A stretch of 34,287 nt of DNA from Treponema sp. (GTDB taxonomy: Bacteria > Spirochaetota > Spirochaetia > Treponematales > Treponemataceae), in contig JAKSTH010000012.1 in the NCBI GenBank assembly GCA_024402655.1, positions 1-34,287 of the forward strand. Direction: 5' to 3'. Below the pieces are notes generated by a model, which was given only the letters and a program-made list of their open reading frames with translations, was not told where the DNA came from and ran no database searches. This document shows positions 1 through 34,287 of the stretch, piece by piece (positions within the stretch are counted from its first letter, which is position 1; the number at the start of each line of letters is the position of its first letter). The translations under genes were made by a program, and so were the position numbers.

Positions 1-2
1 AG

Positions 3-323
3 TGTCTTGAACAAAACAAAGACGGAACAATTCGCCCTTGTGAAGTTATGAAAGACAACGAAGAACTTGAAGAAATAAGAGCACAACAAGCAAGAATTAT
101 AAATAACGATACGAAAAGGACTGAACGTCTAAAAGCACAGATTGAAAAAATGAAGTGTTGTACTACTTGTGTAAATCATACTTTTTACATTCCACAAGTA
201 GATAGGTTAGTAAAAGGAAAGGACGACACAAAATGCGAAAACTGTATACATTATTCACTTAATAAACTAGAAAATTACAGAAAAGGCAAAGAATTAGTAG
301 ATAAATGGGAGTTAGCAGAATGA
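3..323 (+). CDS. Hypothetical cysteine-rich protein, 5' end outside window
   Basis: The reading frame is open from the first bases of the window. The ATG at 48 has no ribosome-binding site, unlike almost every other gene here, so the true start probably lies upstream and this is a 5'-partial gene. The visible part has a charged helical stretch (roughly residues 1-40 after ATG 48) followed by C-C-x2-C and C-x2-C motifs (CCTTC and CENC), which could bind a metal. It overlaps the next gene at ATGA. I recognise no family. A 91-residue protein starting at 48 is the alternative. Confidence 0.65.
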   Translation, partial: CLEQNKDGTIRPCEVMKDNEELEEIRAQQARIINNDTKRTERLKAQIEKMKCCTTCVNHTFYIPQVDRLVKGKDDTKCENCIHYSLNKLENYRKGKELVDKWELAE

Positions 324-706
324 GTGAAAAGAGAAACAAACAATACACTTGCAAATGGGAGCCAAATTGCGATGACGATTGTCGCAGACCTTATGGGGAT
401 TGCCCAGATAATTGTCCTAACTACAAAGAGAATAAAAGTGTAGAAGAACTAGAAAAAGAGATCGAAGAACAGAAAGCAATTCACGAAAGCGATAAAAAAT
501 CAATTTCCCTTATAATCGAAAAAAGAAAAGAATTTGAAAAAGAAAACGCAGAACTAAAAGAAATAATCATTGATGTTTTAAAAAAACACGGTGAATTGTG
601 TTTTTTATGCGAAAATAAGGGGCAGAAATTACCAGAATGTAAATGTATAAAAGATGAAGAATGTTTAGAACATTTAATAAAATTATATAAAGGGGGAAAC
701 AAATGA
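320..706 (+). CDS. Hypothetical Cys-rich coiled-coil protein
   Basis: This 128-residue protein starts at the ATG overlapping the previous stop (ATGA). GGGAG lies 8 nt upstream, so this start is preferred over the ATG at 305. The N-terminus has many cysteines (CKWEPNCDDDCRRPYGDCPDNC). A long charged coiled-coil segment follows, and a second cysteine group (CFLCENKG..PECKC) lies near the C-terminus. The layout suggests a small metal-binding phage protein with a helical linker. I do not recognise a function. It is translationally coupled to both neighbours. Confidence 0.7.
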   Translation: MSEKRNKQYTCKWEPNCDDDCRRPYGDCPDNCPNYKENKSVEELEKEIEEQKAIHESDKKSISLIIEKRKEFEKENAELKEIIIDVLKKHGELCFLCENKGQKLPECKCIKDEECLEHLIKLYKGGNK

Positions 707-1005
707 CGGTTTATTTATCTGGAAGAATTACAGGGAATGAGAATTGGCAAAACGAGTTTCAACAGGCTGAAGAAGTTTTAATAAAAAAAGGTTTTATTGT
801 TTTATCGCCAAGAATGATAACCGCACCGCTGGAATATGAAGAATTTATGCACATTGATTTTGCTATGATTGATATTTGTGAAGCGGTTATATTTTTAGAA
901 AATGCTACTTCTAGTCTGGGGGCAATTCGTGAGAGAAGATATGCAGAAGCTAAAAATAAATATTGCATAGATTTCAAAGATATTGATTTATTCAAATGTA
1001 GGTAA
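703..1005 (+). CDS. DUF4406 family (nucleoside deoxyribosyltransferase-like) protein
   Basis: A 100-residue protein beginning MTVYLSGRITG. The YLSG-x-I-T-G opening, the A-E-x-x-L-x-x-x-G-F stretch, a middle acidic I-D-x-x-M-I-D segment, and a late SSLGAIRER motif match DUF4406 phage proteins, which share the nucleoside 2-deoxyribosyltransferase fold. Relatives are thought to act on nucleotides, but no activity is established. It starts at an ATGA overlap behind AAAGGGGGAAACAA. The family call is fairly safe; the substrate is unknown. Confidence 0.75.
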   Translation: MTVYLSGRITGNENWQNEFQQAEEVLIKKGFIVLSPRMITAPLEYEEFMHIDFAMIDICEAVIFLENATSSLGAIRERRYAEAKNKYCIDFKDIDLFKCR

Positions 1006-1009
1006 AAAA

Positions 1010-1168
1010 ATGAGTGAAGACGAATTGCAAAAATTGAAAGAAGAACGACAAAAAATCTATATTGAAAATCTTTATAAAGAAATTACAGATCAATCAAAAG
1101 ATGAACATTATAGACTTATAATGGCACAAGAATTATTACAGGATTATATTGAATTATTTATTAAATAA
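1010..1168 (+). CDS. Small hypothetical helical protein
   Basis: A 52-residue, highly charged, mostly helical protein starting MSEDELQKL. The ATG at 1010 lies just after the previous stop and is favoured over an in-frame start at 983 buried in the upstream gene. The ribosome-binding site (AGGT) is weak. No family is recognised. A strong promoter begins 4 nt after its stop. Confidence 0.5.
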   Translation: MSEDELQKLKEERQKIYIENLYKEITDQSKDEHYRLIMAQELLQDYIELFIK

Positions 1169-1171
1169 GTA

Positions 1172-1199
1172 TTGACAATAAATATGAATACAGTATAAT
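1172..1199 (+). promoter_or_regulatory. Sigma70-type promoter, family 1 copy 1
   Basis: TTGACA at 1172-1177 and TATAAT at 1194-1199, 16 bp apart, within the recurring AAGTATTGACAATA context. It drives the nuclease gene at 1231. The leader ends in a strong GGGGG ribosome-binding site. Confidence 0.85.
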
Positions 1200-1230
1200 A
1201 AAGATATGCTTAAATAAAAGGGGGTTACGA

Positions 1231-2079
1231 ATGGTAGTAACAAATGAAATGGGTTTACCTAAAGCATTTGAACTTGCGGTAAAAACTGAAAGACATAATA
1301 AGGCTGGTTGTTATAGTGCGACTACTTTATTACACGGGGCAAAAGAAACAATTCTTTCTGAAAGACATTATGAAGAAATGACAACAGATGTTGCTGATAA
1401 TGTTTGGGCAATCTGGGGAACGGCGGTTCATTCTATTTTTGAAAAAGTAAATGATGAAACATTCAAAGAAATTGAACTTTCTGCTGAAGTTTTACATTCA
1501 ACTGTAACAGGGCGTTGCGACAGTTATGATATGGAAAATGAAATACTTGTTGATTGGAAAACCGCTTCAACTTGGAAAGTAATATACAAAGATTTTGAAG
1601 ATTGGCATAAACAGGGCTTAATTTATGCTTGGTTATTAAATAAACAGGGCTTAAATGTTAAGAAATGTCAATTTATTGCTTTATTAAAAGACCATTCAAA
1701 AAGCAAAGCAAAAATAGATCCAGCTTATCCACAGAAGCCTGTATTTATTTATGAATATGAAGTAACAGAAAAAGACCTTGAAGATATTGAAGATTTTATT
1801 TATGGAAAAATAGAAGAACTTGAAAATGCTTCAAAACTTGCAGATGATGAAATAAAAGAATGTAGTTGCGGAGAACGTTGGGCAACCGATGAAAAATGGG
1901 CTTTAATGAAGAACGGAAGAAAATCCGCATTAAAGTTATTCGATACAGAAGAAGAAGCAGAAAAACACAAGCCAATATATAAAGCAGATTACATTGAATA
2001 CAGAAAAGGCGAAAATAAAAAGTGTTCAGAATATTGCCCTTGTGCCGAGTTCTGCCACTTCTACAATATGAATAAATAG
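1231..2079 (+). CDS. PD-(D/E)XK nuclease, Cas4/RecB-like, probable Fe-S
   Basis: A 282-residue protein with the RecB-type nuclease motifs in order: GTAVHSIFE (His67), GRCDSYD (Asp97), ILVDWKTAS (Asp108, Lys110), and a QxxxY motif (Gln128-Tyr132). A C-terminal cluster (Cys265, Cys269, Cys271, Cys275), with Cys27 near the N-terminus, resembles the Fe-S cluster arrangement of Cas4/AddB-type nucleases. A second Cys pair (CSC, 211-213) is also present. Such phage nucleases usually act as 5'-3' exonucleases with a single-strand annealing protein. An ERF protein and an SSB lie 2-3 kb downstream, so a recombination role is likely. It has its own promoter and a GGGGG ribosome-binding site. Confidence 0.85.
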   Translation: MVVTNEMGLPKAFELAVKTERHNKAGCYSATTLLHGAKETILSERHYEEMTTDVADNVWAIWGTAVHSIFEKVNDETFKEIELSAEVLHSTVTGRCDSYDMENEILVDWKTASTWKVIYKDFEDWHKQGLIYAWLLNKQGLNVKKCQFIALLKDHSKSKAKIDPAYPQKPVFIYEYEVTEKDLEDIEDFIYGKIEELENASKLADDEIKECSCGERWATDEKWALMKNGRKSALKLFDTEEEAEKHKPIYKADYIEYRKGENKKCSEYCPCAEFCHFYNMNK

Positions 2080-2087
2080 GGGGAAAA

Positions 2088-2103
2088 GGGGCAGAAATGC
2101 CCC
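2088..2103 (+). other. Intercistronic GAAA-tetraloop hairpin
   Basis: GGGGCA (2088-2093) pairs with TGCCCC (2098-2103) around a GAAA loop. It has no U-tract. It sits between the AGGGGG ribosome-binding-like run at about 2079-2083 and the ATG at 2113. If it folds, it would bring that run to about 13 nt from the start codon. Confidence 0.7.
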
Positions 2104-2112
2104 TGTAAAAGT

Positions 2113-2937
2113 ATGGAAAGAATAGCTTTATTTAATGACAGTTTTCAAAATTGGAAGAGCCACGATGTACCAAAGGCTCAACTTATACTTACAGATTTGC
2201 CTTATCAGTTAGGCAATAAAATGTATGGGTCAAACCCTGTATGGTATAACGGGGGTGATAATTCAAATGGTGAGAGTAAATTAGCGGGTAAAAGTGCTTT
2301 TAATACTGACACAAAGGAAGGCTTTAGAATTTCTGAATTCTTCCACTTCTGCAATAATTTGTTGAAGAAAGAGCCAAAAGAAAAGAATTCGGCTGGTGCT
2401 ATGATTTTATTTTGTGCATTGGAACAACACGAAGAATTAAAAGAGTATGGCAGAAAATATGGATTTCCAAATTCAATGCCTTTAATTTATTACAAAAATT
2501 ATTCGGCTCAAGTTCTGAAAGCAAATATGCGACCTGTTGGAAACTTTGAAACCGCTTTAATTTTCTATCGGGATAAATTACCAAAGTTCAGAAATAATGG
2601 ACAAATGTTTTTTGAATGTAGACCTTGGATAGAAGATAGGGATACACCGAAAATCCACCCAACTCAAAAACCTGTACCAATTCTGGAAGAACTTATAAGA
2701 ACTTTTACAGATGTTGATGATGTTGTAATTGATTGTTGTGCTGGAAGTGGAACTACACTTCTTGCTTGTGCAAATACACATAGACGGGGTTATGGGTTTG
2801 AACTTATGAAAGAATATGTAAATGGATTTTATGAGAAGATCTTACCTTGTAAACAGACAGATATTTTTGAAGATGTGGAAAAGAAACGGAAAGACGAAGA
2901 AAGAGAAAAAAGAATACAGGAATTCAATTTTAATTAA
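2113..2937 (+). CDS. DNA methyltransferase (N6-adenine or N4-cytosine type)
   Basis: A 274-residue methyltransferase. The catalytic motif DLPY is at residues 28-31, and the late AdoMet-binding motif CAGSGTT is at 209-215 after HPTQKP at 182-187. Motif IV before motif I is the beta-class order. It transfers a methyl group from AdoMet to an exocyclic base amine, probably to protect phage DNA from restriction. No restriction enzyme is adjacent, so it looks like an orphan. The C-terminus is a lysine/glutamate-rich helix. The start has no close ribosome-binding site; a hairpin lies between the G-run and the ATG. Confidence 0.9.
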   Translation: MERIALFNDSFQNWKSHDVPKAQLILTDLPYQLGNKMYGSNPVWYNGGDNSNGESKLAGKSAFNTDTKEGFRISEFFHFCNNLLKKEPKEKNSAGAMILFCALEQHEELKEYGRKYGFPNSMPLIYYKNYSAQVLKANMRPVGNFETALIFYRDKLPKFRNNGQMFFECRPWIEDRDTPKIHPTQKPVPILEELIRTFTDVDDVVIDCCAGSGTTLLACANTHRRGYGFELMKEYVNGFYEKILPCKQTDIFEDVEKKRKDEEREKRIQEFNFN

Positions 2938-2948
2938 GGGGGCAAAAA

Positions 2949-3248
2949 ATGGAATTGAAGAACGTTAAGAAAATTGTATTGGAATTATTAAAAGAAAATG
3001 AAGAATTGCGTGGCGATGATGATTTATTGATATTAGCGGTTTATGAAAAGATAAACCCTTTTATTTCAAGTTATGGCTTTTCTTATGTTATGAAGAATAG
3101 AAAAAAGGGTCATTATCCTAGTTTTGAAAGTATTAGAAGAACAAGGGCGAAGTTACAGGAAGAATTTCAAGAATTAAAGCCGGAAGAAAGAATACAAAGA
3201 GAAAGGGAACTAAATGAATATAAATACCGAGAATTAGCAAGGGAATAG
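2949..3248 (+). CDS. Hypothetical phage protein
   Basis: A 99-residue helical protein following the methyltransferase by 11 nt with a GGGGG ribosome-binding site. The central YVMKNRK..HYPSFESIRRTRAKLQ pattern resembles small phage proteins of unknown function that carry P-S-x-E-S-I-R-R-x-R-x-K-x-Q. The basic central helix could contact nucleic acid, but this is inference. The next promoter starts 3 nt past its stop. Confidence 0.65.
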   Translation: MELKNVKKIVLELLKENEELRGDDDLLILAVYEKINPFISSYGFSYVMKNRKKGHYPSFESIRRTRAKLQEEFQELKPEERIQRERELNEYKYRELARE

Positions 3249-3250
3249 TA

Positions 3251-3280
3251 TTGACAAAAAATAAATAAGTTTGGTATAAT
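3251..3280 (+). promoter_or_regulatory. Sigma70-type promoter, family 1 copy 2
   Basis: TTGACA at 3251-3256 and TATAAT at 3275-3280, spacer 18 bp, in the AGTATTGACAAA context. It drives the SSB gene at 3308. Confidence 0.85.
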
Positions 3281-3307
3281 GTAGGAAATTAAAGAAAGGG
3301 GGCTAAA

Positions 3308-3706
3308 ATGAAAAACCTTAACAAAACTATTATTATTGGAAATCTTACAAAAGATTGTAATGTTGAGTATCTTGGGAACGGAACGGCAAAAGGAAGTATT
3401 TCCATTGCGGTAAACGATACAAGAAAGAGCGGAAATGAATGGATTGATGAAGTTTCTTATTTTGATGTTACAATCTGGGGGAAAATGGCAGAAAACTTGA
3501 AACAGTTTTTAACAAAGGGGCAGAAAGTAGCAATTGAAGGAAAACTGAAACAAGACCGATGGGAAAAAGATGGTCAGAAGTTTTCAAGAATTTTAATTAT
3601 TGCAGAAAGTGTTGAATTGCTTGGGGGTGGTAAAGGAAAAGAAAGTAATTCAACAAGTGCCGAGCCAATGCCACAGGAACAATTTCCAGAAGATATGCCC
3701 TTCTAG
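3308..3706 (+). CDS. ssb: Single-stranded DNA-binding protein
   Basis: A 132-residue OB-fold SSB. It opens with LNKTIIIGNLTKD, has VSYFDVTIWGKMAENLKQFLTKGQKVAIEGKL at about residues 49-80, and then a Gly/Ser-rich disordered stretch. The acidic tip ends EDMPF, like the D-D-x-P-F tail that recruits partner proteins in bacterial SSBs. It coats single-stranded phage DNA during replication and recombination. It is preceded by its own strong promoter and followed, after a hairpin gap, by a ribbon-helix-helix gene and the ERF annealing protein. Confidence 0.95.
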   Translation: MKNLNKTIIIGNLTKDCNVEYLGNGTAKGSISIAVNDTRKSGNEWIDEVSYFDVTIWGKMAENLKQFLTKGQKVAIEGKLKQDRWEKDGQKFSRILIIAESVELLGGGKGKESNSTSAEPMPQEQFPEDMPF

Positions 3707-3755
3707 TGTAGGGGAATTATCCAGAAAGGAAAAGAAAATAAAAGAAGATGTAGAA

Positions 3756-3784
3756 ACCTTGCTCCGTGTTTTTGGGGGCAAGGT
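3756..3784 (+). other. Hairpin in ssb downstream gap
   Basis: ACCTTGC (3756-3762) pairs with GCAAGGT (3778-3784). Extending through TCC/GGG with one G-U pair gives a stem of about 10 bp. It has no U-tract and lies just upstream of the AGGGGG site of the next gene. Its stem shares TTGCTCCGT with the terminator at 4570. Confidence 0.6.
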
Positions 3785-3801
3785 AATACAAGGGGGCTAA
3801 A

Positions 3802-3987
3802 ATGGGAAGAAAGAAAAGCGATTTTGTAGGAAAAAGAATTACAATTTTCTTGCACGAAAATCAAGTTGAATTGTTGGATCAGAAGGCAAAAAGATTAGGT
3901 TTGAGCCGTTCAAAGTACATTGAAACAATGTGCAATCTTGGGGACCAAGTAGAAAATAAAGTATCAGATAAATATAAAAGGGGGTAA
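3802..3987 (+). CDS. Ribbon-helix-helix DNA-binding protein
   Basis: A 61-residue CopG/Arc-like protein. The segment RITIFLHENQVELLDQKA is the beta-strand plus helix A, and LGLSRSKYIETM is the turn and helix B typical of ribbon-helix-helix repressors, which bind DNA as dimers through the strand. It sits between ssb and erf and could regulate early transcription. A GGGGG ribosome-binding site precedes the ATG. The operator is unknown; the recurrent promoter sequences in this window are candidates. Confidence 0.8.
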   Translation: MGRKKSDFVGKRITIFLHENQVELLDQKAKRLGLSRSKYIETMCNLGDQVENKVSDKYKRG

Positions 3988-3990
3988 AAA

Positions 3991-4533
3991 ATGACAGTTT
4001 ACGAAAAACTTATTTTAGCAAGAATTAAATTTCAAAGTGCTAACATTAAAAAGACAGGGGAAAATAAATATGCTGGTTATACTTATTACGAATTGGCAGA
4101 TATTTTACCTTTTATCAATGCTTTATCAAATGAATTAAATTTTATTTGTGTAGTTTCTTTTAATGGTGATTTGGCTAAATTGGATTTTATCAATACAGAA
4201 AAGCCAGAAGAAGTAATTACTTTTACTTCGCCAATGTCTGAAGCAAATTTAAAAGGTTGCCACGCGGTGCAGAATTTGGGGGCGGTAGAAACATATATTA
4301 AAAGATATTTATATCAAAACTGTTTTGAAATCGTTGAAGCTGATGTACTTGACGGAACAATGAACCCAACAGAAAAAAAGATTATTGAAAGTCCAGAAAT
4401 CACAGAAATCAAAAAGGCAATTAAAAGTGGTTTGTTAAAAGGTGATCTTGCAAAAAAAGCTGAATATTACATAAACAATAATGATAATGAAGGCATTAAA
4501 AAGGTTATGAATTATCTTATTGAAAACACTTAA
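3991..4533 (+). CDS. ERF-family single-strand annealing protein
   Basis: A 180-residue protein matching the ERF recombinase family. The N-terminus MTVYEKLILARIKFQ is followed by KTGENKYAGYTYYELADILP and the late GAVETYIKRYLY..FEIVEAD signature. ERF proteins anneal complementary single strands and help circularise or recombine phage genomes. The C-terminal 50 residues are a separate helical segment. With SSB just upstream and a Cas4/RecB-like nuclease at 1231, this forms a likely recombination set. It starts 3 nt after the ribbon-helix-helix gene with a GGGGG ribosome-binding site and ends just before a strong terminator. Confidence 0.85.
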   Translation: MTVYEKLILARIKFQSANIKKTGENKYAGYTYYELADILPFINALSNELNFICVVSFNGDLAKLDFINTEKPEEVITFTSPMSEANLKGCHAVQNLGAVETYIKRYLYQNCFEIVEADVLDGTMNPTEKKIIESPEITEIKKAIKSGLLKGDLAKKAEYYINNNDNEGIKKVMNYLIENT

Positions 4534-4569
4534 TTTGAACGTTTTGCAATTTGGATAATATAAAATGTT

Positions 4570-4625
4570 GGTTGCTCCGTATAGGGATATTTGTAGAAAA
4601 AAAATACGGGGCAACCTTTATTTTT
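4570..4625 (+). terminator. Rho-independent terminator after erf
   Basis: A 13-bp stem (GGTTGCTCCGTAT at 4570-4582 with ATACGGGGCAACC at 4604-4616, one G-U pair) is followed by TTTATTTTT. It ends the ssb-erf transcription unit. Confidence 0.85.
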
Positions 4626-4636
4626 AGGGGGAAATA

Positions 4637-5059
4637 ATGAAAGTCTGTTGTAAATTCGAAAAAGTAGATGGCGGAGTATTTCTGCATTATCCAGATAAAG
4701 CAACGGGGCAAAAGATGAATGATATTTTGACGGGTTGCGAAGAAAAATATAATGGGTATGTAAACATTGAAATCCAAAAACCTTATAAGGCTAGAACAAA
4801 TCAACAGAATAGAATGTTCTGGGGAATAGTTCAGCAGATAGCAAATGAAATCGGAGATGATATAGAAAGTGTGGAAAATGATTTGAAGATGAAAGCGATT
4901 GCGAAGGGTTATCCCTATAAGGTAAGTAAAATTACGGGGCAACCTGTTCCATATTCAATGACAAAGGTGAATACAGTTGAACAAGGTTATTTAATTGACA
5001 CGGCAATAGAAACGGCTTCTTTCTTGGGGATTGTAATAGATGAGCAGAGTGCAAATTGA
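4637..5059 (+). CDS. NinB-like recombination protein
   Basis: A 140-residue protein. The central KARTNQQNRMFWGIVQQIA stretch and the following helical region resemble NinB/Orf proteins of lambdoid phages (recombination mediators replacing RecFOR). The C-terminus has VEQGYLIDTAIE..A...GI. Location beside ssb and erf supports this. Homology is judged by eye, and another small phage DNA-metabolism family is possible. A GGGGG ribosome-binding site precedes it. It overlaps the next gene by 20 nt. Confidence 0.55.
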   Translation: MKVCCKFEKVDGGVFLHYPDKATGQKMNDILTGCEEKYNGYVNIEIQKPYKARTNQQNRMFWGIVQQIANEIGDDIESVENDLKMKAIAKGYPYKVSKITGQPVPYSMTKVNTVEQGYLIDTAIETASFLGIVIDEQSAN

Positions 5060-5444
5060 TATAACAGGGAATAAATACGGAAAACTAACCGTTATAAAAT
5101 ATGTTGATAATAAAAAGTGGTTATGCCGTTGCGATTGTGGAAATGAAAAAATTGCAGATAGTTGTAATTTGAAACGGGGGAACATTAGAAGTTGCGGGTG
5201 CATAAGAAAAGGAAAAAGAAATAAAAGTAATATTCTAAAGTATTTTTTTGCAATCTATGAAGAAAATGAAGTTTATCAAGATGATGAAAGTCTTGCGGGA
5301 GTTTGCGAAGATTACGAAGAATTACATAATTTTTTTCCAGATTATACATTTGCAACATTATCTAGTTTGATAGCAAAAAATAGACCCTTGTATTTTGGGA
5401 AAAAAAGATATAGAATATATAAAATAAATAAGGGGGAAGAATGA
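5040..5444 (+). CDS. Zinc-finger protein related to HNH/AP2 phage proteins
   Basis: A 134-residue protein. Residues about 8-55 (ITGNKYGKLTVIKY..WLCRCDCGN..ADSCNLKRGNIRSCGC) match the N-terminal Cys-rich domain found in phage HNH/AP2-type homing-endonuclease-like proteins. The C-terminal half is different and acidic-aromatic, with no HNH motif, so nuclease activity is not supported. The start overlaps the previous gene. No clear ribosome-binding site is adjacent, which suggests translational coupling. It overlaps the next gene by 4 nt. Confidence 0.6.
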   Translation: MSRVQIDITGNKYGKLTVIKYVDNKKWLCRCDCGNEKIADSCNLKRGNIRSCGCIRKGKRNKSNILKYFFAIYEENEVYQDDESLAGVCEDYEELHNFFPDYTFATLSSLIAKNRPLYFGKKRYRIYKINKGEE

Positions 5445-5737
5445 CACCAAAACAGGAAGAACAACGGGAAAAAGCGATTGAAAGAAGTAATGGCTTTTGT
5501 GCCGTTTGTGGTAGACCCTTGAAAAATGGACAAATGCAATATGCTCATAAAATAGGGAATACGGAAACCAACAGAAAGTTATATGGTTCATTCTTTATTG
5601 ACAGTACATATAATGGGGAACTAGTTTGTAGTTTAGCCTGTAATGCAACTGTTGATGTCGGCAAGAGCAAGGGTAAAATCCTTGATACTCTTGCAGATAT
5701 TTTATTAAAAGAAATGAAAGATTTTAGGGGTGAATAA
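5441..5737 (+). CDS. HNH-like zinc-binding protein
   Basis: A 98-residue protein with C-A-V-C-G (about residues 20-24), Q-Y-A-H-K (about 33-37), and L-V-C-S-L-A-C-N-A (about 61-69). This Cys2...His...Cys-x3-Cys-N spacing is that of HNH nuclease-like domains with a structural zinc site. Its partners and DNA target are unknown. It may be a nicking HNH or a DNA-binding derivative. It is coupled to the upstream gene and overlaps the next at TAATG. Confidence 0.6.
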   Translation: MTPKQEEQREKAIERSNGFCAVCGRPLKNGQMQYAHKIGNTETNRKLYGSFFIDSTYNGELVCSLACNATVDVGKSKGKILDTLADILLKEMKDFRGE

Positions 5738-5886
5738 TGATTGTAAAAAATAAGCATAACAAAAAGATTTATAAGGTTTTGGAAGTTAAAGAAAAAACTG
5801 TAATTCTTGAACGTGAAGACGGCACTAATTTTGAAATAAATAAAAGTGAGTTTAATTTTTATTACGTTGCAGAAAAGGGGGAATAA
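5737..5886 (+). CDS. Small beta-rich hypothetical protein
   Basis: A 49-residue gene starting MIVKNKHNKKIYKVLEV and ending EKGE, with its ATG overlapping the preceding TAA. The alternating pattern (YKVLEVKEKTVILEREDGTNFEI) reads as a small SH3-like or beta-barrel fold seen in many short phage proteins. An AGGGG ribosome-binding site sits 9-10 nt upstream. Function unknown. Confidence 0.6.
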   Translation: MIVKNKHNKKIYKVLEVKEKTVILEREDGTNFEINKSEFNFYYVAEKGE

Positions 5887-6033
5887 ATGAACGGAAGAAC
5901 ATCAAAGAAAATTAGACAGGTTGTAACAAGAAATGCAAAAGAAAGTTTTAATGATGTTGTTGAAACTATTGAGAGTTTGCCATTCAGAAAACGGGTTGCT
6001 TTATGTTGGAAATTACTGATGAAAAAACTGTAA
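5887..6033 (+). CDS. Small basic helical hypothetical protein
   Basis: A 48-residue gene directly abutting the previous stop, preceded by AAAAGGGGGAATAA. It begins MNGRTSKKIRQVV and ends LLMKKL, with a net positive charge and two predicted helices, so nucleic-acid contact is possible. It overlaps the next gene by 31 nt in another frame. No family recognised. Confidence 0.55.
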   Translation: MNGRTSKKIRQVVTRNAKESFNDVVETIESLPFRKRVALCWKLLMKKL

Positions 6034-6269
6034 TTTATTGCAAAACGGGCAAAAGGTGTTACTCTCAAAAAGAAGCTGGAGAAGTAATACGATTAGCCAG
6101 AAGAAGAAATAATTGTAAAAATAAAATACCTGTAAGAAGTTATTTTTGTAAAGTGTGCAGAAGTTACCACACTACAAGTAGAAAGCGGAATTGGTACAGG
6201 GAAGAACAAATAAAAAGAAGTGTAACGGGGATTAGAAGATATGAAAGAAATCAAGACTATTACGATTAA
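6003..6269 (+). CDS. Small zinc-ribbon-like protein
   Basis: An 88-residue basic protein. It has C-K-T-G-K-R-C-Y-S near the start, then a basic RLARRRNN helix, then Y-F-C-K-V-C-R-S-Y-H-T-T-S. The last motif (Y-x-C-x2-C-x3-H-x-T) is typical of small phage and bacterial zinc-ribbon proteins of unknown role. The start overlaps the previous gene and lacks a good ribosome-binding site, so it is presumably coupled. Confidence 0.6.
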   Translation: MLEITDEKTVIYCKTGKRCYSQKEAGEVIRLARRRNNCKNKIPVRSYFCKVCRSYHTTSRKRNWYREEQIKRSVTGIRRYERNQDYYD

Positions 6270-6924
6270 GTGCGAAAGCAAAGATGTATTGAACATTGCA
6301 GAAATGACCGAATTTCAAGGCAACTTGAAAGCGAGAACTGACATTGATTATGATAAAATTAAATTGTCAATTATTAAATATGGTTTCAGTTTCCCCTTCT
6401 TTATCTGGAAGGATGAAGGCAAGAATTATTTATTAGACGGACACGGTAGATTTGCTACATTATGCAAAATGCAGAAAGACGGATATATAATTCCAGATTT
6501 GCCTGTTGTTTATGTAGATTGTAAAGATGAAGCAGAAGCAAAACAGAAACTTCTTCGTTTGAATTCACAGTATGGAAAAATGACAAGCAAAAGTGTGTTG
6601 GATTTTATCGGAGAAGAAGAAATTGAAATTGAAGAACTTTCTTTACCAAAGGGTTTTTTAGATTTTGAAAAAGTTGAAGAAATAGAAGAAAGTCCAGAAG
6701 AAGAATTTGCACAGGAATTAGGGGAAGAAAATAACTACCTTGTTTTATTTTTTGATAGCACTATCGATTGGTTGCAAGTTCAAAGTTTATTTGAACTTAA
6801 AAGGGTGAAAGCGTTAAAATCCACAGATAACTTTCAGCAAAAAGGCGTAGGGAGAGTTATAAACGGAACTCAATTCATAAAAAAAATGCTTGAAGCAGAA
6901 GAAATGAAAAGGGGTGAAAAATGA
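6241..6924 (+). CDS. ParB/Srx-like nuclease-domain protein
   Basis: A 227-residue protein. The LLDGHGRFATL motif (about residues 64-74) is the G-H-x-R box of ParB/sulfiredoxin-like domains, and AKQKLLRLNSQYGKMT follows. Residues 130-160 are strongly acidic. Phage ParB-like proteins of this sort are found beside methyltransferases and DNA-modification genes. Here a glycosyltransferase overlaps its 3' end by 4 nt, suggesting a shared pathway. Partitioning is unlikely because no ParA is present. The catalytic role is uncertain. Confidence 0.75.
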   Translation: MKEIKTITIKCESKDVLNIAEMTEFQGNLKARTDIDYDKIKLSIIKYGFSFPFFIWKDEGKNYLLDGHGRFATLCKMQKDGYIIPDLPVVYVDCKDEAEAKQKLLRLNSQYGKMTSKSVLDFIGEEEIEIEELSLPKGFLDFEKVEEIEESPEEEFAQELGEENNYLVLFFDSTIDWLQVQSLFELKRVKALKSTDNFQQKGVGRVINGTQFIKKMLEAEEMKRGEK

Positions 6925-7679
6925 AAATTTCAGTATGTTGCCCATCTTATAAACGCCCAAAAGTTGAAACTTTAGATTATTTACCCTTCTGCAAGGTATA
7001 TGTTGACCCTAGTGAATATGAAGCATATATTGCTAAAAATCCTGCTGAAAATATCGTAAAATGTGATGAAGGAATACAGGGGAATTTGTGCAGAGTTAGG
7101 AATTATATATTAGACAAAGAATTTGAAGCTGGTGCAGATGTTGTTTTAATTGTTGATGATGACTTACACCATATTGGGCGTTTTGTGGCTGGTGAAGATA
7201 TAAGAGTTGAAACAGAAGATTTTTTGCCGTTTATTGAGAAATATAGCATAATGGCTATGGATTTAGGTGCATATTTCTGGGGTGTAAATATCAATGCTGA
7301 TTATAAATGTTATAGAGAATACACACCATTTTCAACTGTTGCTTATATTGGTGGACCATTCCAATGTTTTATAAAAGACGGTGGTTTGCGTTATGATGAA
7401 AGACTTCCACTAAAAGAAGATTACGATATGAGTATTCAGCAATGCAGAAAATACAGAAAAGTATTAAGAGTAAACGCTTATCATTATTTCTGTAAACAAT
7501 CAAAACAAAAAGGCGGTTGTGCCACATATCGTAATTCAGAAAAGGAAGTCGAACAATTAAAAGCATTAAGACGTAAATGGGGGGGGGCAATCGTTAAGTC
7601 TGATGTTTTTAGTAACAAAAGAAAAAGAAAGGTTATAGACTATAATCCGATTATCCATATACCAATAAAAGGTGTATAA
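6921..7679 (+). CDS. GT-A fold glycosyltransferase-like protein
   Basis: A 252-residue protein. It opens MKISVCCPSYKRP, the family-2-like nucleotide-sugar-binding start, and carries V-L-I-V-D-D-D (Asp79-81) as the DXD metal site. The later segment GGPFQCFIKDGG..LKEDYDMSIQQCR fits an acceptor-side E-D motif. It is cytoplasmic, with no membrane segment. The overlap with the ParB-like gene and the nearby methyltransferase suggest glycosylation of modified phage DNA bases, as proposed for TET-associated phage glycosyltransferases. No hydroxylase is visible here, so a protein or other acceptor remains possible. Confidence 0.7.
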   Translation: MKISVCCPSYKRPKVETLDYLPFCKVYVDPSEYEAYIAKNPAENIVKCDEGIQGNLCRVRNYILDKEFEAGADVVLIVDDDLHHIGRFVAGEDIRVETEDFLPFIEKYSIMAMDLGAYFWGVNINADYKCYREYTPFSTVAYIGGPFQCFIKDGGLRYDERLPLKEDYDMSIQQCRKYRKVLRVNAYHYFCKQSKQKGGCATYRNSEKEVEQLKALRRKWGGAIVKSDVFSNKRKRKVIDYNPIIHIPIKGV

Positions 7680-7683
7680 AGTA

Positions 7684-7712
7684 TTGACAATAAAATGTTG
7701 ATAATTTAATAT
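7684..7712 (+). promoter_or_regulatory. Sigma70-type promoter, family 1 copy 3
   Basis: TTGACA at 7684-7689 and a weaker TAATAT at 7707-7712, 17 bp apart, in the AAGTATTGACAATA context, 4 nt after the glycosyltransferase stop. It drives the small gene at 7734 and probably the terminase genes. Confidence 0.75.
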
Positions 7713-7733
7713 ATAGTTGCAAGGGGGCTTAAT

Positions 7734-7916
7734 ATGGAATTAAGACAGGAATTAGAAAATATTAAAGGTTGGTTACATCAAGGGGCTATTAGTTATGAAC
7801 AAGCGGAAAAAATGGCAAAGCCAATAATAAAAGCATTAAATGAAAAATCTATTGAAATAGCAAAGAAATGTGGAGTAAGACCAAAAAAGTTTAATTTTGC
7901 TAGCCTTATGAGATAA
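7734..7916 (+). CDS. Small hypothetical helical protein
   Basis: A 60-residue protein starting MELRQELENIKGWL with a GGGGG ribosome-binding site behind its own promoter. It is helical, with a basic C-terminus (KKCGVRPKKFNFASLMR). It precedes the terminase genes, but there is no direct evidence of a packaging role. Unrecognised. Confidence 0.6.
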   Translation: MELRQELENIKGWLHQGAISYEQAEKMAKPIIKALNEKSIEIAKKCGVRPKKFNFASLMR

Positions 7917-7946
7917 CACGAGAATATCACGATAAAGGGGTATTAA

Positions 7947-8315
7947 ATGAACGAACAGAACTTGAGAACACCTACAAGCGAAGAAGCAAGAGAAATGCAA
8001 AAAAAAGGTGCTGAAGCTAGAAAAAGAAATAATGAAAAACGAAAACTGATGTCGGCAATTTATGCAGAGTTTCTAGAAAAAGAATATAATGTAAAAACAG
8101 GTGAAGGGACAAAAAAAATAAATGGCTCTGAATTAGTGAATGAAGCAATGAAGAAAATAATTGCAAGGGGCGATAGTTCAACTGTATCTTTACTTCGTGA
8201 AATAAGAGAAGGAATAGAAGGAAGCAAAGTACAATTATCGGGTGAAGTTAGAACAGGTGAAAATATTACTGAAGAAGAAAGAAAGGAAATTTTCAAGAAA
8301 CTTATGGAAAAGTAA
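7947..8315 (+). CDS. Probable terminase small subunit
   Basis: A 122-residue protein. The N-terminal TSEEAREMQKKGAEARKRNNEKRK pattern resembles the basic DNA-binding N-terminus of small-terminase-like phage proteins (T-S-E-E-A-R-E-x-x-x-K-G). A helical middle and an acidic C-terminus (ITEEERKEIFKKLMEK) follow. The position, 3 nt before the large terminase, supports the assignment. It would recognise phage DNA and feed it to the large subunit. Identity rests on pattern and context. Confidence 0.65.
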   Translation: MNEQNLRTPTSEEAREMQKKGAEARKRNNEKRKLMSAIYAEFLEKEYNVKTGEGTKKINGSELVNEAMKKIIARGDSSTVSLLREIREGIEGSKVQLSGEVRTGENITEEERKEIFKKLMEK

Positions 8316-8318
8316 TAA

Positions 8319-9719
8319 ATGCAATATGATGTCAATTACAGATGTTCTTTAACAATTCCAAAAGTAACGGAAGAACAATTTAATAAATGGAATGAAGAAG
8401 AACAGGAAACATATATTAAATTATTTATTGAACAGGTTGCTCCAACTTTTGAAAGTTTTAGAAATCCAGCGAGAATCAAAGGGCGTTATGGTGGGCGTGG
8501 TGCTGGGGCAAAGTCTGAAAGCACGGCTTCGCTTATTATTCAGATTTGCGAATATGGGTGGTATTTTGGGGAAAATATAAAGATCCTAATTTTGCGTAAG
8601 GTTCAGAATACAATAAAAGACAGTTCCAAAAGTTTGCTTGAAAGAAAAATACGAGAATTAGGGTATACGGATTTTACAGTTACAAATGAATATATTCGCA
8701 ATAATAATACAGGGGCAGAGATAATATTCAAGGGGTTGAATGATTATAACGCAGACAATATAAAATCACTTGATAGCATTTCAATTTGTCTATTAGAAGA
8801 AGCATCTTCTTTTGATAGCCATTCATTAGATTTATTGGAGCCTTCAATTCGTAAAACTTGGAATTATAACGGGGCAGAGTATCAATCGGAAATATGGTTT
8901 ATTGCCAATCTGGAAACAAGAAACGACCCATTTTTTGAAAGGTGGTGCAAGCAGAATAATGAAAATTGGAATGTTTGCGAAGTTATGCCACTTGGTTATG
9001 ACAACCCATTTTATCCACAAGTATTGATTGATAACTATCTTTCTATGTTAGAAAGGGACAAGGAAGAAGCGGAACACCAATTTTTAGGTATACCAAGAAA
9101 TAACCAAGAACATTGTGTATGGGCTTATACAGATTTGGAAGAAGCGAAAAACAGAAGCCTAAAAGATGAAAGCGGTGCGGTAGAAATCGGGGTTGATGTT
9201 GCTGGCACAGGTAAAGACTATACGGTAATTTTCAAAAGAAAGGGGCTGAAGGTAATTGAAAAGGAAATGTTACAGGGTGCAACGGCTCAAGAAGTTAGTG
9301 GCGAAGTTTGGGATATTGCGGAACGAAATCCTAGTATAAGAATTAAAATAGATGTTGGCTTTAATCCAGCTTGTGCCGATTTGTTGGAAGAATGGGGGGC
9401 GTGGGTTGAACGTGTCAATTTTGGGGGAAGTCCAGAAAATAAGGATCTATACCAAAATAATGCGTGTGAAATGCTTTTTAATTTGCCATTAAAGGAACTT
9501 TCTATACCTTCTGAATTTGTTACTGAAAGATTGAAAGAAGGACTATGCGAAAGAAGATTTTTTTATAATTCTAGTGGTAAAAAACAACTAGAGCCAAAAG
9601 ACAATAAGGGAGAAGCAAAAGGGGATTGCTTCAAAAAACGGCACGGATTTTCACCCGATGAAGCAGATGCATTGTGTTTGTGCTTTATGGAAAGTAAGAA
9701 TTTTACAGATTGTTTCTAA
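8319..9719 (+). CDS. terL: Terminase large subunit
   Basis: A 466-residue packaging motor. The ATPase domain has a Walker A-like GGRGAGAKSES (about 58-68) and Walker B ICLLEEAS (about 156-163). The nuclease domain has the acidic motifs EIGVDVAGTGKD (Asp293), IRIKIDVG (Asp345), and SPDEADALCLC near the C-terminus. It belongs to the PBSX/terminase-3-like group, which cuts concatemers and pumps DNA through the portal. Length is normal. The TAATAAATG junction with the small subunit and a weak GGAAAAG ribosome-binding site imply translational coupling. Confidence 0.95.
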   Translation: MQYDVNYRCSLTIPKVTEEQFNKWNEEEQETYIKLFIEQVAPTFESFRNPARIKGRYGGRGAGAKSESTASLIIQICEYGWYFGENIKILILRKVQNTIKDSSKSLLERKIRELGYTDFTVTNEYIRNNNTGAEIIFKGLNDYNADNIKSLDSISICLLEEASSFDSHSLDLLEPSIRKTWNYNGAEYQSEIWFIANLETRNDPFFERWCKQNNENWNVCEVMPLGYDNPFYPQVLIDNYLSMLERDKEEAEHQFLGIPRNNQEHCVWAYTDLEEAKNRSLKDESGAVEIGVDVAGTGKDYTVIFKRKGLKVIEKEMLQGATAQEVSGEVWDIAERNPSIRIKIDVGFNPACADLLEEWGAWVERVNFGGSPENKDLYQNNACEMLFNLPLKELSIPSEFVTERLKEGLCERRFFYNSSGKKQLEPKDNKGEAKGDCFKKRHGFSPDEADALCLCFMESKNFTDCF

Positions 9720-9747
9720 AAAAAATTAAAATATTTTAATAAAAGTA

Positions 9748-9776
9748 TTGACAATAATTTTAATAGGGTATAATAT
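9748..9776 (+). promoter_or_regulatory. Sigma70-type promoter, family 1 copy 4
   Basis: TTGACA at 9748-9753. The -10 is TATAAT at 9769-9774 (15-bp spacer) or the overlapping TAATAT at 9771-9776 (17-bp spacer). The leader ACATAAAGCAAAGCAAGGGG is nearly identical to that at 11790. Confidence 0.85.
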
Positions 9777-9808
9777 AAAGACATAAAGCAAAGCAAGGGG
9801 GCTTAAAT

Positions 9809-10135
9809 ATGAATAAACAAATTAGAGAAATATTAAAAGACCAGATTAGAACCGCAAAAGCAATGGCTGACGCTGAAATCTTAAAAAATCCAGATGACAA
9901 CGGTACTTGTAATTTTGATCGTTGCCTTTTCAAAAAGGAAAGCAAATGGACTTATAACGAGATGTCGGAATTATTCAAAGAATGTGAGCTTAATTGTTCT
10001 AAACATTCTGCTGGCTGGTTATCAGTTGATGAAATAAAAGGACAGGCTGAAAAGAATACAAGATGGCATAAGACTTTCAAATATTGGCTTGAAGAACAAG
10101 GTTTTGAATGTTCAATGTATTATCAAATGGACTAA
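9809..10135 (+). CDS. Hypothetical protein
   Basis: A 108-residue protein behind a strong promoter and GGGGG ribosome-binding site, forming a one-gene unit. The N-terminus is helical. Four cysteines (C34, C39, C58, C62) lie in the middle in a C-N-F-D-R-C and C-E-L-N-C arrangement that could bind zinc, followed by aromatic C-terminal helices. It is flanked on both sides by promoter elements, like an independently expressed accessory gene. No family recognised. Confidence 0.65.
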   Translation: MNKQIREILKDQIRTAKAMADAEILKNPDDNGTCNFDRCLFKKESKWTYNEMSELFKECELNCSKHSAGWLSVDEIKGQAEKNTRWHKTFKYWLEEQGFECSMYYQMD

Positions 10136-10151
10136 AATAAGGCTTGGAAAT

Positions 10152-10199
10152 CCCCCTAGAATTAAAAAAATAGGGGGTGTTTATAATAATTAGTATAAT
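10152..10199 (+). promoter_or_regulatory. Hairpin plus family 2 promoter-like element, copy A
   Basis: CCCCCTA (10152-10158) pairs with TAGGGGG (10171-10177). The G-run is followed, after exactly 16 nt, by TATAAT (10194-10199). The same GGGGG-N16-TATAAT-like layout occurs twice at 31534-31587. It may act as a terminator for the upstream gene and a promoter for the PP-loop gene at 10230. Confidence 0.5.
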
Positions 10200-10229
10200 T
10201 TAATGGCTGAAGTTAAAAAGGGGGCTAGA

Positions 10230-10724
10230 ATGAAATATATAGCGAGTTGCTCATTCGGAAAAGACAGTTTAGCAATGATACTAAAATTATTAGAATTACA
10301 TTACCCACTTGATGAAGTAATTTATTATAATACAGGTGCAGAGTTTAAGGCGATAGACAATAATAAAAATAAACTAATCCCCATACTTGAAAAAAATAAT
10401 ATTGTGTTCACAGAATTAAAACCTAAAGAAGATTTTTTCTACACAATGTTAGAAAGGAAAGTAAAACACAATGACGGAACAATAACTAACGGTTATATGT
10501 GGTGCGGTGGTGTTACACGTTGGGGAACTTCTAACAAAGTAAACGCAATAAAAGAACATTATAAAAAATATGGTGATGAATTTGTAATTGAGTATGTAGG
10601 TATAGCAATAGACGAACAAGAAAGAATATTGAGAGAGAGAGAGAGAGAAGTCAAAAAACTTCAAGATATACCCGTTAGCAGAATGGGGAATGACAGAAAA
10701 AGACTGTTTGAATTATTGTTATAA
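10230..10724 (+). pseudogene. PAPS reductase-family PP-loop protein, N-terminal part (frameshifted)
   Basis: The start is the ATG at 10230, with GGGGG 7 nt upstream; the ATG at 10203 lacks a ribosome-binding site. The product begins MKYIASCSFGKDSLAM, and SFGKDS is the ATP-pyrophosphatase PP-loop of the phosphoadenosine phosphosulfate reductase/DndC-like family. GYMWCGGVTRW and YVGIAIDEQERI follow as in that family. Frame is lost at a (GA)9 tract (10631-10648). The last 20-odd residues are out-of-frame, and the conserved C-terminus continues in the next frame at 10690. It could be a pseudogene, a phase-OFF allele, or a sequencing artefact. Confidence 0.8.
10631..10648 (+). repeat. (GA)9 dinucleotide tract at the frameshift
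   Basis: Nine perfect GA units inside the PP-loop gene, exactly where its reading frame breaks. Gain of one unit or loss of two would restore the frame with the downstream part. Confidence 0.95.
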
Positions 10725-10998
10725 AAATGGGTGGAATTGGGAAGAAAACGGAATAGATCTTTATAAAGTTTTAGACCGTGTTTCTTGTTGGTGTTGTTGG
10801 AATAAAAATCTAAAAGAATTAAAAAATATATATCAATTTATGCCAGAATATTGGGAACGGTTGAAAGTTTTACAAAGTAAAATAAAAATCCCGTTTAGAG
10901 ATAACGCAACAATATTTGACTTAGAAGAACGTTTCAAGAAAGAAACGAATAATGGGCTTTTCACATTGGAAGAAATAAAAAGTTGTATAAATAAATAA
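10648..10998 (+). pseudogene. PAPS reductase-family PP-loop protein, C-terminal part
   Basis: In the frame beginning at 10648, right after the GA tract, the DNA reads KSKNFKIYPLAEWGMTEKDC, then YCYKNGWNW and LYKVLDRVSCWCCWNKNLKEL. This is the conserved C-terminal half of phage PAPS reductase-family proteins (Y-P-L-x-E-W-G, T-E-x-D-C-L, R-V-S-C-W-C-C). It has no usable start of its own: the ATG at 10690 lies inside the conserved motif. It is therefore the second half of the gene begun at 10230, with the key cysteines intact. Confidence 0.8.
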
Positions 10999-11004
10999 AG
11001 GTGT

Positions 11005-11202
11005 ATGGGGAAGATAAAATTGGGGTGTAATAATTGTAAATACAAAGGAAAGGTAAAATATAAAGTTAGTGGTTGTAAATTATGGGAATGTAAAGTATTG
11101 GGCGAAGTTCCTTTTTGGACTAATAAAGAAAAATTGCTTGATACTGTAAAGTGCGAAAGCTGGGTTTCGAAAGAAGATTTACAACAGGAGTTTGAATTCT
11201 AA
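11005..11202 (+). CDS. Small cysteine-rich hypothetical protein
   Basis: A 65-residue protein with cysteines at 8, 11, 24, 29 and 50 (GCNNCKYKG, GCKLWEC, VKCESW), a likely zinc-binding fold. It follows the PP-loop gene by 6 nt with AGGTG as a weak ribosome-binding site, so it is probably in the same unit. Function unknown. Confidence 0.6.
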   Translation: MGKIKLGCNNCKYKGKVKYKVSGCKLWECKVLGEVPFWTNKEKLLDTVKCESWVSKEDLQQEFEF

Positions 11203-11412
11203 ATGAAAGTGTTAAATATAAAATGTGAACTTGCTTTTCAGACTTTAGCATTTCACCAAAGAATAGATAAAAGCGGTAGAAGGCAATTTAACGATTTTAC
11301 TTTCCTTCATAATATGCTAGAATGGGGAGTAATATATTATTATACAAGAGAGCATAATAACACATTGTATGTATTAGAAAAGTTTAGAAAAAGAAGTGGG
11401 GGCATAGAATGA
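11203..11412 (+). CDS. Small hypothetical protein
   Basis: A 69-residue protein starting MKVLNIKCELAFQTL, immediately after the previous stop, with ACAGGAG upstream as ribosome-binding site. It is aromatic and basic (RRQFNDFTFLHNMLEWGVIYYY). It overlaps the next gene by 4 nt. No family recognised. Confidence 0.55.
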   Translation: MKVLNIKCELAFQTLAFHQRIDKSGRRQFNDFTFLHNMLEWGVIYYYTREHNNTLYVLEKFRKRSGGIE

Positions 11413-11747
11413 ACTATCTTAATTATGGACACCGGACAGAAGAAAGCAAATACAAAGCAAAAATCAGAAATAGAAAAGCTTTCAAAGAATTAAAGGAACG
11501 GAAACGAAAAGAACAGGGTGGACTAGATTATATTATGGGGAAAAAACTTTCCAAAAAATATAACTGTCATCATCTGGACCAAAGAATTGAAAACTACGAA
11601 AATCTTTCTGAAGATAGATTTGTTGCACTAGGTTTGACAATCCACGATATAGTACATCAGTTGTGGCGTTATTATGAAAAGGATCCAACAGTAATAGACC
11701 GCTTGAAAGAAGTTTTAGAAAAAATGAAAAAATATTCAGAAGATTAA
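11409..11747 (+). CDS. HNH-like small protein
   Basis: A 112-residue protein with a very basic N-terminal half (KYKAKIRNRKAFKELKERKRKEQ). It then has N-C-H-H-L-D (about residues 63-68), an E-N-Y-E-N-L segment, and a late T-I-H-D-I-V-H-Q-L stretch. The H-H-x-D...N...H-x3-H layout is typical of small phage HNH-like proteins, and the basic arm would suit DNA contact. Activity is unproven. GGGGG precedes the start, and the next promoter follows 10 nt after the stop. Confidence 0.55.
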   Translation: MNYLNYGHRTEESKYKAKIRNRKAFKELKERKRKEQGGLDYIMGKKLSKKYNCHHLDQRIENYENLSEDRFVALGLTIHDIVHQLWRYYEKDPTVIDRLKEVLEKMKKYSED

Positions 11748-11757
11748 AAAATAAGTA

Positions 11758-11786
11758 TTGACAATATAATAATAAAACTGTAATAT
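11758..11786 (+). promoter_or_regulatory. Sigma70-type promoter, family 1 copy 5
   Basis: TTGACA at 11758-11763 and TAATAT at 11781-11786, 17 bp apart, in the AAGTATTGACAATA context. It drives the short gene at 11819. Confidence 0.8.
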
Positions 11787-11818
11787 TAAAGCATAAAGCA
11801 AAACAAGGGGGCTTAGAT

Positions 11819-11962
11819 ATGAAAAAGATTTATGAAGTTTTGAATGGTGATAATTTTGTAATTGATGATTACAGAACACAAGAAGAAGCTGAAGCAAAGA
11901 TTAAAGAATTAAAAGAATTGCATTATTATTCTTATTTGAAAGTTATTACAATAAAAAGATAA
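11819..11962 (+). CDS. Short hypothetical protein (47 aa)
   Basis: A 47-residue gene starting MKKIYEVLNGDNFVI and ending LKVITIKR. It has its own strong promoter and an AAGGGGG ribosome-binding site 8 nt before the ATG. The beta-strand, then a Q-E-E-A-E-A-K-I-K-E-L helix, then a strand resembles small beta-alpha-beta phage proteins (EEAEAK helix type) that occur widely without known function. Another GGGGG site follows the stop, so it heads a small operon. Confidence 0.65.
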   Translation: MKKIYEVLNGDNFVIDDYRTQEEAEAKIKELKELHYYSYLKVITIKR

Positions 11963-11974
11963 GGGGGCTTAGAA

Positions 11975-12217
11975 ATGGATAATCTTAATAATTTTATTTT
12001 GGAAGGAACTGTAAAAGGTTTCTCAAATACTAAAAGAACTTCGGTTGAAGTTGAGATAAAAGAAGGTGTAATAGTTACAGTTTATTTTGAAGGAAAAATG
12101 GCTGAAATTCTAAATAAGAATATCAGTAACTTAATGCAGATTAGAATAGTTGGAAAATGGGAAGCAATTGGTTTGGTTGCTGAACATTTTGAAAAAAGAC
12201 TTGCAAGAAATATTTAA
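11975..12217 (+). CDS. Small OB-fold, SSB-like protein
   Basis: An 80-residue protein. NNFILEGTVKG, then VEVEIKEGVIVTVYFEGKMAEIL, then MQIRIVGKWEAIGLVAEHFE follow the order of strands in an SSB OB-fold (compare VTIWGKMAENL and KVAIEGKL in the SSB at 3308). It lacks the acidic C-terminal tip, so it would not recruit the same partners. It may be a minimal single-strand binder or a regulator. The relationship is judged by eye. It is followed by a GC-rich hairpin. Confidence 0.5.
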   Translation: MDNLNNFILEGTVKGFSNTKRTSVEVEIKEGVIVTVYFEGKMAEILNKNISNLMQIRIVGKWEAIGLVAEHFEKRLARNI

Positions 12218-12221
12218 TAAA

Positions 12222-12239
12222 AATGCCCTGCGGGGCATT
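12222..12239 (+). other. Intercistronic GC-rich hairpin
   Basis: AATGCCC (12222-12228) and GGGCATT (12233-12239) pair around a TGCG loop. It has no U-tract and is directly followed by the AGGGGG site of the next gene. Confidence 0.75.
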
Positions 12240-12250
12240 AGGGGGAAATA

Positions 12251-12433
12251 ATGATTAGAATTATTGGCGGGGTTGTTTTTGGTTTGTTGGGTTTGTTTAT
12301 TTTGGTGCTGGTAGATGGCGAAGAAAAGATGAGAAACAAAAAGGAATTGTTCAAAGCAAATCTTTTAATGAAAGCAATCAAATTCTTGTTCTGTATTGAT
12401 TTTGTTATTCTTTTATTGGTATTATTCTTATGA
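12251..12433 (+). CDS. Small two-segment membrane protein
   Basis: A 60-residue protein with two strongly hydrophobic helices (about residues 3-21 and 44-60) joined by a charged loop. It lies outside the lysis cassette and overlaps the next membrane gene at ATGA. Possible roles are envelope modification or superinfection exclusion, without direct evidence. A GGGGG ribosome-binding site precedes it. Confidence 0.6.
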   Translation: MIRIIGGVVFGLLGLFILVLVDGEEKMRNKKELFKANLLMKAIKFLFCIDFVILLLVLFL

Positions 12434-12657
12434 AATGGGCGATATTTAGTTTATTGGTTTTAATTGGTTCTTTACTTGTTGTAGAATTAAGTTTTCAGCA
12501 AGTAAGGATAACTAATTTAGAAAAAGAAGTTTTGAAACTTCAACAGGCTGATACAAAAAACAAAGCAGAAATAAAAGAAGTTGAAGAACAAAATAAACGT
12601 TATCTGGATAGTTGCCTAGATATACTTGTAAATGGGTGGCAATATGAAGAACAATGA
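12430..12657 (+). CDS. Membrane-anchored coiled-coil protein
   Basis: A 75-residue protein: an N-terminal hydrophobic anchor (MKWAIFSLLVLIGSLLVVEL) followed by a coiled coil (ITNLEKEVLKLQQADTKNKAEIKEVEEQN). Topologically it looks like a small inner-membrane spanin or a superinfection-type protein, but it is far from the lysis genes. Its 3' end overlaps the MazG-like gene. Confidence 0.6.
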   Translation: MKWAIFSLLVLIGSLLVVELSFQQVRITNLEKEVLKLQQADTKNKAEIKEVEEQNKRYLDSCLDILVNGWQYEEQ

Positions 12658-12952
12658 CAAAAAGAAAATCGGCTTAATTATTGAAAAAGTAGAAAGCGAA
12701 TATGATTTTACTTCGCAGACTTTTGTAATTATTGAAGAACTTGCAGAATTGACACAGGCTATAACGAAAATAATGCGTTATGGCTTAAAAGATGGATTGC
12801 ACGAAAATCTAGTTGAAGAAATTGCAGATGTTTATATTGTTCTGGAAGAACTAAAAAAATTACAAAATATAAATGAAAAGGATATTGAAAAAATAATTAC
12901 AGAAAAGACAAGTAGAACATTATTGCGAATGGGGGTAAAAGGTGGAAATTAA
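12644..12952 (+). CDS. MazG-like NTP pyrophosphohydrolase
   Basis: A 102-residue protein from ATG 12644, preferred over 12632 because GGTGG lies just upstream. E-E-L-A-E-L (31-36) and the later E-E-I-A-D-V (58-63) form the E-x2-E...E-x2-D metal site of MazG-type helical pyrophosphohydrolases, which hydrolyse nucleoside triphosphates to monophosphates. In phages they clean or tune nucleotide pools. It is next to a ThyX-like gene, which also points to nucleotide metabolism. Confidence 0.75.
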   Translation: MKNNDKKKIGLIIEKVESEYDFTSQTFVIIEELAELTQAITKIMRYGLKDGLHENLVEEIADVYIVLEELKKLQNINEKDIEKIITEKTSRTLLRMGVKGGN

Positions 12953-13505
12953 AATTATAAATACAGATCCAATATTTGATTATAAAAGGGCGTGTTTAGT
13001 AACAAAGGGGAAGCAAATAACAAGGTGTAGTTACCCCGATACTTTTAACGATGAAGTTAGATATTGGGTTAAACATTTTGTTGCTGGGCATTCTTGTTTA
13101 CGATTTATTCATTTTACAATTACTGATAAATTGCCAAAGTCTGTTATTATGCAGATTATTAGAGCCACAAAGGGACACCCGCAACCAGAAGTACAAAGTA
13201 GTAGACCCGATTGGACAGGTGAAGAAAGAAGTAATAACCCTTATGAAGAAAAAATATTTACTATGGATTTTACTCCAGAAAGTTTTATTGAAATGATGAA
13301 ACAGAGATTATGCCAAAAGACAGAAAAGAATACAAGAAAAGCCGTTACTAATTGGCGTAATGAAATGGTAACAAGTAACAGTCCCATAGTTGTAGCTTTG
13401 GGGTTATGTGCAAAGGCAAAATGTGTTTATTACCAATCTTGTAATGAAATAGAGCCTTGCGGTTGCTGGGCTGATAACCTTTATGAAAGATTTATTGACA
13501 AATAA
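12942..13505 (+). CDS. ThyX-like protein with altered flavin motif
   Basis: A 187-residue protein starting at GTG 12942 behind GGGGG. The segment GHSCLRFIHFTI (49-60), then SVIMQIIRAT (67-76), then P-E-V-Q-S-S-R-P (82-89) follows the layout of flavin-dependent thymidylate synthase ThyX (H-S...F-x-I...Q-x2-R-H-R...E-x-S-x-R). The R-H-R motif reads R-A-T, so normal FAD binding and dTMP synthesis are doubtful. C-terminal cysteines (CAKAKC, C-N-E-I-E-P-C-G-C) are unusual. It may act on another pyrimidine. The assignment needs a profile search. Confidence 0.5.
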   Translation: MEIKIINTDPIFDYKRACLVTKGKQITRCSYPDTFNDEVRYWVKHFVAGHSCLRFIHFTITDKLPKSVIMQIIRATKGHPQPEVQSSRPDWTGEERSNNPYEEKIFTMDFTPESFIEMMKQRLCQKTEKNTRKAVTNWRNEMVTSNSPIVVALGLCAKAKCVYYQSCNEIEPCGCWADNLYERFIDK

Positions 13506-13531
13506 TAAATAGTGTGGCTATACTTCAGGAA

Positions 13532-13564
13532 GACGGGGCAAAGAATGTTCCGTCAATTTTTTTT
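13532..13564 (+). terminator. Rho-independent terminator before the head operon
   Basis: GACGGGG (13532-13538) pairs with TTCCGTC (13548-13554), including two G-U pairs, followed by AA and eight T. It separates the accessory interval from the structural genes. Confidence 0.75.
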
Positions 13565-13581
13565 CATTGGAGAAGAAAACA

Positions 13582-15633
13582 ATGAACACACCATTTAAAA
13601 GATTATGGTCAAAATTACCAAATAGGGCTTCTTTTGAAATGCCTGTTTATTTTGGGAAAACACCGCGTTTAGATCCTGTTAGGGCAATTGCCGAGCATTG
13701 TGCAAGTCAAGAATTAAAACTTTATTCAAAGACAGATATTAGAAAAAATGGGAAAAATGCTGAAGTAATTGCGGAACACGAATTCTACGAATTATTGGAA
13801 AATCCTGTACCAAATTATACGGAAATTGATGGCTGGACTTTGAAATATTTCACTTTCTGCCAATTGGAATTAGTCGGGGAATGTGCTTGGATTAAAGTGC
13901 GAGAAGGTAGTAAAATAGTTGCTTTATTACCTGTTTTGAAAAGTTGGATTATTGCAAAGCCTACAATAGAAAACAGATATTATAAAATTTTGCCTTATGG
14001 TGAAGTAGGAAATACAACAGTTATTGTTCCTGTTGAAGATGTTATATTATTCAAAGACATTGATATGTCTGACCCATACGGAAACGGGCTTGGACTTGCT
14101 GAAAGTATTGCAGATGAAATTGAAACAGATGAATTTGCAAGTAAATATCAAAAGAATTTCTTTTATAATGACGCAACACCGCCGTTTGTTATTACAGGGT
14201 TTCAGGGTGGAGAAGCACAAGCGGACAAAGTAAAGAAAACCTTTATGGAGAAGTTGGGCGGATATTTCCACGCTAGAGAGCCAGCCGTTTTGACAGGTTC
14301 AGCAGATGTTAAGACTTTAGGAATCAACCCTAAAGAATTGGATATGGTTGCAAGTAGGAAATATTTACGAGATGAATGTTTGCACCATTTCAGATTACCA
14401 CCTGAAGTAATGGGAATTATTGAAAATAGCAACCGTTCTACAATAGACGCTTCTTTCTACTTAATGCAGAAGAATGTAATGTTGCCAAGATTGGCACGTT
14501 TTGAACGTGTTCTAAATAGACAGTTATTGCCCGATTTTGATAAAGACTTAATTTGTAAACACGATTTTGAAATTGATGAAGATATTGACCAAAAGTTAAG
14601 AATATACCAAGTCGGAATTGATAAAGGTATTATTACCCGTGAAGAATTCCGCAAGGCTTTCGGTTTCAATCCAGAAATTAAAGAAGGAACTATTATTTTG
14701 CCAATGGGCTTAAATATCGTTGAAGCTGGTGAAGAAATCAATATTGATGAAATACCAGAAGAAGATGAGATTGAAATTGAAGATGAAGAAGAAAACGGAA
14801 AAGGTCTTGCTTTTGATTTGATAAAAAAAAAAGACGATAAGGAAAAGGTGAAATTCAAAGTTTGGCAGATGTTCGACCAAAAGGCAAAAAATGGAGAAAG
14901 TTATTTTATTTCATCAGTAAAAAAAATAGCTAAAAGGCAAAACGAAGATTTCAACGATTTAATAAATAATTATAAAGGCGAGCCAATTGTTAATGTTATT
15001 AGTAATTATTTCGATAAAGAAGTAGATAAAAAAGTAAAATCGACATTGGCTTCTGCTTGGTTAAACAGTATGCGAAGTGGAAGGGAATTGGCAAAAACTG
15101 TTCTTTCTGAAAAATCAGTACAAAGTCTTGATGATGTAATTGTTACCAATGAAGCATTTAATAAGTGGATTGAAAGCTATGGGCTTGAAAAATCAGTATT
15201 ATTAAATGATACAACTAAAAAGCAATTAGTAAAGAAGTTTCAACAGATTTTAGCGGAAAGCGAAACAACAGAAGAAAGTATGCCAATTCTGAAGAAGAAA
15301 TTACAGGAAGGTGCAAAAGAAGTATTTGATGAACTTTCAAATGTAAGGGCTTATTTAATTGCAAGAACAGAAACGGGTGCTTCTGTAAATATCGGACAAG
15401 TTGCGACATATAAGGCTTATAATGTAGGGCGAAAAGAATGGGTGCCAACTTTTGATGATAGAACAAGAGAAAGCCACTTAAATATGGCTGGAGTTGTAAT
15501 TGGTATTGATGAAAGTTTTGAAGTAGAAAAAGCCGAGGGTGGAGTTGATAATATGCTTTATCCGTTAGACCCAACAGGTTCGGCTGGTAATGTTTGCAAT
15601 TGCAGATGTACAATTCTGCCTATTATAGATTAA
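13582..15633 (+). CDS. Portal protein fused to Mu F-like minor head protein
   Basis: A 683-residue protein starting at ATG 13582 with GGAGAAG upstream; the TTG at 13567 would place the start inside the terminator-proximal leader. The first ~400 residues are an HK97/SPP1-type portal (LELVGECAWIKV, DPYGNGLGLAESI, LHHFRLPPEVMGI). An acidic linker at about 405-430 leads to a C-terminal Mu F/SPP1 gp7-like domain (YLIARTETGASVN...WVPTFDDRTRESH...CNCRCTILPI). The portal is the dodecameric DNA channel; the Mu F domain is normally a separate minor head protein. No stop or frameshift separates them. Confidence 0.9.
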   Translation: MNTPFKRLWSKLPNRASFEMPVYFGKTPRLDPVRAIAEHCASQELKLYSKTDIRKNGKNAEVIAEHEFYELLENPVPNYTEIDGWTLKYFTFCQLELVGECAWIKVREGSKIVALLPVLKSWIIAKPTIENRYYKILPYGEVGNTTVIVPVEDVILFKDIDMSDPYGNGLGLAESIADEIETDEFASKYQKNFFYNDATPPFVITGFQGGEAQADKVKKTFMEKLGGYFHAREPAVLTGSADVKTLGINPKELDMVASRKYLRDECLHHFRLPPEVMGIIENSNRSTIDASFYLMQKNVMLPRLARFERVLNRQLLPDFDKDLICKHDFEIDEDIDQKLRIYQVGIDKGIITREEFRKAFGFNPEIKEGTIILPMGLNIVEAGEEINIDEIPEEDEIEIEDEEENGKGLAFDLIKKKDDKEKVKFKVWQMFDQKAKNGESYFISSVKKIAKRQNEDFNDLINNYKGEPIVNVISNYFDKEVDKKVKSTLASAWLNSMRSGRELAKTVLSEKSVQSLDDVIVTNEAFNKWIESYGLEKSVLLNDTTKKQLVKKFQQILAESETTEESMPILKKKLQEGAKEVFDELSNVRAYLIARTETGASVNIGQVATYKAYNVGRKEWVPTFDDRTRESHLNMAGVVIGIDESFEVEKAEGGVDNMLYPLDPTGSAGNVCNCRCTILPIID

Positions 15634-15648
15634 GGAGAAGAAAGAAAA

Positions 15649-16335
15649 ATGAATACAAAAATCTTAAATGCAAAGGCTGAAGATGTAGGAGAAAGAACAA
15701 TACGATTTTGTATTAGTTCGGAAGTTGTAGACCGTGATGGAGATACTTTAATTGCTAAAGGGTGTGACTTCAAAAACTATGCGAAAAATCCTGTTTTTTG
15801 TTCATTCCATAACACAAGAGAATTCCCACTCGGGAAAGTAGTAAAATATTGGGCTGAAGCAAAAAGTGTTTATGCTGATGTTTATTTTCCAACTTTGGAA
15901 GAACTTGCAACAAATCCGGATAATGCAAGTGAAAAAGCAAAACTTGTTGATTTTACTTATCATTGTTATAAAACAGGAATGCTAAATGCCGTTTCGGTTG
16001 GTTTCATTATCAAAGATTATGTACAAGACAAAGCGACAGGCGGGCTTATTGTAAATAAATGGGAATTGTTGGAATTCTCTGCCGTTTGTGTTCCAGCAAA
16101 TCAAGACGCAATTGCACAGGCTAGAAAATCTTTAGGAAGTGAAGAAGCAAGCGAAATTATTACAATTAAAAAGAGTTATGCCGAACTTGAAAAAGAACTA
16201 AATGATTTGACAGAAGAAATTATTGAATTAAAAAGAAAAATGGAAGAAAAAAATGATGAATTGGAATTGGAACTTGACGAAATAGATATTGACAGTATCG
16301 AAGAACAAGAAGATTTTGACTTGACAGATTTATAA
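15649..16335 (+). CDS. HK97-family prohead protease
   Basis: A 228-residue serine protease. Features are SSEVVDRDGDTLIAKG, the catalytic histidine in C-S-F-H-N-T (His54), and the catalytic serine in N-A-V-S-V-G-F (Ser116). E-L-L-E-F-S-A-V-C-V-P-A-N follows, as in HK97 gp4. It cleaves the capsid delta domain during maturation. The C-terminal 70 residues are an acidic coiled coil, possibly a scaffold function. A clear AAGGAG site lies 13 nt after the portal stop. Confidence 0.9.
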   Translation: MNTKILNAKAEDVGERTIRFCISSEVVDRDGDTLIAKGCDFKNYAKNPVFCSFHNTREFPLGKVVKYWAEAKSVYADVYFPTLEELATNPDNASEKAKLVDFTYHCYKTGMLNAVSVGFIIKDYVQDKATGGLIVNKWELLEFSAVCVPANQDAIAQARKSLGSEEASEIITIKKSYAELEKELNDLTEEIIELKRKMEEKNDELELELDEIDIDSIEEQEDFDLTDL

Positions 16336-16383
16336 AATTGTGCTTTTTTTATATATAGTCAAACGATAAAAGAATTATTTGTA

Positions 16384-16411
16384 TTGACTATAAGCGAATG
16401 AAACGCAAAAT
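16384..16411 (+). promoter_or_regulatory. Possible capsid-operon promoter
   Basis: TTGACT (16384-16389) in a TGTATTGACTATA context like family 1, with a weak CAAAAT (16406-16411) 16 bp downstream. It lies in a 120-nt gap ahead of the major capsid gene. The -10 is poor, so this is tentative. Confidence 0.4.
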
Positions 16412-16455
16412 AAAAAAAAACTAAATATCATTTTTATTTATAGGAGATAAAAAAA

Positions 16456-17751
16456 ATGACAGTTGAAAAACTCGAAGCTCTTATTGATGAAAGAGCAAAC
16501 AAAAGAATTGAAGAAGCAAAGGCTTCTATCAAGGCAGAAATGCCTGTTGGTTCGGTAGCAGATGAAAAAGCATTGGCTTCTGCTATTGAAAAAGAAGTTT
16601 CAAAGATTATGAAAGAAAAGGAAGCAGAATTTGCTTCTAACAAAAATCTTTTGAAAGCATTTGAAAAAGCAAATGAAGAAAATGCAATCAAAGGTTTACA
16701 GGAAGAAACAACAGTTTCAATCGTAAACAAAATGATCGGTGCTAATTTGTTTGCTATGCAGAAGTTTGACAAAACAAATGTTAAACAGGTTACAAAAGAT
16801 GAACTCTTGGCTTCAGCTAAAGAATTGTTCCCTATGGCAAAAGCATTACACGCGGTTATTGAAAACAAAGATTTGAACACTTCAGTTCCATCGGCTGGTG
16901 GCTTTACAGTTCCTGTTGCATTCTCTGCTGATTATATCGAAGCACTTTATGCAAATACTATTCTTGATAAACTTGGCGTTACAAAAATCCCTATGCCTAA
17001 TGGAAACTTGTCTATTCCAAAAATGACCGCTTCTGCTTCGGCTTCTTGGATTGGTGAAAGCAAGAAAATCAATAAGAGTGAACCAACATTTGGTGGCGTA
17101 AACTTGAAGGCAAAGAAACTTTGTGCTTTATGTCCTGTATCTAATGATTTGCTTAAATATTCAGGAGTTGGAATTGAAGCGTGGGTAATGAACGATTTGC
17201 GTGAAAAAGTTATGATTGCTCTTGATGACGCTTTACTTAATGGTAGCGGTTCAGCATATCAGCCACTCGGAATTCTTAACCAGACAGGTATCGAAAGTAA
17301 ATCGGGTGCTCTTGCCGTTGATACACCATTTGATTTTGAAGAAGCCCTTGAAAGTGCAAATATTCCAATGACAAATGTAAAATGGCTTGCTTCACCTAGA
17401 ATGAAATCTTGGTTGCGTGGTAAGGCTTTTGCTTCTGGTCCTTTTGCTTGGGCTAATGAATTGGCAAGTTCAAAGACTCTTGATGGTTATGGTTTGATTA
17501 CTTCATCAACTGTTGCAAATGCAGATTCAGCACACGGAACTTTAATTCTTGGTGATTGGTCACAGTTGCTTTGGGGTGTAGGTTCAGATATTACATTTGA
17601 AATGAGCCGTGACGCTTCTTATGATGATGGATCAGGCACAATGATTTCTGCATTCCAGAATGACCAGACTTTAATTAAGGTTGTTACATCACACGATTTC
17701 GGTGTAAAGAACGCTAAAGCATTCTGCAAAGGTTCATTCACTAAAGCATAA
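16456..17751 (+). CDS. Major capsid protein, HK97 fold
   Basis: A 431-residue protein. An N-terminal helical, Lys/Glu/Ala-rich delta domain (about 1-135) is followed by the HK97 fold: VPSAGGFTVPVAFSADYIEAL, MPNGNLSIPKMT, ASWIGESKKI, ALDDALLNGSGSAYQPLGIL, and SHDFGVKNAKAFC near the end. The upstream protease would remove the delta domain. Codon choice is somewhat richer in GC-ending codons than in the neighbours, as is common for highly expressed genes. A TAGGAG ribosome-binding site precedes the ATG. Confidence 0.93.
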   Translation: MTVEKLEALIDERANKRIEEAKASIKAEMPVGSVADEKALASAIEKEVSKIMKEKEAEFASNKNLLKAFEKANEENAIKGLQEETTVSIVNKMIGANLFAMQKFDKTNVKQVTKDELLASAKELFPMAKALHAVIENKDLNTSVPSAGGFTVPVAFSADYIEALYANTILDKLGVTKIPMPNGNLSIPKMTASASASWIGESKKINKSEPTFGGVNLKAKKLCALCPVSNDLLKYSGVGIEAWVMNDLREKVMIALDDALLNGSGSAYQPLGILNQTGIESKSGALAVDTPFDFEEALESANIPMTNVKWLASPRMKSWLRGKAFASGPFAWANELASSKTLDGYGLITSSTVANADSAHGTLILGDWSQLLWGVGSDITFEMSRDASYDDGSGTMISAFQNDQTLIKVVTSHDFGVKNAKAFCKGSFTKA

Positions 17752-17761
17752 AAAAATTAAG

Positions 17762-17779
17762 GGCGGGGGAAACTCCGCC
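17762..17779 (+). other. Intercistronic GAAA-tetraloop hairpin
   Basis: GGCGGGG (17762-17768) and CTCCGCC (17773-17779) pair with one G-U around GAAA. It has no U-tract and lies between the capsid stop and the AGGAG site of the next gene. It may stabilise the capsid mRNA. Confidence 0.75.
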
Positions 17780-17797
17780 TAATAGGAGAAAAGAAAA

Positions 17798-18124
17798 ATG
17801 AAATCAACATTTTTTTCAACTACTAAAACTATTGTAGATGGTGCAACCGCTTTTTCAAGAAAAGGATTTGACTCTGCAAAAGTAATTATTGTTGGCGGAA
17901 CAGATGAAGCAGATGTAAAACTTCAGAGTGGAACTTCATCTTCACAGACAGATTATGCAACACTTGGAAAATCTGGTGGTGCTGGTGTAGTAAAAGAATT
18001 CGACATTTCGCTTGAAGGTTGTGGCGAATATATCAAAGTTGCAGGAACATCACTTACGAAAGCAATTGTAATTCTTGGTGACGCAAACATTGTTCCAGCA
18101 AATGACAATGTAATTATTCGCTAA
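17798..18124 (+). CDS. Probable head decoration-like protein 1
   Basis: A 108-residue beta-rich protein directly after the capsid gene. It contains G-F-D-S-A-K-V-I-I-V-G-G-T, then K-E-F-D-I-S-L-E-G-C-G-E-Y-I-K-V-A-G, then IVILGDANIVPAND. The same pattern recurs in the protein at 18397, so the two are related. Its position and beta-sandwich look suggest a capsid-surface or cement protein, but I recognise no known family. TAGGAG precedes the start and a terminator follows. Confidence 0.6.
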   Translation: MKSTFFSTTKTIVDGATAFSRKGFDSAKVIIVGGTDEADVKLQSGTSSSQTDYATLGKSGGAGVVKEFDISLEGCGEYIKVAGTSLTKAIVILGDANIVPANDNVIIR

Positions 18125-18140
18125 TAAAAAGTGAATTATT

Positions 18141-18183
18141 AAAAAGGGCTTTTTCTTGTAATAGGGGGAAAGTCCTTTTTTTT
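18141..18183 (+). terminator. Rho-independent terminator after capsid/decoration genes
   Basis: AAAAAGGGCTTT (18141-18152) pairs with AAAGTCCTTTTT (18169-18180), one G-U pair, 12 bp, ending in a T-run to 18183. Confidence 0.8.
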
Positions 18184-18200
18184 ATAAAAGGGGTGTGAAA

Positions 18201-18407
18201 ATGAAAAAATCAGTTTTTAATTTGGTTGTTGGTATTATGACAGGTGTAGAAGCAATTGCGGAAGCCGTTTGTGGCTTTGCAATTAAAGACCCATTTATCA
18301 AGGGGGCAACACTTTCTTCAATTCCTGTTATTGCAAATGGTGTTATTGTAGTCTGTTCTAATTTTGTGAAACCCGATGAAGAAAAGGAAGAAAAAGATGA
18401 AAAGTAA
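18201..18407 (+). CDS. Small hydrophobic protein in head region
   Basis: A 68-residue protein from ATG 18201 (GGGG 7 nt upstream; the GTG at 18195 is less likely). It has two hydrophobic stretches (about residues 6-25 and 37-55) and an acidic/lysine tail (DEEKEEKDEK). It could be a small membrane protein or a hydrophobic capsid component. A membrane protein between two decoration-like genes is unusual. Its end overlaps the next gene. Confidence 0.55.
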   Translation: MKKSVFNLVVGIMTGVEAIAEAVCGFAIKDPFIKGATLSSIPVIANGVIVVCSNFVKPDEEKEEKDEK

Positions 18408-18936
18408 ACTTATTGAAACCGTTACTTACAAAGGAAATGGACTTGCACCAATTAACCATAGTGGGTTTGATAGTGCAATTATCATTGTTAAGGGTGGTTC
18501 AGATATTTGGCTTGCTTCTGCTGATACTGAAGATGGTGAATATACAAAGTTTTGTAGTTTGAATATTGGTGCTTCGGTTCTTGATATTGCCGGTTGTAAA
18601 AAGTTTATTAAAATTATAAATGCAGAAGTATGCGATGTTTTGCTCGGTGATTGTGTAAAAGATCCAGAGTATTCGGAAGTTGAAATTGGCGTTAGTGTTG
18701 CTAATTTATATGCTTATTCTTATACAGAAGAAGATGAAGCCTATATGATGTACACTTATGAACCAATTGTAAAAACGGGAGAAATTGCAATTCTAGTTCA
18801 CGAAAACGATTTGACTTATGGCTATGATATTGTAAAAAGAACAATTGAAATTACTAATGTTGATGAAGATGGAAAATTGACAGATAGCAATGATATTGTT
18901 TATACTCCAATTAACGAAAAAAATATTTCTTTGTAG
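18397..18936 (+). CDS. Probable head decoration-like protein 2
   Basis: A 179-residue protein from ATG 18397 (AGGAAG upstream; favoured over 18376). Residues about 20-85 (SGFDSAIIIVKGGSD...SVLDIAGCKKFIKI...VLLGDC) repeat the pattern of the 17798 protein. The C-terminal ~90 residues (VEIGVSVANLYAYSY onward) form an added acidic beta-rich domain. It looks like an extended paralogue, perhaps a head fibre or decoration protein. Function inferred from position and similarity only. Confidence 0.55.
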   Translation: MKSKLIETVTYKGNGLAPINHSGFDSAIIIVKGGSDIWLASADTEDGEYTKFCSLNIGASVLDIAGCKKFIKIINAEVCDVLLGDCVKDPEYSEVEIGVSVANLYAYSYTEEDEAYMMYTYEPIVKTGEIAILVHENDLTYGYDIVKRTIEITNVDEDGKLTDSNDIVYTPINEKNISL

Positions 18937-18945
18937 GTGAACAAA

Positions 18946-19578
18946 ATGGCATTGTGTAGTTTAGAAGATGTTAAAAATTATCTAGGAATAACAGACAATA
19001 CACAAGATAATTTTCTTAATTTATTGATTAGGCAAGTTTCTTCAATGATTGAAAGTTATTTGGGCTATAAATTAGCACGGGCAACATATACTGAAGAATT
19101 GCACAATGTCAATAATAACCAATTGTTAAGATTAAATAATTACCCTATTCAATCAGTAACAAAAGTTCAACAGAATGGGGCAGATATAACAGATTTTGAA
19201 CTTATTCCACAGTATGCAAAAGTTGGAATGTTATATCGTGGTAATGGTTGGAACGGCAATTATTATGTTCGTGGAATGGCAAACGATGTTGTGTCTGGCG
19301 AGTTTTCAATCAAAGTAACTTATATTGCGGGTTATTATTTACCGAGTGAAACAGGCTATACAGAAGGGGCAGAAAGTTCCTTGCCTTATGATATTGTTAC
19401 GGCTTGTATTATTGGAGTTGCTGAAAGATATAACATTCGCAATAGTGGTGCAGATGGAATTAAAGCCCATAGTGAAGGTGGAATATCTACAACATTTAAT
19501 GGTTCGGAAGGAAGCAACGGTTTGTCTGCTTCTGTTATTTCAATGCTTGAAGATTATAAAGAAATCGGGATTGCTTAA
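18946..19578 (+). CDS. Head-tail connector protein (gp6-like)
   Basis: A 210-residue protein from ATG 18946 with TAGGTG upstream; the GTG at 18937 lacks a site. It begins MALCSLEDVKNYLGI, then DNFLNLLIRQVSSMIESYLGY, then beta-rich YPIQSVTKV and SIKVTYIAGYYLP, and a late helix with DIVTACIIGVAERYN. This is the phage gp6/YqbG-like connector layout. It forms the ring beneath the portal. Typical in length and position. Confidence 0.8.
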   Translation: MALCSLEDVKNYLGITDNTQDNFLNLLIRQVSSMIESYLGYKLARATYTEELHNVNNNQLLRLNNYPIQSVTKVQQNGADITDFELIPQYAKVGMLYRGNGWNGNYYVRGMANDVVSGEFSIKVTYIAGYYLPSETGYTEGAESSLPYDIVTACIIGVAERYNIRNSGADGIKAHSEGGISTTFNGSEGSNGLSASVISMLEDYKEIGIA

Positions 19579-19580
19579 AA

Positions 19581-19925
19581 ATGGTAATGTATAAAAATGC
19601 AACAATTTTAATTGCTTCACTTACAACTATAAAAAATAGCGAAGGTGTAATTACTAAAGGCTATAATTTTGAAACACCATTAGAAACAATTCGGGCAGAT
19701 GTTCAACCAAATAATTTAACTTCTGCTCAAATAGATTTGTATGGAATAAATTCCAAAATAGCAGAAACAAAAAAATGTTTTTTTGATAAAGCAAATTATA
19801 TGACAAAAGGAAATCGGGCAAAAGTGCTTGATGATAATGGGAGTGTAAAGGTTTATGAAATTCAACCTGTTGCACAATGGCGAACACATTCGGAAGTTCT
19901 TTTAATTCCTGTTGAAAATGAATAA
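19581..19925 (+). CDS. Head-tail closure/adaptor protein
   Basis: A 114-residue beta-rich protein between the connector and a gp10-like gene, the usual place for the head closure protein (SPP1 gp16-like). The pattern GYNFETPLETIRADVQPNNLTSAQIDLYGI, then YEIQPVAQWRTHSEVLLIP, is consistent. No strong ribosome-binding site is present, suggesting coupling to the connector. Identity is mainly positional. Confidence 0.65.
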   Translation: MVMYKNATILIASLTTIKNSEGVITKGYNFETPLETIRADVQPNNLTSAQIDLYGINSKIAETKKCFFDKANYMTKGNRAKVLDDNGSVKVYEIQPVAQWRTHSEVLLIPVENE

Positions 19926-20361
19926 GAATTTGACGCCCGAAGAATTTATAAAAGTTCTTGCGGAAAAGAAAGAAAAAGTAAATAGCGAAATAGGGAAAGC
20001 CGTTACCGATTGTTGTATCAAAGTTCAACAAGAAATAGTAACGGGAATGACTACAACAAAAGTTGATACTACAAAGACCTATTATACGCATAATAAAATA
20101 AAAGGTCATCACCCTTCTTTAGCTGGTGAATATCCAGCGGTTGATACGGGTACAATGCGAAGAAGTATAACTTTTTCCGTTGAAGAAAAGAAAAGCGGTG
20201 CTATTGGAAAAGTAGGATCAACTATCAAAGATAATCCATACCCAAAGTATTTAGAGTTTGGAACAAGTAAAATGCCACAGGGTAGACCGTGGCTAAAACC
20301 TTCATTAAAAAAAGCTGAAGGATATATTAAGGAAAGACTAAAGGCGGTTATCAAATGGTAA
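19918..20361 (+). CDS. HK97 gp10-like tail component
   Basis: A 147-residue protein from ATG 19918, overlapping the previous stop. The hallmark YPKYLEFGTSKMPQGRPWLKPSLKKA (about residues 102-127) identifies the HK97 gp10 family, a neck or tail-completion component. The N-terminal half is helical and the middle has DTGTMRRSI. A TTG at 19912 is an alternative start. It overlaps the following gene by 7 nt. Confidence 0.85.
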   Translation: MNKNLTPEEFIKVLAEKKEKVNSEIGKAVTDCCIKVQQEIVTGMTTTKVDTTKTYYTHNKIKGHHPSLAGEYPAVDTGTMRRSITFSVEEKKSGAIGKVGSTIKDNPYPKYLEFGTSKMPQGRPWLKPSLKKAEGYIKERLKAVIKW

Positions 20362-20726
20362 ACTTAAAAAAAATAGTAAATACTTTATTAAATGAACAAT
20401 CAATTATTGGTGCCGTTGGAAGTGATAATATTTTTTGTGGTTATCCAGATACGATACAAACATTTCCCTGTATTTGTTTTGTAGAAGATAACCAAAGTGA
20501 TACAGAATTTGCAGATAATTTACCGATTGCTAACAATTGTAGTATTACAATTCATATATACACAAAAAAGTTATCGGGCTATATGACAAGTTCTGAAATC
20601 GGTGCTATAGTTGGAAATGTATTAAAACTTGATTATTGGACTTGTACGGCAAATAATGAAAGCCCCGATGTTGATAATGAAGTTGAACATAGAATATTGA
20701 ATTACAAGAAAGAGTTTCTTTCATAG
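20355..20726 (+). CDS. Tail terminator/completion protein
   Basis: A 123-residue protein in the tail-terminator position. An N-terminal helix (VNLKKIVNTLLNEQ) is followed by FPCICFVEDNQSDTEFADN, a beta segment ITIHIYTKK, and HRILNYKKEF at the end, as in DUF3168-like/gpU-like proteins that cap the tail tube. The assignment uses context plus fold-like pattern. Confidence 0.65.
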   Translation: MVNLKKIVNTLLNEQSIIGAVGSDNIFCGYPDTIQTFPCICFVEDNQSDTEFADNLPIANNCSITIHIYTKKLSGYMTSSEIGAIVGNVLKLDYWTCTANNESPDVDNEVEHRILNYKKEFLS

Positions 20727-20762
20727 TAATAAACGTTTATTTCTAATAGGAGAAAACTAAAA

Positions 20763-21671
20763 ATGAGAACGGCAGAAAACCCGATGATTGGCTTGGATAA
20801 TGTAGTTATCGCAAAGCTTCTCAATGATGATGTTGGCGGTGTAGTTTATGATACACCGATTGCTTTAAAAGGTGGTGTACAGGCTTCAGTAAACCCTAAT
20901 TCAAGTGTAGAAACTGATTATGCAGACAACGGAGCATTCTTTGTCGCTGATAATCGTTCTAATACTGAAATCAATCTTGAATTGACAAACGTAGACCCAG
21001 CCGTACAGGCTTTAATGCTTGGACAGAAACGAGAAAATGGTATTACTGTTGAAGGCAATCAAGACCAAGCACCATATTTCGCACTTGGTTTCCGCGTTTG
21101 GATTGGCGGAACTGATGAAAATGGTGAAAAGATTTATGAATTATTCTGGTATGCAAAAGGAAAATTCTCTGTTCCAGAAAGCGGTGGCTCAACAAAACAG
21201 GAAAGCATTTCATTCCAGCATAAAACACTTGTTGCTCAATTTGTATCTACAATTTGGCAACCAGAAGGAAAAGGCGGGGTATTCTGTACTCACTTGCGTA
21301 CAGACTATGACGCAGACCCAGCAACAGTTGCTTCTTGGTTTGACGCACCTGTATTAAATACAGATGTTGATAAAAGTGCGGTAACTGTGGCTATTGCTAA
21401 GAGTGGTACAAAAATCAATGTAACAGGTACAAAAGCAAATTCTGGAACAATGAAATTTGCTCTTGCTACAGTTCGTTATGGTGATAATATCACAGTAACA
21501 AAAGCTGGTGCATTGGTTGAAGGTTCAATTGGATTAAATGCTGATGGAAGTGCATTAGTATTTACACCATCTGCAAGCCTTAGCGGTGAAGTTGTAGTAA
21601 CTGTTACAAGTGGTGTAAAAGATGTAAATGGTGTAGGAGTAACACCAACATCTGCTTCAATTACAATGTAA
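20763..21671 (+). CDS. Major tail tube protein with C-terminal Ig-like domain
   Basis: A 302-residue protein. Residues 1-~195 match phi13-type major tail proteins (MIGLDNVVIAKL, SVETDYADNGAFF, INLELTNVDPAVQALMLG, FALGFRV, YELFWYAKGKF, KQESISFQHKTL). From about 200 to 302 there is a separate Ig-like fold (VTVAIAKSGTKINVTGT ... GEVVVTVTSGVKDVNGVGVTPTSASI). Such domains project from the tube and often bind host surface sugars weakly. A TAGGAG ribosome-binding site precedes it and a terminator follows. Confidence 0.88.
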   Translation: MRTAENPMIGLDNVVIAKLLNDDVGGVVYDTPIALKGGVQASVNPNSSVETDYADNGAFFVADNRSNTEINLELTNVDPAVQALMLGQKRENGITVEGNQDQAPYFALGFRVWIGGTDENGEKIYELFWYAKGKFSVPESGGSTKQESISFQHKTLVAQFVSTIWQPEGKGGVFCTHLRTDYDADPATVASWFDAPVLNTDVDKSAVTVAIAKSGTKINVTGTKANSGTMKFALATVRYGDNITVTKAGALVEGSIGLNADGSALVFTPSASLSGEVVVTVTSGVKDVNGVGVTPTSASITM

Positions 21672-21691
21672 CATTGACAACGATTTCAAAG

Positions 21692-21729
21692 TCGGTGTAT
21701 AACTGTAATAGGTTTTACACCGATTTTTT
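21692..21729 (+). terminator. Rho-independent terminator after tail tube gene
   Basis: TCGGTGTA (21692-21699) and TACACCGA (21716-21723), 8 bp, followed by a T-run. It probably reduces expression of downstream tail genes relative to the tube. Confidence 0.85.
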
Positions 21730-21753
21730 ATTTTAAAAGGAGTTATAAAAAAT

Positions 21754-22140
21754 ATGGAAAACAAAGAACTTGAAAAGGTAACAGAAAGTAGAAATGCACT
21801 TGTTATCGGGGGCAAAGAAAGAATTATTCGTTTTGGTTTTAGTGCGTGGGCGAAGTTAGAAGAAAAATATGGATCAATCCAGAATATTGAAAAACTTGAA
21901 AAAGAAATGGAAGAAAAGCCAATGACAGAATTAAGGGAATTGGCTTGGATTGGTTTAACAGATAAAGAAGTTTATAATTCGGAAGGAAAAAGAACAGGAA
22001 AGCAATTGGATAAAGAAACATTCCTTGATGAATTTTCGCTTGCTGATATTGAACAGGTTACAAGTGTTGTAATGGGTGCATTGTATGGGGCATTACCAAA
22101 GACCGAAGAAGATAATAATGAAAGTAAGGAGAGTGTGTAG
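21754..22140 (+). CDS. Tail assembly chaperone (gpG-like)
   Basis: A 128-residue protein between tube and tape-measure genes. It is beta-rich early (LVIGGKERIIRFGFSAWAKLEEKYG) then helical (LRELAWIGLTDKE, FLDEFSLADIEQVTSVVMGAL), as in siphovirus gpG-type chaperones that coat the tape measure. An AAGGAG run lies just before its stop, and the reading frame of the next region appears to continue this protein after a frame change. Confidence 0.8.
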   Translation: MENKELEKVTESRNALVIGGKERIIRFGFSAWAKLEEKYGSIQNIEKLEKEMEEKPMTELRELAWIGLTDKEVYNSEGKRTGKQLDKETFLDEFSLADIEQVTSVVMGALYGALPKTEEDNNESKESV

Positions 22141-22397
22141 AACACTTACCATATTGTTATTTATTGACGGCTACTATAACGGAACTTGGATTGTCTGAAG
22201 ATTGGTTTTGGAAAACTGAACCCAAAAAAGTTATTGCAATGCTTGATGAAAAAAGAAACATAGACAAGGAAAAATCAAAGCTCAATGCTTATTATGTTGC
22301 TTGTATGATGGTTGGAAAAAATCCAGATGAAAAAGATAACGGAACGGCTGGGATTGATTATCCTGTAACAGAAGATATGTTAAAAGGTTTTTTTTAG
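22128..22397 (+). CDS. gpT-like extension of tail assembly chaperone
   Basis: The reading frame is open from 22128, overlapping the last codons of the chaperone. It gives VEHLPYCYLLTATITEL followed by GLSEDWFWKTEPKKVIAM, the typical opening of the second chaperone ORF (G-L-S-x-x-x-F-W-x-x-x-P). The only start codon is TTG 22164, inside this conserved stretch and without a ribosome-binding site. Expression by a -1 (or equivalent) frameshift from the upstream gene, as for lambda gpG-gpT, is therefore the likely route. No canonical slippery heptamer is visible. Confidence 0.65.
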   Translation, partial: GECVEHLPYCYLLTATITELGLSEDWFWKTEPKKVIAMLDEKRNIDKEKSKLNAYYVACMMVGKNPDEKDNGTAGIDYPVTEDMLKGFF

Positions 22398-22409
22398 GAG
22401 TAAATAAAA

Positions 22410-24917
22410 ATGGCTGATGAATTTGGAATAAACGCCACCATAAACGCTGACACAAAAGGGTTTGAAAGTGGTATTGATAAGGCACAAAAGAAAACAAAAT
22501 CTTTTTCAAAAAGCATTACAGATACAATAAATAAACTTGGTAAAAACGGACTTACAAAAAGTCTTGCGGATATTTCTCTTGCGGTTAGTGGTTTAACTAA
22601 GGCTTATGGGACAGTTTCAAAGGCTATTAAAAAAGTAAATGATACAATAAAAGAAACAATTGATTTGTATAATCAGCAATTGAAGGCTGAAACACTTCTT
22701 GAAGTTTCTGCAAAAAACAATCCATATTTGACTACTCAATCAGTAAATAGACTTAAACAATTTGCAAGTGAAATGCAAAATGTTTCTACTATTGGTGATG
22801 AACAAATGCTTCCTACAATGTCCCGTTTGGCTTCTGCTGGAAGGAATGAAGCAGAAATTCAAAAGATTATTAAAACGGCATTAGATTTGTCTGCTTCTGG
22901 AATGATGGATTTTGATAGTGCCGTAAACCAACTTAATGGGACATTGAATGGTAGTGTTGGTGCTTTGGGTAAGCAGATTGCGGGCTTAAAAAATCTTTCT
23001 GAAGAAGATCTAAAATCGGGAAAAGCAATTGATATTGTTGCTAAAAAGTTTGAAGGATTGGCAGAAAGTACAACAAAGGCAACCGGTTCATATCAACAGA
23101 TGATAAACGCACAAGGTGATTTCAAAGAAGCATTAGGAAAAATCACAAAGCCAACTTCTGATTTGTGGAATAGATTTTGGAAGGGTTGGTATGAACAAGG
23201 TTCTTTATATCTTAATAGATTAAATGCTCAACTTGAAACAACTGTTAGTCGTAGGGAATTAGAAAACCTTGCATTTTCTGAAGAAACAGAAGAACAAGCA
23301 ATACAGAAGATGATGGATATGGTGAAATCATTATCTACTCAACAAATACAAAGTATGGTTGTTTTTTATCAGAGTAAAAAAAAGTTGAGTGTTTGGCAAC
23401 GTGAAATATATGGAGATTTACAGGCTGAATTACTAACAAGGGAAATAATACAAGAGAAAGAAGAACAAAGGGTAAAAACTGAAATGCAATTGGCTGAACT
23501 TGCAGAAAGGGAAGCAGAAGCAAAAAAAGAAATTGCTGAAAATATATTGCCAACGGCTTTAACTTATGAACAACAATATAATGCTTCATTAAATGCAAGA
23601 AAAGAATATGAACAGGCGAATAAAAAAGTTGTTATTGAAGCAAATGAAGAAATAGAAGAAGAAGAAAAAGGACATTATAAGGTAATATTAAAGAATATAG
23701 CGGATTTTGGATCTATAGCAATTACAAAAATAAAAAAAATAATCAGCACTATAAGAACAGTTATTAGTGCTGGATATAAGGCGTTTATAAAATTGGCAAA
23801 TATCAATATTGATGAAATGTTAGATAACTTGCTTATTTTTGAAGATAATATACTTAAATTCTTTATAAATGTAGTGCCACAATTACCAAAGTTTATTTCT
23901 GGCGTTTTATCTTCAGTTGCGAAAATGTTCAAGAGTATTGTAATATATTTGAAGAAAATAGACCTTGCTAAGATCATAACAGAAATGCTATCTGCCGTTA
24001 GTGAAAATGCTGGTGATTTGGTAAATAATTTTATTGAGTTTTTGAGTGAATTAGTTACTAATGGAATAAAAGGTCTTGCTGATTGGATTGCTGAAGGTGG
24101 ACTTAAAAAATTATTAAAGGCAATGTTGGATTTGCAAAAAGGAATTGAAAACATTGTAACAGAAAATATTGATGAATTAGTAAACCTTATAATTGAAGCG
24201 TTGCCAGATATTATGGAAACATTAAAAGAGAGCATTGTTTCTGCTTCTAAAGCATTCGGGGAATTAGTAGGACCACTAATGAAGATTGTAATGGAAGTTA
24301 TTTTACAACTTATAGAAGTATTAACAAGCCAAGAAGTAATAGACGCTTCTATTGTTGCTATAGGTGAACTTATGGAAGCAATGGTGCGTGATGGAAGATT
24401 TGCAGAAATCATTATAAAGGTTGTTGAAGGTATTGTTAGAATTATAACTAATGTACCGAAATTGTTTGAAGGTATTATCAATGGCATTTTTAATGGTTTG
24501 TTGGAAAAAGATTGGAAAGAGTTTGGAAAGAAAATTGCTGAAGGTTTCAAAGACATTCTTTTAACATTGTTCGGAAAAGACACAACGGGAAATGGTAAGA
24601 ATGATAGTGCGGATGCTGGAAAGATAATCAAAGGTATTCTTACGGGTGGATTATCTACACTTTTAGGATTTGCAACAGGTTCTAATAATGTTCCGCGGGG
24701 ATTGGCTTTGGTAGGAGAACACGGACCCGAATTGGTAGATTTCAAAGGCGGAGAACGTGTTTATAATGCTCAAAATACCGCTTCAATTCTTAATGGTGCT
24801 AATAAGGGAAATTCATTCAATGTTACATTCAATAATTTACAAGATACTTCAGCTAGCACTATGATTAGACAGTTGAAAGCATATAATAGACAGATGGCAA
24901 TAAACGGGATTTTCTAG
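22410..24917 (+). CDS. Tape measure protein
   Basis: An 835-residue protein, the longest here. It opens MADEFGINATINADTKGFESGIDKA, typical of tape measures. A long helical and coiled-coil region follows (about 240-420), then repeated hydrophobic amphipathic helices (about 430-700). It ends with F-A-T-G-S-N-N-V-P-R-G-L-A-L-V-G-E-H-G-P-E-L, a signature C-terminal motif of many siphovirus tape measures. At about 0.15 nm per residue the tail would be roughly 125 nm. TAGGAG precedes the start. No lysozyme domain is seen. Confidence 0.93.
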   Translation: MADEFGINATINADTKGFESGIDKAQKKTKSFSKSITDTINKLGKNGLTKSLADISLAVSGLTKAYGTVSKAIKKVNDTIKETIDLYNQQLKAETLLEVSAKNNPYLTTQSVNRLKQFASEMQNVSTIGDEQMLPTMSRLASAGRNEAEIQKIIKTALDLSASGMMDFDSAVNQLNGTLNGSVGALGKQIAGLKNLSEEDLKSGKAIDIVAKKFEGLAESTTKATGSYQQMINAQGDFKEALGKITKPTSDLWNRFWKGWYEQGSLYLNRLNAQLETTVSRRELENLAFSEETEEQAIQKMMDMVKSLSTQQIQSMVVFYQSKKKLSVWQREIYGDLQAELLTREIIQEKEEQRVKTEMQLAELAEREAEAKKEIAENILPTALTYEQQYNASLNARKEYEQANKKVVIEANEEIEEEEKGHYKVILKNIADFGSIAITKIKKIISTIRTVISAGYKAFIKLANINIDEMLDNLLIFEDNILKFFINVVPQLPKFISGVLSSVAKMFKSIVIYLKKIDLAKIITEMLSAVSENAGDLVNNFIEFLSELVTNGIKGLADWIAEGGLKKLLKAMLDLQKGIENIVTENIDELVNLIIEALPDIMETLKESIVSASKAFGELVGPLMKIVMEVILQLIEVLTSQEVIDASIVAIGELMEAMVRDGRFAEIIIKVVEGIVRIITNVPKLFEGIINGIFNGLLEKDWKEFGKKIAEGFKDILLTLFGKDTTGNGKNDSADAGKIIKGILTGGLSTLLGFATGSNNVPRGLALVGEHGPELVDFKGGERVYNAQNTASILNGANKGNSFNVTFNNLQDTSASTMIRQLKAYNRQMAINGIF

Positions 24918-24928
24918 GAGTAAAAAAA

Positions 24929-26674
24929 ATGCAAAAGTTGATTTTTAGAAACAGTTTAGGGAAAGAAATTGATTTTACTAGCGGGAATTATGGCATAAAT
25001 AATTGGAATGGATTTTCAGAAGTAGGAATGGAAATTCAGACACAGAAAGTGCCATTTCAAGATGGTTCGGTTTATCTGGATAATTTATTAAATGAAAGAG
25101 AATTATCAATTACACTTTCTTATAATGACAATAAAGATTTACAAAAAAGATATGAATTAAGACGCGAACTAATTTCTATTCTTAATCCAAAACTTGGCGA
25201 AGGCATTTTAATTTATAAAAATAATTTCATTGAAAAACAGATAAATGTAATTGCAAATATGCCTGTTTTCGCCAATAAAAATGCTGATGAAGGTGGAACA
25301 AATAAAGCTGATATTTCTTTTGTTGCTAATTCACCATATTGGGAAGATCTAAAAGAAACAGAAAATTATATTGGTGAACCTGAAGGGCAAGCGGTGGGAA
25401 GTCTATATGCTGGAATGTTAGAAAATAATGGTGATATAAAAACAGAATGTCATATTATTTTCAATTCTGAAAGTGCGGGAGTAGTTGAGATTGAAAATAA
25501 AAAAAGTGAAAATAAAATTATTTTCAATACTGAAGAAAATAAAACATATTTTGTGAATACTGAATTAGGAAAAAAAGCCGTATTTAGTCTTGATTTGACT
25601 TCAACAGATGGGCAAATAGTAGCATACCATCAATATTATTCCGAAGAATTAGATAAATATATTGTTATCCTTATGAATAAAGACGGAGCAACTTCTTTTA
25701 CACAATATAAATATTATTATTCAATCCGTAATGGTTCAGATATTACAAGCGGTGGCGGACAATATTCTCTTGATTTTACAAGTAATGGAAATAAACCGGC
25801 ACCAGATATGAAAGTATATTCTATAACTATCGGCTTGGATATTTATACAATTATCGGCTTCAATATGTTCAAAAATGGAATAAATTATATGGAGTGCGGA
25901 AATTGTGATTTTATTAAAATTAAAGACAGGTATTATTGTGTTTCTGATAGCCCACACCAATATTTAATAGATGTTCTTACAAAAGAACAGGTACAATTAA
26001 ATGGTGATGGAAAAACATACCAATTGGCAAGAGCCGTTATTTATAAAGATGACAAAGCAATTCTTATTGAAGAAGGCAATATTTCAGATTGTACATATAA
26101 AGTCATTGATAGTAGTTTTAATATTTCAAGTGGGGTTATGGGTGGAAATGGAAATGTGCCAATTATTGACGCAATAACACACGAAGAAAGCGGAAAAATA
26201 CTTATAAGAACAAGAACTTATAATTATTTTACTGAAGATTTTATAACATTTGAAATGTTACCTTTTACGACTAGCGATTATGATAATCACCCTGTTGCAA
26301 AGACAGTTTTATATAATAAGGCTTCTAAAATGTATGTAGTAATGTCTGCAAATGTAACAGGGCTAGAAAGTGGAATAAAAGTTACAAAAGATTTTAGATT
26401 TTTTGTAAGTCATAGAATTGGAACTTATGAACAATTAAACCCAAATTATGCTACTTGTATGACACAGAATAAAAATAATGTTTATTTCAGTAGTGGAAGC
26501 TATAATGATGGTGTAAGTGGAAAAGGTGCAAATGGAACAATGACAATCAATAGAAAAAATGAAATTGATAAACTTCTTTCAAACCTTACATTTAATATTG
26601 AAGGTGGAATGAATTTAGTTAAGGCAAATGTTCCTGTTAGTATCTCATATAAGAATAAATTTGTAGGTGTTTAA
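24929..26674 (+). CDS. Distal tail protein (Dit) with large insertion
   Basis: A 581-residue protein. Residues 1-~145 are a Dit/sipho-tail N-domain (MQKLIFRNSLGKEIDF, VPFQDGSVYLDNLLNERELSITLSY, RRELISILNP). The last ~45 residues (LSNLTFNIEGGMNLVKANVPVSI, KNKFVGV) are the usual Dit C-terminus. Between them lie ~390 extra residues of repeated beta strands (YIVILMNKDG, YSITIGLDIYTIIG, DKAILIEEGN, GKILIRTRTY, KMYVVMSAN), suggesting a beta-propeller-like or sugar-binding module. Ordinary Dits are about 250-300 residues. This resembles the evolved Dits that add host-binding modules. Confidence 0.8.
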   Translation: MQKLIFRNSLGKEIDFTSGNYGINNWNGFSEVGMEIQTQKVPFQDGSVYLDNLLNERELSITLSYNDNKDLQKRYELRRELISILNPKLGEGILIYKNNFIEKQINVIANMPVFANKNADEGGTNKADISFVANSPYWEDLKETENYIGEPEGQAVGSLYAGMLENNGDIKTECHIIFNSESAGVVEIENKKSENKIIFNTEENKTYFVNTELGKKAVFSLDLTSTDGQIVAYHQYYSEELDKYIVILMNKDGATSFTQYKYYYSIRNGSDITSGGGQYSLDFTSNGNKPAPDMKVYSITIGLDIYTIIGFNMFKNGINYMECGNCDFIKIKDRYYCVSDSPHQYLIDVLTKEQVQLNGDGKTYQLARAVIYKDDKAILIEEGNISDCTYKVIDSSFNISSGVMGGNGNVPIIDAITHEESGKILIRTRTYNYFTEDFITFEMLPFTTSDYDNHPVAKTVLYNKASKMYVVMSANVTGLESGIKVTKDFRFFVSHRIGTYEQLNPNYATCMTQNKNNVYFSSGSYNDGVSGKGANGTMTINRKNEIDKLLSNLTFNIEGGMNLVKANVPVSISYKNKFVGV

Positions 26675-26675
26675 G

Positions 26676-28160
26676 ATGAAAGAATTACCAGCAATAAAAT
26701 TATATAATTATATAAATGACACTTTTGTTTTAGTTGCGATTATTGATGATGTTGAAAGCCTTGAAATGCAACATTCAAAATATGAAGCTGGCTCTTTCAT
26801 TATTCAGATAAATTACAATGTTGCTAATTCACATCTATTTGAAAAAAATATGTTTATCCAGATTGGAGATGATAAACGTGATTTTTTCGTTATTACAAAA
26901 GTAGTTGATGAAATTGGGCAAGATGGAAAGGCTTCACAGATAAGGACAATATCGGGATATGATTGCCGTTATATTTATAAAAGACGTGTAATTAAAGAAT
27001 TGAATAATGGAGATAAATGGACTTATTCTGGTGATGGTGAAGATTGTATTAGAAATTTAATTGCTTCTCAAACAGAAGGCAAAAGAAGTTTACCTATAAA
27101 TAATATTATAGGGCGTGCAGAAGGTGTTGGCAAAAGATATTCAGTAAGTGAAGCATATAGTAATTTATATGATGTATGTTGCACGATTGCTACTCAAACT
27201 GAAATTGGTTGGCAAGTTGTTTTTGAAAATAATGAAATGACACTTGAATTTTATTATGGGGTTTCCAGAACTTCCACAGTAAGATTTGATACATCTTTTG
27301 AAAGTCTTTCAAATGGTAAATTTGAAGATACAACAGAAAGTTATACAAATGCCGTTTATATTGGCGGTAATGGAAGCGGTTCTAATAAAGATATTTACGA
27401 AGGCGAGAACTTCGATACTTCTGATTATTTACTTATAAATGAAGATGGCGGAAGGCTTGAAATTGGCTTAAACAGTTATTTAATTGTAAAGGGAAAAAGA
27501 CCAGAAGGATTGAACAGGTTTGAAGCGTGGGATAATGCAAGTGGTCTAACTTCTGAAACACAATATATAAATGAAAGTATTTCTTTATTAAGCCAATATG
27601 GGCAGACACTTTCATTAAGTGGAAATGGGCTTATAAAATGTCCTTATGTATTTCGTGAACAGTATGATATTGGTGATGTTGTTACTGTTGCTTTTAGTGG
27701 AAAAACGGCTTCTGTACAGATCTTGAGTATTACAGAAAATTGGGCTTGGGGTTCTTATGAATTGAGTTTTGAATTCGGCAAGCCTATTCCAGATTTAAGC
27801 CGACAACTTGCTATGATGGTGAATAAAATACAAACATATCAAGCAACGGCAGAAGAAAAATCTACAAGCGGAATTAAATATTATGTAATACCAGAAGAAA
27901 CAGAACAGGCTGAAAGCGAAGTTGGATTGGACGTTTTAGGTTTTACGGGTAATGTTGGAAGTGGTTCAACTTTCAAATTATATCTTAATGGAAAAGTAGG
28001 TGCTAAAACATATTCAATTTATATTAAGCAATTAGCGGGTGCTGGTAAATTGACATTGACAACGGGTGTTGTTGGTAAGAGTGATTTGTTGCTAGATGGT
28101 GGAACATACGTTACTATTATTTATGTAGATACAGACGGAAACGTTGAAAGAATTATATAG
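26676..28160 (+). CDS. Baseplate hub/Tal N-domain protein (Gp37-like)
   Basis: A 494-residue protein from ATG 26676 (TAGGTG upstream; GTG 26667 is in frame but overlaps the Dit stop). The first ~370 residues match the siphovirus ReqiPepy6 Gp37-like/Tal hub layout (LEMQHSKYEAGSFIIQIN, DFFVITKV, SGYDCRYIYKRR, LPYV-like central strands, YDIGDVVTVAFSG). It forms the tail tip under Dit. The C-terminal ~110 residues are a small glycine-rich beta domain. It is followed by the tail fibre with a TAGGAG site. Confidence 0.8.
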   Translation: MKELPAIKLYNYINDTFVLVAIIDDVESLEMQHSKYEAGSFIIQINYNVANSHLFEKNMFIQIGDDKRDFFVITKVVDEIGQDGKASQIRTISGYDCRYIYKRRVIKELNNGDKWTYSGDGEDCIRNLIASQTEGKRSLPINNIIGRAEGVGKRYSVSEAYSNLYDVCCTIATQTEIGWQVVFENNEMTLEFYYGVSRTSTVRFDTSFESLSNGKFEDTTESYTNAVYIGGNGSGSNKDIYEGENFDTSDYLLINEDGGRLEIGLNSYLIVKGKRPEGLNRFEAWDNASGLTSETQYINESISLLSQYGQTLSLSGNGLIKCPYVFREQYDIGDVVTVAFSGKTASVQILSITENWAWGSYELSFEFGKPIPDLSRQLAMMVNKIQTYQATAEEKSTSGIKYYVIPEETEQAESEVGLDVLGFTGNVGSGSTFKLYLNGKVGAKTYSIYIKQLAGAGKLTLTTGVVGKSDLLLDGGTYVTIIYVDTDGNVERII

Positions 28161-28172
28161 GAGTAAGAAAAA

Positions 28173-28979
28173 ATGGCAGATAGTACAATACAAGGGTTAA
28201 TTCCAATTGATGAATTAGAAAAAGATGATTTATTTCCAATTTGGGACAATTCAGCAGGAAACGATAATACAAAGAAAGCAACGGCTTTACAGATGGCAAA
28301 GTTTGTAGGAAGTGCGGGGCTTTCTTCTGTAAATATTACAAGTAATACAAAAGATTTTGTAATTTCGATAGAAGGTAAAGAATTGCAAGACGCAATGACA
28401 TTAAACATTACCGCTTTAGTTGAAATTACAGGAAGTGAAAATGATGTTTTGACTATTGCTTATAATGGTGGCGAAGCTAAAAATATTAAAGTAAATAAAG
28501 ATGGTGTATTGGCTGATTATGTTCCTTTTAATGTAGATAGTAGTTGGAAATTCTTACAGGCTTTCACAAGTTTAGATGTAAAATATATTGAAAATCTTGA
28601 TTGCTGGATTGTAGTTGGAAATCCTGTTGTATTTTCAAATTCTTCTTCAACATCTGGATATACAATTTATGCAGACGGCAGAAAGGTATACCGAGTAGCA
28701 TTACAGTGGCGAAGTAATACAAGAGTAAGATGTATTACACCAATTGCCTTAGTCCTTAATTTAGACGGTGGAAACGATAACGGAAACTTTGCACTTGTAA
28801 CTGACGGAAGTTGTGCAATTGGCAACACTGATTTTTCATTGTATGATAGCCGTTATTTTACTGGTTATCGTTTGTTGCACTATACATTGGATATTGACAG
28901 CAAGTTAATTGGTGGACAAGTCAAACTAGATAGGTTTAATACTACTAGCGATTACGTCTTTATTAATTTCACTTTATAA
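28173..28979 (+). CDS. Tail fibre/receptor-binding protein, active tip orientation
   Basis: A 268-residue protein. Residues 1-~165 are the constant stem (MADSTIQGLIPIDELEKDDLFP, a typical fibre N-terminus, then beta-rich). Y-A-D-G-R (166-170) is encoded across the left inverted repeat. Residues 171-268 are the active variable tip, ending DYVFINFTL. A silent alternative tip on the opposite strand begins at the same in-frame Y-x-D-G-R, so inversion would give a ~253-residue protein with a different tip. The tip would contact the host receptor. TAGGAG lies before the ATG. Confidence 0.88.
   Translation: MADSTIQGLIPIDELEKDDLFPIWDNSAGNDNTKKATALQMAKFVGSAGLSSVNITSNTKDFVISIEGKELQDAMTLNITALVEITGSENDVLTIAYNGGEAKNIKVNKDGVLADYVPFNVDSSWKFLQAFTSLDVKYIENLDCWIVVGNPVVFSNSSSTSGYTIYADGRKVYRVALQWRSNTRVRCITPIALVLNLDGGNDNGNFALVTDGSCAIGNTDFSLYDSRYFTGYRLLHYTLDIDSKLIGGQVKLDRFNTTSDYVFINFTL
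28667..28683 (+). repeat. Left inverted repeat of tail-tip switch
   Basis: TTATGCAGACGGCAGAA, matching the right copy in 16 of 17 positions with 12 consecutive identical bases. It has internal dyad symmetry (TTATGC and GCAGAA flank AGACG), as expected for a serine recombinase site. It codes Y-A-D-G-R. Confidence 0.85.
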
Positions 28980-28984
28980 ATAAT

Positions 28985-29014
28985 AAAGCCTAGTTTTCAC
29001 TAGGCTTTTATTTT
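28985..29014. terminator. Bidirectional terminator at centre of the switch
   Basis: AAAGCCTAG (28985-28993) and CTAGGCTTT (29000-29008) form a perfect 9-bp stem. T-rich sequence follows on the plus strand, and a weaker T-containing tract (TTTATTATT) follows on the minus strand. It serves whichever tip is in the plus orientation. Confidence 0.85.
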
Positions 29015-29281
29015 TTAATAATTAGTAAAGATAAAGTCCATAACAATTGGAGTATTAAGAGCCGTACTTCTATCCAGTAAATAAATTCTCATAGTACAAG
29101 ATTTTTTTGCTTTAGATACGATTGTAACACCAGAGCTCCAACCTACATTATTTGAAGTAAATCCACCACTCATAACGTTATAGTTTGTGTCTTTAAATTC
29201 TATAGGAAAATTAGCGACACAATTATTTATGGAGTCTGGTCTAGTAAGTTTTAACCATTGTCTAATTCTGCCGTCTGTATA
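29015..29281 (-). CDS. Silent alternative tail-fibre tip cassette
   Basis: On the minus strand an open frame without a start codon reads Y-T-D-G-R, then 83 residues beginning IRQWLKLTRPDS, including FPIEFKDTNYNVMSGGF and ending IVMDFIFTNY before TAA (29015-29017). F-x-x-x-F-K-D-T-N-Y is a pattern common in phage fibre tips. It has no promoter or ribosome-binding site, and its frame opens right after the recombinase stop codon. It would be expressed only after inversion joins it to residue 170 of the fibre. Confidence 0.8.
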   Translation of the reverse strand, partial: YTDGRIRQWLKLTRPDSINNCVANFPIEFKDTNYNVMSGGFTSNNVGWSSGVTIVSKAKKSCTMRIYLLDRSTALNTPIVMDFIFTNY

Positions 29282-29282
29282 A
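29266..29282 (-). repeat. Right inverted repeat of tail-tip switch
   Basis: On the minus strand TTATACAGACGGCAGAA, one mismatch to the left repeat. It codes Y-T-D-G-R in the same codon phase as the left copy. Confidence 0.85.
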
Positions 29283-29298
29283 GAAAGATACTGTTTAT

Positions 29299-29330
29299 GT
29301 ATAGTAAAACCTTAATTTACTATACGGTTT
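29299..29330 (+). terminator. Palindrome/terminator between switch and recombinase
   Basis: GTATAGTAAA (29299-29308) and TTTACTATAC (29316-29325) are perfect 10-bp arms, followed on the plus strand by GGTTTTT. It probably stops tail transcription from running into the recombinase, whose stop codon lies in the loop. It could also bind the recombinase. Confidence 0.65.
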
Positions 29331-29980
29331 TTCTTTGCTTCACAGTAATTTTGAAATCTTGTACAACTTTCTATCTTAGACATATCCCATTTTAGCCTAT
29401 CTCTAATAAAATCCCGTGCGGTAGACCATTTAACACTATATTTATTTGCGATAAATAAAATAGATTTTCCCTGTAATAAATAATTAGTTATTTCTTCTGT
29501 ATATGGTGTTAGTTTTACATTTGTACATTTGAAACCCTTGTAATGTCCGATTTTCTGACCTTGTGCCATTTTTGCCCTTAATGCTTCTTTAGTTCTTTCG
29601 CTAATTCTCTGACGTTCCATTTGTGCAAGTCCAGCATATATAGTTGTCATAAATTCATAATTGGGAGTACCGCTAATTAGATTTTCTTTAATTAGATGTA
29701 CTTTAATTTCTTTTTGTTTTAGTTCTTCAATTGTGGAAACTGTATCTGCGGTAGATCTACCAAGACGGGATAGTTCTGGAGTAAGCAGAATATCACCCCG
29801 TTCTAATTTTTCAACTAAAATCCCTAAATCTCTTTTATTTCTAGGAACTTTTCCCGAAACCTTTTCTTCTACAACTTCGTCAATTCTCAATCCGTGTAAT
29901 TCTGCATACTGTTGTAGTGCAAACAGTTGCCCCGTAAAATCTTGCTTTTCGGTTGATACTCTAATATAAGCGTATACCAT
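29312..29980 (-). CDS. Small serine recombinase, DNA invertase type
   Basis: A 222-residue resolvase/invertase. YAYIRVSTEKQ carries the catalytic Ser9 with Arg7. Conserved L-S-R-L-G-R-S (Arg72, Arg75) and the long helix around AQMERQRISERTKEAL follow. A C-terminal helix-turn-helix (about 155-192) includes SILFIANKYSVKWSTARDFIRDRL. It lacks the large C-terminal domain of phage serine integrases. Length is close to Gin/Hin with a slightly longer tail. It lies head-on against the tail-fibre tip switch and is the obvious invertase. An AGGGGG site precedes the ATG on the minus strand. Confidence 0.92.
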   Translation of the reverse strand: MVYAYIRVSTEKQDFTGQLFALQQYAELHGLRIDEVVEEKVSGKVPRNKRDLGILVEKLERGDILLTPELSRLGRSTADTVSTIEELKQKEIKVHLIKENLISGTPNYEFMTTIYAGLAQMERQRISERTKEALRAKMAQGQKIGHYKGFKCTNVKLTPYTEEITNYLLQGKSILFIANKYSVKWSTARDFIRDRLKWDMSKIESCTRFQNYCEAKKNRIVN

Positions 29981-30008
29981 TTAAACACCCCCTATAAAAC
30001 GTATACCA
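29971..30008. promoter_or_regulatory. Direct repeats over recombinase start (candidate operator)
   Basis: CGTATACCA occurs at 29971-29979 (over the start codon) and again at 30000-30008, flanking the recombinase ribosome-binding site. GTATACC also lies beside the left inverted repeat at 28686-28692. It may be a binding motif for autoregulation. Confidence 0.4.
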
Positions 30009-30127
30009 CTAAAACAAATAAAAGTCTAGTTTTTTGCTCATATCTCAATATTTTTTATTGCCACTATTTGCGTGGTGGTTGTATACTTTCATTGCAAGAC
30101 CAAAAAGTAAAAAAAACGGAGTTGATT

Positions 30128-30343
30128 ATGGACAATGAAACAGAACGCAAGATTGAGCAATTAGAAAAAAAGCTTGATGATTTGCCAGCCCAGATAACAA
30201 AAAGCATAGCAGAAACAATGGATTTGAAAATTACAAATGCTATGCAGAAAATTAAACTTGATTTTTATGCTTGGCTTGTCCCTATTATTTTAGGATTGCT
30301 TGGAACAATGGCGGGGCTTGTTTATTCATTTATAATTAAATAG
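30128..30343 (+). CDS. XhlA/holin-like membrane protein
   Basis: A 71-residue protein from ATG 30128 with GGAG upstream; the in-frame TTG at 30068 lacks support. A charged coiled coil (ETERKIEQLEKKLDDLPAQI) leads to one C-terminal transmembrane helix (WLVPIILGLLGTMAGLVYSFII). This is the layout of XhlA-type proteins that help holins permeabilise the membrane. It opens the lysis cassette. The gap behind it (29981-30127) is the intergenic region between divergent genes. Confidence 0.7.
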   Translation: MDNETERKIEQLEKKLDDLPAQITKSIAETMDLKITNAMQKIKLDFYAWLVPIILGLLGTMAGLVYSFIIK

Positions 30344-30352
30344 GGGTGTAAG

Positions 30353-30784
30353 ATGAATAAATATTTTATGCAGACAGAATTGAAGCGGGTTGCTGAATGT
30401 TTTCCAGATGATAAAAAATTACAGACAGTTGCAAATAATTGTTGTTTAGCTTCCTGTTGTTTGTGGGATATGGGAATAGATGAAAAGAAACATTTGAAAA
30501 TTATTTTAAGTGAACTTGGAAAAGGCTTAAAAAACGATTGTACTGTTATTTGGAAACATTTCTATGAAAATGTTGCGGGACGTAAAGTAAACGTTACATT
30601 TTTAGATATAAAAAGTTTATCAGATGTAAAGAATTATTTACATAGTTTTGTAAATTATGAATACAATGGTAAAAATCATTGGATAGGAGTTGAAAAAGGG
30701 AAGATTGCATACAATTCTCTTGAAACTTCTGAATGTGTAAAAAATGGTAAACCAATAGAAGCCCGTATAATTAGTTTAGCATAA
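30353..30784 (+). CDS. Putative cysteine-peptidase-like endolysin
   Basis: A 143-residue protein between two membrane genes of the lysis cassette. VANNCCLASCCLWDMGI (Cys30/31) followed by NGKNHWIGVEKGKIAYNS (His109, then Asn121) looks like the Cys...His...Asn layout of papain/C39-like peptidases. An amidase or endopeptidase acting on peptidoglycan is therefore plausible. No lysozyme or NlpC motif is evident, and no signal peptide, so a holin would be needed. Substrate is unknown; the assignment rests on motif layout and context. Confidence 0.5.
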   Translation: MNKYFMQTELKRVAECFPDDKKLQTVANNCCLASCCLWDMGIDEKKHLKIILSELGKGLKNDCTVIWKHFYENVAGRKVNVTFLDIKSLSDVKNYLHSFVNYEYNGKNHWIGVEKGKIAYNSLETSECVKNGKPIEARIISLA

Positions 30785-30794
30785 GGAAATCAAA

Positions 30795-31007
30795 ATGGAA
30801 TTAAAAGCAAAAACAGTATCACTTGTTATTAAAATTATTGATGTTGCATTTATTGTAACGATGGCTATTCTGAAATGGTGCGGACTTTTTCAGAACATTA
30901 CAGTTGGAGAAATTTGTATTGTAGGCGGTGTAATTGCTTCGGTTTTTGGTGATGTATCATTAAATACCGCTATTGATAAGTTTACCAAAGGAAAAGAAAT
31001 TGAATGA
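30795..31007 (+). CDS. Holin
   Basis: A 70-residue protein with two transmembrane helices (about residues 7-27 and 36-54), a short charged loop and a charged C-terminus (DKFTKGKEIE), the form of a small class II holin. It lies just after the putative endolysin with AAGGAAAT as ribosome-binding site, and overlaps the spanin-like gene at ATGA. Confidence 0.75.
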   Translation: MELKAKTVSLVIKIIDVAFIVTMAILKWCGLFQNITVGEICIVGGVIASVFGDVSLNTAIDKFTKGKEIE

Positions 31008-31296
31008 AAAACTTAAAAAAATTGGTATTGTTATTGGTTCTTTTTTCGCTGGTGTTTTCACCATTATATGCGGATTATTACATTACAGAAGAACAGATGA
31101 CAGAATTGCAGACAGAATTCAACGGGCTGAAGATGGAGAACGAAACGTTGCAGAAGGACTTAATAACGCAACAGATATTGTCGGAAGCCTTGAAGAAGGA
31201 ATTGGAAAAATGCAAGACGGAGCAACAGAAAGCGGAAACCGAATTGAAAAAGTTGAAGGAATATTTGAACAGATCCAGCGACAGAAAATTCGGTGA
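31000..31296 (+). CDS. Spanin-like membrane protein, overlapping frame
   Basis: This is the second open frame over the same DNA as the 31004 gene. From TTG 31000, with AAAGGAAAAG upstream, it gives a 98-residue protein. An N-terminal hydrophobic helix (KKIGIVIGSFFAGVFTIICGLL) is followed by HYRRTDDRIADRIQRAEDGERN and a long helix ending GIFEQIQRQKIR. Hydrophobic-then-helical composition is unlikely to arise by chance in a shadow frame. It could be an i-spanin-like partner. The start codon is uncertain (TTG 30973 is also in frame). Confidence 0.5.
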   Translation: MNEKLKKIGIVIGSFFAGVFTIICGLLHYRRTDDRIADRIQRAEDGERNVAEGLNNATDIVGSLEEGIGKMQDGATESGNRIEKVEGIFEQIQRQKIR

Positions 31297-31390
31297 GATA
31301 ATGAAAGATATTACAACAGGAATTATTATTGGAGTAGTTGGAACTATTGTTACAGGTTTGACAATATTAAAAAACTCTGATAAAAAATAA
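31004..31390 (+). CDS. Exported coiled-coil protein, spanin-like
   Basis: A 128-residue protein starting at ATGA overlapping the holin stop. A signal-like N-terminus (MKNLKKLVLLLVLFSLVFSPLYA then DYY) is followed by a coiled coil (about 30-95, LQTEFNGLKMENETLQKD...KKELEKCKTEQQ) and a C-terminal transmembrane helix (TGIIIGVVGTIVTGLTIL). A protein spanning the periplasm between membranes suits a unimolecular spanin-like role in Gram-negative-type lysis. It has no lipobox Cys. It ends the lysis operon. Confidence 0.65.
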   Translation: MKNLKKLVLLLVLFSLVFSPLYADYYITEEQMTELQTEFNGLKMENETLQKDLITQQILSEALKKELEKCKTEQQKAETELKKLKEYLNRSSDRKFGEIMKDITTGIIIGVVGTIVTGLTILKNSDKK

Positions 31391-31441
31391 AAGTGACTTC
31401 AAGCCCCCTAATATTGAAGTATAAAAAAAACTCCTTTTTTA

Positions 31442-31481
31442 CCCCGTGTTCTTGAACGCAACGTTCCACGGGGGTTTTTTT
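31442..31481 (+). terminator. Branched rho-independent terminator of lysis operon
   Basis: The outer stem is CCCCGTG (31442-31448) with CACGGGG (31467-31473). The inner stem is GAACG (31454-31458) with CGTTC (31462-31466). Seven T follow (31475-31481). Confidence 0.9.
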
Positions 31482-31533
31482 ATTCTGATAGCCCCGTAAA
31501 TACCCCCAAAAACCCACCTAGCATTAAAAAAAT

Positions 31534-31562
31534 GGGGGGGTATATTATAAAAATGGTAAAAT
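31534..31562 (+). promoter_or_regulatory. Family 2 promoter-like element, copy B
   Basis: A seven-G run (31534-31540), then 16 nt, then TAAAAT (31557-31562), reading toward the initiator gene. Upstream CCTAGCATTAAAAAAAT is nearly identical to the sequence before copy A at 10155-10171. Confidence 0.45.
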
Positions 31563-31587
31563 TATACTACCAATTAAAAATACCCCC
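31561..31587 (-). promoter_or_regulatory. Family 2 promoter-like element, copy C
   Basis: On the minus strand GGGGG (31587-31583), 16 nt, then TATAAT (31566-31561). It faces copy B, and the two -10 boxes overlap by two bases, so only one could be used at a time. Confidence 0.45.
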
Positions 31588-31621
31588 TAATTTTTCAATA
31601 TTTTCATTTTGAAGAAACTTA

Positions 31622-31650
31622 TTTACAAAGAATGTATTTAGTGTTATATT
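31622..31650 (+). promoter_or_regulatory. Sigma70-like promoter for initiator gene
   Basis: TTTACA (31622-31627) and TATATT (31645-31650) with a 17-bp spacer, ~170 nt before the initiator start. Confidence 0.6.
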
Positions 31651-31826
31651 CTTAAATGTGGAAATAACCAGCCACAAGAAATTAGTAAGGGAATAAACGA
31701 AAGGCTTTTTTTAACTTGTTTATTATTTTTTGTTTTCTACCCCTTGCGGAAAACATTAAGGCTGGTTACCGAATAATAGACAGGTTGAAAAAAGTCTTTT
31801 TTTTATACCCAAAGGAGTTATACAAA

Positions 31827-32618
31827 ATGAATATGGAAATTAAGAATGAAAATTTCTATGTAGTTCAAGGGTGGATGCTGAACGAGTTGAAATTAAAGGG
31901 GAATGAATTATTAGTTTATGCAATTATTTATGGCTTCTGTCAAAACACAAATGTTTGTTATGCAAGTATAAATTATATCCAGAACTTTACAGGGGCAAGC
32001 AAGCCAACAGTAATTAAAGCTATTCAAAATCTTGAAGAAAAAGGGCTAATAAGAAAAGTTGGTATTTCTGAAAAGGGAACAAATATTTATTTATGTAATG
32101 AGTTAGAAAACTTTACTAGTAAAGAAACTTTACCACCCCTAGTAAAGAAACTTTACTCCCCTAGTAAAGAAACTTTACCCAATAATATAATATATAATAA
32201 TAATAATATAATTAATGTATCTAATGCAAAGAATGAAAAACAAAAACATAAACACGGTGAATTTCAAAATGTTTTACTTACTGAAAATGAATATAATAAA
32301 TTATCACAAGAACTTGGATCAAATAAAGCAAATGCGGTTATTCAATATTTTTCAGAAATGAAAGAAATGAAAGGTTATAAATATAAAAGTGATTATCTAG
32401 CAATTAAAAAATGGGGTATAGAAGCATATAATAAAAAAGCTCCGACAGTTCAGAATTCAGCAAGTGAACCTGTAAAAGATTATAATTCAAACCCTTGCCC
32501 ACAATGTAAACAATTAAGGTTGTATGAAAAGGGGAATTATTTTATTTGTGATAATTGCGGGAAATCTCTTGAATATGAAAAGGCTCTGGAATATTTCAGA
32601 TTTTTACACAAAAAATAA
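31827..32618 (+). CDS. Replication initiator-like winged-helix protein
   Basis: A 263-residue protein from ATG 31827 (AAAGGAG upstream; the in-frame ATG at 31716 has no ribosome-binding site). Residues about 5-80 form a HTH_36-like winged helix (NENFYVVQGWMLNELKLKGNELLVYAIIYGF...SKPTVIKAIQNLEEKGLIRKV), as in phage replisome organisers. A low-complexity linker (about 93-135) is encoded by an iteron array and an A/T tract. The C-terminus has a zinc ribbon (CPQCKQLRLYEKGNYFICDNCG). It probably binds the origin within its own gene and recruits host helicase. No helicase or loader gene is adjacent. Confidence 0.75.
   Translation: MNMEIKNENFYVVQGWMLNELKLKGNELLVYAIIYGFCQNTNVCYASINYIQNFTGASKPTVIKAIQNLEEKGLIRKVGISEKGTNIYLCNELENFTSKETLPPLVKKLYSPSKETLPNNIIYNNNNIINVSNAKNEKQKHKHGEFQNVLLTENEYNKLSQELGSNKANAVIQYFSEMKEMKGYKYKSDYLAIKKWGIEAYNKKAPTVQNSASEPVKDYNSNPCPQCKQLRLYEKGNYFICDNCGKSLEYEKALEYFRFLHKK
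32116..32178 (+). repeat. Three 18-bp iterons inside the initiator gene
   Basis: CTAGTAAAGAAACTTTAC occurs three times without mismatch, at 32116-32133, 32139-32156 and 32161-32178. Each contains the palindrome GTAAAG/CTTTAC around AAA. The first is also preceded by CTTTA, making a 14-nt palindrome at 32111-32124. The 23- and 22-nt periods put the copies in different reading frames, which indicates selection on DNA and not protein. Confidence 0.95.
32181..32216. other. Candidate origin unwinding tract
   Basis: Thirty-six consecutive A/T bases immediately follow the iterons. An array of initiator-binding iterons beside an A/T tract inside the initiator gene is the arrangement of the lambda origin in gene O. 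Confidence 0.75.
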
Positions 32619-32627
32619 ATAAAAGTA

Positions 32628-32656
32628 TTGACAATATAATTCCAATGGTATATTAT
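32628..32656 (+). promoter_or_regulatory. Sigma70-type promoter, family 1 copy 6
   Basis: TTGACA at 32628-32633 in an AAGTATTGACAATA context. The -10 is TATTAT at 32651-32656 (17-bp spacer) or TATATT at 32649-32654. Confidence 0.8.
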
Positions 32657-32687
32657 GAAGACATACCAAAAGCAAGGAGTTATATAT

Positions 32688-32984
32688 ATGGCAAGTGGAA
32701 CAGTAAGAATTAGTGATGAGTTTGAGCACAAAGGAAAGACTTATTCGGCTGAAGGTGTGGCTACAATTCTTGGATCATATTATGAAGATTATGAATATGG
32801 CTATTTATCAAATTCTGATTTCAATTTCGACAGGAGCGACATTAACACAGAGAATGTTCATATTTATGAAGTTCGTGAAGATGAAGATGTTGAACTAACC
32901 AAAGAAGAGTATAAAGAAATAGACGAAGTTTTAGTTGATATGATTTATGACGGTAGTTATGAGATTGAATTAGAATTCGACTAG
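32688..32984 (+). CDS. Acidic hypothetical protein
   Basis: A 98-residue protein from ATG 32688 with CAAGGAG upstream; an in-frame ATG at 32655 lies in the promoter leader. It is strongly acidic (YYEDYEYGYLSNSDFNFDRSD, EVREDEDVELTKEEYKEIDE) with beta-like MASGTVRISDEFEHKGKTY at the start. Small acidic phage proteins are often inhibitors or DNA mimics, but there is no specific match. It is a one-gene unit followed by a hairpin. Confidence 0.6.
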   Translation: MASGTVRISDEFEHKGKTYSAEGVATILGSYYEDYEYGYLSNSDFNFDRSDINTENVHIYEVREDEDVELTKEEYKEIDEVLVDMIYDGSYEIELEFD

Positions 32985-32992
32985 AGCAAATG

Positions 32993-33008
32993 CCACCCGA
33001 AAGGGTGG
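32993..33008 (+). other. Intercistronic GAAA-tetraloop hairpin
   Basis: CCACCC (32993-32998) and GGGTGG (33003-33008) around GAAA, no U-tract, just before the GGGGG site of the next gene. Confidence 0.75.
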
Positions 33009-33026
33009 TTTATATGGGGGCTTAAA

Positions 33027-33368
33027 ATGGGAACAATTGAAAAAATGAAACAGGGAGAAAATCTGAATAAACCTATACAGACTTTCTTAATTGAAAAACA
33101 TCAACTTCAAGAACAGAGTAAATTTAATAAATGCCCGATTTGTTATAAGGAAAAAGTAAAAGCTGGGTGGAACTTTGACAAAATTATGGGAGATCTAAAA
33201 AATGTTACTTATCAAAAAGTAAAAGAAGTTTATAAAAACAAGGACGGACAGTATTATAATGTTTTTGATGAGTATTATATTTGCAATGATTGTGGAATGA
33301 AGCTAACTGTTGAACATTGGCGAAAGGCATATTGCAAAGGTTATGAAGGTGCTGAAAATGAAGTTTAA
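33027..33368 (+). CDS. Zinc-ribbon hypothetical protein
   Basis: A 113-residue protein with C-P-I-C (about 36-39) and Y-I-C-N-D-C-G (about 85-91), a four-cysteine zinc ribbon split by a helical insert. GGGGG precedes the ATG. Many short phage proteins share this form without a known role. It is coupled to the next gene (11-nt overlap). Confidence 0.6.
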   Translation: MGTIEKMKQGENLNKPIQTFLIEKHQLQEQSKFNKCPICYKEKVKAGWNFDKIMGDLKNVTYQKVKEVYKNKDGQYYNVFDEYYICNDCGMKLTVEHWRKAYCKGYEGAENEV

Positions 33369-33684
33369 TAATGATATAAGAATAGTAAACGGGTATAAAC
33401 TTTTAGCGGGTGCGGTTCTAAAAAGGGCAATACTAGATGGTGAACCAGAGTTCATAGACACGGACTATGGACAGGGTTTACTAGATTTATCTGGATTAAA
33501 GATAACAGATTTTACAGTTGTTAGAGATAAAGGCGAACTTGCAAAAGAATTGAATTTACAACGGGCAAAATTAAGATATTATAGGCAGATAGGAAACGAA
33601 CCAAAAATAAAGGAAACACAAAAAAAGATTGATGAATTAAAAGAAAAAATTGAATTAAAAAAGTTTTCTAATTATGTAAAATAG
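33358..33684 (+). CDS. Hypothetical protein with C-terminal coiled coil
   Basis: A 108-residue protein from ATG 33358 (GAAGGTG upstream; favoured over 33310, which lies deep in the previous gene). The N-terminal half is mixed (KLLAGAVLKRAILDGEPEF). The C-terminal half is a charged coiled coil (LAKELNLQRAKLRYYRQIG...KETQKKIDELKEKIELKKF). Unrecognised. Confidence 0.55.
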   Translation: MKFNNDIRIVNGYKLLAGAVLKRAILDGEPEFIDTDYGQGLLDLSGLKITDFTVVRDKGELAKELNLQRAKLRYYRQIGNEPKIKETQKKIDELKEKIELKKFSNYVK

Positions 33685-33687
33685 GTA

Positions 33688-33715
33688 TTGACAATATTTT
33701 TATAATTGTTATAAT
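33688..33715 (+). promoter_or_regulatory. Sigma70-type promoter, family 1 copy 7
   Basis: TTGACA at 33688-33693 and TATAAT at 33710-33715, spacer 16 bp, in a GTATTGACAATA context. Confidence 0.85.
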
Positions 33716-33746
33716 GTAGACATACTTAAAACAAGGGGGTTCAGAA

Positions 33747-33977
33747 ATGAACGAAGAAACAAAAATCTTAATGGATATGGTAGAACGCATTTTACAGTTT
33801 GTAAAAGGTGGAGAACAGGCAATTGAACTTATAGCAGAAGATAAAAAAGCAGAATGTTATAAACAGTTTGTAATCGGAATTAAAAATATGTTGGAGTTTT
33901 CGATTGATCGTACAAATGAAGAAATCGAAAATACAATAAATAAAATGGCTGAAGCATTAGGGGGCGAAAATGACTAA
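33747..33977 (+). CDS. Small helical hypothetical protein
   Basis: A 76-residue helical protein (MNEETKILMDMVERILQFV... NEEIENTINKMAEALGG) behind its own promoter and an AGGGGG site. It overlaps the next gene by 8 nt. No family recognised. Confidence 0.6.
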   Translation: MNEETKILMDMVERILQFVKGGEQAIELIAEDKKAECYKQFVIGIKNMLEFSIDRTNEEIENTINKMAEALGGEND

Positions 33978-34188
33978 GGCAAAATTCAGTTTTTCAAATA
34001 TTTCTGAAAATGTAAAAAGTTTTACGGGGTATGTACTTGGTGAAGTATATGATGTTGTAGAAGTTGGGGGAGAAGTAGTTGAATATACATTCAAGCCTGT
34101 TAAGGTTGTAATGGAAAAACTTATAACAAAAGGTGCTCCAGATTTTAAAAGATTAGAACAAATGGCAATTGAAAATTGCTTAATGTAA
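33970..34188 (+). CDS. Small hypothetical protein
   Basis: A 72-residue protein starting inside the end of the previous gene with GGGGG 6 nt upstream. The beta-like region GYVLGEVYDVVEVGGEVVEYTFKPVKVV is followed by a short helix. No family recognised. Confidence 0.55.
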   Translation: MTKAKFSFSNISENVKSFTGYVLGEVYDVVEVGGEVVEYTFKPVKVVMEKLITKGAPDFKRLEQMAIENCLM

Positions 34189-34195
34189 AAAAAAA

Positions 34196-34213
34196 GCCCC
34201 TGCAAAAAGGGGC
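34196..34213 (+). other. Intercistronic GC-rich hairpin
   Basis: GCCCC (34196-34200) and GGGGC (34209-34213), loop of 8, no U-tract. It lies before an eight-G ribosome-binding site. Confidence 0.65.
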
Positions 34214-34234
34214 ATAACAAGGGGGGGGTAAAGA

Positions 34235-34287
34235 ATGAGAAGAATATTAAATATTTTACCAACAATATTTATTCTTACTTGTATGTT
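34235..34287 (+). CDS. Partial gene with hydrophobic signal-like N-terminus
   Basis: ATG at 34235 behind an eight-G ribosome-binding run. The 17 visible residues read MRRILNILPTIFILTCM, a short basic start and hydrophobic stretch with a Cys, suggesting a signal peptide, possibly a lipoprotein. It is cut off by the window end. Confidence 0.6.
   Translation, partial: MRRILNILPTIFILTCM

What the first reader, a model, noticed from the sequence alone, without database searches (positions are those of the whole stretch)
28667..29282. Minimal invertible tail-tip switch with a silent second receptor-binding end
Two convergent C-terminal coding ends lie between 17-bp inverted repeats (16/17 identical) placed in the same codon phase at Y-A-D-G-R and Y-T-D-G-R. 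The minus-strand end is an 83-codon open frame with fibre-like sequence and no start codon, promoter or ribosome-binding site. A bidirectional terminator sits at the centre and a serine invertase sits immediately outside. The whole switch is ~616 bp, far smaller than the ~3-kb Mu G segment, and only the last ~100 residues swap. This predicts two host-range forms of the phage.
Basis: partly seen in the sequence, partly recalled or inferred. Interest (0 to 1): 0.95.

Follow-up and report, generated by a model that had tools for sequence, protein, structure and literature searches.

The report
Flippable two-ended phage tail-fibre tip
In a phage genome binned with a likely Treponema bacterium, a 616-base DNA segment holds two different ends for one tail-fibre gene placed head to head, and a neighbouring DNA-inverting enzyme is predicted to flip the segment, which would change the part of the virus that touches its host; the same layout recurs in other phages.

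Summary
Window 28667-28683 and 29266-29282 are 16/17 inverted repeats in the same codon phase. They bracket the end of a tail-fibre gene and a start-less, stop-free second end on the other strand, with a terminator between and a serine recombinase 29 bp outside. The repeat alone is within chance (62 of 100 shuffles have such a pair); the full geometry is not (0 of 100). The silent end resembles the Gp53-like tail-fibre tip family. A metagenomic relative keeps the stem (96%) and changes the tip at the repeat.

The layout recurs at seven further loci in the genus, five with an Mpi-like invertase beside them, and in IMG/VR phages; silent frames are intact at six of the seven. In one phage pair the flanks match, and part of the segment between the arms matches in inverted orientation, the tip silent in one being related to the tip active in the other. 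One phage contig ends in the presumed site.

Inversion in this phage is not shown. The principle (Mu G, P1 C, e14 P, Min, Rin) is known; this is a compact, chaperone-less variant with a different invertase lineage.

The parts
28173..28667 (+). Constant stem of the tail-fibre gene (residues 1-165)
   Evidence: 96% identical to P0004 and 50% to P0005 up to the hinge, then unlike; model confident (block means 70-88) over about residues 50-170, below 50 from 175 on; that model weakly resembles predicted phage proteins, several named tail fibre or minor tail protein (Foldseek E <= 0.001 for 25, but TM 0.2-0.3)
28667..28683 (+). Left arm TTATGCAGACGGCAGAA, coding Y-A-D-G-R (predicted crossover site)
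   Evidence: imperfect palindrome, 12 of 17 positions self-complementary
28668..28979 (+). Active tip: last 103 residues of the fibre and stop
   Evidence: no Pfam family above cut-off
28985..29008 (.). Central bidirectional terminator-like hairpin
29015..29281 (-). Silent tip: 88-codon open frame with stop, without a start codon at its head
   Evidence: PF21882 Gp53-like_C E 2e-4, 22.3 bits against cut-off 24.9; phrog_1396 tail fibre 1.6e-4; first ATG is codon 37
29266..29282 (-). Right arm TTATACAGACGGCAGAA, coding Y-T-D-G-R (predicted crossover site)
29312..29980 (-). Mpi-like serine recombinase (predicted invertase), outside the segment
   Evidence: PF00239 3e-36, phrog_125 DNA invertase 1.4e-46, NF009949 Mpi 7.5e-42 but 143 bits against cut-off 272; aligned to gamma-delta resolvase 1gdt with the R-x-S and L-x-R-x-x-R motifs kept (that these are catalytic is recalled)

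Best explanation
Window 28667-29282 is a 616-bp two-tip cassette of a phage tail-fibre gene, predicted to be inverted by the Mpi-like serine recombinase at 29312-29980, which would swap the fibre's last 103 residues for a now silent 88-residue tip. Shown: one stem gene with a start codon, two convergent tips in the same codon phase, arms that code the hinge Y-(A/T)-D-G-R, a terminator-like hairpin between the two stops, and a recombinase gene outside the segment. Inferred: the enzyme pairs the two 17-bp arms and recombines them; because both arms lie in the same phase, each inversion would leave an intact fibre gene with the other tip and park the first tip start-less on the opposite strand. 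Inferred: a phage population carries both forms, which would differ in receptor binding. Relatives show the same plan with two tips or with three or more.
For: Geometry in 0 of 100 shuffles. Silent end is fibre-tip-like. Same plan at G099:C47, G083:C112, G078:C17/C73, G095:C44, G107:C2, G200:C2 and, interrupted, G200:C1, and in IMG/VR L187, L193, L197, L217, L218 (5 of the 48 loci, judged on the scan). L250/L251: DNA 94% identical up to the left arm and 89% from the right arm on; between the arms megablast finds nothing, but blastn with words of 7 finds one 155-bp match, 69%, on the opposite strand (E 1.6e-14), and L250's silent tip matches L251's active tip (49% over 104 aa, E 1e-31). In L218 an outer start-less frame with a partly conserved arm resembles L197's active tip (36.5% over 52 aa, E 1e-6), the stems being 89% identical. 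Phage contig L240 (33 kb) ends inside the presumed site. The scan recovers Mu's G segment as a positive control.
Against: No inverted copy of this segment was found: the window's DNA matched itself and otherwise only 28-58-bp stretches in 10 of 200 genus genomes; viral contigs gave no relative of the fibre or close relative of the invertase. The repeat alone is within chance. The silent tip is under Pfam's cut-off, and that family also rings in 2 of 14 control genomes, one an archaeon. G107:C2 has the layout but no serine-invertase match on that contig, and L246, L250, L251, L258 and L260 show no serine-recombinase-like frame in the flank held, so layout and enzyme are not always linked; hence the best inversion evidence (L250/L251) comes from a relative without a visible enzyme. 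Tip exchange between phages could also explain changed tips. Tip structure could not be modelled (pLDDT 59 for the silent tip; under 50 for the active tip).
Confidence: 0.86

Rival explanations
1. The silent tip is a relic of past module exchange at a recombination hot spot; the enzyme no longer flips it and the phage has one fixed tip.
For: No flipped copy of this segment seen; arms differ at one base; P0004 and P0005 show tips replaced wholesale; one relative switch is interrupted (G200:C1).
Against: Silent frame stop-free over 88 codons; silent frames intact at 6 of the 7 other genus loci; full-length recombinase frame with conserved motifs.
Confidence: 0.09
2. The enzyme's main role is gain and exchange of tip cassettes between phages at a shared hinge site; inversion is secondary.
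For: Stems with the same hinge carry many unlike tips (P0126-P0130); relatives carry three or more tips (G200:C2, L187, L217; L188).
Against: The window holds only two sites, in inverted orientation, which for this enzyme class favours inversion (established knowledge, recalled); the parked tip is kept in frame; L250/L251 differ by an inverted, not just replaced, stretch.
Confidence: 0.12
3. The minus-strand frame is a chance open frame and the repeat a chance repeat beside an unrelated recombinase.
For: Such repeats are common in this AT-rich window (62 of 100 shuffles).
Against: 0 of 100 shuffles have the geometry; tip-family similarity; recurrence at other loci.
Confidence: 0.01

Closest known systems
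Phage Mu G segment / Gin (also P1 C / Cin)
   Same: Serine invertase outside the segment, inverted arms inside the fibre frame, stem plus two convergent C-terminal parts (Mu record)
   Different: Mu: 3084 bp and 34/34 arms by my scan, 338/322-codon ends, assembly-protein genes U/U' inside the segment. Here 616 bp, 103/88 codons, no such gene. The window's invertase is about 31% identical to Mu's
E. coli e14 P segment
   Same: Serine recombinases; inversion inside two opposed fibre genes; one product carries a gp53-like C-terminal domain (passages of PMC12529663)
   Different: 1797 bp with tfa genes inside, in a cryptic prophage; its enzymes belong to the Gin/Hin group (recalled)
P2-like prophage inversions in E. 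coli
   Same: Inverted repeats giving alternative C-termini of one protein, two or more forms coexisting (passages of PMC4272514)
   Different: Proteobacterial, Hin-homologous enzymes; segment sizes not seen in the passages
Bifidobacterium Rin shufflon and the ~500-bp inverted locus of Bb423phi2/689b-1
   Same: Constant receptor-binding-protein N-terminus with swappable C-termini; the second locus is as small as this one and changes a gene's 3' end (passages of PMC6109161)
   Different: Rin uses a predicted tyrosine recombinase and several Rv cassettes with 11-bp sites; the ~500-bp locus has an 8-bp site, no adjacent recombinase and genes of unknown function
Bacteroides Mpi (master DNA invertase)
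   Same: NCBIfam's Mpi model matches the window's and all five relative invertases tested
   Different: The window's enzyme (143 bits) and G078's (253 bits) score below the cut-off of 272; Mpi acts globally in trans (PMC6109161 passage), on promoters as recalled, not on a fibre tip

Membership tests
Tail-fibre C-terminal inversion systems (Mu G type) | Inverted arms inside the fibre reading frame, same phase, bracketing two convergent ends | tested here: met
   Mu recovered by the same kind of scan
Tail-fibre C-terminal inversion systems (Mu G type) | Serine recombinase next to, and outside, the segment | tested here: met
   29312-29980
Tail-fibre C-terminal inversion systems (Mu G type) | Fibre-assembly protein genes inside the segment | tested here: not met
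   the 616 bp hold two tips and a hairpin; the Mu record has U/U'
Tail-fibre C-terminal inversion systems (Mu G type) | Recombinational enhancer and Fis dependence | not tested
   no enhancer search was made
Tail-fibre C-terminal inversion systems (Mu G type) | Inversion observed, with altered host range | not testable with these tools
   no reads; no flipped copy of this segment
Mpi invertase family (NF009949) | Score above curated cut-off 272 | tested here: not met
   143 bits, E 7.5e-42
Gp53-like_C tip (PF21882), silent end | Score above gathering cut-off 24.9 | tested here: not met
   22.3 bits, E 2e-4; 11 of 12 tips in A7 match at E <= 0.01, but most of those loci were found with this family
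Shufflon (Min, R64, Rin) | Three or more sites and alternative cassettes | tested here: not met
   two sites only; relatives G200:C2 and L187 have three hinges, L188 five
Rin system | Tyrosine recombinase | tested here: not met
   PF00239 serine resolvase domain

The most novel reading that the evidence does not exclude
Hinge-coded tip switches of about 0.45-1 kb, driven largely by Mpi-like invertases, form a widespread and unrecognised class of phage host-range switch, especially in spirochaete phages. The recombination site itself encodes the conserved hinge of the fibre (Y-A-D-G or N-G-L-x-x-Q-W), and the class grades from two-tip flip to multi-tip shufflon. The same invertase group also swaps the specificity ends of type IIG restriction-modification enzymes, so one enzyme lineage would diversify both attack and defence.
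Probability: 0.5. Interest if true: 0.75.

Novelty: new variant of a known kind. Interest (0 to 1): 0.6.

Why it matters
It would show that a phage can hold two receptor-binding ends at the cost of about 300 bases beyond the enzyme gene, without a second assembly protein. The layout is easy to search for, so host range in uncultured spirochaete and gut phages could be read as a population state rather than one fixed sequence. A start-less silent tip escapes start-based gene lists (it is absent from the 60-aa ORF list), so host prediction would miss half of the repertoire.

Tried and rejected
Other copies of the site in the bin: 3 further near matches (1-2 mismatches). L003 and L004 look, by eye, like a regulator and an ATPase operon; L005 was not inspected; treated as chance. 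Silent-tip hits L148-L150 (E 0.004-0.009) lie in or beside frames that look like unrelated bacterial genes and were rejected. PF21882 hits in G150 and G162 showed no such layout. Window site in viral contigs: 12 loci with one site each; 8 of the 12 were tested for a partner arm and none had one. Exact terminal repeat of the contig (20-399 bp): none. Silent tip in named phages: no match; stem in named phages: no match; the active tip alone was not searched there (one search failed). Structure: silent-tip model pLDDT 59, active tip under 50, so neither tip was fold-searched on its own; PDB search of the whole fibre model gave no E <= 0.001. Rfam over 28000-30200: nothing. Of 319 named phage records with an invertase match I tested 5 Mpi-like places (H1, H2, H4, H5, H11): none has a switch. 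Among the 33 loci and 80 I judged none a tail-tip switch, though four of the 80 show methylase switches. The scan is loose; I sorted tail from non-tail rows by eye and rejected rows such as L079, L106, L170, L190, L195, L220 and L224. I did not inspect all invertase places.

Full report
SETTING. The window is one whole contig (G000:C24) of a 2.57-Mb, 239-contig bin. It encodes a tailed phage: terminase, portal, head, tape measure, Dit-like and minor tail proteins, then the fibre. Genomes placed in the same genus have contigs whose lengths equal named Treponema records (35424 bp, Treponema RUG517; 2626237 bp, T. parvum), so the bin is probably Treponema (inference); that the phage infects that host rests on binning alone.

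OBSERVATION. The 17-bp repeat by itself is unremarkable in AT-rich DNA: 62 of 100 dinucleotide shuffles contain one or more, and the window holds a second such pair at 27319-28641. The combination (arms in phase with two convergent open ends of at least 60 codons) occurs once in the window and in none of 100 shuffles.

WHAT THE PARTS ARE. The silent end matches Gp53-like_C (E 2e-4, slightly below cut-off) and a PHROG tail-fibre family. The recombinase is a serine resolvase/invertase, aligned over gamma-delta resolvase, whose best NCBIfam match is the Mpi model, below its cut-off. The fibre model is confident from about residue 50 to 170 and not beyond 175, so the modelled domain ends at the hinge that the arm encodes. 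It weakly resembles predicted phage proteins: 25 BFVD matches at E <= 0.001, several named tail fibre or minor tail protein, but TM-scores of only 0.2-0.3 and a best match with an unrelated name; PDB gave nothing at E <= 0.001.

STEM CONSTANT, TIP VARIABLE. Three proteins of the 5.8-billion set match the fibre at E <= 0.001, itself included (677 candidates scored). P0004 is 96% identical to the stem and P0005 50%, and both stop matching at about Y-(A/S)-D-G. A profile search adds five fibres (P0126-P0130) that share 'NPVV...YTIYADG' and then carry unlike tips.

RECURRENCE IN THE GENUS. PF21882 in 194 related genomes matched 7, the bin included; five of these have the layout and two (G150, G162) do not. 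The same family rang in 2 of 14 control genomes. A site pattern in 200 genus genomes matched 4, with 0 matches of the reversed control in the rows shown. With the G099 locus, found by stem similarity, the loci are: G099:C47 962 bp, arms 25/25, 160/157 codons; G083:C112 509 bp, 24/24, 85/84; G078:C17 and C73 (98% alike) 457 bp, 23/25, 73/78; G095:C44 478 bp, 19/22, 71/87; G107:C2 618 bp, 63/63, 100/94; G200:C2 three sites, one active and two silent tips; G200:C1 1418 bp, 23/23, both tips cut short and a transposase-like frame inside. In each pair the best frames run in the same phase from both arms. An Mpi-like invertase is adjacent in G099, G083, G078, G095 and G200:C2, not matched on G107:C2, and not seen in the 3 kb held for G200:C1.

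RECURRENCE IN VIRAL CONTIGS. Of 48 IMG/VR loci with a relative of these invertases, I judge five to be tail-tip switches: L187 (467 bp), L193 (511), L197 (hinge IYADG, 1001), L217 (574) and L218 (850). L188 holds five NGLLIQW hinges, but I could not identify its active fibre. Of 48 loci found with a G078-type fibre, five more have the layout (L246, L250, L251, L258, L260; 585-805 bp), without a serine-recombinase-like frame in the flank held; in L246 the two ends could not be told apart as active or silent.

SIGNS OF SWITCHING. No read data were available. Three indirect signs. (a) L250 and L251 are 94% identical in DNA up to the left arm and 89% from the right arm on. Between the arms, megablast aligns nothing; blastn with words of 7 aligns the last 155 bp of L250's segment to the first 155 bp of L251's on the opposite strand (69%, E 1.6e-14). 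At protein level L250's silent tip matches L251's active tip (49% over 104 aa, E 1e-31). The segment thus differs in orientation between two otherwise close phages, though the other tips differ too. (b) L197 and L218 have stems 89% identical; an outer start-less frame of L218, with only part of the arm conserved, resembles the active tip of L197 (36.5% over 52 aa, E 1e-6). (c) The 33-kb contig L240 stops inside the presumed hinge arm, as an assembly would where two junctions coexist; that reading is inference. These concern relatives, not the window's phage, and tip exchange between phages could contribute to (a) and (b).

KNOWN SYSTEMS. Mu's G segment is found by the same kind of scan (3084 bp, 34/34 arms) and carries U/U'. 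P1 C (4.2 kb) and e14 P (1.8 kb, one product with a gp53-like end), P2-like prophage C-terminal variation, and Rin and a ~500-bp Bifidobacterium phage inversion are in print; I read passages only, as; one search concerned host invertons. Eight literature searches listed no Mpi-type tail-tip switch and no Treponema phage switch that I recognised from titles and abstracts; the library holds open-licence papers only. Hence: new variant of a known kind.

LIMITS. The tip-family evidence for several relatives is partly circular, because they were found with that family. Sorting of scan rows was by eye. A second Mpi-like match exists in the bin (G000:C178) and was not examined. Function of either tip and any host-range change are untested.

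Noticed in passing
L070, L093, L112, L123, L201, L202, L214: Mpi-like invertases also sit near inverted, in-phase C-terminal ends of methylases. L123 and L093 are Eco57I/TaqI_C type IIG-like proteins and L112 an Eco57I methylase; the other four are judged from shared motifs by eye only.
   Followed up: partly
window 6921-7679 (+), with 2113-2937 and 6241-6924: TET-associated glycosyltransferase (PF20691 E 8.9e-11), a DNA methylase and a methylase/ParB-like gene: the phage may carry glycosylated or otherwise hypermodified DNA.
   Followed up: no
L188 4592-5730: Five NGLLIQW tip hinges in one array, with the same 11 residues upstream of the two outer ones and two tips 68% alike: a larger tip shufflon.
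   Followed up: no
L180 (G200:C1) 1500-2917: A tip switch with perfect 23-bp arms that holds a transposase-like frame; both tips are cut short.
   Followed up: no
L246, L250, L251, L258, L260: Tail-tip switches with hinges TALNSK/TALNGK or LNQNL and no serine-recombinase-like frame in the flank held; the enzyme may act in trans or be of another kind.
   Followed up: partly
L145 (G046:C25) 10547-11229: Two tandem fibre-tip-like frames sharing GGACGGACAA, next to an invertase and near a contig end: perhaps part of another tip array.
   Followed up: no
G000:C178:15434-16021: A second recombinase, 36% identical to the window's, lies elsewhere in the bin; it might act in trans.
   Followed up: no
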